Origin: a virus
IMG/VR virus record: IMGVR_UViG_3300046514_000174
Span: 1-57,566 of that record
DNA: 57,566 nt
Strand: one strand, 5' to 3'
The position numbers and the translations under genes are program-made. The notes beneath the pieces are model-generated. The model saw only the letters and a list, made by a program, of their open reading frames with translations. It did no database searches and was not told where the DNA came from. Of this stretch, positions 1 through 57,566 are shown piece by piece (the stretch's first letter is position 1; each line of letters opens with the position of its first letter).

Positions 1-613
1 TACCACTTACTGACTCAACATCAGCTAGAGTTTCTAGCAGTTCCTCTAGTAGTAGACGTTCACGGGGAATTGTTATCGTAGCTGTACCAGCGATAATGGT
101 AACTGAAGTAGGTTCTATTCTCCACTCATCCTCTCCATTATGTCCAGGGTAATAAACCCCTAACTCCTGTGGGTCCGTGAACGAGACAGCTACCGTAACT
201 ACACCATTACGTGAATACCCTAGTGCATCAGGGGTAGACCAAGCAATAGCCTGTCCTGTAGCTACACTCACGATACTACGTGTACCACCACTGATGAAGT
301 AACCAAACGGTGTCTTTATGGTGGCCCGCATGAGTCGAGGGTCGAGGTACTGTCTATCATCTACATAGTAAGTTGGCAGTAGGTTGTACATGAGTTGATC
401 TTCAATGGCACGCTCAGCTTCAGCTATTGCTTGTGCAATTTCCTCTCGACCTACTTTATCAGCAGCTTGCCAACTGTACTGGAAGATAGGCTCACCACAT
501 ACAGCAGCCTCATAACCAGGTAGATGTACCTGATTGAAGTGCAGTGGATTGAGACCCATGATCTTAGCGAAGTGGTCTAACTTGAGCTTAGTGACTGTTT
601 TAGCTACGGCCAA
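1..613 (-). CDS. Connector or neck protein candidate, N-terminal part (runs across the circular seam)
   Basis: This is the first half of a gene that leaves the window at base 1 and continues from 57,535 to 56,943. Joined, it encodes 401 residues with no frame break. The first in-frame start after the upstream stop is TTG at 613, with a GAGG twelve bases upstream; ATG at 559 is the alternative. The start overlaps the DUF1360 gene by 14 bases. I do not recognise the family. Its place between head and tail genes in the late operon suggests a head-tail connector or tail-completion role; this is inference from position only. Confidence 0.6.
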   Translation of the reverse strand, partial: MAVAKTVTKLKLDHFAKIMGLNPLHFNQVHLPGYEAAVCGEPIFQYSWQAADKVGREEIAQAIAEAERAIEDQLMYNLLPTYYVDDRQYLDPRLMRATIKTPFGYFISGGTRSIVSVATGQAIAWSTPDALGYSRNGVVTVAVSFTDPQELGVYYPGHNGEDEWRIEPTSVTIIAGTATITIPRERLLLEELLETLADVESVSG

Positions 614-902
614 GTTCTAGCACATCCTCTATCAAGGCTGCCACGCCACTCAAGGCTAGTGGTAGCGATATTCTCCACGGTAATACCGCTAATAGGAGAC
701 CAACCCATACTGAGGTACAGTAGATACAATGAAGAGGGCTCCATGAGGGTCGAGAAACCACCATCCTTTTTTCATTGTGCCAACCATACTCTATACCAGT
801 CCATTCTCGGAAACGCTGTGACATATTCCACGGACCATCTTCATTCACCAATACATCAGATAAACGCCAACAAGCGAGACCACGCACTACCAACGATAGC
901 AT
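600..902 (-). CDS. DUF1360 family membrane protein
   Basis: A 100-residue protein with hydrophobic N- and C-terminal segments and the motif CIYCTSVWVG in the middle, which is the hallmark of DUF1360. The family is found in Bacillus and in several phages and has no settled function. It overlaps the end of the upstream triple glycosyltransferase gene by one base and the connector gene by 14. It is the last gene before the seam-spanning protein, so it may belong to the glycan cassette or to neck assembly. Confidence 0.75.
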   Translation of the reverse strand: MLSLVVRGLACWRLSDVLVNEDGPWNMSQRFREWTGIEYGWHNEKRMVVSRPSWSPLHCIYCTSVWVGLLLAVLPWRISLPLALSGVAALIEDVLELGRS

Positions 903-3514
903 TAGCTGACCAACTCCCTGTCACCAGTATAGAGTTCAAAGTCACGTAGCTTGAGGAAGTGCTCTAGGTCAGACTTATGCACATAACGGATATTTTCCCC
1001 CTCATCGCTACCAAAGTAGTATTCATGTCCTGTAGCTGGACCACGGTAGACCCTAGTGCCCTGACCTTCCTTGATAAACTGTACTTGTACCAAGTCACTC
1101 ACATCCCTAGCATTTACGGTGCCTACCATCTGCTCAGGACTATCATTCATTGCATTGGTAGGTGTCCACTGGACTTGTTGTCCTCCCCCACCACCACACG
1201 TACCACAAGCCACTAGTTTACCCTCCCACTTCTTCCGCATAGCATCTATGTTCTTATCCTTGTCAGCAAATAGCTTCTCTCTTACGGTACCTGCTGACAT
1301 ACGGTACTGTAGTAATGGCTTAGGGACTCGACTACCGCAGTAACCCTTCTCACAGATTGCTAGAGCAAAGTCCCAATCTTCCCATGAAATATGTTCGTCA
1401 AAACCTCCTACTTCCTTCCATGCCTTGGTTGGATAGAGACAGGTTACTGCATGGAATAAGGCTTGCTGTAGCTCTTGAGCATCCCAGTCAGGTGCCTGGT
1501 GTACCTCACCAGACTCATGTACCATCCAGTCACTATAGACGTAACCACCATATTCACGAGCTACATCTAACATGTCTTGTAATGCAGAAGGAACCAATAT
1601 ATCATCTGCATCTAACGGCAAGAAGTAGGGGCTTTTACACAAGCCCACACCAATATTACGAGCCACAGCAGGGCCAGAACCAGCAATTGGGGTATGGGCA
1701 AGCTGGACAAAACTAGGTAGATTGGCAAGATCACTGCTGGTATCACTAACCACAATAATAGACCATTTCTGGTACGACTGTGCAATGATCGAGTCAACTG
1801 CATCCACCACGATCTGTTCATGTCCAACACCTACTGGTATCACTACCGTAATAACTGCTGGGTCGTATGACTGTACCGAGGGAATCTCTACATCATCCCT
1901 AGGGGCAGCAAAGGGAGTAAGGTTACGGTCAGCGTGCCACGGGAACCACTCATGCCAGGGCCAATCCTTTTCGACTCTGGACATACTGTCCTGTCGCTGC
2001 CTGTAGATCAGGGTGACTGCATCAGTAACCTTATGAGCAGAGGCACCGATAGACGTTATTCGACACCAGAACTCAGCATCTTCAGCAGTACGGCATCGCC
2101 GCCTGTAACCACCAGAACGTTCCCAGTATTTACGTCGGTACATAGCAGTCGAGGGAATCTGATTCCTGTGTTGCATCTGTGCAGTGAAGGAGAAATTATC
2201 AGGTGGCCACTCACTAATACCATCACCCGACACCGTAGTATCAGGAGAGCCATCTGGATTGATAAACTTTACCTTACCATATGCAATATCAAGGCCACGG
2301 TACTTGTCCAGTTGATCGGCAAGAGTCCTAAGAGTACCAAGGCCGAGCATATTATCAGCGTCAAGACATATAATATATTCTCCGCTCGACTGCTCGATCC
2401 CATAGTTCAATGCCCCAGCTAAATATCTGTTCTCTGGAGTAGTAACTACTGTAACCTTTGGACTGACCGTCTTAATCCATTCATCTATCAAGCCCCAAGT
2501 AGGACTACAATCATTCACTACGATAATTTCATAGTCATCGTAGTCTTGATCGAGGACTGATTGAATAGCTTGACCTAAATATTGTTCTAGCTTGTAGTTG
2601 GGAATTATTACGCTGACCTTGGGACCATTAGTACCCTTCAGGGCTGCTTCATAAACAGGGACATAACGTTCTATAGCCTTGTCCCATGTGTACTTGTCCA
2701 GCACGGTGCGTCGGGCAGCCTTACCCATAGTGTCTCTATGCTGTAGGCAATACTGTATACCATGTTCTAGTTCCTCATAATTACCTGGCTGAGCAAGGTA
2801 ACCATCATGTTCATGAGTAACTATCTCTGCCTGCCCACCCCAGTTCCAGCCAACTACTGGCACACCACAAGCCATAGCTTCTATGGTACCAATACCAAAA
2901 GTTTCTCTACTTGTGCAAAGGTACACCCCAGCCTTTTGCACAAGCAACTTTGCCTGGTCATGAGGTAATGGTCCTGTTACGGTAAGGTTAGACAAGTCAT
3001 GGTCACCACCATAGGTACTGACAAAACGGTACCTGTTCATTGACTCAGCTATATGGAGCACAGGAGCTATGTCACATACAGGGTCCAAACGGGTCTTGTT
3101 CCACAGGATATACTCGTCTGGCTTAACTGGCTTCCATTCGGTAGTATCTACACCGTGATTGAGGACCGTGACTGGGGACCACATGGCACGACGTATGGAG
3201 TTAGCTACCCATTCACTAGGAGCAGTAATTTGACTGGCTATACGCATGACTCGTATGACTTCGGTATTGAGCTTCAGTGCCCATGCTGCCCATTCATACT
3301 CATTCCAGTACAAACCATGACAATGTGCAACTACTGGCTTCATCGTATCAACTCTGGAACCAGCATGAATAGCTACGATGTCTGCTGCCTCTTCAGAGGA
3401 CACAACCTCTATACCAATCTTAGGTAGGTATAGCTTTTGTGCTTCTATGACTCGCCTTATCCCGCCATCTGCCTCATCTGGTCGGTCGAAGCTAGGACTA
3501 ATGAAGACTTTCAT
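902..3514 (-). CDS. Three-domain glycosyltransferase (GT4-like plus two GT2-like domains)
   Basis: 870 residues. Residues 1-295 form a GT-B fold of the GT4 type, with the signature ETFGIGTIEAMACGVPVVGW near residues 205-225. A first GT-A/GT2 domain starts near 299 (VSVIIPNY, acidic metal site LDADN). A second starts near 553 (ITVVIPVG, acidic site LDADD). After it come a CxxC-glycine cluster (CGTCGGGGG, near 767) and about 90 more residues that match no glycosyltransferase. It probably builds a short glycan by successive sugar transfers in the host cytoplasm. Its setting inside the structural operon suggests a virion acceptor. The acceptor and sugars are not known. Confidence 0.88.
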   Translation of the reverse strand: MKVFISPSFDRPDEADGGIRRVIEAQKLYLPKIGIEVVSSEEAADIVAIHAGSRVDTMKPVVAHCHGLYWNEYEWAAWALKLNTEVIRVMRIASQITAPSEWVANSIRRAMWSPVTVLNHGVDTTEWKPVKPDEYILWNKTRLDPVCDIAPVLHIAESMNRYRFVSTYGGDHDLSNLTVTGPLPHDQAKLLVQKAGVYLCTSRETFGIGTIEAMACGVPVVGWNWGGQAEIVTHEHDGYLAQPGNYEELEHGIQYCLQHRDTMGKAARRTVLDKYTWDKAIERYVPVYEAALKGTNGPKVSVIIPNYKLEQYLGQAIQSVLDQDYDDYEIIVVNDCSPTWGLIDEWIKTVSPKVTVVTTPENRYLAGALNYGIEQSSGEYIICLDADNMLGLGTLRTLADQLDKYRGLDIAYGKVKFINPDGSPDTTVSGDGISEWPPDNFSFTAQMQHRNQIPSTAMYRRKYWERSGGYRRRCRTAEDAEFWCRITSIGASAHKVTDAVTLIYRQRQDSMSRVEKDWPWHEWFPWHADRNLTPFAAPRDDVEIPSVQSYDPAVITVVIPVGVGHEQIVVDAVDSIIAQSYQKWSIIVVSDTSSDLANLPSFVQLAHTPIAGSGPAVARNIGVGLCKSPYFLPLDADDILVPSALQDMLDVAREYGGYVYSDWMVHESGEVHQAPDWDAQELQQALFHAVTCLYPTKAWKEVGGFDEHISWEDWDFALAICEKGYCGSRVPKPLLQYRMSAGTVREKLFADKDKNIDAMRKKWEGKLVACGTCGGGGGQQVQWTPTNAMNDSPEQMVGTVNARDVSDLVQVQFIKEGQGTRVYRGPATGHEYYFGSDEGENIRYVHKSDLEHFLKLRDFELYTGDRELVS

Positions 3515-4176
3515 ACGTTCTTTTCCCCCACGTTATAGTCACCGATGTGTTCCCAAGGACCATGCAACATAGTAGCTGCCATGTTCAGGACATATCGGTT
3601 ACGACTACAACGTAGAGCATAGTCCTGCTCTACTACATAACTATTAGCACCCTCAAGGAAGGGACCAATCTTATTGTAGAACCGCTTGGTAGCTATAAAT
3701 GGACGAGTAGCAAAGGCAAAACCACTAGTGTTCATTAGTTCCAGCCACCAGCCTATCCCCTGCTGGAACCGAGTAACACATTCAAGGTTAGGATGTACTG
3801 GGCCGATCCGTACATAGTCATGTTCCAACGCCAATATCTTTACTGCCATATCAAGGTTCAAGTCGTCTAGCAACAGCCAGTCATCTGTAGTATACATCCA
3901 TATGTCATCTATTTCATGTAGTGCATAATTCAATGAACTACCAATACCATTATGCTTTGGGGAACTCATTACTGACTGTCCCCACTTATCTTTAGCTAAA
4001 TCCATTAAAGGCATATATAATTCTGTACAATGCTCTGAACCATCGTCAGCAATATGTAGCTTCAACTGATGAGTAGTACATTTCAAATGATCTAACAAAG
4101 ATGGTATAGTTTGTTGTGCGTACCGTGCCCGTATGCCTGTTCCATCATCCCACGTAGACATTACTACAGTAATCAT
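3511..4176 (-). CDS. GT-A fold glycosyltransferase (GT2-like)
   Basis: 221 residues. The N-terminus MITVVMSTW followed by LHIADDGS is the nucleotide-binding start of a GT2 domain. The acidic pair in TTDDWLLLDD near the middle fits the metal-binding DXD position. Its start overlaps the stop of the oxygenase gene by four bases (ATGA), and its stop overlaps the triple glycosyltransferase start. It is probably one of four separate sugar transferase polypeptides in this cassette. Confidence 0.78.
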   Translation of the reverse strand: MITVVMSTWDDGTGIRARYAQQTIPSLLDHLKCTTHQLKLHIADDGSEHCTELYMPLMDLAKDKWGQSVMSSPKHNGIGSSLNYALHEIDDIWMYTTDDWLLLDDLNLDMAVKILALEHDYVRIGPVHPNLECVTRFQQGIGWWLELMNTSGFAFATRPFIATKRFYNKIGPFLEGANSYVVEQDYALRCSRNRYVLNMAATMLHGPWEHIGDYNVGEKNV

Positions 4177-4838
4177 CGGTAAGCCTCAGCATACCGATAC
4201 GGATTAGCGCGAATATCACGTAACTCCATAATGGATTGGTCCCACGTCTCACCTGGATAAGGCGCAAAGAAGGCACGCTCACGTCCTGATTCCATTACCT
4301 CACCCAAGAATGAACAAGTCATTACGAGACGTGTACCCTTCATAACAGGATTAGGGTTACCATGCCAGCCACCATCAAACATGACTAGAGTATTAAAGGC
4401 AGGTACTACTTCAACAGTCTGTCGTATAGGATTGTCTACTGTGCCATCGAAGAACTCAAGACTACCACCAACTTCATTATCGGTGCTCAAGTACAATAGA
4501 GCAGTCACCGACTTTGCACGCTTGGTAACTGGATCTACCTCAGCATCAAGATGTAAGGCTAAACGATCCCATTCTTCGTACTTAAAGACGGCACTGAAAT
4601 GTCCACCGTGGTCCAACCACAATGATTGATCCATCAATCGTTCGCACAGGTATCTTTTACTCTGGAGTAGGTTCATCAGGTTAGCAATGCCACCATCACT
4701 ATAAGGCTTACGTAGTACTGACTTCTGCTCAAAGGGGTTATTGTAACGGTCCCATCCTTCTGATGGGTATGACAGCAGCTTACTACGAACAACATCTACC
4801 ACATCTGAGTTAAACGCATTACGCTGGACAAACAACAC
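4173..4838 (-). CDS. 2-oxoglutarate/Fe(II)-dependent oxygenase (prolyl-4-hydroxylase-like)
   Basis: 221 residues. The iron ligands can be read as HLD in LALHLDAE and the distal histidine in GGWHGNPNPV. The 2-oxoglutarate-binding arginine follows in KGTRLVMT, in the usual order for the double-stranded beta-helix fold. Such enzymes hydroxylate protein side chains or small molecules. It lies among glycosyltransferases, so it could hydroxylate a residue that then carries the sugar, or modify the sugar itself. Both are inference. Confidence 0.82.
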   Translation of the reverse strand: MLFVQRNAFNSDVVDVVRSKLLSYPSEGWDRYNNPFEQKSVLRKPYSDGGIANLMNLLQSKRYLCERLMDQSLWLDHGGHFSAVFKYEEWDRLALHLDAEVDPVTKRAKSVTALLYLSTDNEVGGSLEFFDGTVDNPIRQTVEVVPAFNTLVMFDGGWHGNPNPVMKGTRLVMTCSFLGEVMESGRERAFFAPYPGETWDQSIMELRDIRANPYRYAEAYR

Positions 4839-4839
4839 C

Positions 4840-5502
4840 CTAATAACTCCTAATCGTACCGATGTGTGCCCACAAATCTCCGGAGGGTTTTATGTACTCC
4901 AGGGGCCAAGCTACACCTAGTCTTGCTGCATCCTTACGGGCTACCTCGAACTCCGTAGCTCCAGGTTCCAATAGCTCAGGCCAAGGACCAACATTACGTT
5001 CCCATGCTACCGACTCTAATCGTGGGTGTCCTGCAAACACATGTGGTTCTCTACTGTGCTCATACAGACGCATCCATATTGCATGGTCAATGTAATGTAA
5101 AGTACCCCTCAATTCCTGAGTAAAGCCAATGTATCCCATACGAATACAACCAAACACCCGTAGGGCGGGCAAGTAACAGCTAGTATCCAGGGGTCGTAGC
5201 AACTCCCAATCATCCTCTAAGGGGAGCACAACATCTGCACGACTATGCACAACCTGTGTACCTAAGTTGTAGTTAGCCCCATAACCCCTACGTTCACTAT
5301 CCGTGACAGTTACTAGATCAACATACTGTTCCGCTAGATTCACCAGTCCTTTTCTATGTTCTGGTGGTGAACCATCATCTGCTATGTGGACAGACAGTGG
5401 TCCCTCATGCTTGATGTTCTTCAGGGCACTTTCTAGGGTCTTCAGTGCATAGTCAGTCCTTTTATACGTAAGTAACATGATACAAACGTGATTATCATTC
5501 AC
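4840..5502 (-). CDS. GT-A fold glycosyltransferase
   Basis: About 220 residues. The N-terminus CIMLLTYKRTDYALKTLESA followed by HIADDGS is the GT2-type nucleotide-binding region, and PLEDDWELL gives the acidic metal site. I chose GTG at 5502, which overlaps the upstream stop as GTGA and has a G-run eight bases before it. The longer frame to 5532 would cover more of the upstream gene. It sits between another GT2 and the oxygenase in the glycan cassette. Confidence 0.75.
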   Translation of the reverse strand: MNDNHVCIMLLTYKRTDYALKTLESALKNIKHEGPLSVHIADDGSPPEHRKGLVNLAEQYVDLVTVTDSERRGYGANYNLGTQVVHSRADVVLPLEDDWELLRPLDTSCYLPALRVFGCIRMGYIGFTQELRGTLHYIDHAIWMRLYEHSREPHVFAGHPRLESVAWERNVGPWPELLEPGATEFEVARKDAARLGVAWPLEYIKPSGDLWAHIGTIRSY

Positions 5503-6179
5503 GAATAACGCCCCCATGCAGGCTGTGTCCACAACTCACTAACTAGGTTACGGGTCTCTAAGATCACTGATTGCCAAGGGCCACGCTGGGCTGTATCACT
5601 ATAAGCATGTACCCTGTAATTGTACAGAGGCTTATTCTTATCTACACAGTGAAAGTTAAACTGATCGGGGTGTGAAAGCATGATACTGATGAGGGCAGCA
5701 TCACTCGCCCCTGACGCAGCCTCTATTGGTAAACCACCTGACAGTTCCCACAGGCTTTTAGTAACCATTGCTGCATGGCATGGTAGGTACTGGTCTTCAC
5801 GACCATCCGAGTACCTTACTCCCATCCAGAAGTACGTGTTACTCTTGGCCTCTGACTGCTCATAGGCCAATGAGCATTCCTCGATGCAGGTTGGTTCAAG
5901 GGTATCATCTGCACCCATCATCAGGACACATTCAGTACGGGCAGCAGCTACACCTACATTGAATGAGCCAGCTACTCCAAGCCGCCATTTGTTCACTATG
6001 TCATAGATAGGAAAAGGTACTGCATCAAACCGCCACTCACGAGTGAATGACATATCATCCACCAATACCAATGCAGCAGGCAACTGGGTTTGTCCCATCA
6101 AGGAACGTATAGCCTGGTCAAAATAATCACCAGCCTGTTCACCAGGACCAATTGGGATAACCACGGTAATCGGTACCAT
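5499..6179 (-). CDS. GT2 family glycosyltransferase
   Basis: 226 residues with a clear GT2 start, TVVIPIGPGEQAGDYFDQAI, then ALVLVDDMS and the metal site MMGADDT. It begins directly after the stop of the RmlD-like reductase gene and ends in a GTGA overlap with the next transferase. It should transfer a nucleotide-activated sugar made by, or related to, the two upstream sugar-nucleotide enzymes. Confidence 0.85.
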   Translation of the reverse strand: MVPITVVIPIGPGEQAGDYFDQAIRSLMGQTQLPAALVLVDDMSFTREWRFDAVPFPIYDIVNKWRLGVAGSFNVGVAAARTECVLMMGADDTLEPTCIEECSLAYEQSEAKSNTYFWMGVRYSDGREDQYLPCHAAMVTKSLWELSGGLPIEAASGASDAALISIMLSHPDQFNFHCVDKNKPLYNYRVHAYSDTAQRGPWQSVILETRNLVSELWTQPAWGRYS

Positions 6180-6913
6180 TACAACTCACTTTCATCAATA
6201 CTAGGTAACACGAAGTCAGCCACAAGACCACGATTAACTATAGGTCGATCATTAGGAACCACATTGACCCGTAGACCAATCCTATTCACTAGATGACACA
6301 ACAGATCATATTTAGAGATGGGTTCCTCAGTAGCTAGATGGTAGGTTCCACCCTTCCAGCCAGCATCCACCATTCGCACTATGGCTTTAGCTACCTCTTT
6401 GGCTGATGATCCACTCCACATAGCTTGGGTCCAGCCCACCACCATGTTATTATTACGATTCTCCAGCAGCCAAGCATACAGACCGTGGTCACGTCCTATG
6501 AATGAAGTACGTAGGTTCATCACACGGGATGACTGTACTTCACCGAGTGCTTTAGTCATTCCATAAGGACTATTTGGAGTTGTAGGATGGTTGTTACTGT
6601 ATAAGAATGGTGGTGGAATTATGCCACTAAACACACAGTCAGTAGAAACATGGATCATTGGTATATCGAAGTCAGCCAGTATGTAGGGAAGGACAGAGTT
6701 GTTATGTATCATACAGTCAATATCTGGTTGCTTCTGAGGAACCGAACCAGCACAGTTAATTATAAAGTCACAGGAAGGGAGGTCATCCATTAGTTGCTCT
6801 GAACGCTCTATACGAAAGATGGGTAAATACAAGTCATTATGGTCAGTCTTCTCCAGTTGTCTAACAACTTCCTTACCCAACATTCCCCTGGCACCGATGA
6901 CTGCTATACGCAT
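6179..6913 (-). CDS. NAD(P)-dependent sugar reductase (RmlD-like, dTDP-4-dehydrorhamnose reductase family)
   Basis: 244 residues. The N-terminal Rossmann motif is IGARGMLGKEV. INCAG follows, then HVSTDCVFSG and the catalytic tyrosine and lysine in SPYGMTKALGE. This order is typical of RmlD, which reduces a 4-keto sugar nucleotide. It follows the 4,6-dehydratase gene with a ten-base overlap, and the two would act in sequence to make a 6-deoxy sugar nucleotide. The exact product cannot be told from sequence. Confidence 0.85.
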   Translation of the reverse strand: MRIAVIGARGMLGKEVVRQLEKTDHNDLYLPIFRIERSEQLMDDLPSCDFIINCAGSVPQKQPDIDCMIHNNSVLPYILADFDIPMIHVSTDCVFSGIIPPPFLYSNNHPTTPNSPYGMTKALGEVQSSRVMNLRTSFIGRDHGLYAWLLENRNNNMVVGWTQAMWSGSSAKEVAKAIVRMVDAGWKGGTYHLATEEPISKYDLLCHLVNRIGLRVNVVPNDRPIVNRGLVADFVLPSIDESEL

Positions 6914-7854
6914 TTTGACTTCTCATAGGCAGCCATCAGGTCATTACGGTCAATGTACTCATGTGGATAATCACTTGTGTAAGAGAACCGAGGACTAGCT
7001 GGCACTGCACTAATTGGATGCAGTGTGTAGTAGAACTTACCACCATCAGTCACCCTGTGGGATTCACTCATGGATACCAGTTCTTCAGATGTCTTTTCCC
7101 CTGGACGAGTCCCCACAAAGTCTATCTGACACCCGTCACCACCGACAGCCTTAGCAACCTCACCTATGGAAGCAGCCCTACATTTCGGTATGCATATCGT
7201 CCCTGATTCACCATTCAATGACTCTAGAATACAGTCCACTGCCTCGTCCAAGGTCATCCAGAAACGAGTCATATTGGAATCAGTAATAGGGATTGGCTTT
7301 TCCTCACGAACTAGTTGCTCGAAGTAAGGAATAACAGAACCAGTACTACCTATCACGTTCCCGTAGCGTGTGCCAACAAATTGCGTCTTGTGGTACGACT
7401 GTGCAAACTCTGGTAGCATACGCTCACCAAGGGATTTTGTCATACCATACACATTTACTGGACGGCACGCCTTATCGGTACTGATAAACACCACATGCCC
7501 AGCACCAGCCTTAGCAGCTTTCTCAAACACAGTACGAGTACCTTCGATGTTCACATCAATACACTCTAGGACATTACGTTCTGCATCAGGCACGTACTTT
7601 ATAGCTGCTGTATGCACAACAGTATTGAAGTCATACTGTGCAAACAACATCTCTACTCTACAGGAGTCTCGTATGTCACCGAGGACATAGCTCGCATCGG
7701 GGTACTTACGTTTGCACTGATCTTGCTTGGTCTCATCACGACTAAGCACAACGAAATGCACAGGCCAATCCTCTACTTGTGCTCTGTGCATAATTCCACG
7801 GCTAAGGAAACCTGTACCACCCGTTAACAAAACTGTACCAGCTAGACCAATCAC
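6904..7854 (-). CDS. Nucleotide-sugar 4,6-dehydratase (FlaA1/PseB/CapD type)
   Basis: 316 residues. The Rossmann motif LLTGGTGFLSRG is at the N-terminus. The motif FISTDKACRPVNVYGMTK is the signature of the UDP-N-acetylglucosamine 4,6-dehydratase group (STDKA followed by Y/M-x-x-x-K). The first enzyme of the cassette, it would make a 4-keto-6-deoxy sugar nucleotide for the next gene. It overlaps the upstream virion protein gene by four bases, so sugar synthesis is co-transcribed with capsid decoration proteins. Confidence 0.87.
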   Translation of the reverse strand: MIGLAGTVLLTGGTGFLSRGIMHRAQVEDWPVHFVVLSRDETKQDQCKRKYPDASYVLGDIRDSCRVEMLFAQYDFNTVVHTAAIKYVPDAERNVLECIDVNIEGTRTVFEKAAKAGAGHVVFISTDKACRPVNVYGMTKSLGERMLPEFAQSYHKTQFVGTRYGNVIGSTGSVIPYFEQLVREEKPIPITDSNMTRFWMTLDEAVDCILESLNGESGTICIPKCRAASIGEVAKAVGGDGCQIDFVGTRPGEKTSEELVSMSESHRVTDGGKFYYTLHPISAVPASPRFSYTSDYPHEYIDRNDLMAAYEKSKCV

Positions 7855-8495
7855 GAACCTACTCCAACCATTGTTAATTGCCCAGGAACTTTTGTACTAG
7901 GGGCTTTCAACTGTAATGCTAAGTTAGCCCACCTACTGTCTTGTGTATACCCTGTCCACACATCCTGATATGTACCACCTCCAGCTTTATACCCAACTTG
8001 GCCTTTAGGATTACAAGGTGCAGCAGTTGCAATTTGAGTAAAACCACTACCAATAGTTGCACCCGTACCACAAAGAATACCAATACCATCAACAAACATA
8101 TCATTAGCAGGTATAGTAAGAGAAGCACTAGTAGGGGTTGAGCTATTCCCTGTACTACCTGTTACTGTGCCAAAGGGATTCGCAGTATCAACTCCACTAA
8201 AACTTGCACCAATTCCTACCTCAGGGCCACTATTAGAATACGTAATATTATGTGTACCAGTTGCAGGATTAACTAAGTACCACATTTCAATACGAGCAGT
8301 ATTGAAGGCATGAGTAGTATACAATGTCATTGCAACACCATTATATTGTGGATTAGCAGTTAAGATATTATTATCTGAACCTGTCCAATCAATAATAAAC
8401 AACAGTAGTATAAGATTTGATCCAGTACAAGTGTGTGCAAGAGTAACACCACCGGCAGAGCCAGTGCTACTTCCTGAATCAAATGCTACTGCCAT
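7851..8495 (-). CDS. Beta-rich virion surface protein candidate
   Basis: 214 residues, rich in Gly, Ser, Thr and Asn, with alternating strands and no charged helices. The segment ASFSGVDTANPFG resembles a motif often seen in predicted beta-sandwich phage structural proteins. It is the last of four such proteins after the major capsid gene and directly precedes the glycan cassette. A capsid decoration, fibre or glycan-acceptor role is plausible, but I recognise no named family with certainty. Confidence 0.7.
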   Translation of the reverse strand: MAVAFDSGSSTGSAGGVTLAHTCTGSNLILLLFIIDWTGSDNNILTANPQYNGVAMTLYTTHAFNTARIEMWYLVNPATGTHNITYSNSGPEVGIGASFSGVDTANPFGTVTGSTGNSSTPTSASLTIPANDMFVDGIGILCGTGATIGSGFTQIATAAPCNPKGQVGYKAGGGTYQDVWTGYTQDSRWANLALQLKAPSTKVPGQLTMVGVGS

Positions 8496-8761
8496 TAACT
8501 ATCACTCAAGGAAAAACTTAAGTCTTCCCATTTATTACTTTGTCCAATACCAGGAGGTAAATTAATACTACTAAGTGCAGTGTTAGCTGGCAACTGCTGA
8601 GTGAAACGCTTAGTATGATTAGCACTTACTACTACATCAACCAATGCGGCACGAGTAGTAAAATTCCAAAATTGTATTTGGTCAACATTACCACTAGCAT
8701 TAACATTGAGCTTAATGCCTACCTTATTATCATGCAGTGAGGCAGCTTCTTGAAAGGCCAT
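8495..8761 (-). CDS. Small beta-rich structural protein candidate
   Basis: 88 residues. Ends share single-base or ATG overlaps with both neighbours, so translation is probably coupled. The middle reads like a beta-sandwich (QIQFWNFTTRAALVDVVVSA). I recognise no family. It is probably a virion component because of its place among decoration proteins. Confidence 0.65.
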   Translation of the reverse strand: MAFQEAASLHDNKVGIKLNVNASGNVDQIQFWNFTTRAALVDVVVSANHTKRFTQQLPANTALSSINLPPGIGQSNKWEDLSFSLSDS

Positions 8762-9675
8762 TACTTGTACATCACATCCACTACGCAGTCACTAGCCAGC
8801 ACAGCAGTAGTGCCAGCATCAGTAATATCTTTCAGGATGCTAATACCAATACCTGAACTAAAAGCTACGCCAATATCACTATTCCAGTTATTACCACCTC
8901 CAGCAGGTACACCAACAGTACGTACCACACCACTACCAGCAGTAGGAGTACCACTAGTATTGTGTAACTTTACATACACAGGATAAGCAGCATTATTGTA
9001 AACTGTAATGCTGTACACTTGACCAGCACTAGCTTTAATGTTTGCAACGTTAGTGCTACCTGCACTTACCACATGATAATTACTTAGTCCACCTGAAGTC
9101 CACGGTATCAACTGTGACTTCATAAAACCATTAGTAATGTCAATGGCAGCAGCAAGTAGCCCTACAATACCACGTAGTTTACCACTAATAGTACCTGTGG
9201 TATTAGTAGTTACTGCTGCATCACCCGTAGCTCCATTAACAGTTAATGTACTATTTACGTCGCCCTGTACAGTACTAAGGTTAGTATTTACACTATTAAG
9301 TAAAAATGAAACTTGTCTTACTCTAGAACTTAAACTAGCTGTGGAAGAATAAGATACAGCAGCATCAGCACTAGCACCAATATCTGTTGACATCTGACGT
9401 AGTTTGGCACTAATAGTTCCAGTGCCACCCATCGTAGCAGCAGCGTCAGCAGCAAGCCCTAATACGTCAGCAAGTATCTTAACTATACCACGTATTTTAC
9501 TACTTAAAGTACCTGTAGTATCAGTACTAACCGCTGCATCAGCAGTAGTACCAATAGTAGCTCCAGCACCTTCAGCAGTAATAATACTGTGGCGTGGGTT
9601 GTGCTCACTAGCACCATCTACATAGGTACTGAGATTTACCGTTGCTCCAGTGGCATCTTTTACGGCTAACGTCAT
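8761..9675 (-). CDS. Repeat-containing fibre or decoration protein
   Basis: 304 residues. Four imperfect repeats of the pattern DAAVSTDTTGTLSSKIRGIV occupy roughly residues 40-195, at about 35-48 residue spacing. They look like short amphipathic helices of a trimeric rod. The C-terminal 110 residues are beta-rich (VYSITVYNNAAYPVYVKLHN), like a fibre tip or jelly-roll domain. The gene lies in the head module, so a head fibre is as likely as a tail fibre. Length and repeat number may vary between relatives. Confidence 0.72.
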   Translation of the reverse strand: MTLAVKDATGATVNLSTYVDGASEHNPRHSIITAEGAGATIGTTADAAVSTDTTGTLSSKIRGIVKILADVLGLAADAAATMGGTGTISAKLRQMSTDIGASADAAVSYSSTASLSSRVRQVSFLLNSVNTNLSTVQGDVNSTLTVNGATGDAAVTTNTTGTISGKLRGIVGLLAAAIDITNGFMKSQLIPWTSGGLSNYHVVSAGSTNVANIKASAGQVYSITVYNNAAYPVYVKLHNTSGTPTAGSGVVRTVGVPAGGGNNWNSDIGVAFSSGIGISILKDITDAGTTAVLASDCVVDVMYK

Positions 9676-9684
9676 TTATAACCC

Positions 9685-10110
9685 CTAAATAGCTGCAAGA
9701 TAACCACTATCGCAGTCGAAGCTGAAGTCCAGTGCAAATGGACATGTACCCACTGGCAGCGTAGTCCATACTAACCCACCTTCAGCCGTTGGATCTGGAG
9801 TAAGATACGTACCTGGAGCCCCTGCATGAATAACAACTAGATTGCCATGACCATCACTAGTTAATAGATCACCTTTATCGTGCATTAACTGGATAAGTTG
9901 ATCGTACCAAGGTAACCATGAAAGACCAGTAGGAGAAGGTGGTGTAGACCACAGGACAAAACCACTCTTATCTATTGACGAGAGAGGTACTAGTGTTCCA
10001 TCCCCCAAGGCAACATAAATATCACCCTTATGTACAAGGGTATCTATACGTACATACTGAGGATGGGCATTACCAGTATTATTCAGGTGGTCTTCAAGGG
10101 GATTAGCCAT
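9685..10110 (-). CDS. Fibre-like virion protein
   Basis: 141 residues. It starts with MANPLEDHLNNTGNAHPQYV; the H-x-N-x-x-x-AHPQY motif is common at the start of fibre and head-decoration domains in phages. It is the first gene after the major capsid gene, separated by a strong GC-rich hairpin. It may be a capsid decoration or spike protein. The family name cannot be given. Confidence 0.68.
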   Translation of the reverse strand: MANPLEDHLNNTGNAHPQYVRIDTLVHKGDIYVALGDGTLVPLSSIDKSGFVLWSTPPSPTGLSWLPWYDQLIQLMHDKGDLLTSDGHGNLVVIHAGAPGTYLTPDPTAEGGLVWTTLPVGTCPFALDFSFDCDSGYLAAI

Positions 10111-10120
10111 ACATCACCAC

Positions 10121-10164
10121 CAGGACCACGAGTAGAGAACCGAAGTCCCCTACTCGTGGTCCTG
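10121..10164 (-). promoter_or_regulatory. Strong hairpin after the major capsid gene
   Basis: A perfect 15-bp stem (10121-10135 with 10150-10164) and a 14-nt loop fill the gap between the major capsid stop and the next gene. On the transcribed strand it is followed by GTGG rather than a T-run, so it is not a classic terminator. It could stabilise the 3' end of the capsid message or reduce read-through. Confidence 0.8.
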
Positions 10165-10172
10165 TTTGTCTA

Positions 10173-11657
10173 TTACGGGTGGAACCAGTCACTATAGAGG
10201 GACGGACCCCAACGAGTAGACACACCCTGCGTACCAGTAGGTCCGTAAGGATCACCACTGAACGGAGTACGGACGTGCTGGAGTGGGCAGTACTGGATGT
10301 TCTGGATACGACCAGCTAACTGAGGTGTACGGAGTACAATACGAGGCTCGATCTTAGCCTCTACCTGGACGCACCAGTTAACAGGTGGCTTGTTGTGCCA
10401 CAGGTAAATACCACCGTCAGTCCAGAAGTAACTATTGTAGTTACCATCTGCAACTTCCTGCATAGCACCAGCCTGGAAGTCAAGGTACTCAAAGTACGTG
10501 ACAGCAATACCACCACGCACCGTGACAGGGATGAAGTACACATCACTAGCGAAGCAGCCAGTACCAACACGGTTCGTGTCAGTCGAGCTAAGTTCAGTGA
10601 TACCATCATCCAAGACTACCTCGACCCGCTCACCATCAATCATCAGGTAGTTACCCTGACGCATCTCATCACGGAACGCTACCTGATCGCTAGCATTAAT
10701 GACGAGCGAGTTAACACCATTGTTCACGAAGGTAGTACAGCCAGTGGTCTGATACGCACAAGGCCACACTGCCGTTATCTCGTAGAACAACTCTTCCCGC
10801 ATAGCAATGATCCATTTGACTGGATTCATGTTCTGACGGCTAGCGTTGTGCTTGAGATAACGGTACATGTACGCCATCGTGCGGACAATACCACCACCAG
10901 CATCCGCAGCTACGCTGTCCACCTTGTTATAGTTGAAGTTCTTAATATCACTATTCAGGGAAGGACAAGCAGTCTCAGTCAGTGCATCATACTTGTTCGT
11001 ACCAATCAGGATGTTAAGGCCAGGGAACTCCATGTAGCCCCTGCCACTGGTATTGTTTGCTGGGTTACCAGCCCATACCTGACGTGACAGCTTGTTCTGG
11101 AAGGCTACGCCTAGCTCCATCATGCGGGTCAGCATCTCTGACCGAAAGTCAAAGGCACTACCCACACTACTAGGGTTTATGATCCCATTACCACCAAAAG
11201 CACCAGGATTGAATAGAGGATCATTCACCAACCGAAGGTCGAGGAACTCACCCCTGTTGTACTGTTGTCGTGCAGCATTGATCTCAAACTCACGAGTCTG
11301 GTACTCGTATCTACCAAACTGTGCCGTCTGGAGACAGGTAACAATAGCGCCAGCCGTGGGTGGATCATCACACACATTGGTCTTATTGCTCCCACTGGGA
11401 TCACCGAAGCCAGTAATATACCCATACAGTGGGTTAGTCACCAGAGTACCACGAGCAGGCAACGAACCAGTAATACCCATTGGCTGAATACGAGTAGAGA
11501 AGAAGTCCCGCTCTACACCCTGGAAGCCAAAGATAGTACCAGTATTACCATGCAGGTAGTTACCCTGCGGAGTACCTGTAGGAAAGCCAGTCACACGCTG
11601 GCCTGCACCCAATCCTCGCTGATTAAGCTCAGCGACAAGCTGATCCAATACAGTCAT
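10173..11657 (-). CDS. Major capsid protein (HK97 fold candidate)
   Basis: 494 residues, directly after the protease/scaffold gene, with one-base overlap. Size, position, a long N-terminal helix region (MTVLDQLVAELNQRGLGAGQ) and Gly/Asn/Pro-rich loops fit a tailed-phage major capsid protein. The segment WIIAMREELFYEITAVWPC resembles the spine helix region of HK97-like subunits. It would assemble the procapsid with the upstream protease. The assignment rests on gene order more than on a decisive motif. Confidence 0.82.
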   Translation of the reverse strand: MTVLDQLVAELNQRGLGAGQRVTGFPTGTPQGNYLHGNTGTIFGFQGVERDFFSTRIQPMGITGSLPARGTLVTNPLYGYITGFGDPSGSNKTNVCDDPPTAGAIVTCLQTAQFGRYEYQTREFEINAARQQYNRGEFLDLRLVNDPLFNPGAFGGNGIINPSSVGSAFDFRSEMLTRMMELGVAFQNKLSRQVWAGNPANNTSGRGYMEFPGLNILIGTNKYDALTETACPSLNSDIKNFNYNKVDSVAADAGGGIVRTMAYMYRYLKHNASRQNMNPVKWIIAMREELFYEITAVWPCAYQTTGCTTFVNNGVNSLVINASDQVAFRDEMRQGNYLMIDGERVEVVLDDGITELSSTDTNRVGTGCFASDVYFIPVTVRGGIAVTYFEYLDFQAGAMQEVADGNYNSYFWTDGGIYLWHNKPPVNWCVQVEAKIEPRIVLRTPQLAGRIQNIQYCPLQHVRTPFSGDPYGPTGTQGVSTRWGPSLYSDWFHP

Positions 11658-13168
11658 TATCGAATCGACCCCTGCATCGTACTAAAGATGTTGTCCAGCC
11701 ACTCCGTACTAGGCTTAGCTTCCTCAGTAGAGACAACGTTACTCTCAGATTCACTCGCACGGGCACCAGCAGCCAACTGAGAAACACCAGAGGCCATATT
11801 GGCTGCCACTGCCTCATCAAGACTCTTACTAGCCGACTGTGCCAACTGCTTAGTCGAGACTAGCTCATTCGTAAGGGCACCCAAGGCAGTAATGATATTC
11901 TGCTGCTCACGCACCACATTACCAAGAGTAGTTTCTATAGTAGCCGCAGTCTCCTGCTCAGCCGCTACAGTCTCTTCCTCATCAGTAGACTTCCAAGCAA
12001 TGCCCAAGTCTTTCAGACTCTTAGACAGTGCCTCACTACCTTGTTCCCACGTAGCAATAGTATCATCACCAACACCAAGGTGATCCTTCAGGTATGCCTT
12101 CTTGTCCTTGTTAAAGGCCATTTCCAATCCTTCCGTTAAGTCGAATGCAGTAGGCTCATTAGCAGCCCACTTACGAGGCAGTACCGATAGCTCATAGGAC
12201 CAGTACTGATCTATGATTCCTGCTGCTGACTTATCAGCATACAGATAACCATGACTCATCCCATCATTAGCCTTAAAGCTACGAGCTATATCTTCAGAAC
12301 CAACATCCACGAGACCACTGGCAACGAGGACACCGTTATTAACATCCATCCAGTCAACTTGACCAAACCTTGTACCAGGGGTATGCCACACCCATAGCTC
12401 AGGGTAGATTTCTTTACGATCAGCCCAAGCTATAAATCCCTCATGGGATTTGGTACTAAATATATCTCCTTCCTTGTCCTGAAAGCAGTTCGTTGGCGTA
12501 CAGAAGAAACGCAGCCGACCATCGGGCATTTCTTTAAGGGACCACACCGCAGGCCGTTCTTCTACCCCAACCATTTCCTTGATCCGGCCTACTATATCAC
12601 CGACCAGTGACTTACCACCACTTCCAGCCATCTTCTTTGCTTTGGCAAGGGCACTGGACTTCGCGCTCTCTGATACACTACTCTTCGGTATCAGTCGAGT
12701 GGCAGCAGTAACGTGAGCACTGTCCACCGTACCAGAGGCATCCTTTACAGGGAAGTGACGTAGTGACCGTGGGGTAGTTTTCCCGTCACCATCCTTCGAG
12801 CCGCCTGGCTCTATATAAAGGAAGCTAGAGTCTGGAAGGTCATTCTTATAGGCAGTGGTCCAAGCATCCTTCTCACCACTGTCTAAAGAAGCCTCACCCG
12901 ACATCATGTCTTCCATATCATCTTCAGGCGTACCTTCAGCAGGCTCAGCTACCCACTGGTTACTCACTCCCGTAGGAGTAATCTCACCAGAAACTACAAG
13001 ACAAGCTCCTGGCTCGATGAACCAGCGACAGTTAGCACAACCCTTAGTACCACCATTCTTAATAGCACCTAGAGGGTCATACCCTGCCTCTTGCTGGGAC
13101 ATCTGGACACCCATAGCGTTCCATTGGTCCCAGTACTGCTTTAGTTCTGCCTTCAACTTTATAGGCAC
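11657..13168 (-). CDS. Capsid maturation protease with scaffold-like tail
   Basis: 503 residues in four parts. Residues 25-60 hold a cysteine cluster (CANCRWFIEPGACLVVSG). Residues 105-175 hold a domain with LPDSSFLYIEPGG and PRSLRHFPVKDA. Residues 205-350 look like a phage prohead protease/XkdF-like fold, with GMSHGYLYA as the likely catalytic Ser-His region. The last 130 residues are Ala/Glu/Ser-rich coiled coil, like a scaffold. It lies between gp10-like and capsid genes. The cysteine cluster at the front is unusual for a protease. Confidence 0.78.
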   Translation of the reverse strand: MPIKLKAELKQYWDQWNAMGVQMSQQEAGYDPLGAIKNGGTKGCANCRWFIEPGACLVVSGEITPTGVSNQWVAEPAEGTPEDDMEDMMSGEASLDSGEKDAWTTAYKNDLPDSSFLYIEPGGSKDGDGKTTPRSLRHFPVKDASGTVDSAHVTAATRLIPKSSVSESAKSSALAKAKKMAGSGGKSLVGDIVGRIKEMVGVEERPAVWSLKEMPDGRLRFFCTPTNCFQDKEGDIFSTKSHEGFIAWADRKEIYPELWVWHTPGTRFGQVDWMDVNNGVLVASGLVDVGSEDIARSFKANDGMSHGYLYADKSAAGIIDQYWSYELSVLPRKWAANEPTAFDLTEGLEMAFNKDKKAYLKDHLGVGDDTIATWEQGSEALSKSLKDLGIAWKSTDEEETVAAEQETAATIETTLGNVVREQQNIITALGALTNELVSTKQLAQSASKSLDEAVAANMASGVSQLAAGARASESESNVVSTEEAKPSTEWLDNIFSTMQGSIR

Positions 13169-13594
13169 TTACCGACCCCCTAAGTAACGTGCTATCTCGT
13201 TCTGAACATCCTTAGCAAGACCTTCTCTATCTAGTAATTCTTCCGCAGTTTTCCAGCCTATACTCTTTGCAGGTCCAGTCTGCTTACGACCCTGGACGAA
13301 CGTAGCATATCCGTGTACATCCTTCCGTCGATAGCGACCATAACCAACATCCTTTGCATCATTAATTATCACATAGCTTATATCTCCACCAGCAGTAGAC
13401 CTAAATGAACGCCATTCATCACGTAGACGACCAGTACGCACATAACCACTAGGTGCCGTCATAGATGGATATATCTTCAGTTTTTCAATAGTTCTCTGTG
13501 CATGTAGAGACAAGATAGCTTCCAGACGACTATTCAAGGTACCCACAGAATCAAAGCCTGCCGACTTCTTTTCAGCAATAATACGTACTTGCAT
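13169..13594 (-). CDS. HK97 gp10-like head-tail/tail completion protein
   Basis: 141 residues. The pattern SGYVRTGRLRDEWRS, a Gly-rich strand, HGYATFVQGR and a C-terminal helix (AEELLDREGLAKDVQNEIA) fit the HK97-gp10-like family, which joins head and tail. Its position between portal and protease is earlier than usual. It follows the portal stop by one base. Confidence 0.7.
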   Translation of the reverse strand: MQVRIIAEKKSAGFDSVGTLNSRLEAILSLHAQRTIEKLKIYPSMTAPSGYVRTGRLRDEWRSFRSTAGGDISYVIINDAKDVGYGRYRRKDVHGYATFVQGRKQTGPAKSIGWKTAEELLDREGLAKDVQNEIARYLGGR

Positions 13595-13595
13595 C

Positions 13596-14885
13596 TTACA
13601 TCGAACTCGCTAGAATAACATCAGGAGTAGCATTAGATTCACCTATCATATTCAAGTAGGCTTCTTCAAGGTCACCCTGATCAAGTGCTATCTGACGGGC
13701 CATTTCTGGAGTAATTTCACCACTGCTTATCTGCATAGCTCGTGTTTGTGCTCGTATCATCCGCACTTTAGCTATCTCAAGGTTCTCTGCTTGATCCTGC
13801 TCACCAAAGCTAAAGGTTACATTACGTGGCATGATACCGTGCATGTTGAAGCGTTGTTCTAGCAATCGCATAAACAGGGCTGGACCCTTGCCACGACTCT
13901 TTAGATGTAGTACTTCTGACTGTGCAGATGTACCTAAGTTACCACCAGGCAATGGTGCATAGTCCTGATAATCACCACCAAAGGCTAAGGCTATTTGGTT
14001 AATGTACCACTTTATAAAGATTTCCTCATCAAACCCATCTGGTAAACTAGCAAGGTCTATCTGAGCATGGGTAACATGCGCTGTAGGGTCCAAAGAAGCT
14101 ATAATTGCTGGTTGAATATACCTCACATTACCACGGTCATCATTCACTACTTGCTGTTGACGTAGGGCGTTTTCAATAGTGGGGGTCTGGACACCAGAAA
14201 CCAGATGTATTGATCTATGATAACGACCAGAGAGTTTCTCTTGCTTATAAATAGCAATGTCCCTTGCAATTTGGCAAGCAGTAAGCATCCGAGTAAGACA
14301 GCAATATTGCATATCATGGTAATCCTCTATTGGACAGGGCATTTCCTCAAGAGTAACTACCTCATAGTACCGCAGCCTATGGACTCTACCTAATATATCA
14401 CGATATAGCACTGGAGCATCTGAAACACCAGTACGTACACATCTTCCTGAGTCAAGGTGATTCAATGACATTACAGGTGCCAGAGGATCATTGGGACGTG
14501 CTCGCACAACCTCTATAAAAGCACCATTATCTTGTGTAAACAGGTCTACCAGTACCTTTTGGATGAATGGTATCCAACCTTTACCACGCTCAGCACTGTG
14601 TAGTACCTGACGCACGTAGTTAGCTGTCCTTGGGCCACCATTCAAGGTCCACCCAAAGGCAGCGTACCGCATGATAGTACTACCTAGTGAAGAAGCAAAG
14701 ATTGGTTCCTTTGGCCAAAACTTACGTAACAAAATGTCTCGGGTAGCCGGTGTTCTACCCCATACAGGTAGTTCATCAGCTACCCCAGCCATATTGATGA
14801 TAAATGAGTTAGGCACAAAGCCATTAGGACTAGGGGGTTCGGCAATGACCGATTTATTGACTAATGTAGCTAAATCTATTGCCAT
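13596..14885 (-). CDS. Portal protein
   Basis: 429 residues, immediately downstream of the terminase region. It has the features of a phage portal: an early FIQKVLVDLFTQDNGAFIEV segment, a long middle alpha/beta part, FDEEIFIKWYINQIALAFGG, and a Gln/Glu-rich C-terminal part. It would form the dodecameric ring at the capsid vertex. Order terminase-portal-protease-capsid supports the call. Confidence 0.85.
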   Translation of the reverse strand: MAIDLATLVNKSVIAEPPSPNGFVPNSFIINMAGVADELPVWGRTPATRDILLRKFWPKEPIFASSLGSTIMRYAAFGWTLNGGPRTANYVRQVLHSAERGKGWIPFIQKVLVDLFTQDNGAFIEVVRARPNDPLAPVMSLNHLDSGRCVRTGVSDAPVLYRDILGRVHRLRYYEVVTLEEMPCPIEDYHDMQYCCLTRMLTACQIARDIAIYKQEKLSGRYHRSIHLVSGVQTPTIENALRQQQVVNDDRGNVRYIQPAIIASLDPTAHVTHAQIDLASLPDGFDEEIFIKWYINQIALAFGGDYQDYAPLPGGNLGTSAQSEVLHLKSRGKGPALFMRLLEQRFNMHGIMPRNVTFSFGEQDQAENLEIAKVRMIRAQTRAMQISSGEITPEMARQIALDQGDLEEAYLNMIGESNATPDVILASSM

Positions 14886-14886
14886 A

Positions 14887-15111
14887 CTACCCTACTCCAC
14901 AGTAGCTATTGTATAGCTTGAATCGCTTTTGCACAAGGGTGGGGTAGGGGCGAAGCCCGACATAAGAGCAGGTCACTCCGCAGTGCCCGAAGTCTATTGA
15001 AGACAAGCCGACAGACTGAACCAGGGGCCTTTGGAAGGGGTTAGGCTGTCTCGCCCGTAGTTCTAGGTAATAACTATCCTGTGCATTAAACTGGATTGGT
15101 GTAATTTTCAT
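14887..15111 (-). CDS. Small hypothetical protein between terminase and portal
   Basis: 74 residues. Its ATG overlaps the terminase stop (ATGA) and its TAG ends one base before the portal start, so it fits exactly between the two genes. The composition is odd, with a Cys-containing C-terminal half and no recognisable fold. The DNA also holds a GGGC-TTCG-CCC tetraloop hairpin. It may be a real small protein or a structured spacer. Confidence 0.45.
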   Translation of the reverse strand: MKITPIQFNAQDSYYLELRARQPNPFQRPLVQSVGLSSIDFGHCGVTCSYVGLRPYPTLVQKRFKLYNSYCGVG

Positions 15112-16649
15112 AGGTTAAGCCTCTTACATTCCATACAAGCCATCGACGAGGCAACCACCGCATCAATAGGGCGGTCCTTGAGACGTTTCACTATGCGTAG
15201 CTTAGTGTCTTCTTGGGCTGCCATCTTGACACCAGCGTTAGCAAAGTGCTGTGACATCTCATCGTCTACAATGTGCTCTAGTTGCTTGTCCCTGACCATA
15301 GTGTAAAACAGGTAGTCACCCTTCTCACGGTCTATACCCTGTCCAAAGGGCCGTGCCCAACAGACTGCTTCACGAGTAAGGTCAGTACCTAGCTTGTGCA
15401 ACTGGAAGGGATCATAAGCCAACTCTACGACGTTGTACTCAGCACATAGGCGACGTATTTCTGCTTCTATGGTAAGGGTGTAGTCCATTGGGTGCTCACG
15501 GGTAGGGGTCCATATCTTGATGTACCGTTGAGCTAGCTCCTGGTGCCGTGCAGGGTTAGGGTGCCGTGACCAAGCAGTAAGGGCAGTACAGTCACCAGTA
15601 ACGGACGCATCAGCACCCAACACTAACGGTGTACGGTCTCCCACCTCTGGTAGCCTAAGGCTATTGTTCCCTAGTCGGTCCCACCACTCTACAGGGGCAA
15701 ACTGGTTAACCGATTCAGTCCACCAGTTAAGGTGTAGACGTTCATACTGTGCAAGGGTGAGGTTCTGGCGTTCACTTGCATAGTATGCCTCTGTCTGCCA
15801 GGGCATACGACGGGCTATCTCACCATCATCCCAATACGCAACAGCAGCAGCTTCTTCGTTGACATACAAAGGTGGCTGATCAGGGAAGGGCCAACCTCCA
15901 TAAGGCTCAAGGTCTTCATGAGTAAGGCGGCGTCCCTTTTTTACTACCTTATCATACAGCTCTAGCAGTATCTCACTCTCATCAGCATAGCCAGCATATG
16001 TCTCTACAAAGCGGAAGGAACGTCTCCTGGTGGGGACTGGGGTTAACTCAGCCCACAGACGTTGTGCTGCCGATGACTGATAACCCCATAACTCCGACCA
16101 AGCCGTAAGGGTAGGGTTGCTACCAGCTTCACCTTTATAGTCTACTGACACAGCCCGTACTACTGTACCATTAGTAAGGCAGGTTGCATCCCGCTGGATA
16201 ATCTTCCAGCGTCCAGGTAGGGCACTCTTGGAACGATCAAACTGTGGGTTCAACTCTATGGAGTCACACATAGCTTTGTAAATACGACCCTTAGCTTGCT
16301 CAAGGTCATTGGCTAGGCATAGTACCTCATTGCGTGGACCAAAGTTCTCTGCTACGTAACGGGCAACTGCACCAGCTATGCTAGTCTTCCCCGACTTTTT
16401 CGGGCAGCTATAAACCATGACCCGCCAGTTGATAGCAAAGGCAAACATAAAGCGTAGTATGGTCTTCTGGTGGGGCAACAGGATGATAGGCATAGGTTCA
16501 CCCAGTATTTCATCCTGTATGTAGTACTCATGCTCCATAAAGTCTACAATGTCAGGCACAACGGTCCCCCTCATGGAAGGTGCCATGAGGGCCGCTAGCC
16601 TCTGCATAGAGGGGTCTGACTTGTACGAGTCTACAGAACGAGCTACCAT
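15108..16649 (-). CDS. terL: Terminase large subunit
   Basis: 513 residues. The ATPase half has the Walker A motif CPKKSGKTS near residue 80 and LCLANDLEQAKGRIY shortly after. LTAWSELWGYQ lies at the Walker B/coupling region. The nuclease half starts at LVLGADASVTGDCTAL, whose first Asp is the expected metal ligand, and continues to VVELAYDPFQL. It drives DNA packaging and cuts the concatemer. Genes on both sides fit a packaging operon. Confidence 0.93.
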   Translation of the reverse strand: MVARSVDSYKSDPSMQRLAALMAPSMRGTVVPDIVDFMEHEYYIQDEILGEPMPIILLPHQKTILRFMFAFAINWRVMVYSCPKKSGKTSIAGAVARYVAENFGPRNEVLCLANDLEQAKGRIYKAMCDSIELNPQFDRSKSALPGRWKIIQRDATCLTNGTVVRAVSVDYKGEAGSNPTLTAWSELWGYQSSAAQRLWAELTPVPTRRRSFRFVETYAGYADESEILLELYDKVVKKGRRLTHEDLEPYGGWPFPDQPPLYVNEEAAAVAYWDDGEIARRMPWQTEAYYASERQNLTLAQYERLHLNWWTESVNQFAPVEWWDRLGNNSLRLPEVGDRTPLVLGADASVTGDCTALTAWSRHPNPARHQELAQRYIKIWTPTREHPMDYTLTIEAEIRRLCAEYNVVELAYDPFQLHKLGTDLTREAVCWARPFGQGIDREKGDYLFYTMVRDKQLEHIVDDEMSQHFANAGVKMAAQEDTKLRIVKRLKDRPIDAVVASSMACMECKRLNL

Positions 16650-16650
16650 G

Positions 16651-16878
16651 CTACTTTACGGGCTCCACAGTGACGGTGTACATCTTACCTTGGGTAAACT
16701 TGGCCCATAGTTTGGGGTTGGTTAGCATCAGGTTCACGGTACCCTGGCTAGTATCAGGGTCTTCAGGGGACAACTCCACCAGTACTGATGCTAACTCCTT
16801 TTCATGGGGCTTAGCATCTTGTGCGGTGCTAGGCTGGTAAAAGTGCTGCACCAGGGTACACCGTACCGTTACGTCCAT
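16651..16878 (-). CDS. Small hypothetical protein in the packaging operon
   Basis: About 75 residues from the ATG at 16878; an ATG at 16896 would add six residues but covers the upstream gene. The sequence is acidic and beta-like (VNLMLTNPKLWAKFTQGKMY). It sits between the small and large terminase genes. No family recognised. Confidence 0.65.
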   Translation of the reverse strand: MDVTVRCTLVQHFYQPSTAQDAKPHEKELASVLVELSPEDPDTSQGTVNLMLTNPKLWAKFTQGKMYTVTVEPVK

Positions 16879-16879
16879 A

Positions 16880-17404
16880 CTAGTCACTCTCCTCATCTAT
16901 TACTACACTGGACACATCGGTTGGTTCCATCATTAGTTGCTTCAACGCTTCGCGTCCTGCTGGTGGTAGCAATGACATAACCATCTGGTTGATGTTTATG
17001 TTTTCGGTGGACTCATGAGCATCTGTAGCTACCATTATTTTGTCCAGTAGGCTCGTGTAAGTTCGGCTAATGTCATAGGGGTCCATCTCGCTCAGGTGTG
17101 CCTCTAGCTCGTGGTGTACCTTTGACAGGGTAGTCATCATCCCTATGGTAGCCATAGTACGTAGTTGCTGACGTAGCATACTGGCTGAGCTGGTATCTTG
17201 TGCTATGGTAGCTATGATGTACTCAGGGGGCACCGATAGGCGCTCACTGGCCAGGTACAGGTTACCGTTAGCTAGTACCGTGGCACTTATACACTGCTGG
17301 CTGTCTGGACCTTCACCAACAAGGGGCATAGTGTAGGGTGACGCTTTTGGTTTTTGTACATGCTCAAACAATGCCTGTATCTCAGCAGCAACGTTATCTT
17401 GCAT
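16880..17404 (-). CDS. Terminase small subunit candidate
   Basis: About 174 residues from ATG 17404, preceded by GGAAG at six bases. The segment LYLASERLSVPPEYIIATIA looks like a helix-turn-helix, as in small terminases that bind pac or cos DNA. Helices and an acidic C-terminus (DVSSVVIDEESD) follow. Location just upstream of the large terminase supports the role. The helix-turn-helix match is by eye only. Confidence 0.6.
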   Translation of the reverse strand: MQDNVAAEIQALFEHVQKPKASPYTMPLVGEGPDSQQCISATVLANGNLYLASERLSVPPEYIIATIAQDTSSASMLRQQLRTMATIGMMTTLSKVHHELEAHLSEMDPYDISRTYTSLLDKIMVATDAHESTENININQMVMSLLPPAGREALKQLMMEPTDVSSVVIDEESD

Positions 17405-17630
17405 AAGGCACTTCCAGCGGCACATTTTCCACAGGGTACTCTAGGCCAGCAGCCAGGGCTAGGGCAGCAATGGTCATGACTGGCAGGGGGTTACGCACGG
17501 GGGACGCTAGGGCTAGCACGGCGTAACACGGGGGGCAGTACCACCCAACCTCACCCTTGACCCGTGGTTGGGGACTGGGCAGGGGGGTTGCACAGGCGTG
17601 GCAGGTTATGGTCCTGTGTGTGGTATGCAT
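17394..17630 (-). CDS. Zinc-ribbon protein, first gene of the late operon
   Basis: About 78 residues. CHAC and CPPC pairs separated by about 20 residues form a probable zinc ribbon. Two starts are possible. ATG 17645 lies inside the predicted -10 element, while ATG 17630 falls at the predicted transcription start and would be leaderless. No Shine-Dalgarno site precedes either. A DNA- or RNA-binding role is possible; the function is unknown. Confidence 0.6.
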   Translation of the reverse strand: MHTTHRTITCHACATPLPSPQPRVKGEVGWYCPPCYAVLALASPVRNPLPVMTIAALALAAGLEYPVENVPLEVPYAR

Positions 17631-17635
17631 GGCCC

Positions 17636-17673
17636 AGTATACCATATAAAGGAAGGATTACAAAGTGAGTCAA
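17636..17673 (-). promoter_or_regulatory. Predicted late promoter with extended -10
   Basis: On the minus strand TGGTATACT (17644-17636) is an extended -10 motif. A second possible arrangement is TTGACT (17673-17668), 17 bases, TTTATA (17650-17645). Either would start transcription near 17630-17638, just at the first late gene. The TTGACT overlaps the first of three direct repeats, so a bound protein could block the promoter. Confidence 0.55.
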
Positions 17674-17755
17674 TTTTACGAGCGTAGCTCAGGAGTACAG
17701 AGTGAGTTACTTTTACATTCCCTGTGTGGTACTCTGAAAGTGAGTTACCTTTATT
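17661..17755. repeat. Three direct repeats, operator-like
   Basis: Units at 17661-17680, 17698-17717 and 17736-17755 share the core AGTGAGTYA followed by a T-rich stretch. Spacing is 37 and 38 bases. They lie just upstream of the late operon. The TGAGTCA-type core recurs at the start of the gene at 24736 and, reversed, just after the strong promoter at 29462-29490. Likely binding sites of a phage regulator. Confidence 0.65.
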
Positions 17756-18023
17756 CAAAACTGATTTCCTACATGGGGGGAGGTCCGTTCCCACTATGCA
17801 CGCTTAATGAGGGATAGGGGTGGTATATGCTAGATAGTGATGCCATATGACTGAGGTGAAACTGAGTGAAATTGTGACTTGTGTACCTCACCTGTATGCC
17901 TCATACTGTCCCTGGCGGAGCTATCAGACTAGCGTCTGATGTGTTGGCCTCAAGCCTTAACAACCGAATACGGAAATGGGTGTTATGAGTACCTGTCTAC
18001 TGCTAACCAGAAGGGGAAGCAGA
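17756..18023. other. Divergent intergenic region between late and early blocks
   Basis: No convincing gene. It contains a 7-bp perfect hairpin (17933-17950, loop TAGC) and GTGAAA/GAGTGAAA-like sequences that weakly resemble the adjacent repeats. A short frame on the minus strand (17606-17794) covers the repeats and has no good start site, so I leave it out. A promoter for the plus-strand genes at 18.0 kb should lie here, but I cannot point to a clear one. Confidence 0.6.
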
Positions 18024-18263
18024 ATGATCGACTGGGAACTAGAGGCACAAATCATCGAGGTGGTTGACCTACACGATGCTTGCATCATGAGGGAAGATCG
18101 CATCGGTGATAGGTTAGCCCGTGCAGAGCTAAGGTCTGATACCGACAGCCTGTACTACCACGCACTAGAACAAGCCCTCAGCGAGAATGATACTGCCCTC
18201 CTGCTAGCAGAGCAGGAGGTAACCATTCTTCGATGGTTGCAGGGTATCGTATGTGGCAAGTAG
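18024..18263 (+). CDS. Small acidic helical protein, unknown
   Basis: 79 residues from ATG 18024, which has AAGGGG seven bases upstream; the frame extends to 17976 but without a binding site. The protein is almost all helix and rich in acidic residues (LEAQIIEVVDLHDACIMRED). First gene of the plus-strand early region; it overlaps the next gene. Confidence 0.7.
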   Translation: MIDWELEAQIIEVVDLHDACIMREDRIGDRLARAELRSDTDSLYYHALEQALSENDTALLLAEQEVTILRWLQGIVCGK

Positions 18264-18478
18264 TCGATGCCATCGGTACCCTGCTAGGGCCACTATGGCC
18301 GGACTGGCTAGACTCTGTACTAGACTGCCTAACCAGCTGGCCAGACATGATCGCATCATGTGGTGTCCAGTGCGCTGTGCTCAATACAGTCTATGCCCTA
18401 TTGTTCGCAGTAGGACAGGCAGACTGTAGCAGCACACCGCAACGTATCCTAGTCCTACTCACTGGATTGTGCGAGTAA
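18251..18478 (+). CDS. Small Trp/Cys-containing protein, unknown
   Basis: About 75 residues from ATG 18251 (AGGG six bases upstream), overlapping the previous gene by 13 bases. It has hydrophobic stretches (VVDAIGTLLGPLWPDWL, VLNTVYALLFAVG) that could span or sit on a membrane. No family recognised. Confidence 0.55.
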   Translation: MWQVVDAIGTLLGPLWPDWLDSVLDCLTSWPDMIASCGVQCAVLNTVYALLFAVGQADCSSTPQRILVLLTGLCE

Positions 18479-18530
18479 CTAACGCGATGGTTGGCAGTAG
18501 ACAGGTACCCATAACATGAAGGAGTAAACC

Positions 18531-18770
18531 ATGTACCTGTCACAAGTTACGATTCGGGTGAACTGGGAACAAACCAACGACTACCGTAACCCTGATTACC
18601 CGTCTCGCAAGTACTACCGTCCGTCCACTATCACAGCGTTGGTCAACACGACTGACCATGTGGAAGCATTGCGTACGGTAGTGAATCTTCATACTGGGCC
18701 GAACGATAAGGTCTATCAGTCCAGTGTGAAAACGATCCCAGTGTTAGAGGTATCGCAAGATGCCTACTGA
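18531..18770 (+). CDS. Small hypothetical protein
   Basis: 79 residues with a good binding site (GGAG, seven bases before ATG). The N-terminus reads as beta strands (YLSQVTIRVNWEQ), followed by a Tyr/Arg-rich loop. It overlaps the next gene by 11 bases. Function unknown. Confidence 0.7.
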   Translation: MYLSQVTIRVNWEQTNDYRNPDYPSRKYYRPSTITALVNTTDHVEALRTVVNLHTGPNDKVYQSSVKTIPVLEVSQDAY

Positions 18771-18969
18771 CGCAATGGTCAACGAGTACAACACACTGAC
18801 TGATACAGTCATCCGACTGATTAGGCAGCAAAACAGTACCCGTTCATTCGTCGCCTACGCTCGACTGGCACGCGCCATCACACGAGCGGATGCACGGCTG
18901 GCACGGCTGGAGCCACTGGTACTGCCATATCTGCCCACGGACGCTCCCAGCGCCTCTCAGACGTTCTGA
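18760..18969 (+). CDS. Small basic helical protein
   Basis: 69 residues, Arg/Ala-rich (FVAYARLARAITRADARLAR), coding DNA much richer in G+C than its neighbours. It might bind nucleic acid, but this is only suggested by charge. Function unknown. Confidence 0.6.
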   Translation: MPTDAMVNEYNTLTDTVIRLIRQQNSTRSFVAYARLARAITRADARLARLEPLVLPYLPTDAPSASQTF

Positions 18970-18988
18970 CACGGTGTCGCGCCGCGTG

Positions 18989-19068
18989 CCTTCCATATAA
19001 AGGGAAGGCCCCCACGACGCGCCGCCGTTCGCAGAATGAACGGGGCATAGGCTTGGCCAACAAGCCTA
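18989..19068 (+). promoter_or_regulatory. GC-rich leader with two hairpins
   Basis: The gap before the gene at 19085 has CCTTCC-atataaa-GGGAAGG (18989-19008) and an 8-bp hairpin TAGGCTTG/CAAGCCTA (19048-19068) just upstream of the binding site AGGGG. The first includes the recurrent CATATAAAGGGAAGG motif. These may control translation of the downstream gene. Confidence 0.5.
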
Positions 19069-19084
19069 CACAGGGGTACCCATC

Positions 19085-19456
19085 GTGGCAGACAACAGCA
19101 ATACCACGCCGATGTCAGTGTCCTGCAATATCAACAACTACGACAATCAAACGCGGTTGATTGCTTGGGCTACAGCACAGATTGACCCTGAGACTAACGA
19201 GCCGATGGCCATTCCACGTGCCATCAAGGCGCTGCTCTTCGCTACCGTGCCGACTATGGTCCGAGCGGATGAGAATGAGCGTAAGCCTAAGCAACCAGCG
19301 CCCATCTCACTCCTCGAGGCAGCCATCGGTAAGGCAGCCTACGACAAGCTCACCCCTCTAGATCGCAAACAGAAGGAAGCTCAGCTGGCCTCTCTGGACA
19401 TCGCTGCTATCGTGGCACAAGCGCTGGCAGCCCAGGCGGCCGCCGCCGCCGAGTAA
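19085..19456 (+). CDS. Hypothetical protein with Ala-rich tail
   Basis: 123 residues from GTG 19085. The N-terminal half has VSCNINNYDNQTRLIAW; the C-terminus is helical and ends in a run of alanines. Two terminators follow and structured leaders precede, so it appears to be its own transcription unit and may be highly expressed. No family recognised. Confidence 0.7.
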   Translation: MADNSNTTPMSVSCNINNYDNQTRLIAWATAQIDPETNEPMAIPRAIKALLFATVPTMVRADENERKPKQPAPISLLEAAIGKAAYDKLTPLDRKQKEAQLASLDIAAIVAQALAAQAAAAAE

Positions 19457-19470
19457 CACCCATCCACACT

Positions 19471-19502
19471 GCCCACTAGCACATTGCTGCTAGTGGGCTT
19501 TT
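19471..19502 (+). terminator. Rho-independent terminator
   Basis: An 11-bp stem (19471-19481 with 19488-19498), six-base loop and TTTT. It directly follows the gene ending at 19456. Confidence 0.85.
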
Positions 19503-19639
19503 GTGGTAGGCAGATATTGCCTAGGGGGTCATCATGTAATCCGTGTGTCATCTGTCTAGCATTCTCACGCCGTGCTAGCAGTAGACGATAAATTAGTGCG
19601 TGGCCCTACCTGTGCGCCATCACAGGTAGGGTAATAGGC

Positions 19640-19690
19640 AAAACCCCTTACATACCACGGCTCACGTCCGTGGTATGTAAGGGGTTTTTT
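19640..19690. terminator. Very strong terminator
   Basis: A 21-bp perfect stem (19640-19660 with 19668-19688), seven-base loop and a run of six T at 19685-19690. It insulates the region upstream from the early promoter at 19.86 kb. The stem also works on the other strand, with a weaker T-run. Confidence 0.88.
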
Positions 19691-19859
19691 GTTGCCTTGC
19701 TACCCACAGCTAACATTAGTTGTTAGGTAACATCAGGTCCAGCTACAGACTGCGCCAGGCTACACTAGCAAGTGCTTTTGCACAAAAGTCGAACCACGTT
19801 GTGCTAGTCTTAGCTAATTGTTCATTACCTATCATTAGTTGAGTTTAAGACGTATATAT
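19691..19859. other. Intergenic stretch without a gene
   Basis: No gene seen. One small palindrome (CTTTTG-CA-CAAAAG around 19772) is present. The stretch becomes AT-rich toward the promoter. Confidence 0.6.
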
Positions 19860-19888
19860 TTGCATAATTTTGGATATTCCTGTATAAT
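19860..19888 (+). promoter_or_regulatory. Predicted early promoter
   Basis: TTGCAT (19860-19865), a 17-base spacer and a perfect TATAAT (19883-19888). Transcription would begin about seven bases later, near 19895, exactly at the left arm of the large inverted repeat. Confidence 0.7.
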
Positions 19889-19894
19889 AGGAGA

Positions 19895-20014
19895 GGAACC
19901 GAGAAAATACAGTATTCTTTTAATAGACAATAGAATATATAAGTATATAAGAATACTCTTATATACTTACCCTTTAGTAAAACAATACAAACATTACTGT
20001 ATTTTCTCGGTTCC
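19895..20014 (+). repeat. Long nested inverted repeat at the mRNA 5' end
   Basis: Perfect 20-bp arms (19895-19914 and 19995-20014) enclose 80 AT-rich bases. Inside is a second perfect palindrome, 13-bp arms with loop ATAC (19940-19952 and 19957-19969). As RNA it would place a closed stem at the very 5' end of the early transcript. As DNA it could be an origin or protein-binding site. A good ribosome binding site and the next gene follow within 25 bases. Confidence 0.8.
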
Positions 20015-20036
20015 AGACTAATGAAGAGAGGAAGTT

Positions 20037-20702
20037 ATGCCCCGAAAGAAAAATGCCCCAGAACAACCACCATTCTATGACCCATTCAACCTAAGTAACG
20101 AACCCAAGCCGCCAACAGAAGAAACAATGTCCCAGTACAACGAGTACATAACCCGTTTAAGGAACCCCAAACGACCACCCTACCAGAACCCTTACCAGTG
20201 GAAGGCAGGTAACCTTACAAAAGTTTCACTGTACCTTTCCCACCCAAGTCGTGAGGGTCTCTACAAATTAGCCCGCACCTTCAATTATGGACATGACCAA
20301 TCCACGGCTAGGCAAGCTAACATATCCTCATTCCTACGTTCCCTAGCAGACCCACTAGTAGAATGGACCGATGAACGTCCCGAACAGTTACGTTCCCTAG
20401 ACCACGATATAATAACTAACGGTGGAGTACCACTATGGATAGACCCCGATGAACACTACCCTCGCATAAATGCCCAGTTTTTCCTTACCAATACAATCAA
20501 GGACATATTCTATAAATTAGCACTGTCCTTCATGATATTCCCACCTAACCACATCAAAGCCCTACCCGTAGGTCCAACACTGTCCATGTTATTTGAAGTA
20601 ATAGGCCGTAACCTACTAGTACCCCACAATGTCCCTATGAACCCAAACCCAGCGAAAAAGTATTACCCACCACAGAAACACCTATACGATTACTCCATAT
20701 AA
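20037..20702 (+). CDS. Early protein with two ribbon-helix-helix-like repeats
   Basis: 221 residues, binding site AGAGGAAG before ATG. Two related segments are visible. One is KVSLYLSHPSREGLYKLART with SSFLRSLADPLVEW. The other is AQFFLTNTIKDIFYKLALSF with LSMLFEVIGRNLL. Each has a strand followed by two helices, like a ribbon-helix-helix DNA-binding unit fused in tandem. The gene follows a large inverted repeat, which it may bind. The fold assignment is by eye. Confidence 0.6.
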   Translation: MPRKKNAPEQPPFYDPFNLSNEPKPPTEETMSQYNEYITRLRNPKRPPYQNPYQWKAGNLTKVSLYLSHPSREGLYKLARTFNYGHDQSTARQANISSFLRSLADPLVEWTDERPEQLRSLDHDIITNGGVPLWIDPDEHYPRINAQFFLTNTIKDIFYKLALSFMIFPPNHIKALPVGPTLSMLFEVIGRNLLVPHNVPMNPNPAKKYYPPQKHLYDYSI

Positions 20703-20778
20703 CCCACACAAGATGCACAAAGTAGTTTAACGTCATGGTTACACAACGGTAACCCAATCTAGCGCCAGGAGTACCACA

Positions 20779-21126
20779 ATGCGCCAAGTACCCATGTCCC
20801 ACAATACCGATACCACCCCATACCCAATAGACCACCAAGAGTACCTCACGGCCATAGGCTACACCCAAGCCCTACGCCAATTCTCCAGCAACGTTGCTGC
20901 ACTGGACAATTACCGCCAGCACCGATACAACATCGGTACGTATGGTTACAACCTAGCATACGGACGGATGCGGTATTGGCGTAACAAACTGGACACCATT
21001 ATCCGCACCCATAGTTGCCACGTCTGTAACCGCTGGACTGGCACCCATTACCTACATGCAGATAACTACTGGCTGGCACAGCAATCCCAACCAGAGTTTA
21101 TCTGTGACCACTGCCTACAAGCCTAG
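20779..21126 (+). CDS. Zinc-ribbon early protein, unknown
   Basis: 115 residues from ATG 20779 (AGGAG seven bases before). The C-terminal half has CHVC and, about 28 residues on, CDHC, a likely zinc site. The N-terminus is Tyr/Gln-rich helix. Function unknown. Confidence 0.68.
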   Translation: MRQVPMSHNTDTTPYPIDHQEYLTAIGYTQALRQFSSNVAALDNYRQHRYNIGTYGYNLAYGRMRYWRNKLDTIIRTHSCHVCNRWTGTHYLHADNYWLAQQSQPEFICDHCLQA

Positions 21127-21186
21127 CTTACCTTTGTGCGCTCGGCACGGGTTGAAAACAGAGTACCCATTAAAGGAGCGTAACTA

Positions 21187-21357
21187 ATGCCCCGTAACGG
21201 TTGGATGGTCTACCTACGTTTGAAGTCTGGTGACCACATTGAAGTAGCCTACTTCAACATGTGGGATATAGCCTACCAATTCTGCATCATGCATGAATGG
21301 GTGTATGATCTATTCATTACTCCAACCAACACTGAGGGAGTGGCCAACTATAACTAA
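21187..21357 (+). CDS. Small early protein, 56 residues
   Basis: A short gene with GGAG nine bases before ATG and stop directly before the first copy of the RNA element. It starts MPRNGWMVYLRLKSGDHIEV, a probable small beta fold, and is Trp/Tyr-rich. Function unknown. Confidence 0.65.
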   Translation: MPRNGWMVYLRLKSGDHIEVAYFNMWDIAYQFCIMHEWVYDLFITPTNTEGVANYN

Positions 21358-21358
21358 T

Positions 21359-21445
21359 GCAGAGTGGACCAACCACCATACAGCCAGTATGGCCAGGTTG
21401 GTTTAATGCACACAAGGGGTCACAAGTCCCCTTAATACAGTGCAT
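21359..21445 (+). ncRNA. Structured intergenic RNA element, copy 1
   Basis: Starts GCAGAGTGG right after a stop codon. P1 hairpin CCAACC/GGTTGG with inner CCATAC/GTATGG; then GTTTAATG; P3 ATGCAC/GTGCAT encloses P4 AAGGGG/CCCCTT with loop TCACAAGT. The loop TCAC can pair with the leader GTGG. The GAGG ribosome site of the next gene follows immediately. Confidence 0.85.
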
Positions 21446-21455
21446 GAGGTAATCA

Positions 21456-21674
21456 ATGTCCAGCCTGACCTTAGAGCAACGTATGGCCAGGGCATCACAA
21501 CATGCTAACTTTGTATTGGTGGTAAACTATACCACTGGCTCGGGTAAGAAGTCAGTGCAAGTGTACGGTTTGATTGGCAACGAGACAGATGCACGTAACG
21601 TTGCCAGCCGTACAGTCCGTACATTTCCCCATAAGGTTACCAGTCATGAGTTTATCGTTACGTGCCATGACTAA
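21456..21674 (+). CDS. Small early protein, 72 residues
   Basis: Its GAGG site directly follows RNA element copy 1. The N-terminus is helical (LEQRMARASQHANF), then beta strands (KKSVQVYGLIGNETDARNVA) typical of a small alpha/beta protein. Function unknown. Confidence 0.68.
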   Translation: MSSLTLEQRMARASQHANFVLVVNYTTGSGKKSVQVYGLIGNETDARNVASRTVRTFPHKVTSHEFIVTCHD

Positions 21675-21894
21675 TGGTAGGGGATCGATAGGCTTAATGG
21701 TGGTACACGGTCATACATTTAAGCAACCCCGTGTACTACCTAACGGTATGATACAGAGTACCGACACTCCCGTATCATACCACAATGCAGGGGTTACTAT
21801 GGACAACCAGAAGCACCCCTCTCACAATGCCTATAAGACAGGGTGCCGATGTAACCTATGCAAGGAGTTTATGCACAACTACCGTAAGAAGTAG
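21667..21894 (+). CDS. Small early protein with GCRC zinc motif
   Basis: 75 residues from ATG 21667, overlapping the previous gene; ATG 21697 or 21787 are alternatives. The C-terminus has HNAYKTGCRCNLCKEFMHNY, the motif seen again in the gene at 30533 and common in actinobacteriophage small proteins. It probably binds zinc. The stop shares its last base with RNA element copy 2. Confidence 0.6.
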   Translation: MTNGRGSIGLMVVHGHTFKQPRVLPNGMIQSTDTPVSYHNAGVTMDNQKHPSHNAYKTGCRCNLCKEFMHNYRKK

Positions 21895-21982
21895 CAGAGT
21901 GGGCCAACACACTACACTACCAGTGTAGCCAGTGTTGGTTTAATGCGCGAGCAAGTCACAAGCCTTGCTAATACTAGCGCAT
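21894..21982 (+). ncRNA. Structured intergenic RNA element, copy 2
   Basis: GCAGAGTGG leader. P1 CCAACA/TGTTGG with inner CTACACT/AGTGTAG; GTTTAATG; P3 ATGCGC/GCGCAT around P4 AGCAAG/CTTGCT with loop TCACAAGC. Same pseudoknot type as copies 1 and 5 (GTGG with TCAC). Followed by a G-run binding site and the gene at 22000. Confidence 0.85.
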
Positions 21983-21999
21983 AACAAAAGGGGGGGCCA

Positions 22000-22317
22000 A
22001 TGGCACTTACTCGTGAACAAGCCCTAAACGCCCATGAGTTTCATGTAGGCCAGTGTACCCGTACCGTAGGCCCACGTGGTGGTATCACCACACACAGTGA
22101 GGTATGGCGACGTAACGGCCAGACCAAAACATGGAAAACCCGCCCCGATGAGTATTCCATTCCAATTAAGTATGGCATGGGGTACGGACGACGTGGTTAC
22201 AACTACATCACACAAGACCAAGCACAGCACTGGCATTGTGCCGAGGATTGCCCACTCCATGACCCAACGTACACTACCCTAGAACCAGACGTACGAAAGG
22301 CTACGTCCAATGCTTAA
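22000..22317 (+). CDS. Early protein, 105 residues, unknown
   Basis: Follows RNA element copy 2 and a run of seven G. Basic middle part (EVWRRNGQTKTWKTRPDEYS), then a Cys/His-bearing C-terminal part (HWHCAEDCPLHD) that may bind zinc. Overlaps the next gene by eight bases. Confidence 0.7.
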   Translation: MALTREQALNAHEFHVGQCTRTVGPRGGITTHSEVWRRNGQTKTWKTRPDEYSIPIKYGMGYGRRGYNYITQDQAQHWHCAEDCPLHDPTYTTLEPDVRKATSNA

Positions 22318-22480
22318 CCAGGACCAACTAGTACGACTGTCCATTGTACTACAACATGCCTACACTAGGCAGTCCATCCGTGGCAACGAGAATGAATGTC
22401 TTAGGTTACAAGACATTCATACTATTCTTGGCCATCTCTACACACCATACATTAAGGCTAAGGTTGCCACTCACCATTAA
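22310..22480 (+). CDS. Small helical early protein, 56 residues
   Basis: ATG overlaps the previous gene by 8 bases; stop TAA lies immediately before RNA element copy 3. Mostly helix (LVRLSIVLQHAYTRQSIRG). No family recognised; called from tight fit between neighbours. Confidence 0.6.
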   Translation: MLNQDQLVRLSIVLQHAYTRQSIRGNENECLRLQDIHTILGHLYTPYIKAKVATHH

Positions 22481-22568
22481 GCAGATGGGACTACCCACCC
22501 TACACTCCAGTAGGGTCAGGGTAGTTTAATGCACAGAGACGGTCCAAAGTCCGTCTAATCCAGTGCAT
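22481..22568 (+). ncRNA. Structured intergenic RNA element, copy 3
   Basis: GCAGATGGG leader. P1 CTACCC/GGGTAG with inner ACCCTAC/GTAGGGT; GTTTAATG; P3 ATGCAC/GTGCAT around P4 AGACGG/CCGTCT with loop TCCAAAGT. Second pseudoknot type: leader TGGG with loop TCCA. Followed by AAGGGG and a GTG start. Confidence 0.85.
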
Positions 22569-22581
22569 AAGGGGTACCACA

Positions 22582-22815
22582 GTGCTAAAGCATGAGTACA
22601 ACAACCGTGGCCTACACCGTATCAAATACGTAGGCCATACCACCGAGCAGAACTACCCACACACTCAGTTAGGGGAAATGACCAACTACACTTCTCCAGC
22701 ATTCATCGAAGTGGATGATATCCACTACGTTGTCTTTACCCCATACTACTTTACCGATGAAGGCCCAGGGTTACTGGCTGATACCATCTACCAACTCACC
22801 CCTATCAACCAGTAA
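22582..22815 (+). CDS. Small early protein, 77 residues
   Basis: GTG start at 22582 with AAGGGG in the preceding element. Beta-rich: FIEVDDIHYVVFTPYYFTDE. Acidic C-terminal half. Function unknown. Confidence 0.66.
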   Translation: MLKHEYNNRGLHRIKYVGHTTEQNYPHTQLGEMTNYTSPAFIEVDDIHYVVFTPYYFTDEGPGLLADTIYQLTPINQ

Positions 22816-22833
22816 GAAAAGGGGGACCGCAGG

Positions 22834-23010
22834 TTGCCTATCAATAACGACCAGCTAGCCAAAGAATACCGTAAGTGGCACGAAGCGTGGCGTACGGAAC
22901 TAGCTCTACTGCCTATGTTACCCAAGGGTTCCATGCAAGCCCGTAACTGCCAACAACGCCTAACCTATGCTGTCCGCCAGCTAGAGCGCATTGAAAGGTT
23001 AACCCAATGA
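22834..23010 (+). CDS. Small basic helical protein, 58 residues
   Basis: TTG start at 22834 with AGGGGG eight bases before; the stop overlaps the next ATG (ATGA). Almost all helix and basic (AKEYRKWHEAWRTELALL and RQLERIERL). Called from the binding site and coupling. Confidence 0.6.
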   Translation: MPINNDQLAKEYRKWHEAWRTELALLPMLPKGSMQARNCQQRLTYAVRQLERIERLTQ

Positions 23011-23381
23011 AAGTCTACGGCGTAACCCAACCGCAACTCACTCAAATCGCCACCCAGCTAGACGTAGCTCTGTTTAACGTCCGTACCGACCCTGACCGTA
23101 ACCCCAACCTTACTCCACTAACGTACTTCCAACTCCGACCTACCCAAACGGACACCAATGAGTACCGTAAGGTAGGTCGTAGCGGTCGTAGGGTACATGC
23201 TATCTCCTGGGAAGGACATAGGGACTTCTTCATTGCCCTATTCCAAGAATACCCCAATGCTAAGGTCGTTACTGGCCTGGTCCAACGGTACACTACCAAC
23301 GGCCGTTTGGCAGGTTGGGGTGTAACTTACAATGGTCAACAAGACTACCTCGAAAAGTACCCCATGACTGCCCTAGCCTAG
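23007..23381 (+). CDS. Early protein, 124 residues, unknown
   Basis: Coupled to the preceding gene by ATGA. An alpha/beta protein: MKVYGVTQPQLTQIATQLDV, then basic HAISWEGHRDFFIALF, then RLAGWGVTYNGQQDYL. It is followed by RNA element copy 4. I recognise no family. Confidence 0.68.
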   Translation: MKVYGVTQPQLTQIATQLDVALFNVRTDPDRNPNLTPLTYFQLRPTQTDTNEYRKVGRSGRRVHAISWEGHRDFFIALFQEYPNAKVVTGLVQRYTTNGRLAGWGVTYNGQQDYLEKYPMTALA

Positions 23382-23382
23382 C

Positions 23383-23476
23383 GCAGATGGGACCAACTGA
23401 CACTACCACCATACGGTAAGTGTCAGTTGGTTTAATGCGGCTATACGGTCCACAGCCCGTATAAAACTACCCGCAT
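23383..23476 (+). ncRNA. Structured intergenic RNA element, copy 4
   Basis: GCAGATGGG leader. Long P1 CCAACTGACACT/AGTGTCAGTTGG; GTTTAATG; P3 ATGCGG/CCGCAT around P4 ATACGG/CCGTAT with loop TCCACAGC. Second pseudoknot type (TGGG with TCCA). GAGG and ATG of the next gene follow within 12 bases. Confidence 0.85.
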
Positions 23477-23487
23477 GAGGAACTACC

Positions 23488-23643
23488 ATGAAGTTTAAGG
23501 TTACACTGTCACACCTTGGTGGGTACCCCTGGCTAGTCCAGGACATAACAAATGAGCGTCCCATCATAGTAGCTTCATTCATGCATCAGGATGATGCCCA
23601 AGAGTACGTAGACTTCCTCAACGCTAAGTACAAGGACAACTAA
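23488..23643 (+). CDS. Small early protein, 51 residues
   Basis: ATG 23488 is seven bases after GAGG, directly downstream of RNA element copy 4; the stop TAATG overlaps the next start. It starts MKFKVTLSHLGGYPWLVQD and ends in an acidic helix (DDAQEYVDFLNAKY). Function unknown. Confidence 0.66.
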   Translation: MKFKVTLSHLGGYPWLVQDITNERPIIVASFMHQDDAQEYVDFLNAKYKDN

Positions 23644-24038
23644 TGTACCACGATAGCCCACCCTCATCCTACTATGAACCACCAGACTATGAACCCCAGG
23701 TAGACTTTAGCTGGTCCCGTACCCAACGTACCCGTACCCAACACCAATGCACTACCTGCCGTAAACACATTCCCATCGGTACCCTTACCACAGTTACGTT
23801 TGAGCGAGTCGAGGGCCAGCAGTACTACTTACGTACCTGTACTGGTATCTACAAGCCCCCTAGTTATAACTGTGATGTCCTTACAGGACCGCTATCCCGT
23901 ATTGGCTACCTTGTCTTGAATGATGATACGGTAGCCTACTTCCCGCAGAACCACGTACCGCATGCTACGTGGTTTGAGGAAACCCTAGACCAACCTGGCC
24001 AACTCATCCCCATCAGTTACCTAGGAAGGAGTAAGTAA
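23643..24038 (+). CDS. Early protein with CxxC motif, 131 residues
   Basis: Pro/Tyr-rich start, then QHQCTTCRKHIPIGTLTTVT, a possible treble-clef-like zinc hook, then beta strands and an acidic end. Starts and stops overlap neighbours by one base. Function unknown. Confidence 0.68.
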   Translation: MYHDSPPSSYYEPPDYEPQVDFSWSRTQRTRTQHQCTTCRKHIPIGTLTTVTFERVEGQQYYLRTCTGIYKPPSYNCDVLTGPLSRIGYLVLNDDTVAYFPQNHVPHATWFEETLDQPGQLIPISYLGRSK

Positions 24039-24475
24039 TGGCCCGCACAACCCCTACTCCCGAGGACATCCAAGCCCTGTCCCAAGCCCTCAATACTATG
24101 CCAGATGATCTTATCTACGGCCACCTACGAGTATGGAAAACTATGTGGAACCCACCAACTCCAGTTTACTGTGCAGTAGGGTGGTTCCTCCATGCTAAGG
24201 GTATCCCTGACGATGCTATGTCCCGGACCATTGTCTATGGTGATGAATGTCCACTCAGCATCCGTAACAAGCACTTCCGCCCACGTAAGACTCTCAGCCG
24301 CTATCCAGTCTATGAGCGTGAGGGTGTATCCCTTATGGCATCCCTCTACCACCTACCATTAAAGGAGTGCCGTAACCTTATGAAGGTAAATGACCTAACC
24401 TACAGTACCGAGCGTAAGGAAGCAGTCCAACAGTTCGTTAAGGCTATGATCCATAGAGTAACTCATCCTGCATAG
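24038..24475 (+). CDS. Early helical protein, 145 residues
   Basis: Starts in the stop codon of the previous gene. Mostly helical; CAVGWFLHAKGIPDDAMSRT sits in the middle, and the C-terminal part is basic (ERKEAVQQFVKAMIHRVTHP). The stop is immediately followed by RNA element copy 5. Function unknown. Confidence 0.68.
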   Translation: MARTTPTPEDIQALSQALNTMPDDLIYGHLRVWKTMWNPPTPVYCAVGWFLHAKGIPDDAMSRTIVYGDECPLSIRNKHFRPRKTLSRYPVYEREGVSLMASLYHLPLKECRNLMKVNDLTYSTERKEAVQQFVKAMIHRVTHPA

Positions 24476-24561
24476 CAGAGTGGACTACCCTACGCCATTT
24501 CCAGTGGTGCGGGTAGTTTAATGGGTAGTCCAGTCACAAGCCCTGGACAAAACTAACCCAT
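24475..24561 (+). ncRNA. Structured intergenic RNA element, copy 5
   Basis: GCAGAGTGG leader. P1 CTACCC/GGGTAG; GTTTAATG; P3 ATGGGT/ACCCAT around P4 GTCCAG/CTGGAC with loop TCACAAGCC. First pseudoknot type. Unlike the others, no gene starts right after it; a structured 175-base leader follows. Confidence 0.85.
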
Positions 24562-24735
24562 TACAGGGGTGCTTATTGTAGTTTAGTCCTACCGAGCGGT
24601 CCCCCATTACACCAGCGTAAATTTGCGCGAAGCGCCTTGCTTGTGCAATTGGAACTAATGTCCTACGCACAAGCTGGCATAACCCCTACACCAGTCGTCA
24701 CTCGTGGACCCCATTAAGTGAGAAAGTGAGTCACT
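24562..24735 (+). promoter_or_regulatory. Structured leader before the gene at 24736
   Basis: No gene. An 8-bp hairpin GCTTGTGC/GCACAAGC with a 20-base loop lies near 24640-24675, and AGGGGT near the start can pair with ACCCCT near 24690. It ends in AAGTGAGTCACT, a TGAGTCA-type site like those before the late operon. It could hold an internal promoter or translational control. Confidence 0.45.
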
Positions 24736-24945
24736 ATGAACCGCTACACGTTTAAGGTAACCCCAAGCTACACTACCCTGGATGACTCCACAGTAATTAA
24801 CCTAGAGGTAACTATGTCCACCCCACTACCACTAGAACGAGCTAAGGAAGTCATTAGGTCACGTATGCGTACCCTACTGTACCCCATCAGTAATAACCTA
24901 GTCCTAGACATGGAGTGTATTGACTATGAGGGAGAGGTAGAGTAA
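24736..24945 (+). CDS. Small protein, 69 residues
   Basis: Beta-alpha-beta pattern: NRYTFKVTPSYTTLDDSTVI, then TPLPLERAKEVIRSRM, then an acidic end. The start lies in the TGAGTCA-type repeat. Next start overlaps the stop (TAATG). Function unknown. Confidence 0.65.
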   Translation: MNRYTFKVTPSYTTLDDSTVINLEVTMSTPLPLERAKEVIRSRMRTLLYPISNNLVLDMECIDYEGEVE

Positions 24946-25148
24946 TGTACATCGTAACTGGCCCCACTAGTGAGGAGATCCGTCTGGTAACACCACACAA
25001 GGTAGACGTGGTAGACAACCTAGTCCGCTACGCCAACGATGGCCAACCCATAGAGTTACGCCACGTAGGCAAAGGCCGTTCGTTAGCCCTAACGTCCCAC
25101 GGGACGTATATCATCCATAAGGTGGAGCGTGATACATGGATCAAGTAG
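24945..25148 (+). CDS. Small protein, 67 residues
   Basis: Short alpha/beta protein starting MYIVTGPTSEEIRLVTPHKV, coupled to the gene before by one base and overlapping the next small gene. Function unknown. Confidence 0.62.
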   Translation: MYIVTGPTSEEIRLVTPHKVDVVDNLVRYANDGQPIELRHVGKGRSLALTSHGTYIIHKVERDTWIK

Positions 25149-25243
25149 TAACCACTACGGCAGGTCAACTGTACCTAATGGCCATATTGTGTGGCCTGAT
25201 TGGTGCATTAACCAGCATGATTGTTAGGGAGGTAATGAAGTGA
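25136..25243 (+). CDS. Small membrane peptide, 35 residues
   Basis: ATG 25136 has GGAG nine bases upstream and the stop overlaps the next start as GTGA. One hydrophobic segment (LYLMAILCGLIGALTSMIV) should cross the membrane. Too short for family recognition. Confidence 0.55.
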   Translation: MDQVVTTTAGQLYLMAILCGLIGALTSMIVREVMK

Positions 25244-25434
25244 CTAGTCTACAACAGATGGCTGGACCATTGATTAACAAGTTCTACCACGAGTGGATCT
25301 ACTGGCAACATGCTTACCGCCAGGATGGTCTTAGCATGTGTATGGGGGCAGCTCTAGTAGCTAAGTGTTCCCTGGATACTGTCCTCATCTATAACGGAAC
25401 AAAGGAGTATTACGAGCATGGCAATGGAGACTGA
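25240..25434 (+). CDS. Small protein, 64 residues
   Basis: GTG start, GTGA-coupled to the membrane peptide. Helical, Trp/Tyr-rich (NKFYHEWIYWQHAYRQDGLS). Its last residues (HGNGD) are written in the 17-base overlap with the next gene. Function unknown. Confidence 0.6.
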   Translation: MTSLQQMAGPLINKFYHEWIYWQHAYRQDGLSMCMGAALVAKCSLDTVLIYNGTKEYYEHGNGD

Positions 25435-25678
25435 TGTGGAGACTGTAGCTATAGCTAAGTGGCAGACTCCAGGAATGACACCACAAACACTAGGAGTATA
25501 TGAGACAGATAATCTAGCCAAACAAGCTTGTCTTAATCACAAGGCGACGAAGCTTGATGTACATAATATACCGTGGAGAAAAATCCATTATCCTAAATAT
25601 TTTATGTATGTAATGGAAGATACTTATATCAATTACTATGTAGAGGTATGGGAGGTTAAACATGGCAATGGAGACTAA
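25418..25678 (+). CDS. Paralogue A of a tandem pair, 86 residues
   Basis: Starts MAMETDVETVAIAKWQTPG and overlaps both neighbours by 17 bases. It shares its layout with the next gene: start, TLGVYETDNLAKQACLN versus ILGVFLDDTVAKNYCQE, and a Tyr-rich end. The coding DNA is more AT-rich than the surroundings. The fold looks like a small alpha/beta sandwich. Function unknown. Confidence 0.66.
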   Translation: MAMETDVETVAIAKWQTPGMTPQTLGVYETDNLAKQACLNHKATKLDVHNIPWRKIHYPKYFMYVMEDTYINYYVEVWEVKHGNGD

Positions 25679-25904
25679 GCCAACCGTGGTCCTAGTGGTA
25701 ACCAGAATCAGTCATCATGATCGTGGTACACAAATCTTGGGGGTATTCTTGGACGATACAGTAGCTAAGAACTACTGCCAAGAACTAGAGACTACAGACA
25801 TTATCTTGTCCTGGTCTGAAGTCTCCCACAAACAGTATTTCCGTTACACTGCACAAGGTGTATGGTGTAGGTACAATATTGATGTCTGGTCCGTCACTGA
25901 ATAA
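25662..25904 (+). CDS. Paralogue B of a tandem pair, 80 residues
   Basis: Starts MAMETKPTVVLVVTRIS, 17 bases before the stop of paralogue A. The middle and end align with paralogue A (KQYFRYTAQGVWCRYNIDVW versus PKYFMYVMEDTYINYYVEVW). A terminator hairpin follows. Function unknown. Confidence 0.66.
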   Translation: MAMETKPTVVLVVTRISHHDRGTQILGVFLDDTVAKNYCQELETTDIILSWSEVSHKQYFRYTAQGVWCRYNIDVWSVTE

Positions 25905-25907
25905 CAA

Positions 25908-25940
25908 AAGGGTAGGGTACCACATAGGTACCCTACCCTT
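25908..25940 (-). terminator. Bidirectional terminator between convergent genes
   Basis: A perfect 14-bp stem (25908-25921 with 25927-25940) and five-base loop. Read on the minus strand it is followed by TTTTGTTATT, so it terminates the gene at 25960-26298. On the plus strand the T-run is missing. Confidence 0.8.
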
Positions 25941-25959
25941 GTCCAACGGGGGGTTGGGA

Positions 25960-26298
25960 CTAGACTCCGAGCAATTCCTTAAGCTCAGGTGTCAGTTCGA
26001 TCTGACCCGCCTTAGCCAGTTCCACCAGCATAGTGATAGCCTGGTTCTTGTTCTTGGCAGAGACACCAGTACCACCATCAGAGCGCCTAGCACGCTCCAT
26101 CGGAGGAAGATCATAGCCGAAGTAGCTGGCCGTACACTCCAGCACAATACGACTGTTAGGCTTGTTCTCCGCCTCACCCCGCTTTTGGATGAGGTCTTTA
26201 AGGTCCGCTGGCACGGTGACCATAATCGAGGGAGTCTTAACCTTGTCTGCCACAGGGGTTCCGTCAGCGTTAACCTTGGGTGCGGTAGCGGTTGCCAT
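25960..26298 (-). CDS. Minus-strand regulator candidate
   Basis: About 112 residues from ATG 26298 (GGAG eight bases upstream); the frame continues upstream to 26349 without a binding site. TPSIMVTVPADLKDLIQKRG followed by NSRIVLECTASYFG looks like a ribbon-helix-helix start, and an Ala/Gln/Leu-rich helix follows. It is the only minus-strand gene inside the plus block, divergent from a PadR-like gene. A DNA-binding regulator is likely but not proven. Confidence 0.65.
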   Translation of the reverse strand: MATATAPKVNADGTPVADKVKTPSIMVTVPADLKDLIQKRGEAENKPNSRIVLECTASYFGYDLPPMERARRSDGGTGVSAKNKNQAITMLVELAKAGQIELTPELKELLGV

Positions 26299-26339
26299 CG
26301 GGATTAACTCCATCACGCTGTATTTGGTTCGCCAAGGAC

Positions 26340-26403
26340 AGTATAGCATACTAGTCTCCTGACTACCCTATAGTAGTCTGTTACATTTCAGGTAACATAC
26401 TAG
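26340..26403. promoter_or_regulatory. Divergent promoter/operator region
   Basis: On the minus strand TGCTATACT (26348-26340) is an extended -10. Between it and the PadR-like gene lie GACTAC-cctata-GTAGTC (26361-26378), TGTTAC-atttcag-GTAACA (26379-26397) and two direct copies of CATACTAG (26347-26354, 26396-26403). These inverted and direct repeats look like operators for one or both flanking regulators. Confidence 0.65.
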
Positions 26404-26438
26404 CGTCCCGCCATAGATCCCTATATAAAGGAAGGACC

Positions 26439-26744
26439 ATGCCACTCTCACGTCAGTCAGTCCATGTGCTGGCTACCCTGCTACAGGACGGTCCAGCGCA
26501 CGGATTCAAAATCATGACCCGTGCCAATCGTCTCGGTGCCCATCTCACGTCTGGTACTCTGTACGCCAGTGTCCTACCCCGCCTGTTAGCCAAGGAATAC
26601 ATCATACAACAGGACAAGACTTACGTTATTACAGAAAGGGGTAGAGCTGCTCTAAGAGAAGTCTATCGAGATAATCAAGTCATGAACACGGTAATAGCTA
26701 ATGCGTTGAGGAATGCATATGTCACGAATAACCCTGTTGTGTAA
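26439..26744 (+). CDS. PadR-like winged-helix transcription regulator
   Basis: 101 residues. QSVHVLATLLQDGPAHGFKI, then GTLYASVLPRLLAKEYIIQQ and YVITERGRAAL are the helices and wing of a PadR-family winged helix. It lacks most of the C-terminal dimer domain. The binding site GGAAGG sits seven bases before ATG. It probably controls the divergent gene and may bind the repeats at 26361-26403. Confidence 0.8.
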   Translation: MPLSRQSVHVLATLLQDGPAHGFKIMTRANRLGAHLTSGTLYASVLPRLLAKEYIIQQDKTYVITERGRAALREVYRDNQVMNTVIANALRNAYVTNNPVV

Positions 26745-27024
26745 CGACTGTCATACGGTGTTCCGTATCGTAGTGGCAGACAACCCACTATCAATGGACC
26801 CACCCTATCACTGCCTGTATTGTGGATCACAGAATACGTACCCCAGTCAGAACAGTGACCTAGATATGTGGGAAGTTCTATCCGAAAGCTACAGTCTACC
26901 TATCCCTGTTCTACGTCTGTTTTACGATGCGTGGACCCAATCCCCTGAAGGACATGTCCGTTTTGGTGACTACCTTATGCCAGCGATGAAGCGAGTACTA
27001 CAGCAATCAAAGGTAGAGCAATGA
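26719..27024 (+). CDS. Zinc-ribbon protein, 101 residues
   Basis: ATG 26719 has GAGG seven bases upstream and overlaps the PadR-like gene. CNDC and CLYC, about 30 residues apart, form a zinc ribbon; the rest is helical (VLRLFYDAWTQSPEGHVRFG). Its stop overlaps the helicase start. It may assist the helicase, but the function is unknown. Confidence 0.68.
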   Translation: MSRITLLCNDCHTVFRIVVADNPLSMDPPYHCLYCGSQNTYPSQNSDLDMWEVLSESYSLPIPVLRLFYDAWTQSPEGHVRFGDYLMPAMKRVLQQSKVEQ

Positions 27025-28265
27025 AGTTAGTTCCACGAGACTACCAACAGGAGGGTATAGATGCGTTCCTACAGAATAAGCACTACGCCAACCACGATAT
27101 GCCTGGACTTGGAAAGTCCCTACAAGCTGCTGAAGCAGCGTCCAAGTTCCTGCCGTGCATTATTGCTAGCCCTGTGTATCTCACGCTCCAATGGGAGCGA
27201 TTTCTACAGGAACAGTACGAAGGAGCTAGTATTACACTTGCTCAAGGAACCTATGCCCAGCGAACTACTGCACTCAGTCATAAGTCCGATTTCTACATCA
27301 TCAACCATGATATGTTTCGTTCATACTTACTTCCTACCGCACAATCTCTTATCCTCGACGAAGCTCATCACTTACGAGGACGTAACGCTGACCGATCCAA
27401 AGCCGCCCAACGTAAGGCAAGCACAACACCGTATGTTTTCCAACTCACGGCCACACCGATCCATAGGACAGTAGATGATCTTTTCATGCAACTACGTATC
27501 CTTGATCCACAACACTTTACTAGCTATTATAGGTTCTTGGATGATTATTGTCTCGTGTCTCATCGTGGGTTCACTCCAATTGTTCGGGGGGTATCCCGAC
27601 CGAAGGCCCTGGCTAGGTTGCTTGATCGGTATAGGATTGGCCGTAGTTACAGTGATGTTGGCCTCTCTGTGCCTGACGTTGTGTATCACACACTCACGGT
27701 AGAGTTTACCAAACCACATCTCAAGCAGTACCGCCAGGTTAGAGACCAATACCGAGACGACACTACTAACCACATTTATGGCTCAGCAATAGAGAAGATC
27801 CATGCCCTACGTAGACTTACCTTGTGCGAGGAGAAAATCAATACCGTTAAGGGGCTCCTGGACGATACCCTAGTCAATGGAGAAGGTTACCTCCTGTACT
27901 GCCACTACATTGATAGTGCTCATCAATGGGCTGATACACTAGGCGCCATTTGCATTACCGGAGAGACCCCTGCCCGTGAACGCCTAGCCCTAGCCAAGGC
28001 TAATCGTAAAGTAGTGGCTACGGTAGGTTCCTTGGCAGAGGGTGGTGACCTTACTCATCTCAAGACCCTAGTTTATGCGGAGGAAGACTATGTAGCTGGA
28101 CCCATTACTCAGACCATTGGTCGTGTGGTACGCCCTACCCAAAACATGGCCCCAGTGAATGTGTACTACGTAATGGTCAAAGGTACCATTGATGTTACCA
28201 TCCACAAGTGTAGTCAAGCCCGTATCGTAGATGCGGAGCAAGTCATGGAACAGGAGTTACTGTGA
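27021..28265 (+). CDS. DEAD/SNF2-like superfamily 2 helicase
   Basis: 414 residues. Q-motif-like start (PRDYQQEGIDAF), Walker A in GLGKSLQA near residue 30, DEAH box in LILDEAHHLRG, motif III TATP, and motif VI in QTIGRVVRPTQ. All core motifs are present, so the enzyme should be active. It is short, with no extra domain. Probably acts in phage DNA replication or recombination. Confidence 0.9.
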   Translation: MKLVPRDYQQEGIDAFLQNKHYANHDMPGLGKSLQAAEAASKFLPCIIASPVYLTLQWERFLQEQYEGASITLAQGTYAQRTTALSHKSDFYIINHDMFRSYLLPTAQSLILDEAHHLRGRNADRSKAAQRKASTTPYVFQLTATPIHRTVDDLFMQLRILDPQHFTSYYRFLDDYCLVSHRGFTPIVRGVSRPKALARLLDRYRIGRSYSDVGLSVPDVVYHTLTVEFTKPHLKQYRQVRDQYRDDTTNHIYGSAIEKIHALRRLTLCEEKINTVKGLLDDTLVNGEGYLLYCHYIDSAHQWADTLGAICITGETPARERLALAKANRKVVATVGSLAEGGDLTHLKTLVYAEEDYVAGPITQTIGRVVRPTQNMAPVNVYYVMVKGTIDVTIHKCSQARIVDAEQVMEQELL

Positions 28266-28564
28266 CACAAGGACGATGGCCAGGGGAAGGTATCGAGACT
28301 TGCTTTATTGATCCTAAGTACACTGGACCACTGGAACAATTCCAACAGAAGCCTATCAAGCCAACTATAAACTGGTATGGTGAAGATAGTGCTTTAATTG
28401 AATCAGAGAACGGTACGCACGGGTTAATCCGTAAGTGCAATGGATACTATGAGGCAGAGTTTTTTGATAGCACAGCTAGATTCCCTGAATGGAAGTTTGC
28501 CTGTGATACTCTAGGAGTAGCACTAGATTGGATCATGTTCCGATTCCAGATGAGGGATTGGTAA
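28262..28564 (+). CDS. Hypothetical protein, 100 residues
   Basis: GTG start inside the stop of the helicase gene. Mixed alpha/beta with Trp-containing ends (VALDWIMFRFQMRDW). No known family recognised. Its location suggests a replication accessory role, which is only inference. Confidence 0.65.
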   Translation: MTQGRWPGEGIETCFIDPKYTGPLEQFQQKPIKPTINWYGEDSALIESENGTHGLIRKCNGYYEAEFFDSTARFPEWKFACDTLGVALDWIMFRFQMRDW

Positions 28565-28567
28565 ACA

Positions 28568-29206
28568 ATGAACAACCGTCCTAAGTTACTAGACCTGTTC
28601 TGTGGTATTGGTGGTGCCTCACATGGCTATGCCCTAGCTGGCTTTGACGTTACAGGGGTGGACCGTTATCCACAACAGGGCTACCCTTACACTTTTATAC
28701 GAGCGGATGCCCTGGAGTACCTAGCAGACCATATCCAAGAGTACACAGTTATCCATGCCTCACCACCATGCCAACAGTTTAGTAAGGCTACACCGTGGGC
28801 TACCCGTATGTCATTTCCCAATTACATCCCTGAATTACGTAGGATGTTTTACGCCTACAACAAAGCCTACGTAATAGAGAACGTTGAGGGTAGTCCACTC
28901 ATCAATCCAATGGTACTTTGTGGTACCATGTTTGGTATGCGACTCATCCGTCACCGCTTGTTTGAGTCTAACTTACCGTTAGGTGCTCCTGAACATCCAC
29001 GTCATACAGGTTCCGTTGCTAATGGTGACTACGTAACGGTAGCTGGACATGGAGCACAGAACAAGAAAGGGAATTATGGTATCAATGTCTGGAAAGAGGT
29101 AATGGAGATACCTTGGGCTAAGTATCGTGAAGACCTGGCGGAAGCTATTCCACCACGGTACACCGAGTACATAGGTAACCAACTGATGGAGTGGTTAGTT
29201 GACTGA
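28568..29206 (+). CDS. Cytosine-C5 DNA methyltransferase, short form
   Basis: 212 residues. Motif I is KLLDLFCGIGGASHGY, motif IV carries the catalytic cysteine in SPPCQQFSKA, and motif VI is ENVEG. The enzyme is much shorter than typical C5 methyltransferases (over 300), so the target recognition domain is small. No restriction enzyme is nearby, so it is an orphan. It may protect phage DNA from host restriction or tune gene expression. Confidence 0.92.
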   Translation: MNNRPKLLDLFCGIGGASHGYALAGFDVTGVDRYPQQGYPYTFIRADALEYLADHIQEYTVIHASPPCQQFSKATPWATRMSFPNYIPELRRMFYAYNKAYVIENVEGSPLINPMVLCGTMFGMRLIRHRLFESNLPLGAPEHPRHTGSVANGDYVTVAGHGAQNKKGNYGINVWKEVMEIPWAKYREDLAEAIPPRYTEYIGNQLMEWLVD

Positions 29207-29453
29207 GAAAGAGTTACGTGATGCAGTGGACACCGTGCTAGCAGCAGCACAGACCAACGGACCAGACAGTGCAGCCCAATTCTTGTTTAACCATTACGAT
29301 TCCCCAGTAGAGGTAATCGAGACCCTGATAGATTTTGCTGTTAAGGCTACCCTAGCCTGTACTGAGGCACAAGATATACTCCACCGTCAAGATGAGGTTC
29401 TCAACCAGCAAGGTCTCTACATACGTACCTTACACCTGTTTTGTCCTAACTGA
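29199..29453 (+). CDS. Acidic helical protein, 84 residues
   Basis: TTG start overlapping the methyltransferase stop. All-helical and acidic (KELRDAVDTVLAAAQTNGPD; VEVIETLIDFAVKATLACTE). No family recognised. A strong promoter lies right after it. Confidence 0.65.
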   Translation: MTEKELRDAVDTVLAAAQTNGPDSAAQFLFNHYDSPVEVIETLIDFAVKATLACTEAQDILHRQDEVLNQQGLYIRTLHLFCPN

Positions 29454-29461
29454 CGTAACGC

Positions 29462-29490
29462 TTGACAAAATTCTCACCATCGTGTATAAT
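29462..29490 (+). promoter_or_regulatory. Consensus sigma-70 promoter
   Basis: TTGACA (29462-29467), 17 bases, TATAAT (29485-29490): a perfect consensus match. A TGACTCA sequence near 29504, inverse of the TGAGTCA repeats before the late operon, lies at or just after the start site and could be an operator. AGGAGG and ATG of the nuclease gene follow. Confidence 0.9.
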
Positions 29491-29534
29491 GGTTTCACTC
29501 GGAAAATGACTCACCAACAGCACTAGGAGGACAT

Positions 29535-30533
29535 ATGATTATCAGTCCTACTGAGATTGGCAACTATAACCGCTGCAATAGACTATGGGGAATCACTTCA
29601 TTTAACCAACAATCCCTCACTAGGATTACCCATTCCACTGCACTATCACTAGGTACCCTTTGGCACCAGACCCAAGCTGCATGGTTGTTAGCACCTGAGC
29701 AAGACCCTACTATTCTGTGTGCCCACTATTACCAGACCATGCGTAATGACGCCATCGCTGCATACAAGCAACGAGTAGGTACCGCACCGTGGGACAGTGA
29801 GCTACAGCCCATCGAAGATGCAGGTAACCTTTGTATCCAGATGGTAGACAACTACGCCAAGTACTACAAGACACCACTGCCTGAAGGCTTCCGTTGCATA
29901 CGCCCTGAGCAGACCATTCTGGTACCTATTCCTAACTCAGAACAAGAATGCCTCATCTGCAACGGGGGGAAGTGGGACTATGAAAAGGAAGAGGATTGTA
30001 AAGAGTGTGATGGTAATGGGTATGTGTCACACCAGTTGGAATGTACCCTTGACGGACTGTTAGCTAATGAGCGTAACCGTCTGTACATCCTTGAGCGTAA
30101 GACTTATGGTGCGCGTCCCAAGGAAGAAAGTCTACACCATAACTTTCAGTTCCTCTGCTACCAATGGGCAACAACCACGTTGGGGTTGGGTACCGTAGGT
30201 GGTCTACTGTATGATGGAGCATGGAAACGGGCACAGCCACCCAAGGGACGTACCTTTGATGACCTATTCCTACGCTTGCACCTAGAACGCCCCATTGAAG
30301 AACTGCTAGAGCTAGAGAAATACCTTGCTCTGAAAAGTAAGCAGATGTATGAAACCGCCAGGTTGGGTAACCCACTGCTAGACTACAATCGTCGTTGGGA
30401 AGGTTGCTATGACTGTGGGGTAGAAGACCTTTGTACCACTATCAGTCGTGGTGAAGATACTGAGTACGTCCGCAATAAGTTCTTCACTATCCGTGAACGA
30501 ACGCCAGCCTTCCGTAAGGATGAAGAAGACTGA
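29535..30533 (+). CDS. PD-(D/E)XK nuclease (Cas4/RecB-like) with zinc insert
   Basis: 332 residues, start ATG after AGGAGG. N-terminus SPTEIGNYNRCNRLWGIT and LGTLWHQTQAAWL match the helix of PDDEXK_1/Cas4-like nucleases. The catalytic Asp and Glu-x-Lys appear in LECTLDGLL and YILERKTYG. CLICNGG...CKECDGNG, a DnaJ-type zinc finger, is inserted before the Asp. Cysteines near the C-terminus (CYDCGVEDLC), with the N-terminal one, may hold an Fe-S cluster. Likely used in recombination or end processing. Confidence 0.88.
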   Translation: MIISPTEIGNYNRCNRLWGITSFNQQSLTRITHSTALSLGTLWHQTQAAWLLAPEQDPTILCAHYYQTMRNDAIAAYKQRVGTAPWDSELQPIEDAGNLCIQMVDNYAKYYKTPLPEGFRCIRPEQTILVPIPNSEQECLICNGGKWDYEKEEDCKECDGNGYVSHQLECTLDGLLANERNRLYILERKTYGARPKEESLHHNFQFLCYQWATTTLGLGTVGGLLYDGAWKRAQPPKGRTFDDLFLRLHLERPIEELLELEKYLALKSKQMYETARLGNPLLDYNRRWEGCYDCGVEDLCTTISRGEDTEYVRNKFFTIRERTPAFRKDEED

Positions 30534-30811
30534 TGAAGTACACCGAATGTATTTGTGGTAAGGGACACAGCTTCCTATACCCTGGTGAAAGTCCACCCTT
30601 ACTAGTTTGTCCTGTAGCAACCTGCTTTGGTGCCATAGTAACCAGGGGTCCTGTATCCATTAACAAGTACAATCTAAAACATGGTACAGACTCCAGCTAT
30701 GTACATGGTTGTAGGTGTGATGACTGTCGTACTGCACATACCTTAGCTGAAGCTGGCCGTAGGCAAGCAGCACGAGACCGTGAGTCAGTGAGACAAAGTT
30801 ACCGTAGCTGA
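30533..30811 (+). CDS. Small zinc-binding protein with GCRC motif
   Basis: 92 residues. C-x-C at the front (ECICGKG) and LVCPVATC give one possible zinc site, and HGTDSSYVHGCRCDDCRTAH is the GCRC motif also seen at 21667-21894. The end is basic. One-base overlap with the nuclease stop. A nucleic-acid-binding role is possible. Confidence 0.7.
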   Translation: MKYTECICGKGHSFLYPGESPPLLVCPVATCFGAIVTRGPVSINKYNLKHGTDSSYVHGCRCDDCRTAHTLAEAGRRQAARDRESVRQSYRS

Positions 30812-30818
30812 CTCTGTT

Positions 30819-30892
30819 GGCCCTCAGCCATGCCGGTTGCATGGACCTGCCTTATAAGCAGTGATAGCTGAGTTCGACACTCAGGGGGGCTA
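30819..30892 (+). tRNA. tRNA-like gene, possible tRNA-Ile (anticodon TAT)
   Basis: 74 nt. A full 7-bp acceptor (GGCCCTC with GGGGGCT, two G-T wobbles); D stem CCAT/ATGG with GG in the loop; anticodon stem of four pairs plus one C-T mismatch, with loop CTTATAA; five-base variable loop; canonical T arm CTGAG-TTCGACA-CTCAG. Discriminator A is followed by CCG rather than CCA. Position 8 is A rather than T. It may decode AUA, or be a decayed or tRNA-like element. It fills the gap between two genes. Confidence 0.5.
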
Positions 30893-30918
30893 CCGCAATC
30901 TTAGGGAAGGGAGGTAAT

Positions 30919-31092
30919 GTGGTAACTATCAATGTGGGGGATGTATGGATCAATAGTGCAACAGGGAAGGCAGTAACAGTAGTCCAAGTTACTGAACAGT
31001 CCATCAGACTGCAAACCCAGTCAGGTTTTAGCTACGACTACGAATACAGACAATTCCTGAGCGAGTACAGAAAGGGAACGGTCTATGCTTAA
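30919..31092 (+). CDS. Small beta protein, 57 residues
   Basis: GTG 30919 with GGGAGG four bases upstream. Beta-rich, starting VVTINVGDVWINSATGKAVT; possibly an SH3-like barrel. The stop overlaps the next gene. Function unknown. Confidence 0.62.
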   Translation: MVTINVGDVWINSATGKAVTVVQVTEQSIRLQTQSGFSYDYEYRQFLSEYRKGTVYA

Positions 31093-31258
31093 GGTAAACA
31101 AAGCCAGCCAGATCATCCATGATGAGGAACGTGCCGAAGAACGTTGTAACTTAGATGATGCAGGGGACAACATCCAAAAGCTACTGTACTCAGACATTCC
31201 TTTGTTGTTTAACGAAGGCTACCGTTTCTGTAAATGGTGTTTCCCTCATGATCGTTAA
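31085..31258 (+). CDS. Small acidic protein, 57 residues
   Basis: Overlaps both neighbours by 8-11 bases. Acidic helical N-terminal half (IIHDEERAEERCNLDDAG) and a CKWC C-terminal motif. Function unknown. Confidence 0.58.
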   Translation: MLKVNKASQIIHDEERAEERCNLDDAGDNIQKLLYSDIPLLFNEGYRFCKWCFPHDR

Positions 31259-31478
31259 CCATAGACAGGATGAACGACTAGCACCAGGGTACCACCTTCT
31301 AGCAAATACATCATATGGCCTGTTGGATATTCCAGGGTCATTCATTAGTGAAGAACTAGCCCAACAGAGAGCCACCGAATTGATAGCAAAAGGTGTTTGG
31401 AGTGGACCAATTCTAATCATGGAACGTAGACTAGTGAGTGAGGTACAAAGTGATCCGCAAGATAAACCGCAGGACTGA
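31248..31478 (+). CDS. Small protein A of a paralogous pair, 76 residues
   Basis: ATG 31248; the longer frame covers the previous gene. The core LAPGYHLLANTSYGL and AQQRATELIAKGVWSGPILI, with MERRLVSEV, aligns with the next gene. It would fold as a small alpha/beta sandwich. Function unknown. Confidence 0.62.
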   Translation: MIVNHRQDERLAPGYHLLANTSYGLLDIPGSFISEELAQQRATELIAKGVWSGPILIMERRLVSEVQSDPQDKPQD

Positions 31479-31665
31479 TGCACGATACAAGGCAGGCTAC
31501 ATACTTCTGTACGATAACATCCTTTCCTTTGACCAAGTAGGAGAACAGTATGGTACCGAGGCAGAGGCAGAACGTGCAGCTACCATCCTATTAGAGGCTG
31601 GGCACTATGGTACCACGATTAAAGTGATGGAACAGAGAATCGTTACCTCAATGGTGAAGCAATGA
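31438..31665 (+). CDS. Small protein B of a paralogous pair, 75 residues
   Basis: GTG 31438, 41-base overlap with the previous gene. The pattern YKAGYILLYDNILSF, EAERAATILLEAGHYGTTIK, MEQRIVTSM matches protein A. Coupled by ATGA to the Sak4-like ATPase. Function unknown. Confidence 0.64.
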   Translation: MRYKVIRKINRRTDARYKAGYILLYDNILSFDQVGEQYGTEAEAERAATILLEAGHYGTTIKVMEQRIVTSMVKQ

Positions 31666-32507
31666 CTGTATGGACACCTGACAAGACGGCAGATATACGT
31701 AAGTTTGCAGGACTTTCCATCGACACCCCTGAAGATGCCAAGCAGACTGGTACCGTTTGTGTGATCTATGGTGCCCCTGGCGCAGGTAAGACTACGGCAG
31801 CCTGCCAGTTGATTGATAGTCCCTACTGTCAAAGAGGCGCTGTACTGTTAAATGCTGATGCAGGACAAGAGGCAGTACAACACCACATTGACAGCGGCAA
31901 GCTAGCGAATATAAACATCACCAGCTATACCCAAGTAGAGGCATTCCAGAAAGAGTACAGCAGAGAGCAACCGTGGGATTTAATCATACTGGACAACATC
32001 ACTGAGTACCAGAACCTTATTCATAAGGCACTATCTCCAGATGGTCCCGTAGAGATACAGCACTATGGTATCTCCACCGCTAAGATCATGTCCCTAGCTC
32101 GACAGTGGCGTCTACTGGCCCACAAGTACAACCTTACCGTTATGCTGCTTGCATGGGAGTTTGCCAGTACTGACAGGGAGCAGAAGAAGGAAGGTGAATA
32201 CGCGGTTACCCGCCGTAGTGTTGATCTATCCGATAAGCTGGGGCAACGTTTCCCTGGCATTGTAGGTACCGTCATGCACATCACGGTGGAGTCGGACCGT
32301 AACCTTACCCGTAAGCTAGCCCTAGGTGGTGCCTCTACCCGTACACAAGCCAAGCTGCGTAGAGATGACAATGATACTGCTGCTTGGACCATTCCTTATG
32401 AACTCTTCTACCGCCGCGGTGAACGACCGTTGGTCGATATTATGGCTACGCTAAAGGAAGGAGTACCATTCCCACAAGATAAGTACAAGCGGAGCGCAAA
32501 TGCCTAG
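31662..32507 (+). CDS. RecA-like ATPase, Sak4-type single-strand annealing/recombination protein
   Basis: 281 residues. Walker A GAPGAGKTTAACQL is near residue 30, and Walker B is WDLIILDNITEYQ. DLSDKLGQRFPGIVGTVMHI and the following region are usual for phage nucleotide-binding proteins of the Sak4 group. It is followed by a DUF669 gene, the common partner. Together they likely act in phage recombination and replication. Confidence 0.84.
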   Translation: MTVWTPDKTADIRKFAGLSIDTPEDAKQTGTVCVIYGAPGAGKTTAACQLIDSPYCQRGAVLLNADAGQEAVQHHIDSGKLANINITSYTQVEAFQKEYSREQPWDLIILDNITEYQNLIHKALSPDGPVEIQHYGISTAKIMSLARQWRLLAHKYNLTVMLLAWEFASTDREQKKEGEYAVTRRSVDLSDKLGQRFPGIVGTVMHITVESDRNLTRKLALGGASTRTQAKLRRDDNDTAAWTIPYELFYRRGERPLVDIMATLKEGVPFPQDKYKRSANA

Positions 32508-32973
32508 AGCACCGAAACCGACCACAGCGGAACCAATGCAAGATAAGAAAGAGGTAACGAAAGTGGCAACTACCGATACTGGCATCTCGATTGATTTCAG
32601 TAACGTTAAGTCCTTCGAGCCCGTTGAGACAGGAACCTATGGTGCAGTCTTCACTGGTAGTAAGGTCCGTGACAACAAGGCTGGTGATGGTAAGGTACTG
32701 AACTGTGAGTTTACCATCGAGGGTGAGTCAGACGAGCTAGACGGACGTAAGCTGTTCCGTGGCTTTTCTCTCAAGCCCCAAGCACTGTGGGCACTCAAGG
32801 AGTTCCTCATCACCTGTGGAGTGGATGAGGATGAGGTAGCTACTAACACCAGCTTGGATGATCTGGTGGCACAGGCTGACGGTGCCCATGTTCTGCTCAA
32901 TGTGTCCAAGAATGAGAACTCCACTAAGCCAGGTAAGTACTACAACAATGTGGAGGACATCAAGGCCGAGTAA
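32500..32973 (+). CDS. DUF669 family protein, single-strand DNA-binding candidate
   Basis: 157 residues. Lys/Thr-rich start, then IDFSNVKSFEPVETGTYGA, DGRKLFRGFSLKPQALWALK, and KPGKYYNNVEDIKAE at the end, as expected for DUF669. These proteins occur next to Sak4-type ATPases and are thought to act as single-strand binding proteins. A hairpin terminator follows. Confidence 0.82.
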   Translation: MPRAPKPTTAEPMQDKKEVTKVATTDTGISIDFSNVKSFEPVETGTYGAVFTGSKVRDNKAGDGKVLNCEFTIEGESDELDGRKLFRGFSLKPQALWALKEFLITCGVDEDEVATNTSLDDLVAQADGAHVLLNVSKNENSTKPGKYYNNVEDIKAE

Positions 32974-32987
32974 CCGTTACGTAGCTG

Positions 32988-33020
32988 AGGGGCCTACCCG
33001 ATTCATGGGTAGGCCCCTTT
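32988..33020 (+). terminator. Hairpin terminator after the DUF669 gene
   Basis: A 12-bp stem AGGGGCCTACCC/GGGTAGGCCCCT (32988-32999 with 33007-33018) and a seven-base loop, followed by only a short T-run (TT). It may be a partial terminator or a processing site. Confidence 0.75.
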
Positions 33021-33047
33021 CCAGCTAACTCTGTAGGGTGGAGTAAT

Positions 33048-35426
33048 GTGGATACTGAATCCTTCCTCAAGACAGTGGTTACGCAGGATGAAGGTTTCTT
33101 CTGTATGCCACTTAGTCATGAGGGCCAATGGTTAGAGCTATGGCACCATTGGCCACAAGATATGCCAACCATACTCGAACGAACCAATGAGCTAAAGGAT
33201 AAATACAATGTACACTTCAGTAGTTACCTATTCAGTGCTGCCCAGTCAGACAAGGAACATGCCCTACCCAGTCGTACCATACAGGCAGACCTTGACAACG
33301 CCGACCCATCCACTCTCCCAATCGAACCAACTGTCCTTGTCCAAACTAGCCCTAACAGGTATCACGGCTATTGGGTACTGGACCAACAACTCAAGCCAGA
33401 GCATCACGAACGGCTGTCCCGTAAACTAACCTATTCCATACCTTTGTGCGACCGCTCTGGTTGGCCTATAGCCAAGAAGCTACGTATACCAGACACCTAC
33501 AACTATAAGTACACCGAACGTCCACCAGTAAGTATCGTCCATGTACGTGATGGGCTTATCCCTGCTGATGCCTTTGACCAACTCCCAATGCCACCCAACA
33601 CAAAGGACACCAATCCGATAGAGGGATGGTTAGAGTTAAGCCAACACACATTTAACATCGGTCCACATGAACTACTGGAAACTATAAAAGGTGTCATTCC
33701 CAGTTCAGTCTACAACCAGTACAGCAATGTAGCTCGTGACCGTAGTAGTGCCCTATGGGCATTGATGTGTGCAGCCTTCAGGGTTGGTCTACCACGAGAG
33801 GCGGTATTCTGGCTAGCTAAGCACAGTGCCAATAATAAGTTCATCCACCTGAAGTATGGGGCAGACCGTGAGCTAGCTAAAGATGTCATACGTGCTGAAG
33901 AAGAAACCCGTAAGGGAACCGCTAACCTATGGGGAGCAATGAACGAGATGCGCCGTAGTCCAGGTAACCACTCAGAAACCATGCAAGGCATGTTTGACCT
34001 TACCCTTACCAGCCTGCAAAGTACTGGTACCTTCCTCCATTCCACTGACAATAGACTATGGTACATGGACCGTGAAACAGGGAAACCTATCATCCTTGAA
34101 ATACGTTCCGACGACTTGGATGCACTACTAGATAAAAGGTTTAAGCTCAATGCAGTGGAGCAAGAGCAACGGTACATTGTCAAAAGCTTAGCCAACTATG
34201 CAGCCAACCTGCCAGCTACCTCCATAGCCACTAGTCTGTCATACTACAATGAAGTTATATCAACCCTGTACATCCACACTGGCCGTAAGAATATCATAAA
34301 GGTGAAGGCTGATTCCATCAGTGAGGTAGACAATGGTGATGATGGTATTATCTTCCCTTGGGTAACCAACCAGGAAGTTATGGTACCTGATTATAGTCCA
34401 TTACCTGATGGCAACGATTGGGCCACCACGTTATTCGGAAAGAGTGTAAACAATGTCATCTCCCTACCACGAGACCAAGCAGTGTGCTTGTACCGAGTGT
34501 GGTTGTTGTTCCTGTTGTTCCGTCACGCATCGGTTAGCCGACCCATCATTGCCATCTTCGGTCAGCCTGGCTCAGGCAAGTCTACCCTTTTCCGTAAGGT
34601 CTACGCACTCTTGTATGGATCGAATCGTTCAGTCGGGGCAGTCACTACGGCAGACAACTTCGACTACTCGGTTGCTAACGACCCTTTCGTGGTGCTTGAT
34701 AATGTGGATACCTTTGAGCGTTGGCTACCTGATCGCTTGGCCCTCAGTGCCAGCACTAGCGATATTGTTAAGCGTAAACTGTATACTAATAGTGACATTG
34801 TTATACTTAGACGGCAAGCACTCGTTGGAGTAACTGCCCATGCCCCTAAGTTTGGTAGAGAAGACGTAGCTGACCGACTCCTCCCCATAACCCTGGAACG
34901 CCTTACACACTTCGAGTCAGAAGGTTCCATCATTAGAGAGATCCTATCACTACGTAATAAGCTGTGGGGTTCCATCATTAAGGATTGCCAGACAGTCCTC
35001 TCTACATCAATGCCTACCGAGTATCCTCAGTTCCGGGTAGAGGACTTTGCTCACCTAGGCTACTGGATTGCATCAGCCTTGGGTCAAGGCCCCTTGTTCA
35101 AGGACATGTTAGCAGCAGTACGTACTAGCCAACGGTCATTTGCTACCGATGAAGACTCCCTTATAGTAGGTGCCATATTTGCCTTCCTTGACAAGTCGAA
35201 GAAAAAGGGACAATGGCTATCCCCTGGACAATTATGGTCTGAACTAGAACTGTACAGTGGTGACCCTGTAACTTTCAAGAAGGTCTACCGTAATGCACAA
35301 GACTTGGGTAAGAAGCTATGGACACTACAGGATGCTCTACGTGACTTGTTCACCGTGGACCAGAGAATCAACGCATCGAAAGGGGCCAGGGAATGGCTAA
35401 TAGGTCGTAAGGATGCCACAGACTAA
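33048..35426 (+). CDS. Primase-helicase (AEP-type primase with AAA+/SF3 helicase domain)
   Basis: 792 residues from GTG 33048. The N-terminal third resembles the RepB-type archaeo-eukaryotic primase fold, with metal-binding acidic residues in TIQADLDNAD and the strand HGYWVLD. A helical linker follows. The C-terminal ATPase has Walker A IAIFGQPGSGKST near residue 504 and Walker B FVVLDNVD. It would unwind the fork and prime synthesis for the downstream polymerase. Confidence 0.85.
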   Translation: MDTESFLKTVVTQDEGFFCMPLSHEGQWLELWHHWPQDMPTILERTNELKDKYNVHFSSYLFSAAQSDKEHALPSRTIQADLDNADPSTLPIEPTVLVQTSPNRYHGYWVLDQQLKPEHHERLSRKLTYSIPLCDRSGWPIAKKLRIPDTYNYKYTERPPVSIVHVRDGLIPADAFDQLPMPPNTKDTNPIEGWLELSQHTFNIGPHELLETIKGVIPSSVYNQYSNVARDRSSALWALMCAAFRVGLPREAVFWLAKHSANNKFIHLKYGADRELAKDVIRAEEETRKGTANLWGAMNEMRRSPGNHSETMQGMFDLTLTSLQSTGTFLHSTDNRLWYMDRETGKPIILEIRSDDLDALLDKRFKLNAVEQEQRYIVKSLANYAANLPATSIATSLSYYNEVISTLYIHTGRKNIIKVKADSISEVDNGDDGIIFPWVTNQEVMVPDYSPLPDGNDWATTLFGKSVNNVISLPRDQAVCLYRVWLLFLLFRHASVSRPIIAIFGQPGSGKSTLFRKVYALLYGSNRSVGAVTTADNFDYSVANDPFVVLDNVDTFERWLPDRLALSASTSDIVKRKLYTNSDIVILRRQALVGVTAHAPKFGREDVADRLLPITLERLTHFESEGSIIREILSLRNKLWGSIIKDCQTVLSTSMPTEYPQFRVEDFAHLGYWIASALGQGPLFKDMLAAVRTSQRSFATDEDSLIVGAIFAFLDKSKKKGQWLSPGQLWSELELYSGDPVTFKKVYRNAQDLGKKLWTLQDALRDLFTVDQRINASKGAREWLIGRKDATD

Positions 35427-35604
35427 AGACATACGAGTGCAGTCCTACCTAGAACCTACCATATATAAGGAAGTGGAGCAAGAGTGTACCCGTCTAGAAA
35501 TGACTGAATCACGCTTTGTCAGGATGGTACTGATGAGGTACTTTAAGGAAAAGGGTACCCTGGACAATGCAGCCATAGCAGCTATGACTATAGGAGTGGA
35601 CTAG
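35413..35604 (+). CDS. Ribbon-helix-helix protein, 63 residues
   Basis: Strand KDIRVQSYLEPTIYKEVEQE followed by two helices with MTESRFVRMVLMRYF: a small Arc/MetJ-type DNA-binding fold. It overlaps the primase stop by 14 bases. Possible transcription regulator. Confidence 0.7.
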   Translation: MPQTKDIRVQSYLEPTIYKEVEQECTRLEMTESRFVRMVLMRYFKEKGTLDNAAIAAMTIGVD

Positions 35605-35702
35605 TGTGCGTTGATCCGATTGTCTGGTCTGTCATGTGTTTCCTTAGTGGTATGAGTGTACTTGTCTTTGTTGTAGCAATATTTAAGGCCGTGGTACATT
35701 GA
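35604..35702 (+). CDS. Small membrane peptide, 32 residues
   Basis: GTG start in the stop codon of the preceding gene and ends by TGATG next to the following gene. One hydrophobic helix (MSVLVFVVAIFKAVV). Called by overlap and hydrophobicity. Confidence 0.45.
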   Translation: MCVDPIVWSVMCFLSGMSVLVFVVAIFKAVVH

Positions 35703-35703
35703 T

Positions 35704-35904
35704 GTGCATGTCCCCAGTGGCTTTGTCCTAGAGTTCCCTAGGTGTCAGTTCTGCCAAGGGACCAACTACATACAACTCTGCACAGTATGTGGTGTTCTAT
35801 GTTGTGCAGAGTGTACCATCTACCTCAGTGAGCTAGGTTGTCAACACAAACAGTATATCCCTATGGAGAGTGACCCCCAATGGAGCAGCCAGAGAGCACG
35901 GTAG
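35704..35904 (+). CDS. Cys-rich zinc-finger protein, 66 residues
   Basis: GTG start. CQFC, CTVC, CC, C and C-x-H (CQFCQG...CTVCGVLCCAEC...CQHK) resemble a B-box or ZnF-type double zinc site. Unknown role, near replication genes. Confidence 0.68.
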   Translation: MHVPSGFVLEFPRCQFCQGTNYIQLCTVCGVLCCAECTIYLSELGCQHKQYIPMESDPQWSSQRAR

Positions 35905-36119
35905 ACTTTGAAGTCAGTGTAGACACACGAGACTACCCAGCTTCAATAATTCTTAGGTTAGGGCACGATGTTCTATTCATGCCAGTAGAAAGTGCTAATG
36001 ATATAGCAATGAGTATACTTACTGTAGTGGCTAGGACACAGGTAGTGAATGATGTATGGAACAGTGATACTATTCTTGGCAGGGACCGTGTAGAGGAATT
36101 ACTGGAGTGGGTTGAGTAA
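35880..36119 (+). CDS. Acidic small protein, 79 residues
   Basis: Overlaps the previous gene by 25 bases and the polymerase start by one. Beta-rich N-terminus (TVDFEVSVDTRDYPASIILR) and acidic C-terminal helix. Function unknown. Confidence 0.63.
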   Translation: MEQPESTVDFEVSVDTRDYPASIILRLGHDVLFMPVESANDIAMSILTVVARTQVVNDVWNSDTILGRDRVEELLEWVE

Positions 36120-38482
36120 TGCAGTGCTGCCCTAATGAAGTACCTAGCCAAGGTTGTGCTGACTACGGTGTAGTCATCGTAGGCATGGCTCCTGCTCAAC
36201 AGGAACGTAAAGAGGGACGTCCATTTGTAGGGCAGAATGGTAAGCTACTGGATGCAGTACTCTCATACGTAGGCTGGGGCAGGGACCGTGTATATTGTGC
36301 CAACCTTGTCTGTCATCCAGTCAAAGAAAAGGAACCTGATCTACAGCAGTATTCGTCGTGTACCCAACGCCTAGAGCAAGAATTACGTGCTCTACAACCC
36401 CGATTGGTAATTCCAGTAGGTAGTATCGCGTGTCAATACTTCACTGGCATGAAGGTAGGTAAGGCCAGGGGAGTACCTGTACTCGATCCGAAGCGTGGTT
36501 ATTACGTAATGCCTTCCCTACAACCCGTAGCTGCTCTACAGGGTGACCCTTCTATCATTCATCATCTAGTCCGAGACTTTGCTAAAATTCCAACAGTTCT
36601 GTCGTGGCCCCAAGATGGTTCTATCAAGGATGTACCATATGACATTGTGTCCACAAAGGAAGAGGCTCAGCAAGTCCTTGATGGGTTGCCAAAGGATAGC
36701 ATTGTTACTATTGACATTGAAACTGACTCCAAAGTTGTCAACATTATTGATGTATACTCTGATAGATTACTATGTCTTGCAATCACGAGATCCGACCCTA
36801 ACGGAAATGAGCATACAACTGTATTTCCCAGGGAAGTACTCGACGGACTGTTATGGCCTACGGATGTTCAGTGGTGTGGACAGAATTTCCCCTTCGATAG
36901 GAACGGATTACTCAAGTACCTGAACGTTGACATTCCTATCGTTCATGACACGATGCTTATGTCCTATGCCCTCGATGAACGTGGTGGACGTGATGAACAG
37001 CATGATACTTATGGTGGTATTCATGGGTTAGGTCCACAAGCAGATGAGTACTGTGGTGCTGAGTTTTACAAGGACAAGATGAAACCAGGCCATAAGGCAC
37101 CTGCTGAACTACCACAGGACCAACTGTATCGGTACAATGCCCATGATGCAGGATACACCTACCGACTAGCTAATCGGTACATACCCCAACTGCACAGCGA
37201 CGGTGTATACCCATTGTACCATGATCGTCTCATGCCCCTCGATAGAGCTATGGCTGAGATCAACTACCAGGGGGTAAACATTGACCGTAAGCGACTACAG
37301 GACTTAGTACTGGACTGGGGACCACGCTTCCTTGAGGGAGAAGAACGTCTCATTGACTTAGCACAAGAGTATGGCTTCCCTGGACGAATCAACCTTAATA
37401 GCCATCCCCAACTGTCCAGGTTCCTGTACGACATCCTAGGTCTAGAAGGTGGCCCTAGTACAGCGAAGGATGTCATCATTGACCTAGAACATCCTTTCAT
37501 TGATGCCTTGCTGCTGCACAAGAAGCTCGATCATATATGGAAGCATTACATTATTCCTGGCGTTCGGTCCATAAAGTTTGATGGTAGGGTACACCCCAAT
37601 ACCCTTATTCATGGTACTACCTCTGGTAGATTTGCCTATGTAGATCCACCGTTACAGACGCTACCACAGAAGTATTCGGTAGGTGAGTATGCGGAAATTC
37701 GTTCCATATATGTTCCCGATAGCTCCGAGTACTATATCGCAGAGTTCGACTATGCACAGATTGAGGTATGGATTGCAGCAGGTTTATCACAAGATCAACA
37801 TATGCTGGAAGCTCTTGCAAGTGGCGATTATCATAGCGCAACTGCTCGTGACATTATGGGAGTTGCGATTGATGATATGGACCGCGACAGTCGTTACGTG
37901 GTTAGACAGAATGCTAAGAAGGTTGGGTTTGGGGTCATCTATGACATTGGGGCAGTTACTCTTTCCAAGCCTAGAACAGGAATTAACTCGACTGTTCGAG
38001 AGGCACAACAGATTATCGACAGCTTCTATGAAGTTAATCACCAGTACAAACAATGGACTGAAGACATCGTAACAGAGGCTAGGACAAAGGGCCAACTAAT
38101 TACTCCCTTTGGTCGTCACCGTCGCTTCCGTCTGTTTATCGACCAAAAGCAAAAACGGCAAGCTATTAACTTCCCTGTCCAGTCCATCGCTAATGACTAT
38201 ACCCTGTCCGCCCTACTAGAGCTACACTTCGGTATGACACTGGCTGAAATTGCAGCAGGCCACGTACGGCCCCGTATAACTCATCTCCAGTCCTTGGGGG
38301 CTCGTATCATGTGGGGTGTCCATGACTCTATCGTCCTACAGATCCGTAAGGACCGTGCCCAAGAAACCATCGACTACGTAAAGGGAGTCATGGAGCAGCA
38401 ATGGCTCCCTGATATGCCTCATGGTACCGTCGAAGCTAAGGTCGGTGATAACCTCTATGATGTAAAGGAATGGGCAGCATGA
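36119..38482 (+). CDS. Uracil-DNA glycosylase/DNA polymerase I fusion
   Basis: 787 residues. Residues 1-155 are an Fe-S type uracil-DNA glycosylase: N-terminal cysteines, GMAPAQQERKEGRPFVGQNG, NLVCHP and a later Cys. Residues 190-370 are the 3'-5' exonuclease (TIDIETDS, NFPFDRNGL, YNAHDAGYTYRL). The rest is PolA: motif A EFDYAQIEVW, motif B around RQNAKKVGFGVIYD, motif C GVHDSIV. Motif C has Ser where Glu is usual, and the glycosylase motif has Met in place of the usual acidic residue. It is the main replicative polymerase candidate. Confidence 0.93.
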   Translation: MQCCPNEVPSQGCADYGVVIVGMAPAQQERKEGRPFVGQNGKLLDAVLSYVGWGRDRVYCANLVCHPVKEKEPDLQQYSSCTQRLEQELRALQPRLVIPVGSIACQYFTGMKVGKARGVPVLDPKRGYYVMPSLQPVAALQGDPSIIHHLVRDFAKIPTVLSWPQDGSIKDVPYDIVSTKEEAQQVLDGLPKDSIVTIDIETDSKVVNIIDVYSDRLLCLAITRSDPNGNEHTTVFPREVLDGLLWPTDVQWCGQNFPFDRNGLLKYLNVDIPIVHDTMLMSYALDERGGRDEQHDTYGGIHGLGPQADEYCGAEFYKDKMKPGHKAPAELPQDQLYRYNAHDAGYTYRLANRYIPQLHSDGVYPLYHDRLMPLDRAMAEINYQGVNIDRKRLQDLVLDWGPRFLEGEERLIDLAQEYGFPGRINLNSHPQLSRFLYDILGLEGGPSTAKDVIIDLEHPFIDALLLHKKLDHIWKHYIIPGVRSIKFDGRVHPNTLIHGTTSGRFAYVDPPLQTLPQKYSVGEYAEIRSIYVPDSSEYYIAEFDYAQIEVWIAAGLSQDQHMLEALASGDYHSATARDIMGVAIDDMDRDSRYVVRQNAKKVGFGVIYDIGAVTLSKPRTGINSTVREAQQIIDSFYEVNHQYKQWTEDIVTEARTKGQLITPFGRHRRFRLFIDQKQKRQAINFPVQSIANDYTLSALLELHFGMTLAEIAAGHVRPRITHLQSLGARIMWGVHDSIVLQIRKDRAQETIDYVKGVMEQQWLPDMPHGTVEAKVGDNLYDVKEWAA

Positions 38483-39000
38483 CTATTATTGGTACAAAAC
38501 AACCTAGTAATTTAGATATAGAACCAACAGTTGTTTATGAGTGTGACGCCCCAAATTGCCATAATACAATAGAAACCACAATATATGCAAGTATCACAGC
38601 CAATAATTGGGGAGTGCTTGATGGTAAACATTACTGTCCAATTCATAATCATGCTGAATCAATAGGAAGAGTCCCATTAGAAATGGAAGAGGGGTTACAA
38701 ACTCATATTGATGTAGCATTCCACCGTCTGGACCCACAAGCTATGCTTATCTTAGGTGAGGTTCTAGGGTTTGGAGAAGCTAAGTACCAATACAAAGATG
38801 TTCCCATTGGTCAAGAGAATTGGCGTAAGATTAGTCACCTAGATCATCTAAACCATGCTTTGAACCACATCTTCCATTACATGTTAGAGCTACAGAATGG
38901 CCCTGACCCTGACGACGATGAAGCAGGGCAACACCTAGACCATGCACTATGCAGACTGATGTTTGCTAAGGGAGTCCCGTATGGCACTGAAACACGGTGA
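38479..39000 (+). CDS. dATP/dGTP diphosphohydrolase-like domain protein (DUF5664)
   Basis: 173 residues from ATG 38479, ATGA-coupled to the polymerase. LGEVLGFGEAKYQYKDVPIG, ENWRKI, LNHALNHIFHYM and the acidic DPDDDEAGQHLDHALCRLMF match the DUF5664 (dGTP_diPhyd_N) pattern. N-terminal C-x-x-x-x-C and C-x-x-H could bind zinc. It may hydrolyse dNTPs or bind nucleotides; substrate unknown. The first third is AT-rich. Confidence 0.75.
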   Translation: MTIIGTKQPSNLDIEPTVVYECDAPNCHNTIETTIYASITANNWGVLDGKHYCPIHNHAESIGRVPLEMEEGLQTHIDVAFHRLDPQAMLILGEVLGFGEAKYQYKDVPIGQENWRKISHLDHLNHALNHIFHYMLELQNGPDPDDDEAGQHLDHALCRLMFAKGVPYGTETR

Positions 39001-39166
39001 CCTTAAATGTAGTGAACAGAACTGTAATCAGGACGCAGAGTTCTACGTATGGTTCGTAAACTATGGTGGCTTGTACAGTTACCGCTGTAAAGCCCACCTA
39101 GTATACCTATTGCAAACCTCACCCTATCCAATCCAACAGGTGCAACGAATTGATTATAGCGATTGA
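38981..39166 (+). CDS. Small Cys-containing protein, 61 residues
   Basis: ATG 38981, overlapping the preceding gene by 20 bases. KCSEQNCNQDAEFYVWFVNY followed by YRCKAHLVYL suggests a zinc ribbon. Overlaps the RuvC-like gene. Function unknown. Confidence 0.6.
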   Translation: MALKHGDLKCSEQNCNQDAEFYVWFVNYGGLYSYRCKAHLVYLLQTSPYPIQQVQRIDYSD

Positions 39167-39527
39167 TCCAGGGAAGACTACAGGGATAGCAGTCTATGAT
39201 GGGACAACCCTGGCTACTGAAGTACTCCTGTCACAGATAGCAGTATGGGACCGTGTAGCACCAGACTCCGTAGATACCGTGGTTATAGAGAGGTTCTCCA
39301 CTGCGGACTACTTGTCCAAGTATGGCCTATTGACCATAGAAATAGTAGGGGGTGTAAAAGCCATCTGTCATCAGTCAGATAAGACCCTAATAGTCCATAG
39401 CCCACAGAACCGTTACTCGATGCAAGAGAAGGCCCACACCCATCTGAAAGGAAAGAACGTGCCATTTATGATACACGAAGAAGATGCCCTAGCTCATATG
39501 CTGTACTACTTAGCGACGGGGAAATAG
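39150..39527 (+). CDS. RuvC-like Holliday junction resolvase
   Basis: 125 residues from TTG 39150. The strand MIIAIDPGKTTGIAVYD carries the first Asp, TVVIERF the Glu and EEDALAHML the last Asp, so the RuvC-fold catalytic set is present. It should resolve branched DNA before packaging. Confidence 0.85.
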   Translation: MIIAIDPGKTTGIAVYDGTTLATEVLLSQIAVWDRVAPDSVDTVVIERFSTADYLSKYGLLTIEIVGGVKAICHQSDKTLIVHSPQNRYSMQEKAHTHLKGKNVPFMIHEEDALAHMLYYLATGK

Positions 39528-40789
39528 ATGTCAGTGCGCCACCAAGTCCGTCTCTATGACACTAGTGGTGTCCAATTAGCCATCTTCGATACATGGCGTT
39601 CCCTGACGGTCAACAAGAAGGTCAATGCCTTCGGTGACCATACCTTTAAGCTAGACAAACGTCTGGACAACCGTTGGCAACTGTTTGGGCTGGACTGCTT
39701 TGTAGAGGTAATGCGACAGGACCAGGCCAACGGTATCGGCTGGACCCAAGAGTACCTAGGCTTTCACCGTACACCACAACACTCATTAACTGAGACAGGT
39801 AACCGTATCTTCACCAGCTACGGTCGTTCACTGGAAGATATACTCAACCGTCACTCTGTAGCCTATCAGTCCTTTGCAGCTACCAACGCACCCTACTTCT
39901 ATGCCAACAAGACAGGTCCAGCCGACAATGTGATGAAGGCATTTGTACGAGACAACTTTGGTCCAGGTGCCAACAATAGCAGTCGGTTACGAGATGGTAG
40001 TCGTATAGCTATCACGGTACCTGATGACACGAGTCAAGCTCCTACATGGCAGGGTGAGCGTGCCTACCGTAAAGTGTATGATGTCATAACTGAAATATCA
40101 CAAGCAGCAGCCGTGGACTTCTCCATTGAAATGTTATCCATGTCACCACCTACTTTTATCTTCCACACCTTCTATCCATTACGTGGTACAGATCGTTCCC
40201 TACTGAACCCACCCACAATACTGTCTGATGAACGACAGAACGTAAAGTCTATACTACTAGTCGTACTGATGAAGCAAACATCGCTATCATCGTAGGCTCA
40301 GTACAGAACTACATACCAGACCCCAACCCTAATCAACCTGGTAAGGTAGTTGGCCATAGAGTAGTATTTACTGGTACCTCACATGGAGTTTTTGATTCAC
40401 CGTGGAATGACATTGAAATAGTACGTGATGCCCGTAACGATGAGACAACTCAAGCCTTGTCCAACATAGCCGATCAAGCCTATGCAACCTTGGGGGCACA
40501 TGAGTCATTTGTAGTTACTCCACTCAACTACAGTAATGCACAGTATGGGAAACACTTCTTCCTCGGAGATAAACTCATAGTCTCGATGGACGGTACACAA
40601 CGCATTAAAAGGGTAGTAGGGGTTTCTATCAATAGTGGTGGTGACTCAGATTCAGGGGGTAATATGGGGGAAACTCTAAGTATAGAGCTAGGAGATGTGG
40701 TGGCTACCTTTACTGGTAACCCCATCATGGATGCCTTCAGGAATATCTCTACCAGAATAGATACTCTAGAGCATCAAGGGAACCTTTGA
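39528..40789 (+). pseudogene. ReqiPepy6 Gp37-like tail protein, interrupted by a frameshift
   Basis: The first 255 codons stop at 40295, but the same protein family continues in another frame to 40789. The break lies between 40231 and 40295; a -1 shift near AAGTCT would give a smooth join (NVKS then YTTSRTDEAN). The N-terminus VRLYDTSGVQLAIFDTWRSL and FVEVMRQDQ fit this siphovirus tail family. No canonical slippery heptamer was seen, so sequencing error, recent mutation or unusual recoding are all possible. It lies among nucleotide metabolism genes rather than with the other tail genes. Confidence 0.72.
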
Positions 40790-41616
40790 TGAAGACGACC
40801 GACAGTGGGGTGAAGTATTTCCAATCACCAGAGGTAGCTCTGATAGGTAAGACCCAAGAACAGACACAGACTACCCGTATCAGTCAATTCATGCGGGAGT
40901 GGGACCCAAGCTGGACATCATATGCAATAGAAAATCGTACTGGTCTAACTGATCCAGAACTATTGACTAAGTTCGCTGGACAGATAGACTACCTTTCCTT
41001 CGCCCCTGGAGCACATACACCACATAGTAAGGCTGATCTATACTTCGAGCGCATCCGTAATGAGGGTCATGGCTCAGTCCTAGAGCACGCTTATTTCTCA
41101 TTCTTGTGCTGGGGTATATCACGGTCCTGTACCCATGAAATAGTACGGCACCGTGCTGGGTTCTCCTACAGTCAGGTCTCTCAACGTTACGTAGCCAAGG
41201 TACGGTTCGTTGAACGTCTAGAGTATCAACAGCACAACAACCTACATAGTGCCTTTGTCAAGCGGATTGATACAACCTATACCCAGTATGAAGCACTACT
41301 CCATGACGTAGGTATTGCGATGCCAAAGGATGACAATGAACCTATCACTGAGTACAGGAAAAAGATCCGCCAAGTAGCTCGTTCCATCCTCCCTAATGAG
41401 ACAGAGGCACCTATTATCATTACGGCCAACGTACGTGCTTGGAGACACTTTATAGAAATGAGGGCCAATCAACATGCTGAGGTAGAGATCCGTCGTCTAG
41501 CAATGGAAATCTACTACAACCTCGTAGCAGAGGTACCCCTGTTGATGGCTGACTATGAACCTATCCTGTTGCCTGATGGTACACAGGCAGTGTACACAGA
41601 AACGAGGAAAGTATGA
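40786..41616 (+). CDS. thyX: Flavin-dependent thymidylate synthase ThyX
   Basis: 276 residues. The signature RHRAGFSYSQVSQRY starts near residue 121; compared with the classical RHRx7S it has one extra residue. Other conserved parts are HGSVLEHAYFSF and NVRAWRHFIEMR. It would make dTMP from dUMP using FAD, NADPH and methylenetetrahydrofolate. Overlaps the previous and next genes by four bases. Confidence 0.95.
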   Translation: MMKTTDSGVKYFQSPEVALIGKTQEQTQTTRISQFMREWDPSWTSYAIENRTGLTDPELLTKFAGQIDYLSFAPGAHTPHSKADLYFERIRNEGHGSVLEHAYFSFLCWGISRSCTHEIVRHRAGFSYSQVSQRYVAKVRFVERLEYQQHNNLHSAFVKRIDTTYTQYEALLHDVGIAMPKDDNEPITEYRKKIRQVARSILPNETEAPIIITANVRAWRHFIEMRANQHAEVEIRRLAMEIYYNLVAEVPLLMADYEPILLPDGTQAVYTETRKV

Positions 41617-42521
41617 ACCTACAACAGATTCAAGCAGAACAAAAGGTATGGCGAGAGCGTAACTTCCCAACCAGTACAGAACTATGGGTACCAGCAATGG
41701 GAGTTGCAGAAGAGATTGGAGAAGCATACTTAGCCTTAGCAATGTATGTTGGTCATGAAGAATGGCGTGATATTCCAGGATTTGAGACTGTATATCAAAT
41801 ATCCAGCCTAGGTAGGGTGAAACGGATAAAGGGTGGACAAGGATCAGTTCCAGGTAGAATACTAAAAGGCAGTATAAATAAAGATGGTTATATAGGTGTA
41901 AATCTTTATTTAGGTGCTGCAGGATGGAAGATGTACTACGGGGTACATCAATTAGTAGCTATGGCATTTATTGGACCATGCCCTAGCTATTATGAAGTTA
42001 ACCATAAAGACGAAAACAAACTACATAACTACCCGTATAATCTAGAATACGTAAGTCACCAAGATAATATACGACATTCAATAGCTCTTAGCCACCCTTG
42101 GGGATTTCACCCTGAATTAACCATTGAAATTGTAACAGAAATAAGACTCTTACTTAAACAAGGAATTAGTAATAAAGAAATAGCTAAACACTTTGATATT
42201 GACCCGTCTACAGTATCTCGTATTAAAACAGGAGACCACTACTACAATCCTAATGAACCAGATAGAGAATTAGTTATCAAGTCGGGTGTAGTAGCTGCTG
42301 GAGAACTTTGCCACTCAATACTAAAAATGATTCAGGGTATACGAGGTACAGAGGAAGAGCACTTAGAAGCAATAAAGGATGCTATAGGTGACATATCTAT
42401 CTACCTAATAGATATGTGTAACATGCTCAACATAGACTTCGAGTCAGTCATTCAAGAGACATGGAAAGTTGTCAGAGAAAGAGATTGGCAGAAGTACCCC
42501 AAGAATGGGAGAACAGAATGA
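41613..42521 (+). CDS. MazG-like pyrophosphohydrolase interrupted in frame by an HNH endonuclease
   Basis: 302 residues. The start (VPAMGVAEEIGE) and end (LCHSILKMIQGIRGTEEEHL, IKDAIGDISIYLIDMC) are two halves of a MazG-like NTP hydrolase; joined they give 108 residues, the normal size. Between them are a NUMOD4-like part (EEWRDIPGFETVYQISSLGR), an HNH part (HQLVAMAF, NHKDENKLHNYPYNLEYVSH) and a helix-turn-helix (ISNKEIAKHFDIDPSTVSRI). The insert is exactly 582 bases (41724-42305), in frame, bounded by GGAGAA repeats, and AT-rich. Confidence 0.88.
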   Translation: MNLQQIQAEQKVWRERNFPTSTELWVPAMGVAEEIGEAYLALAMYVGHEEWRDIPGFETVYQISSLGRVKRIKGGQGSVPGRILKGSINKDGYIGVNLYLGAAGWKMYYGVHQLVAMAFIGPCPSYYEVNHKDENKLHNYPYNLEYVSHQDNIRHSIALSHPWGFHPELTIEIVTEIRLLLKQGISNKEIAKHFDIDPSTVSRIKTGDHYYNPNEPDRELVIKSGVVAAGELCHSILKMIQGIRGTEEEHLEAIKDAIGDISIYLIDMCNMLNIDFESVIQETWKVVRERDWQKYPKNGRTE

Positions 42522-42709
42522 CTGAAATAGATACTAAGAGAACTAAGATCCGTATGACAGTCAATCATAACACTGATAAAGTAATGCTATCAATGGCCAA
42601 AGGTACTCAGTCAATGAACTTGGAACTATCAGTCAATGATGCACAGAGACTAGCTAATAAGATCAAAGAGATATGTGACCCTGAGTCTCGATTGGAGCTA
42701 GAGTTGTGA
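42518..42709 (+). CDS. Small protein, 63 residues
   Basis: ATG 42518 overlaps the stop of the MazG-like gene (ATGA) with GGGAG upstream. Beta-alpha pattern: TKIRMTVNHNTDKVMLSMAK, then an amphipathic helix. Overlaps the deaminase start by four bases. Function unknown. Confidence 0.63.
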   Translation: MTEIDTKRTKIRMTVNHNTDKVMLSMAKGTQSMNLELSVNDAQRLANKIKEICDPESRLELEL

Positions 42710-43254
42710 CCCGTCCTTCATTCGATGACATAGCTTTCCAGCTTACCGAGGTAATTGCACAGCGTTCTACTTGCCCACGATTACATGTAGCAGCAGTTAT
42801 CATGACACCAGACAATAGGTTCGTATCAGGTGGGTACAATGGGTCATTGCCTGGACAACCTCACTGTGATGAACAATTATGTGTAGAGTGTAGTGGTACT
42901 GGGGAAATAATAGTTGATGGTTCGTTTAACCCATTAACTCTTGACTGTGATATATGTAACGGTACTGGTTTAGTAGGTAATGGTTGTATAATGGAAAGTG
43001 GGCATTGCATCCGTACCGTCCATAGTGAAGCCAACGCTATAGCATATGCAGCCAAGTACGGTGTTTCCGTAAATGGCTGCAAGATGTATGTCCTAGCACA
43101 ACCTTGCATCAGTTGTGCTAAACTAGTCATTTCTAGTGGTATAACTGAGATCATCTATCGAGACAAGTATCGAGACGATGAAGACAAGGTGCAACAACTC
43201 TTTCGTAGCAGTAATCTAATGGTGAGGTACTATGCTCAGTCTCAGACTCCGTAA
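42706..43254 (+). CDS. dCMP deaminase with DnaJ-type zinc insertion
   Basis: 182 residues from GTG. Catalytic zinc residues are in VHSEANAIAYAAKYG and QPCISCAKLV. Between the first strands and the catalytic site lies CVECSGTGE...CDICNGTGLV, a DnaJ-like zinc knuckle not found in the core enzyme. It would supply dUMP for ThyX, encoded two genes upstream. Confidence 0.88.
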   Translation: MTRPSFDDIAFQLTEVIAQRSTCPRLHVAAVIMTPDNRFVSGGYNGSLPGQPHCDEQLCVECSGTGEIIVDGSFNPLTLDCDICNGTGLVGNGCIMESGHCIRTVHSEANAIAYAAKYGVSVNGCKMYVLAQPCISCAKLVISSGITEIIYRDKYRDDEDKVQQLFRSSNLMVRYYAQSQTP

Positions 43255-43462
43255 GTCAGATAGAGGTGATGGTACTTACCAACTGTCTTTCATGCGGTTT
43301 GATAAGCGTAATGTACCAGGAGTTAGGGCATATATCTTCTTAGAACCAGATGAGTTAGCTCAACTCAGTTACTACATTCAACAGCTTGAGTCAGAAGTAG
43401 ATGCCCTGGAGCATCACAGTGTACCGTTCCTAGAGGAGCGTATAGACACTATCAAACACTGA
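43232..43462 (+). CDS. Small protein, 76 residues, last gene of the plus block
   Basis: Overlaps the deaminase gene by 23 bases and, convergently, the end of the endolysin gene by 33 bases. Basic start, acidic helical end (QQLESEVDALEHHSVPFLEE), perhaps a coiled coil. No terminator separates the convergent genes. Function unknown. Confidence 0.62.
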   Translation: MLSLRLRKSDRGDGTYQLSFMRFDKRNVPGVRAYIFLEPDELAQLSYYIQQLESEVDALEHHSVPFLEERIDTIKH

Positions 43463-44077
43463 TTGATCTAAGGGGGAGGAAGTCCATTGATGGCCCACTG
43501 CCACAGTCCACCCACCGTATAGAGTCACATCACTAAGGGTAGCCAGTCCATTATACTCAGCAGTCCACAAAGGGCACGCATTGATTACAGGGTCTATTGG
43601 GTTTCGTAACAGTGACCATACCCACGGTCCAGTATAGATACCAGGACTAATCCCTCCCCGCCTAACCAACTCAATACATTGTTTTATTTGCTCGGTGGAA
43701 GGTAGATTACTGTTGGTCTGATAGGGTTCAATGTCAATCCATAGTACAGGTACCGTTACTCCAGCCGTAGCGAGGAACTCATACCAGTCAGCTACTTGAT
43801 CGTCAATAGGTTCATCACGGTACAGCCAACCGTAACCCCCCAACGATTTACCTACGGACAATACATGTGCTGTCTGTTCATAGGCAATGTCCCAAAGTGA
43901 CTGTGGTTCAGCGTGCTGTGGGATACGCACAATAACGTGGTCAGGGTTTAGCTGGTCAATCAGTGCCTTATAGCTATTAGACTGATGGTTACTAATGTCT
44001 AATGCCGACACCTCCCTACTAACAGGGGGTGTCGGTATTATTTTGGGAAGGACAGTTCCTTTTCTTCTACAAACCAA
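43430..44077 (-). CDS. GH25-family lysozyme, endolysin
   Basis: 215 residues. EVSALDISNHQ at the start and the catalytic VLWIDIEPYQ strand are typical of GH25 muramidases, as are GIYTGPWVWSLL and PLWTAEYN. No separate cell-wall binding domain is visible. The longest start is TTG 44077, inside the previous gene; GTG near 44010 is an alternative. It should cut peptidoglycan at the end of infection; small membrane proteins upstream supply holin candidates. Confidence 0.88.
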   Translation of the reverse strand: MVCRRKGTVLPKIIPTPPVSREVSALDISNHQSNSYKALIDQLNPDHVIVRIPQHAEPQSLWDIAYEQTAHVLSVGKSLGGYGWLYRDEPIDDQVADWYEFLATAGVTVPVLWIDIEPYQTNSNLPSTEQIKQCIELVRRGGISPGIYTGPWVWSLLRNPIDPVINACPLWTAEYNGLATLSDVTLYGGWTVAVGHQWTSSPLDQSVFDSVYTLL

Positions 44078-44235
44078 GCCTCATCTAACTCAGGGTACAC
44101 CTTCATGATACCACCATAAAATCCACACTCTACCAGTCCATCAGGGTTAGTGTATTCAGCAGTCAGGGGTGGTCCTGGATCGTAGTTGTGCATTTCCTTG
44201 AGGGTCTTGACACGCTTAGCAATTGCAGGGTGCAT
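44038..44235 (-). CDS. Small hypothetical protein, 65 residues
   Basis: Starts in the stop codon of the upstream membrane peptide (TAATG). Acidic C-terminus (VYPELDEAWFVEEKELSFPK). Sits between holin candidates and the endolysin. Function unknown. Confidence 0.65.
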   Translation of the reverse strand: MHPAIAKRVKTLKEMHNYDPGPPLTAEYTNPDGLVECGFYGGIMKVYPELDEAWFVEEKELSFPK

Positions 44236-44378
44236 TACGGCACGAACTCCCGAACAATGTACACGAGTAAGGCTACAGCGATGAGTATGGTGGCACTGAC
44301 CACTGCACTAACTGGCGGGATTAACGATAGTATTACTAACAGTAGGGCTAGGATCACTAGAGCTGGCTTGAACGACAT
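44235..44378 (-). CDS. Small membrane protein, 47 residues
   Basis: ATG 44378 has GGAG eight bases upstream, inside the 3' end of the upstream gene in another frame. Two hydrophobic helices (ALVILALLLVILSLIPP and ATILIAVALLVYIVREF). A second lysis membrane protein, perhaps an antiholin or pinholin-like partner. Confidence 0.65.
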   Translation of the reverse strand: MSFKPALVILALLLVILSLIPPVSAVVSATILIAVALLVYIVREFVP

Positions 44379-44589
44379 TGGTAACACTCCCACTTGCTTT
44401 ATTGTAGGCATTCTCTGCCGTCTTGGTACCGAACCAGAAACCAATAACCATCGTGACAACTGGGATCAACTGGTCAGTCGTAATCTGTACCTGACTCCTC
44501 GCTGCCAAGTAACATAAAGTACCCACTAACATGATCGTTACTATAGGTCGGGTGAGGGTGCTTACGGTATCAGCTATTGTCTGCAACAC
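44308..44589 (-). CDS. Holin candidate, two membrane segments
   Basis: 93 residues. Segments PIVTIMLVGTLCYLAAR and LIPVVTMVIGFWFGTKTAEN should cross the membrane; a Ser/Asn-rich tail follows. The GFWFGTKTAEN end of the second helix is common in phage holins. Placed two genes upstream of the lysozyme. Confidence 0.72.
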   Translation of the reverse strand: MLQTIADTVSTLTRPIVTIMLVGTLCYLAARSQVQITTDQLIPVVTMVIGFWFGTKTAENAYNKASGSVTNVVQASSSDPSPTVSNTIVNPAS

Positions 44590-44968
44590 TTCTCAATGTA
44601 CCTTCTGTAGTATTGTTCATCCTATTATTGTCATAGTAATCCCAGATACCATTAATCAATAGAACAGCCTCTATAGTAATAAACAAGATGGAACCTATTG
44701 TATCAGTTGTGTTGTACTCCTTGTCTATAGGTGGTATAGTCATGGACACTATTCCAATGGAGGCCATTCCTAGTTGAGCTACCGCATACAGTATTTGCCT
44801 ACGTACATTGGAATTAGCTAGCAGTCGTACACGCACTGTATCCGCCTTGTATTTCTCTGCTACTTTTAGGTCAATGTACCGTATTACAGCTAACCCAACA
44901 TGAACTCCTACTCCTATAAAGCCTACCAGTGTCCATATTATTTCAGGCAGGCTTATCGTGTCTGTCAT
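44570..44968 (-). CDS. Membrane protein, three predicted helices
   Basis: 132 residues. Helices at IWTLVGFIGVGVHVGLAVI, LYAVAQLGMASIGIVSMTI-like and SILFITIEAVLLINGIW regions, with a basic loop between the first two. Its start overlaps the upstream small gene and its end overlaps the holin candidate. Role in lysis is likely from position. Confidence 0.68.
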   Translation of the reverse strand: MTDTISLPEIIWTLVGFIGVGVHVGLAVIRYIDLKVAEKYKADTVRVRLLANSNVRRQILYAVAQLGMASIGIVSMTIPPIDKEYNTTDTIGSILFITIEAVLLINGIWDYYDNNRMNNTTEGTLRSVADNS

Positions 44969-45122
44969 CAGTCCAGTCCCTAGTACGTAATTTAGCCTCT
45001 AAAACCATATTCTCTATCCTACGTAACTCCTCCGTAAACACCACTTTCTTCTGTGCAATATCCTCATCATGCTCCTCTGGTTCTTTATACCCGAACAACT
45101 TTTTTACTGTGTCCAATATCAT
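44943..45122 (-). CDS. Small charged protein, 59 residues
   Basis: ATG overlaps the upstream stop (ATGA), and the stop lies 26 bases inside the next gene. It begins MILDTVKKLFGYKEPEEHDE, then a charged amphipathic helix (KVVFTEELRRIENMVLEAKL), probably coiled coil. Part of the lysis/tail-end gene group. Function unknown. Confidence 0.65.
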   Translation of the reverse strand: MILDTVKKLFGYKEPEEHDEDIAQKKVVFTEELRRIENMVLEAKLRTRDWTDDRHDKPA

Positions 45123-45319
45123 GCTCTTTCGATCCGCTGTGCGGTTGAACGTAGCTCGTTCAACAGGTCAAAGTATAGTTTCTCGTACTTATCAGCACGA
45201 GTCTTCTCCTGCTCTGCTACCCATCCTGGCACAAACCATTTCTTAGAGATGATAAGTGCAATAAATCCTCCACCACCTAAGTTTAGGGCTTTACTAAGTG
45301 TATCAATATCTAATGGCAA
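45119..45319 (-). CDS. Small membrane-anchored coiled-coil protein
   Basis: 66 residues. A short hydrophobic part (GGGGFIALIISKKWFVPGWV), then a charged helix (EKLYFDLLNELRSTAQRIER). Such proteins are common near lysis genes of Gram-positive phages. Coupled to the next gene by ATGA. Confidence 0.66.
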   Translation of the reverse strand: MPLDIDTLSKALNLGGGGFIALIISKKWFVPGWVAEQEKTRADKYEKLYFDLLNELRSTAQRIERA

Positions 45320-46060
45320 CTACTCCACCTTAGTTATAGTCCAGAAGTCACTAGCTAATCCAACACCGAAGTAAGCCTCTGGCATAACAAAGTAACCACC
45401 CAAGCCCCATTCAGTCCCCCATGAATTACGGCATATTATTACCTTATGGGCTGCATCATATCCAACAGCCAGTACTGCATGTCCACCAGCTACTTGTTCA
45501 CTGGAGTGTGGCATGGGAACTACACCCGTATGAGCTACCACATCTGACATGAAGCTCTCATACACAGTGAACCCAAACACCACCGGGTAATTAGCAGCTA
45601 GTGCAATGTGCAACCCATTAACAGTATTAGCTACCTTACGATACACATATGCCTTTTCACCGAGGGCATCCTTGTACACACCGCTAGGTGGCTTGTCGGT
45701 GAAGTGATCTATCAGGTATGGCCACTCCTGTTCAGGTGGAACACCTTGCTTGGCTACTGACTTAATACCATCACGTATCATGGCACCGCTATCATAGTCA
45801 ACTGAGTGTTCCATGACACGTTCATTGTAGTAGATGAACAACCTACTCACTGGACCGTAGGGCTTACCCTGCTTTATTAGATCAAACTCTATAGCACCAG
45901 CTATGGCATTTGCAGTACAGCTACCAAGCTGACCCTGGTCAACCACTGGTGAGCACTGTGCTCGTAGGTCTACACTAGGTGGTAAGTGTGACACCGTAGC
46001 AGCAAACTGGTAGTCCCGCATATCAGGTAGATCAGGTACCCAACCAAACTTAGGCGACAT
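45320..46060 (-). CDS. Papain-like (C1A) cysteine protease
   Basis: 246 residues. It starts at once with GWVPDLPDMRDYQF, the beginning of the mature enzyme, so no pro-peptide and no signal peptide are seen. The oxyanion Gln42 and catalytic Cys48 lie in DQGQLGSCTA; His194 is in AGGHAVLAVGYD; Asn212 is in RNSWGTEWG. All four key residues are present. It lies between the receptor-binding candidate and the lysis genes. It may be virion-bound or act during lysis. Confidence 0.9.
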   Translation of the reverse strand: MSPKFGWVPDLPDMRDYQFAATVSHLPPSVDLRAQCSPVVDQGQLGSCTANAIAGAIEFDLIKQGKPYGPVSRLFIYYNERVMEHSVDYDSGAMIRDGIKSVAKQGVPPEQEWPYLIDHFTDKPPSGVYKDALGEKAYVYRKVANTVNGLHIALAANYPVVFGFTVYESFMSDVVAHTGVVPMPHSSEQVAGGHAVLAVGYDAAHKVIICRNSWGTEWGLGGYFVMPEAYFGVGLASDFWTITKVE

Positions 46061-46078
46061 TTATAGACTCCCTTACAG

Positions 46079-46095
46079 ACTCTTGTTCTAAGAGT
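46079..46095 (-). repeat. Small hairpin in the leader of the protease gene
   Basis: ACTCTT-gttct-AAGAGT, just upstream of the GGGAG site of the protease gene. It lies in a 147-base gap, the longest in the tail/lysis region; I see no clear promoter in it. Confidence 0.5.
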
Positions 46096-46207
46096 TTAGT
46101 TCTGGTAGAGTTGTGCTTGGGACATATCATAACGATACTGGTACCATCCATACATACCAGCACGATACAGTTACACTCCAGTGAGAGTACCGTTTGTCGT
46201 GGTTCCA

Positions 46208-47320
46208 TTAGTACAACCTACGTGCATGGAGCACTGCTCCAGCAAAGCGGTAGATATTACCACCAACCCCTGCGTACTGCATGAGTAAGGTAGTGGCACC
46301 GCTAACTATTACATAACCTTCTACGATGACACCCATATTAGCTGAACCAGCTAGTGCTTCAGCAAAGGGACCATTAGTATCATACCGAGTAATAGCCTTA
46401 CTAAAGTCAGTTGTATCAGGCCCAACTGTCGTATAGTGTAAGGCAGTTGCTAAAGCACTATATGGATTTACTGTAAAAGAAGTACCAGTATTCAATTGGA
46501 ATGGTCCCATAAAGGTAAACCGATAAGTACCAGCCGCAGGCAGTGTTACAACTAAGTCAGGGTCATTTATACCACCAGTACCAGCTAGTATGTTGTTTGC
46601 TGAAACTGCTTGAGGATCTGCCACAAGAGGGTGTTGATGTGCTCCATCACTAAGGGCACCGCTAGCACCAGCAGTACCAGCAGCCCCAGGAACCACACTA
46701 GTAACAGTACCGCTAAAACTAGGAGTACCGCTGATCTGACTGTAGGCATGTTTAGTCCCACTCTCAGAACCTTGATTACCATGATAAGGTAAGTAATTAC
46801 GACTGTCAGTTACAGTAATCACATCACCAGTAGTAATACTTACCTGGCATATTTCATAGTCCCATGTAGAACCAACCGTCTGTGTATAGGCTGGGGTACC
46901 AGCACCTATAGCTGGCGCACCCGCACCCTCTACACCAGCAATACGAGTAAGCCGTACTGTCTGTGTTGTGCCCCATGTTTTACGGAGTACAATACGATCT
47001 ACCCGTGTAGCTCCGGTAGGGTGTGATATAGCAATAGGTACGGGGGCATCGTTCAAGTACCAACTACCATAGACTAAGGCAAGCCCAGTATTTACAGTTA
47101 CCTGTAATACACCTATACTGAGTGCCAGGCCATTCATAGCGGTACCGTGGAAAGTTGTTACATCCCGTAGGATACCACCCTTAGCAGCTAATGCCTCAGC
47201 ACCAGCTATAGCACTGAACATTTCAGCTACTTCAGTGCCAAAGTCATAAGGGGCACCGTATGTGGCATCCGCTGCATCCCCTACACTAGTCCCATCCCAA
47301 AACTTGCTATGTTCAGTCAC
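46208..47320 (-). CDS. Tail tip/receptor-binding protein candidate
   Basis: 370 residues. The first 180 residues resemble baseplate or fibre attachment domains (KFWDGTSVGDAADATYGAPY; DRIVLRKTWGTTQTVRLTRI). A Gly/Ala/Ser-rich hinge with SDGAHQHPL follows, typical of fibre proteins. The last 130 residues form a beta-rich head (AAGTYRFTFMGPFQLNTG). It would contact the host surface. Not linked to a named family. Confidence 0.72.
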   Translation of the reverse strand: MTEHSKFWDGTSVGDAADATYGAPYDFGTEVAEMFSAIAGAEALAAKGGILRDVTTFHGTAMNGLALSIGVLQVTVNTGLALVYGSWYLNDAPVPIAISHPTGATRVDRIVLRKTWGTTQTVRLTRIAGVEGAGAPAIGAGTPAYTQTVGSTWDYEICQVSITTGDVITVTDSRNYLPYHGNQGSESGTKHAYSQISGTPSFSGTVTSVVPGAAGTAGASGALSDGAHQHPLVADPQAVSANNILAGTGGINDPDLVVTLPAAGTYRFTFMGPFQLNTGTSFTVNPYSALATALHYTTVGPDTTDFSKAITRYDTNGPFAEALAGSANMGVIVEGYVIVSGATTLLMQYAGVGGNIYRFAGAVLHARRLY

Positions 47321-47334
47321 CGTGTACCCCCTAC

Positions 47335-48912
47335 CTAGATACCCATGTACCTGTCATACCAGTACACGGTTGGTAATGTTGCTAGTGAGACCCCTGACCC
47401 AACTACTCGTAATACATTGACACCATCGTTATTCTCTGTTAAGTGAAAGGATGCTAAGTCACTATCCCTGGTTACATAGCCAATTAGATCAGTACCATCA
47501 TCCAGGGTTACGGTCTTGGCACCTTGCACAAGGGAAATAGTCATAGTCCGTCCAGCAGGTACCGCATGGGCTACCGTAATGGACTCACCCGTTGTCTGGT
47601 TCAACAGGGTCATGGCTAGGAAAGGCCCAACCACTGTGAATGAGGGATAACTCTTATAGGTTCCCTGATACCCAATAGTAATGGTACTGTCCAATGAGTT
47701 ACCTGTCAATGGTCCAGTTACAGGACCGACCAGGTTTGGCCCCTGTCCAGCGAAGGCTTGACTATGTTGAGTGGGGTTCTGGTAAATAGGGTCAAGTCCT
47801 TGGAAGCGTAGTACTTCCTGGTAAGACCATTCCTGCCAATCAGTACCTCGTGGAGCGAAGTTAGGCCCCTGGATAGGAATAGCGTACAAGTCCCGTACAG
47901 CACCACTAGTCAAGTACTTACGCAACCTACCACACTGCTGAGCACCTTCAACCAACTGTAGATGAGGGTTGAGCACTCCAACAAGGTACTGTCGTCCTGC
48001 ATCATACGCCTGTCTACTGGAGTAATTATGCCGTACCACAAGCTGCACTATTCTTGGTTGGAGGAACTCATCAATAAGGGTAGCACCGTCTTGGAATGGA
48101 CCACGCTGTGTGAGGTAGTTTATAGGCGGTAATCCTTCACCCTCACTGCTGAGCACAAAGCGGGACTGTGGGACATCCAATGGATACTCTACATTCGATG
48201 GGGTTATCCATGAGTAACGTTCCCGACCATTAGTTACTATAGGTGGACAAACGTTAAGGCTAGGTGGAGTAATAATATCAGTGTTTACAAAGTTAGATGT
48301 CTGCATGAAAGTATTGGGGCTTCTAGTCTGCTCACCAAACCTAACAGTATTTCCTGCTATAGTAGAATCCAACTGGAATGCTATTTGTACACACAGGTAT
48401 TCATTATTAAGGTTGATTTGTGGCATAGTAGCACTAACCACAGAAACACCTAGGGAGTTATACCCTGATACAGCAACAGTGCCATTATAGGAGCCTGTAC
48501 CTAGTAAAGTACCATGATTATCAAAAGCACCACCAGCGTTACTAGCAGCACTGGTCTTGTAGAACCTTACTCGTAGATGCCAACTTACAGGTTCACTGGG
48601 GGGTGGGTTAGCACCTGTATTGAACAGTAGCGCACCCATCTGGAAGGTCCACGTACCAGCTTCCAGCTTACCTTTATAGGGTACTTGACTTATATAAGTA
48701 TCTGAGCTGTTTTGTCCACCTTCAACATCAGGATACACAACTCCATTACTGAAGTTGAAGAGAAATATTGGAGCACCAGCACCTACTGTATTAGTATTAG
48801 TAATCTGATGGAGTGGAGCGGGGTTTGTTGGTACTGGTGTATTACCAGTCATCATAAACAATCCCGCTGGATTAGCACCATCAAGCCATAATTTTAGGGG
48901 AGCACCAGCCAT
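47335..48912 (-). CDS. Distal tail protein (Dit-like) with extra N-terminal domain
   Basis: 525 residues from ATG 48912, with AGAGG overlapping the tape measure stop; the frame upstream of it lies inside that gene. Residues 1-230 are beta-rich like a carbohydrate-binding module. The middle part has YLTQRGPFQDGATLIDEFLQ and RQAYDAGRQYLVGVLNPHLQ, as in phage distal tail proteins, and the last 120 residues form another beta domain. It should join tail tube and tip. Confidence 0.78.
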   Translation of the reverse strand: MAGAPLKLWLDGANPAGLFMMTGNTPVPTNPAPLHQITNTNTVGAGAPIFLFNFSNGVVYPDVEGGQNSSDTYISQVPYKGKLEAGTWTFQMGALLFNTGANPPPSEPVSWHLRVRFYKTSAASNAGGAFDNHGTLLGTGSYNGTVAVSGYNSLGVSVVSATMPQINLNNEYLCVQIAFQLDSTIAGNTVRFGEQTRSPNTFMQTSNFVNTDIITPPSLNVCPPIVTNGRERYSWITPSNVEYPLDVPQSRFVLSSEGEGLPPINYLTQRGPFQDGATLIDEFLQPRIVQLVVRHNYSSRQAYDAGRQYLVGVLNPHLQLVEGAQQCGRLRKYLTSGAVRDLYAIPIQGPNFAPRGTDWQEWSYQEVLRFQGLDPIYQNPTQHSQAFAGQGPNLVGPVTGPLTGNSLDSTITIGYQGTYKSYPSFTVVGPFLAMTLLNQTTGESITVAHAVPAGRTMTISLVQGAKTVTLDDGTDLIGYVTRDSDLASFHLTENNDGVNVLRVVGSGVSLATLPTVYWYDRYMGI

Positions 48913-48919
48913 CTTCTCA

Positions 48920-51900
48920 TTACCTCTGGGTGATGGCGCTAAGAGCACTAAGATCGAGACCGATACTAGCAGGACTCTGAGTATCTGCATAACTCGCATT
49001 CACCTGATAAGTTGTGTTATTCTGGACAGTTACACTACTCGCTGAAGGAGCTACTACCTGACTACTGGTTAACTGTGGTGGACCCCCACCTATACCACCA
49101 CCAACCCCTGTCGGTGGGACATAATGATCTGACGGGTTAGTTGAAGGTATACTATTAAGATTAGGTGGACTCTTAGTGGGGGCAGTGGGAGTTGCTCCAG
49201 GGACACTGTTTACTGCATTGGTTATTGCTTCTGCCGCGGTCTGTGCTGCCTGAGCGAGTGTAGTCATACCATCAGTGTAGGTAACTATAGCATCAGACAT
49301 ACTATCAATTACTAGACCGCTCACTGACACAGCCTCTCTCGTCCCTACTGCTAGCCCAAGGGCATCCCTGGCTTGTTCAGCAGAACTCTGGACAATACCC
49401 ATTTGTTCCGTTAGGTTACCTACTATCTCATCCATGATAGGCTGCATGGCATCACCACCAGCCTTGATGATGTCAGGTACCTTATCTGCTATCTTGTTCT
49501 GTGCAGCTTCCAGAGTCTTGTCTAATCCAGCTAGTACAGTATGAGCATCTTCAGCGGCCTTGTCCTTAATAGCTTGCTGCTTTTCGTCATACTCACGCTT
49601 GGCCACAGCAAGGGAATCAGCACGGTCCTTAGCGATCTTATCCTTACGTCGCTTGATACCTTCATCTTCTATCTGGTCTTCTAACTTCTGCTGTTCTTGT
49701 TTCTGTTGTGCAGCAAAGTTTACATCGTCTATAGTATCAGTACGACGACGTGCCCTATCATAAGTGGTACGTGACTGCTGTAGTGCAAGTGCCTTGTCAT
49801 CTTCACCTTGCTTGTAATCTATAGCTGCTTGCTGCTGCTCTCGTTCATAACGAGTATCTTCATCCTGACGACCACGACTACGGGCAGTAACCAAGTCTTC
49901 AGTAGCACGTTGACGGGCAAGACGGGCCTTTTCTACTTCATCAGTAGAGATAGCCTTACTAAACCCACCCTGTGACTGGATTTTACGTATATCATCTGCT
50001 GTCTGTCGGACACCAGGCTTATTACGTAATTCTTCTAGTTTCTGCTGACGCTTCTCTTCATCGTCTAACTTACGCTTGAAGGCAGTATCTTCATCCTCTC
50101 GCTCACGGCTACGTCGAGTGGCTGCATTCTGCTGACTAAGAGCAAACTGCCTATCAAGGATGTCTTGTACTTGCTTATCTTTACGGTCCTGTGCAGCACG
50201 CTCATCAGACAGGGCGTTATCTCTATCTTCACGCTCAAACTGACGGATACGGGCTCGGTTGTCTAGTACCTTTTGTAAGTCTTCCTTACGGGCACGGTCT
50301 CTACGGCTAATATCAGTATTAGTGTCTATTTCACTAATCTGTTCCTTAGCCTTATCCTTTATCTGGCTGGCTTTCTCATAGTACTCACGAGTAGCGGTGG
50401 CAGCACTGTCAGCAGCCTTACGAGCAATATCTTCTAGCTTCTGTATTGCATCAAGGCCAGCAGTCTGTATGGTACGGGCTAAATCATCAGCAAACTCTGC
50501 TGCTTGATCGAGTGCCTTATTATAGGCATCCTCTGGTCCAGCACCAGCACCACGCCCTGCACCTTTACCACCCTTACCGCCACCGCCACCACCAGGCTTA
50601 ACAGGGTAGTCACCTGGCTCAGTATGGTCAGGTTTATTGATATTATTGATATGTTCTCTAGCTTTATCCGCTGATGCCCCAATAGCATCCAGTATAGTAC
50701 GAAGACGCCCTGAAAGACTCTCAGTATCACGAGTAACTTGTGGTACATTAATAGTACCTAGTGCATCTATAGCAGAATGAGCTTTACCTGCTGCATCACC
50801 TATACCTTTGAAAGTTTCAACTACAGCGTGTGCAACAGCAAAATATCCAACTGGACTAAGTTTAACTAATGCATTACCAGCTATCCCTAATTTCTCAGCT
50901 ATTTCCCCACCAAGACTAGATATAGCTTGTAATAGATCATTGACACGATCAATAATCCAGTTTATAGCATCTCCGGCTGCATTAGCTACTGCTGTCCAAC
51001 CAGATGCCCAGCTAGGGGCTACGGAACTAGGTGCATTACCAACTGCTTCCATTGGGGCATCTAACCCAGTCATAGCATCAGCAGTATTCTCTACACCTTG
51101 TCCTGTAACATTAGTTATATCATCCCAACCCTCAGCCTGAGCTTTAATCTCTGAATTAACATTGTCAACTAACCCTTGAGCTTCTGCATCTGCTATATCT
51201 AATACATTAGAAGCACTGTCACCATAACTTTTAGTAGTCTCATCCAAAGATTGCGTTACTGCATCTTGAACTTGATTTATTACATCAACTATACCGACAT
51301 TACTCTCATTAATTACATCATTAGCGGTTACTACACCATCAGCTACGGTGGCGTAATTATCTACTATACTATTAAGATCATCAGAGGCAGAACTAGCAGC
51401 AGTATCCAATGAACCAATAAAAGCATCAGTACTCTTAGTGATACCTGTGAGGTCCAGTGCTGCTGCACTATTAAGAAAAGCGTCATTCAATCCTAACCAT
51501 TTGAAAATAACTGGGTCTATAGCAGAGCCTATTTGACGCAATATATCTAAGACAATAAACATAGGAACTACTACAGCAACGAACCCTACTGCAACAGATC
51601 CTATAAGTACATCAGCTAACCCTTTCAGTACATTCTTAAATTCATCTGCTATGTCCTTATCGGTTTGTATTTTGATAATAAAGTCCGCGGCTGCATTAAT
51701 AGCTCCAGCTATTACAGATCCTATAACTCTTACTGCTGAAGATAATTTATCGAAGTTACCTGCCAATTCGCTTACAGTATGTTGGGCCTGTTCAAACGAT
51801 ACTATCTTATCTACAGCAGCTATTATAGCCGGAATAATTTCGTCCATAATAGCTGCTCGTACATTACGGGCAAAATTAAGTAATGATACAAAGAATTGGA

Positions 51901-54259
51901 ATGATTGTGGTGAAGCTATTTCAGCTAATTTATCCTGTAGTACACCAAAGCCTTCATTAGTAGCTATAGCAACTATAGCTTGACCTAGCAAACGGACTGC
52001 ATCTATAGGTATAGCACGAACAAACTCTAGACCCTTGTTTACTACTTCACTGAAGGCACTGACCAATGGCCCAGCCATATTGATAGCAAGGGCTTGTACA
52101 CTGTTCTGGAGAATTTCCATACGGGCATTCAAAGGCAGCAGTAGGATATTAGCCATATCTACTGCGGTCACGCCTTGCATAGATGCTTTCATAGCATCGA
52201 AGGCTTGAACACCCTGGTTAGTGATAATGTTAGCTGCTAGTGCTGCACGACTACCAAAGATGACTGCTAGGGCATGCTTCTGTTCCTCTTCAGTAACCTT
52301 ACCAGTGGCGAGTGCATCTTCACCAAAGGCACGGTTCATGTCAATGACTAAATCTCTAAACGGACGTAGGTTATGCTCACCATCAAACAGTGATACCTTG
52401 AAGTGGTCTAGTTCCTTAGCAGCATTCTGTGAAGGCTTCTCCAGGTCAAGGATAACTTGCTTGAAGGAAGTACCGGCAATAGAGGCAGACTCACCAGCAT
52501 TAGACAGAATAGCAAGTACAGCGCCTAGATCCTCTACCGAAATCTTAGTGCTAGCGGCCACTGGGCCAGCTTGCCGCCAGGCCACCAACATATCATTGAA
52601 GGATAGTCGGCTTAGTTGTGCAGAAGCAGTAATAACATCAGCAGCCCTACCGAATGAGACAGTAGGTGTAAGTGCCCCATTGATAACACTAGTGTATGAC
52701 CCAACTACTCCAGTGAGGGACTTAGCTGCATCAGCGAGGTTAACCTCACCATTAGCAGCAGTAGTAAGAGCAATGGTTGCATCGAGGGCACCACGGTCAA
52801 TAATGTCAAAGGTACTTTGTCCAGCCCTACCTAACTCGTTAACTGCTTCAGCCGCCTTGGGCATACCAAAGATGGTAGTCTCAGCTACAGCAGTAATCTT
52901 ATCGTTGAGACGTTCCAAGTCTCCAATAGGAGCACCTGTTAATGCCTCAAAGAATGCAAGTGACTGTTGGTAACCTGCCGCACTTTTAATGGCTGTATCA
53001 GCCGCAGCTACCCCTTGATCTATTAGTGCCTTAGTTATATTGACTACGGTGCCAATAACTGCTTGGCCAGCAGAAATGATGTTCTGGTAAGCACCGATCA
53101 GTGAGCCAATGCCTGCCAGTACAACACCGATAGTAGCACCCAAGGCAAGGCCAGCCCTACCCCCTCTATCAAAGGATGCAGCCATTGTACCGATGTTGAA
53201 TATAGTATTAAGAGCACCTACATTGAGTAGGTTGTTCGCACTGACCAGAGCAGTAATTGCTCGTACAAAGTTAAGGGAGCCACCACTAGCCTGATTAAGT
53301 TGTGGGTGTAGTTGTTCAGCACGAGCCGTTAGTTGAGCTACAGCATCAGCTTCTTGTATTGCTGACTGACGTATAGAAGCAGCCTGTAGGTCTCGTTCTG
53401 CTTGTGCTAATAACTCAAGTTGCTTAGAGGCAGCACTAGCTCTGGTAGCTAGCTCATTGACTTGAGTAGCTTCACGCTCAGCACTAGCCTTCTGTGCCGC
53501 AGTATCAAGGTCTCGCTGTGCCTGAGCAAGTTTCTCTAACTGAGCAGCACCCTCTTGTGCCTTACTCGTTAGATTGGCTATTTGCTCCGCTTCAGTCTGG
53601 ATGGAGACTCTACGAGTAACAGCGTCTAGGTCAGTCTGTGCCTTAACTACATTGGTAAGCCCTAATGCTACTTCTTTCGCACGGGTTATTAAGACATCAG
53701 TAGCCGCTGTCTCTTGCTGTAAAGCCTGCGTCGTGCGTGCAACGTTCAGGGCTTCTTGGGCAGCGGCTTGACCCTCTGCTAGTCTACCTGCGGCTAGCTC
53801 TTTCTCTAGCGCAACCAGTAGTTCTAGGTGAGCTTCTTCTGCTTGACTGGTTTGTGGATTTATTACTGTTGCTTGCTGTGGCTCACCACCAGAGAATCTA
53901 CCTCTAGCATCCCTGTTGGGTAGAGAGACAATCTTACTATTAGCCTGAACTATACGTTCAGCATCAGCTTCTATCTCAGTAGCTAGGGTATCAGCCGCAG
54001 CACCAATAGTCTTGAGATCATTCCCATATTTATCTACAAGGCCAGTACCACTACTAATGATACGCTGAGTAGCTTCAGTAATACGATTAGTGGAGGCATC
54101 AAAGGTACTGGACGAACGAGTACTAAGGCCAGCTAGCTCTACGAGCCCTGTGCCTAGTTTTGTTAGTCCACTGGTAGCAGCAGCAATATTAGTGAGAAAT
54201 TCACTAATACCCTGTAGTACTAACTCAGCGCCAGCCTGTGGTAGATCATTGTTCGCCAC
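48920..54259 (-). CDS. Tape measure protein (TP901-like)
   Basis: 1779 residues. Three tandem repeats of about 40 residues (AQAQRDLDTAAQKASAEREA, AQAERDLQAASIRQSAIQEA and a partner) lie near 210-320. Hydrophobic segments near 350-420 and the TP901-type core (NELGRAGQSTFDIIDRGALD through NAGESASIAGTSFKQVILDL) follow. A highly charged coiled coil lies near 1390-1650. By the usual 1.5 angstrom per residue, tail length would be about 265 nm. It shares ends with chaperone genes upstream. Confidence 0.93.
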   Translation of the reverse strand: MANNDLPQAGAELVLQGISEFLTNIAAATSGLTKLGTGLVELAGLSTRSSSTFDASTNRITEATQRIISSGTGLVDKYGNDLKTIGAAADTLATEIEADAERIVQANSKIVSLPNRDARGRFSGGEPQQATVINPQTSQAEEAHLELLVALEKELAAGRLAEGQAAAQEALNVARTTQALQQETAATDVLITRAKEVALGLTNVVKAQTDLDAVTRRVSIQTEAEQIANLTSKAQEGAAQLEKLAQAQRDLDTAAQKASAEREATQVNELATRASAASKQLELLAQAERDLQAASIRQSAIQEADAVAQLTARAEQLHPQLNQASGGSLNFVRAITALVSANNLLNVGALNTIFNIGTMAASFDRGGRAGLALGATIGVVLAGIGSLIGAYQNIISAGQAVIGTVVNITKALIDQGVAAADTAIKSAAGYQQSLAFFEALTGAPIGDLERLNDKITAVAETTIFGMPKAAEAVNELGRAGQSTFDIIDRGALDATIALTTAANGEVNLADAAKSLTGVVGSYTSVINGALTPTVSFGRAADVITASAQLSRLSFNDMLVAWRQAGPVAASTKISVEDLGAVLAILSNAGESASIAGTSFKQVILDLEKPSQNAAKELDHFKVSLFDGEHNLRPFRDLVIDMNRAFGEDALATGKVTEEEQKHALAVIFGSRAALAANIITNQGVQAFDAMKASMQGVTAVDMANILLLPLNARMEILQNSVQALAINMAGPLVSAFSEVVNKGLEFVRAIPIDAVRLLGQAIVAIATNEGFGVLQDKLAEIASPQSFQFFVSLLNFARNVRAAIMDEIIPAIIAAVDKIVSFEQAQHTVSELAGNFDKLSSAVRVIGSVIAGAINAAADFIIKIQTDKDIADEFKNVLKGLADVLIGSVAVGFVAVVVPMFIVLDILRQIGSAIDPVIFKWLGLNDAFLNSAAALDLTGITKSTDAFIGSLDTAASSASDDLNSIVDNYATVADGVVTANDVINESNVGIVDVINQVQDAVTQSLDETTKSYGDSASNVLDIADAEAQGLVDNVNSEIKAQAEGWDDITNVTGQGVENTADAMTGLDAPMEAVGNAPSSVAPSWASGWTAVANAAGDAINWIIDRVNDLLQAISSLGGEIAEKLGIAGNALVKLSPVGYFAVAHAVVETFKGIGDAAGKAHSAIDALGTINVPQVTRDTESLSGRLRTILDAIGASADKAREHINNINKPDHTEPGDYPVKPGGGGGGKGGKGAGRGAGAGPEDAYNKALDQAAEFADDLARTIQTAGLDAIQKLEDIARKAADSAATATREYYEKASQIKDKAKEQISEIDTNTDISRRDRARKEDLQKVLDNRARIRQFEREDRDNALSDERAAQDRKDKQVQDILDRQFALSQQNAATRRSREREDEDTAFKRKLDDEEKRQQKLEELRNKPGVRQTADDIRKIQSQGGFSKAISTDEVEKARLARQRATEDLVTARSRGRQDEDTRYEREQQQAAIDYKQGEDDKALALQQSRTTYDRARRRTDTIDDVNFAAQQKQEQQKLEDQIEDEGIKRRKDKIAKDRADSLAVAKREYDEKQQAIKDKAAEDAHTVLAGLDKTLEAAQNKIADKVPDIIKAGGDAMQPIMDEIVGNLTEQMGIVQSSAEQARDALGLAVGTREAVSVSGLVIDSMSDAIVTYTDGMTTLAQAAQTAAEAITNAVNSVPGATPTAPTKSPPNLNSIPSTNPSDHYVPPTGVGGGIGGGPPQLTSSQVVAPSASSVTVQNNTTYQVNASYADTQSPASIGLDLSALSAITQR

Positions 54260-54518
54260 GGCTTTGTTCCATGTACTTGTTTACAGCTTGCTGGACGTGA
54301 CGCTCTATCATGTTGTGCATACGGTACTGTGCTATACAGTACACACGCTCAACATGAGATAACTCGAACCACTGGTCCCAGTTATAGTTACCGAAGATAC
54401 ACGCTTCAAGCTGTTCATACAGAGGAACAAAACCAGGGATAAACTGTTCTACACCTATACCAGTATCAATCTTCGATGGGATCAGGTGCTCCGTTATCGG
54501 AACTCCATGTCTCGTCAC
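54246..54518 (-). CDS. Tail assembly chaperone, downstream frame
   Basis: 90 residues from GTG 54518, which has no good binding site. Overlaps the upstream frame by 53 bases and the tape measure by 14. It lies in the +1 frame relative to the upstream gene. The sequence GAT CCC ATC shortly before the upstream stop would allow a +1 slip of CCC to CCA, making a fused protein as in other phages. Helical, Trp/Tyr-rich. Confidence 0.75.
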   Translation of the reverse strand: MTRHGVPITEHLIPSKIDTGIGVEQFIPGFVPLYEQLEACIFGNYNWDQWFELSHVERVYCIAQYRMHNMIERHVQQAVNKYMEQSRGEQ

Positions 54519-55089
54519 CTGGAAATGATTCTATAGCTTCGCTAACCTCCTGCTCACCAGCAAAGCCACTGTACCGTGCAACGGCACTAACTAGCTCACC
54601 AACCTCTTCATGTCCAAGGACATACAACTTGGTCCACAGTACATAACGGGCTAGTCGCTTTGTAGTGGGTGGTACCTCTATACCAGCAAATTCCAGTGCC
54701 TCTTCCCAAGCAGTACCATCTACGTAGTCAACACCCTCTGGCACCCATTCACGCTGAGTGTAGGTACCCAGTCCAATGACAATGTTCGCAGTGGTCAGTG
54801 ACTCAAGTACCCGTGCCTCATCCCAAGCGTGTAGGTAAGTAGGGTCACTGGGGTTTTCTTCCCAACGGTCATCTTCCTTAATATAAACCTTGGGAACCTC
54901 TGGCCACTTGATCTTACCCTTAGCCTCTTGAATGATAAGAACATTCATCTTCTGGATCTTGAACTTTACACCCTTCTCACAGACAAACACATTATCCTTC
55001 TCTGTGACATGGTGATTAGTCTCTACACGGGACAGTACTTCTAGCTCATCATTAACAGTATTAGCTGATGGCAACGACTGAAAATCCAT
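54466..55089 (-). CDS. Tail assembly chaperone, upstream frame
   Basis: 207 residues between the major tail gene and the tape measure, the standard place of the G/GT-type chaperones. Helical C-terminal half (LARYVLWTKLYVLGHEEVGE) and an acidic tail (PDPIED). It would coat the tape measure during tail assembly. The 53-base overlap with the next frame suggests programmed frameshifting. Confidence 0.8.
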   Translation of the reverse strand: MDFQSLPSANTVNDELEVLSRVETNHHVTEKDNVFVCEKGVKFKIQKMNVLIIQEAKGKIKWPEVPKVYIKEDDRWEENPSDPTYLHAWDEARVLESLTTANIVIGLGTYTQREWVPEGVDYVDGTAWEEALEFAGIEVPPTTKRLARYVLWTKLYVLGHEEVGELVSAVARYSGFAGEQEVSEAIESFPGDETWSSDNGAPDPIED

Positions 55090-55100
55090 ATCACCCTCTT

Positions 55101-55128
55101 AGGGCAGGGCCACACTGGACCCTGCCCT
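55101..55128 (-). promoter_or_regulatory. GC-rich hairpin after the major tail gene
   Basis: AGGGCAGGG/CCCTGCCCT, nine base pairs with a ten-base loop, between the tail tube stop and the chaperone start. As after the major capsid gene, no T-run follows. It may set a high ratio of tail tube to chaperone message. Confidence 0.75.
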
Positions 55129-55139
55129 CTTCACTTGTG

Positions 55140-56645
55140 TTACGCTGCACCCTTCACGAGGAACCCATCAGTACCGTTACTTGCTAGACCACCTCCAATG
55201 ACTACGTTAGGATCACAAGAATCTAGAGCTTCTATCTTGTTGTTGTTCACTAGAGTCACACCGCTCTCAGGGGCTACGTACCAGGAGTGACCACCATCAA
55301 TGGTCCGCAGGATACGACCCCGTGGAGCAGCAGTAGTATGTGCCATGAAACCGACACTGTTAGTAGCGAAGTTGAGGTCATAGACATGACCAGCACCAGA
55401 ACCAGGGAAGGTAACCTCAGTCCAAGAGGTACCAGCATCACGGGTGACGAACAGCTTACCACTATCAGTACCAATGAACCACTCAGTAGCGGACTTCATC
55501 CACACTGCATTGAGTGCCACACCTACCGCAGGGCCAGTAATGGCAGACCACGTAGAACCACCATTAGCTGTATAGGACACTGCGTTAGCTGCACCGACCG
55601 CTACGATGTGAAGTTGGTCAATGCCATGAATGGCGCTGTAGTCCTGAGCAGTAGCAGTACCAGAGTCCTGTGCAGTAACACCAGCAGTAATGTCACTACT
55701 GAAGTAGATGTAACCACCCTTACCAACGATCCAGACATGAGTAGGATCGAAAGCGTAGATAGCCTTTGGTCCAGTAGTTGCTGCCACACCGAAGCCAGTA
55801 GTAACCGCAGTCCACGTCTCAGCATTGTTGAGTAGATCAGCCAGGGTACAGTACATCAAACTACCAGTAGCAGCACTAACTACAAACAGGTTGCTACCAC
55901 TGATGTCCAATGCGTTAGGGTCATTGCTACCAGTCAGTGTAGTTATCTCACGGTAGGACCAAGTACCACCACCATTCTTCGTGTAGACAATATCTGCACC
56001 AGTACCAGGCGAACCACCAGCCCTCTTAGTAAGGGCAAGTATAACCTGGCAGCCATCACTGACAATGCCACAAGAACCGCACTGCACAGTATCAGGCATC
56101 AGGACATCTACTATCTCTTGAGTAACCTGTGCAGCAGCCTGCTCACCGAAGCCCATCCTACCGACTTCGTAGTAGTCCTCACCAGTGAAGGGTACATCCT
56201 CATCCACCATAGCACGTTGGCCTGGCTCAAGGGCACCCAAGTCACCAGTCTTGTAGTCAGTAGGTCGTGCCCCCTCAAGGATCAGTACCTTAGTCCAACC
56301 CCTATTGAAGTCACGGGGATCATTGCACTCACCAATATGCACCTGCAAGTCATGGTCACACCCACGCTTGACAAGTTGCAGTAACCGTGACAAGTCAGTG
56401 GTGTATCGAGCAGTGATAGGAAGCTGAGGATCACCAGGGTCACCGATGATCTTACCCACCCTGATGAATTGGTCGTAACGGCTAGGGTCAGGTACCCTAA
56501 TCGTCTTCACATCACCCTGCTTCCAGCCTACAGCACCAGCTTTCCATAGTCCCTGATACTCTGGTGTGTTAGCCGAACCAGCCCTATTAGGCACAAGCCA
56601 CACTCGACTAAAGCCTGACCTAACAACGTTCACATTACCGGCCAT
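55140..56645 (-). CDS. Major tail protein fused to an Asp-box beta-propeller
   Basis: 501 residues. The first 170 or so look like a tail tube subunit, by position upstream of the chaperones and by VRSGFSRVWLVPNRAG and FIRVGKIIGDPGDPQLPITA. A Cys-rich joint (CGSCGIVSDGC) follows. The remaining 290 residues carry repeated Asp-boxes: TKNGGGTW, TANGGSTW, TRDAGTSW, TIDGGHSW, the mark of BNR/Ycf48-like propellers. The propellers would decorate the tail outside, perhaps binding sugars. The tail-tube part is inferred mainly from position. Confidence 0.82.
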   Translation of the reverse strand: MAGNVNVVRSGFSRVWLVPNRAGSANTPEYQGLWKAGAVGWKQGDVKTIRVPDPSRYDQFIRVGKIIGDPGDPQLPITARYTTDLSRLLQLVKRGCDHDLQVHIGECNDPRDFNRGWTKVLILEGARPTDYKTGDLGALEPGQRAMVDEDVPFTGEDYYEVGRMGFGEQAAAQVTQEIVDVLMPDTVQCGSCGIVSDGCQVILALTKRAGGSPGTGADIVYTKNGGGTWSYREITTLTGSNDPNALDISGSNLFVVSAATGSLMYCTLADLLNNAETWTAVTTGFGVAATTGPKAIYAFDPTHVWIVGKGGYIYFSSDITAGVTAQDSGTATAQDYSAIHGIDQLHIVAVGAANAVSYTANGGSTWSAITGPAVGVALNAVWMKSATEWFIGTDSGKLFVTRDAGTSWTEVTFPGSGAGHVYDLNFATNSVGFMAHTTAAPRGRILRTIDGGHSWYVAPESGVTLVNNNKIEALDSCDPNVVIGGGLASNGTDGFLVKGAA

Positions 56646-56950
56646 TATTTCCCGCCTTCATTATCATAGTAGATCGCTGCAATAGTCTGTGCATCCACTT
56701 TCATCGTATGGGTGACAGCACTGACTACTTCATTCATATTAGCTTTAACATCTCTATAGCTAAATAGGTTACGCGCGAACAACTCGTTATGAAGACGGAC
56801 CAACAACGCTGGGGGTAATTCTAACCTAGATAGATCGGGTGGACCTAACCTTACACCACGGGAAGCATGGCTGGCAGGAGCACCTTCAGGTAATAGTACT
56901 TTGTATTTACGACCGTCAGGTGCTTCATAATCAACGACCTTGTTAGACAC
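56645..56950 (-). CDS. Small neck/tail protein candidate, 101 residues
   Basis: Between the seam-spanning connector candidate and the major tail gene. Beta-hairpin start (YEAPDGRKYKVLLPEG), then helices (LPPALLVRLHNELFARNLF). Overlaps neighbours by one and eight bases. Could be a tail terminator or adaptor; no firm family. Confidence 0.65.
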   Translation of the reverse strand: MSNKVVDYEAPDGRKYKVLLPEGAPASHASRGVRLGPPDLSRLELPPALLVRLHNELFARNLFSYRDVKANMNEVVSAVTHTMKVDAQTIAAIYYDNEGGK

Positions 56951-57566
56951 TGACTACTCCCTGACCGAGAGCACGTTGTTGTATCAACCGCCACGCATTT
57001 ATTGCACCTCGTGTAGTACCAACTGGGTTGTTCTGTATGTCATTCTTAGTGTTTATACGGAAGGTGCGACTCTCTGTCATCTCAAGTAGGTCTACTGAAT
57101 AGTACTGTGTTATCTTCTCTAGTGCGTTGCATTCACATATAGGTCGGTCGAGCATTGTTACTGCTAAATATGATACAGCACGCGCCCACTGCTCGTCAAG
57201 TACCCGATTAGGCCAAGCCAATGACTGGTCACGCCATCCAGCAAGGTACCAGAGACGCACTGAATGGGGAAATCCAACACAACCGACGGGTGCTGACGTA
57301 AACTGACCACTTGTGACATTCCAATCGGCAGGTGTGACTCGAATTACACCATTTACATAGTCCAGAGCACTTATACATCCAGTCTGTGCAGTATGTTGAC
57401 ATGGTATACACCCATTCCCACAGATACACCAGCTACAACCCGGTCCATCATTATTCCATAGTAAGGTAGCCTGTTGGTTAGGATTAAGGTAGTCACGAGA
57501 GATGTCTACTTCACTGAGGAAGTTATTATCATCATTACCACTTACTGACTCAACATCAGCTAGAGT
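56943..57566 (-). CDS. Connector or neck protein candidate, C-terminal part
   Basis: This is the second half of the seam-spanning gene that starts near base 613. The last 31 bases repeat the first 31 of the window, so the unique part ends at 57,535. Just inside it is a cysteine-rich stretch (CSWCICGNGCIPC, followed by another Cys eight residues on) that could bind zinc. A mostly alpha region follows, with Trp- and Arg-rich segments such as RLWYLAGW. The stop overlaps the start of the next gene by 8 bases, as expected in a tight operon. Function is unknown; a head-tail joining role is guessed from position. Confidence 0.6.
   Translation of the reverse strand, partial: TLADVESVSGNDDNNFLSEVDISRDYLNPNQQATLLWNNDGPGCSWCICGNGCIPCQHTAQTGCISALDYVNGVIRVTPADWNVTSGQFTSAPVGCVGFPHSVRLWYLAGWRDQSLAWPNRVLDEQWARAVSYLAVTMLDRPICECNALEKITQYYSVDLLEMTESRTFRINTKNDIQNNPVGTTRGAINAWRLIQQRALGQGVVSV
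57536..57566. repeat. 31-bp terminal repeat of the window (identical to bases 1-31)
   Basis: The last 31 bases equal the first 31. The repeat lies inside the seam-spanning gene, and removing one copy keeps the frame open, so it is an assembly overlap of a circular contig rather than a biological terminal repeat. Confidence 0.85.

Follow-up and report, generated by a model that had tools for sequence, protein, structure and literature searches.

Type-P5 twister ribozymes between the early genes of a phage, each with a strand that could cap its predicted cut end

Five elements between genes of an early operon

The window analysed here is the whole 57,566-nucleotide stretch of the IMG/VR virus record IMGVR_UViG_3300046514_000174. 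Within 3.2 kb of it, five RNA elements (e1 to e5) lie between open reading frames on the coding (+) strand, at 21359-21445, 21894-21982, 22481-22568, 23383-23476, and 24475-24561. They were first noticed in an initial annotation made from the sequence, and we find them as it described them: GCAGA, GTTTAATG, and a short apical loop are common to all five, and the stem sequences vary among the copies while pairing is retained. The element start is offset from the stop codon of the upstream ORF by 1, -1, 0, 1, and -1 nt (e1 to e5; ORFs of 57, 106, 65, 128, and 146 codons). The next gene's Shine-Dalgarno and start codon follow 22-30 nt past helix P4 in four of the five elements and are absent after the fifth. 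Compared with dinucleotide shuffles, the full elements fold far better (z of -4.5, -3.2, -5.7, -5.2, and -3.8). The initial annotation proposed that an RNA fold under selection is transcribed and recurs between early genes, possibly to process mRNA, and this is supported.

Transcription of the operon could start at a promoter-like site, TTTGCA-18-TATAAT (19859..19888, + strand; 10/12 in a consensus scan only), with an expected +1 near 19895. At this expected +1 begins a leader hairpin (19895..20014, + strand), a 20-bp perfect inverted repeat (z -7.8); downstream of it lies the first gene's Shine-Dalgarno (ATG at 20037). From 19688 to e5, no gene boundary carries a terminator-like site on the + strand, the two weak matches there being inside ORFs. 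The same between-gene layout of ribozymes occurs in other phages.

Assignment to Twister-P5

The initial annotation knew of no named family with this layout and offered an Rfam search as the check on that claim. The search returned Twister-P5 (RF02684), thus ruling out an unnamed RNA family. Judged by sequence and pairing, the five elements are type-P5 twister ribozymes, for which self-cleavage is predicted. All on the + strand, e1 (21358..21431) scores 48.7 bits, e2 (21893..21967) 47.2 bits, e3 (22480..22554) 48.7 bits, and e4 (23382..23460) 47.4 bits, above the Rfam gathering cutoff of 37.6 bits. The diverged e5 (24474..24545) scores 29.1 bits, under the cutoff because one P2 pair is broken. 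No other Rfam family was found in 17600-43300 at E up to 5.

Helices P1 and P4 are paired in all five elements, with sequences that differ between copies. P2 (GCA/UGC; in e1, 21359-21361 with 21407-21409) is paired in e1 to e4, extending to four pairs in e4 (CGCA/UGCG), and is GCA/UGG with one G.G mismatch in e5. Read from the sequences, pseudoknot T1 (L1 with L4) is GUG/CAC in e1, e2, and e5 and UGG/CCA in e3 and e4; pseudoknot T2 (L2 dinucleotide with L4), read by the definition in PMC5408937, is AC/GU in e1 and e3, GC/GC in e2 and e4, and GU/GC, with one wobble, in e5. Both pseudoknots pair in all five elements and covary between copies. The predicted scissile U-A step, followed by AUGC, lies in UUUAAUGC in e1 to e4 and in UUUAAUGG in e5. 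The cut is accordingly expected at U|AAUG, between 21404 (U) and 21405 (A) in e1 and at 21941|21942, 22527|22528, and 23433|23434 in e2 to e4, and at 24519|24520 in e5 if that copy is active.

The initial annotation also had the fold spread by duplication. This is plausible for the five copies themselves, which have stem sequences and an AAUAC/AAAAC linker 3' of P4 in common, but the class is present in many unrelated phages.

A strand complementary to the predicted cut end

The helix that the initial annotation called P3 is real and is the part of the elements that lies outside the known family. Its single-fold drawing stands for the individual helices but not for their coexistence, this helix and the ribozyme helix P2 being in competition for the same bases. 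In all five copies, a strand complementary to AAUGCNN, the sequence after the cut, lies 3' of P4 and just before the next Shine-Dalgarno; we call it the cap strand. It forms a cap hairpin, enclosing the P4 hairpin, at 21406..21445 in e1 (AUGCAC 21406-21411 with GUGCAU 21440-21445), 21943..21982 in e2 (AUGCGC 21943-21948 with GCGCAU 21977-21982), 22529..22568 in e3 (AUGCAC 22529-22534 with GUGCAU 22563-22568), 23435..23476 in e4 (AUGCGG 23435-23440 with CCGCAU 23471-23476), and 24520..24562 in e5 (AAUGGGU 24520-24526 with ACCCAUU 24556-24562), all on the + strand. The e5 cap is all Watson-Crick despite the broken P2. The Shine-Dalgarno directly abuts the cap in e1 (GAGG at 21446, + strand), e3, and e4. 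Since both need the same UGC, cap and P2 are mutually exclusive.

In minimum free energy (MFE) folds, the predicted 3' products carry at their 5' end this hairpin upstream of the ribosome site; the e5 cap rests on the product MFE and on cap scoring, those of e1 to e4 on folding of products and of transcript prefixes. In prefixes of e1 to e4, P2 forms once the transcript extends 12 nt past the cut, and the cap appears at +40 to +44 nt (P2 of e1 being displaced at +40 nt). Thus, in growing-transcript folding, P2 persists until the cap strand emerges and is then displaced, only transiently in e4, where the two folds are near-equal in energy and P2 is back in the longest prefix. This behaviour of e4 counts against a strand exchange, as does the folding of two of the five 3' products no better than shuffles (z -0.3); the products of e1 and e3 reach z -2.9.

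Two other identities for the cap strand were rejected. It is not part of a twister P5 helix, as the upstream sequences are unpaired with it (for example, in e2 and in the viral contig G026). Nor is it a remnant of P2 from a type-P1 twister: the T1 triplet is missing, and its pairing takes in positions 1, 2, 6, and 7, outside P2.

Tandem arrays of Twister-P5 also occur in unrelated viral contigs, with up to 20 copies per contig. The first viral scan gave mostly chance matches, and a locus was kept only if Rfam or pairing checks confirmed it; true type-P1 twisters matching one scan were set aside, and matches in Pseudomonas phages were rejected as lying inside genes on the other strand or having no RF02684 score. 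Array copies typically begin at a stop codon and end before a Shine-Dalgarno: 107/136 start -2 to 14 nt from a stop codon that closes an ORF of 30 codons or more (14% for random positions), and in 125/136 a Shine-Dalgarno and start codon follow P4 within 75 nt. In other loci, T1 is also GGG/CCC, GAG/CUC, AGG/CCU, CGG/CCG, or UAG/CUA, and in array members of other phages P2 is swapped with compensation (GUG/CAC, GAG/CUC, GGG/CCC, ACA/UGU, GCG/CGC). Orthologous loci could not be compared because no near relatives were found: a DNA search of INPHARED gave no match, a helicase search of IMG/VR was empty, and terminase matches reached 24-29% identity at best.

The cap strand recurs in many viral contigs, including that of the isolated phage Tunturi_4 (three of its four ribozymes), and is nearly absent in others (1/20 copies in G009, 3/15 in G006, 0/4 in G008, 0/5 in G011). 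With many arrays lacking it, the cap is dispensable for array function in general. Where it occurs, it covaries with the product. A cap score of at least 5 is reached by 52/131 array copies outside the window, compared with a mean of 28.7 (largest 37; 500 swaps) when downstream strands are swapped among copies and of 43.6 (largest 49; 500 swaps) when they are swapped only within a phage. We relied on these swaps and on a fixed-anchor table, whose copies had to satisfy a single requirement, a GCA no more than about 20 nt beyond P4, because indels put a MAFFT alignment of the cap regions out of register. In this table, product position 6 and its cap partner are A-U in 10 copies, G-C in 51, and U-A in 4 (Fisher p 8e-7), and position 7 is C-G in 12 and G-C in 19, versus 2 swapped (p 5e-7); excluding the window, the values are 1.5e-5 and 1e-5. 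All four p-values are too optimistic, as copies within one phage are related.

Proposed mechanism, alternatives, and known systems

What might these elements do? We consider it probable that Twister-P5 ribozymes cut the early-operon transcript between genes and carry a built-in strand exchange. The ribozyme would fold during transcription (P1, P2, P4, T1, and T2) and cut at U|AAUG, leaving an upstream message that ends in the P1 hairpin and a few further nucleotides bearing a 2',3'-cyclic phosphate, and a downstream message that begins 5'-OH-AAUGC. The strand behind P4, transcribed after the ribozyme is complete, would then pair with AAUGCNN, which during catalysis would be part of P2 and T2. 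Such an exchange would dismantle the ribozyme and all but preclude reversal of the cut, and it would sequester the 5'-OH end in a stem enclosing the P4 hairpin and ending at the next gene's Shine-Dalgarno. One- to three-gene messages with a hairpin beside each cut end would result, their 5' ends presumably protected from RNases and their ribosome sites kept clear. Consistent with a need for such protection, the 5'-OH product of the glmS ribozyme is degraded by RNase J1 (PMC3328962).

Alternatively, the twisters may process the operon as clustered hammerheads are thought to, the complementary strand being a neutral by-product of common descent. Bare processing has already been proposed for prophage hammerheads (PMC3088659), and the nearly cap-less arrays G009 and G006 are otherwise placed alike. 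We nevertheless regard this as unlikely: cap partners covary from copy to copy, also inside one phage, as in the window and in G026, whose caps include UGCACG/CGUGCA, UGCGCU/AGCGCA, and AAUGCG/CGCAUU. Pairing moreover reaches past P2 to positions 1, 2, 6, and 7, and in e5 the cap is kept through changes on both sides while P2 is broken.

A different order of events is that the cap could form before cutting and block cleavage, which would count against our preferred mechanism. The element would then be a timing switch in which the cap strand competes with P2, cleavage occurring only if the polymerase is slow or pausing or if ribosomes hold the strand open, and would choose between a long uncut message and separate ones. 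At full length, e1, e2, e3, and e5 have the cap rather than P2 in their MFE fold, P4 and the cap are completed only about 12 nt of transcription apart, and a terminating ribosome would cover P2 because the element start overlaps the stop codon. Against this, RNAfold leaves out of its score the pseudoknots on which the ribozyme fold depends, no sensor is visible, and a twister is predicted to cut at a rate of about 1000 per minute under physiological conditions (PMC6154101), fast enough to win the race, although crystal-structure constructs cut at about 2.4 per minute. We hold a switch of this kind, and the choice between messages it implies, to be slightly less likely still than a neutral by-product.

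Twister cleavage leaves 5'-OH and 2',3'-cyclic-phosphate ends. Tandem cuts would thus supply suitable end chemistry, and two twister halves at the ends of each piece, for RtcB or reversal of the ribozyme to join released pieces into circular mRNAs. This we consider very improbable. The cap hides the 5' end needed for reversal, and the closed ribozyme would not form at e2-e3 (CAC with UGG) or e4-e5 (CCA with GUG), where the T1 strands of neighbours mismatch; circles from hammerhead arrays were sought and not found (PMC3088659).

Should cutting followed by strand exchange be correct, the active-site strand before cutting would be the 5' arm of the terminal hairpin after it, and one short sequence would cut the operon, lock the cut irreversibly, and shield the 5'-OH of each message. 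We give about an even chance to the broader idea of a widespread phage mRNA-processing class, a self-cleaving ribozyme carrying its own strand-exchange switch and replacing host processing RNases. Bacterial and phage genomes commonly carry twister and hammerhead ribozymes, whose role has been called largely speculative (PMC5408937); why they associate with phage genes and with one another has been called unknown (PMC10085705). For one subset, the cap strand offers a concrete, testable function, division of the operon transcript with protection of the 5' ends so created, and would explain how the downstream message could survive a cut that normally leaves a vulnerable 5'-OH exposed. With as many as 20 twisters in tandem in a single phage contig, and four in an isolated phage, the part that natural ribozymes play in gene expression can be measured directly.

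The ribozyme class is already known, whereas the cap strand and the hairpin it could form at the cut end are previously undescribed. The elements share with Twister-P5 (RF02684) the core GCAGA, UAAUGC, and L4 sequences, helices P1, P2, and P4, pseudoknots T1 and T2, the U-A cleavage step (predicted here), and the permutation open at P5; they differ in carrying the cap strand, which can pair with the 5' end of the 3' product and is outside the Rfam model, and in e5 in its broken P2 and score under the cutoff. Clustered prophage hammerheads likewise place several self-cleaving ribozymes between genes of one transcript and have been suggested to divide long phage transcripts into messages of one gene each, but they belong to another ribozyme class and the available text describes no strand exchange (PMC3088659). 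The RiboJ insulator (PMC6206723) also combines a self-cleaving ribozyme (cleavage being predicted in our case) with a hairpin that stays at the message 5' end, thought to stabilise the message and expose the ribosome site. RiboJ is synthetic, with an sTRSV-derived ribozyme and a separate hairpin, whereas the phage cap hairpin is built from the ribozyme's own product strand and would dismantle the ribozyme. Like the glmS ribozyme-riboswitch, a bacterial self-cleaving RNA that leaves a 5'-OH mRNA, the phage elements lie upstream of a gene, with a 5'-OH mRNA predicted here; glmS cleavage is ligand-dependent and its product decays by RNase J1 (PMC3328962), whereas in the phage a stem would conceal the 5' end.

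Four Twister-P5 copies and a probable fifth in the early operon

The five intergenic elements (e1, 21358..21431; e2, 21893..21967; e3, 22480..22554; e4, 23382..23460; e5, 24474..24545) are present as the initial annotation described them, and compared with dinucleotide shuffles their full folds are better by 3.2 to 5.7 standard deviations. That they belong to no named RNA family is not borne out: cmscan places e1 to e4 firmly in Twister-P5 (RF02684; 48.7, 47.2, 48.7 and 47.4 bits; cutoff 37.6), and e5, below this cutoff at 29.1 bits (E = 0.018), is probably a diverged member. A search of the surroundings against Rfam matched no further family.

The layout of e1 is GCAGAGUGG-P1-UU|U..., with the P2 strand GCA, the T1 pseudoknot strand GUG and then the P1 hairpin; from the predicted cut (U|A) follow AAUGC (P2 strand UGC), the T2 dinucleotide AC and the P4 hairpin with loop GUCACAAGU. 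T1 is paired in 5/5 copies with varying sequence (GUG/CAC in e1, e2 and e5; UGG/CCA in e3 and e4), and T2 pairs as AC/GU (e1, e3), GC/GC (e2, e4) or GU/GC (e5). In P2 of e5 a C to G change gives a G.G mismatch; as predicted ribozymes, e1 to e4 thus look intact and e5 weakened.

A cap strand exclusive with P2

Each copy in the window (5/5) also carries, 5 to 9 nt behind P4, a strand (the cap strand) with complementarity to the initial bases of the 3' product: AUGCAC/GUGCAU in e1 and e3, AUGCGC/GCGCAU in e2, AUGCGG/CCGCAU in e4, and AAUGGGU/ACCCAUU in e5. The Rfam model stops at P4 and is without it. Since the cap strand occupies the same UGC as P2, ribozyme and cap are alternative folds. In minimum free energy (MFE) folding of growing transcripts of e1 to e4, P2 is present from 12 nt past the cut and the cap displaces it at 40-44 nt (for e4, whose two folds are almost equal, P2 is back in the longest prefix), which shows the exclusiveness and order of the folds, not their energetics, because RNAfold leaves out pseudoknots. 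The MFE structure of the 3' product contains the cap in 5/5 copies; taken whole, the products of e2 and e5 are no better than shuffles. The case of e5 is informative, as P2 is broken and the cap kept, entirely Watson-Crick via changes on both sides.

A terminator-like hairpin (19641-19687), a promoter-like site (19859-19888) and a perfect 20-bp inverted repeat (19895-20014; 26 nt at 92%; z -7.8) are also found, the stem of the last closing ahead of the Shine-Dalgarno that serves the gene at 20037. Should the promoter be real, the inferred +1 would be near 19895, and because this coincides exactly with the start of the stem, a terminal stem would hide the operon's primary 5' end too. Two weak plus-strand terminator-like matches before e5 (22392, 22710) are both inside ORFs. 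There is no ORF directly after e5; a further inverted repeat, GCTTGTGC ... GCACAAGC (24640-24690), lies between it and the gene at 24736, and a perfect 14-bp hairpin (25908-25940) scored as a minus-strand terminator inside the rightward operon.

Recurrence in other phages

IMG/VR and bacterial genomes were scanned by pattern, and whole records were searched with RF02684; among the matches listed are same-strand tandem arrays in other phages (G009, 20 copies; G006, 15; G013, 14; G026, 9 within 5 kb; G007, 7; G001 and G005, 6 each). In 107/136 array copies the start lies -2 to 14 nt from a stop codon that ends an ORF of 30 codons or more (random positions, 14%), the G of GCAGA being the final stop-codon base in 33/136, and a Shine-Dalgarno and start codon follow within 75 nt of P4 in 125/136. 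P2 covaries in some copies (GUG/CAC, GAG/CUC, GGG/CCC, ACA/UGU, GCG/CGC), evidence for the ribozyme fold that does not depend on the consensus. The near-invariant GCA/UGC is replaced with compensation at L259 (670, 8764, 10132, 12819), L262 (90), L051, L158, L159 and L164, where minus-strand loci are numbered in reverse-complement coordinates; several of these copies would get low Rfam scores. One 90.6-kb viral contig (IMGVR_UViG_3300038673_000493; L256, L257) holds 20 Twister-P5 copies in two stretches, one per contig end, nearly all without a cap strand.

Sequence comparison indicates that the cap recurs and is under selection. When the 20 nt after P4 are scored, 52/131 non-window array copies have a cap score of 5 or more, against 28.7 when downstream strands are swapped among all copies (largest of 500, 37) and 43.6 when swapped only within each phage (largest 49). 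A larger set of 266 non-window copies, which overlaps the first in part, has 32 that reach score 6 versus 14.0 on swapping (largest 21). When copies are tabulated with nothing but a GCA after P4 as anchor, product position 6 and its cap partner form A-U 10, G-C 51 and U-A 4 times (Fisher p 8e-7; 1.5e-5 without window copies) and position 7 as C-G 12 and G-C 19 times with two swapped-kind exceptions (5e-7; 1e-5), p-values that are upper estimates of the evidence because the copies are related, the swap within each phage being the more cautious control. Phages differ widely in how often the cap occurs, from cap-rich (window 5/5, G026 9/9, G030 5/5, G028 3/3, G005 5/6, G013 6/10, G002 4/6) to cap-poor (G009 1/20, G006 3/15, G001 0/6, G008 0/4, G011 0/5). 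Cap partners in G026 differ by copy (AAUGCG/CGCAUU, UGCACG/CGUGCA, UGCGCU/AGCGCA), these three each lying directly 5' of GAGGAG or GGAG.

Four unannotated Twister-P5 ribozymes score above cutoff in a phage isolate, Tunturiibacter phage Tunturi_4 (PP885687.1; L301, 58349-63149). Each lies in a gap between annotated genes, and two begin immediately after the upstream stop codon; the paper on this phage mentions no ribozymes. Three of the four have a cap strand, the first (AAUGCG...CGCAUU) directly adjoining P4, with GGAGG next. Tunturi_4 would serve as a test bed.

Proposed order of events and known systems

What might the cap do? We propose that cutting during transcription would come first and strand exchange after, leaving downstream messages whose 5'-OH end is shut in a hairpin at the Shine-Dalgarno, and upstream messages that end beside the P1 hairpin. 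Published twister rates (PMC6154101) run from 1000 per minute, a prediction, down to 2.4 per minute, a measurement, so cutting may or may not always precede capping. A timing switch, in which the cap competes with P2 before the cut and cutting depends on timing, is a reading we consider improbable.

Why such a 5'-OH end would need cover is illustrated by glmS, whose 5'-OH product RNase J1 destroys (PMC3328962). We found no description of the cap strand or its exclusive relation to P2 in the literature searched, which did not extend to the original twister paper, and relative to that literature and the Rfam model both appear new. Tandem ribozymes in phage operons are known in kind: for clustered prophage hammerheads it has been proposed that they divide transcripts into messages of one gene each (PMC3088659). 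The synthetic RiboJ joins a ribozyme to a hairpin, a combination that raises mRNA and protein (PMC6206723).
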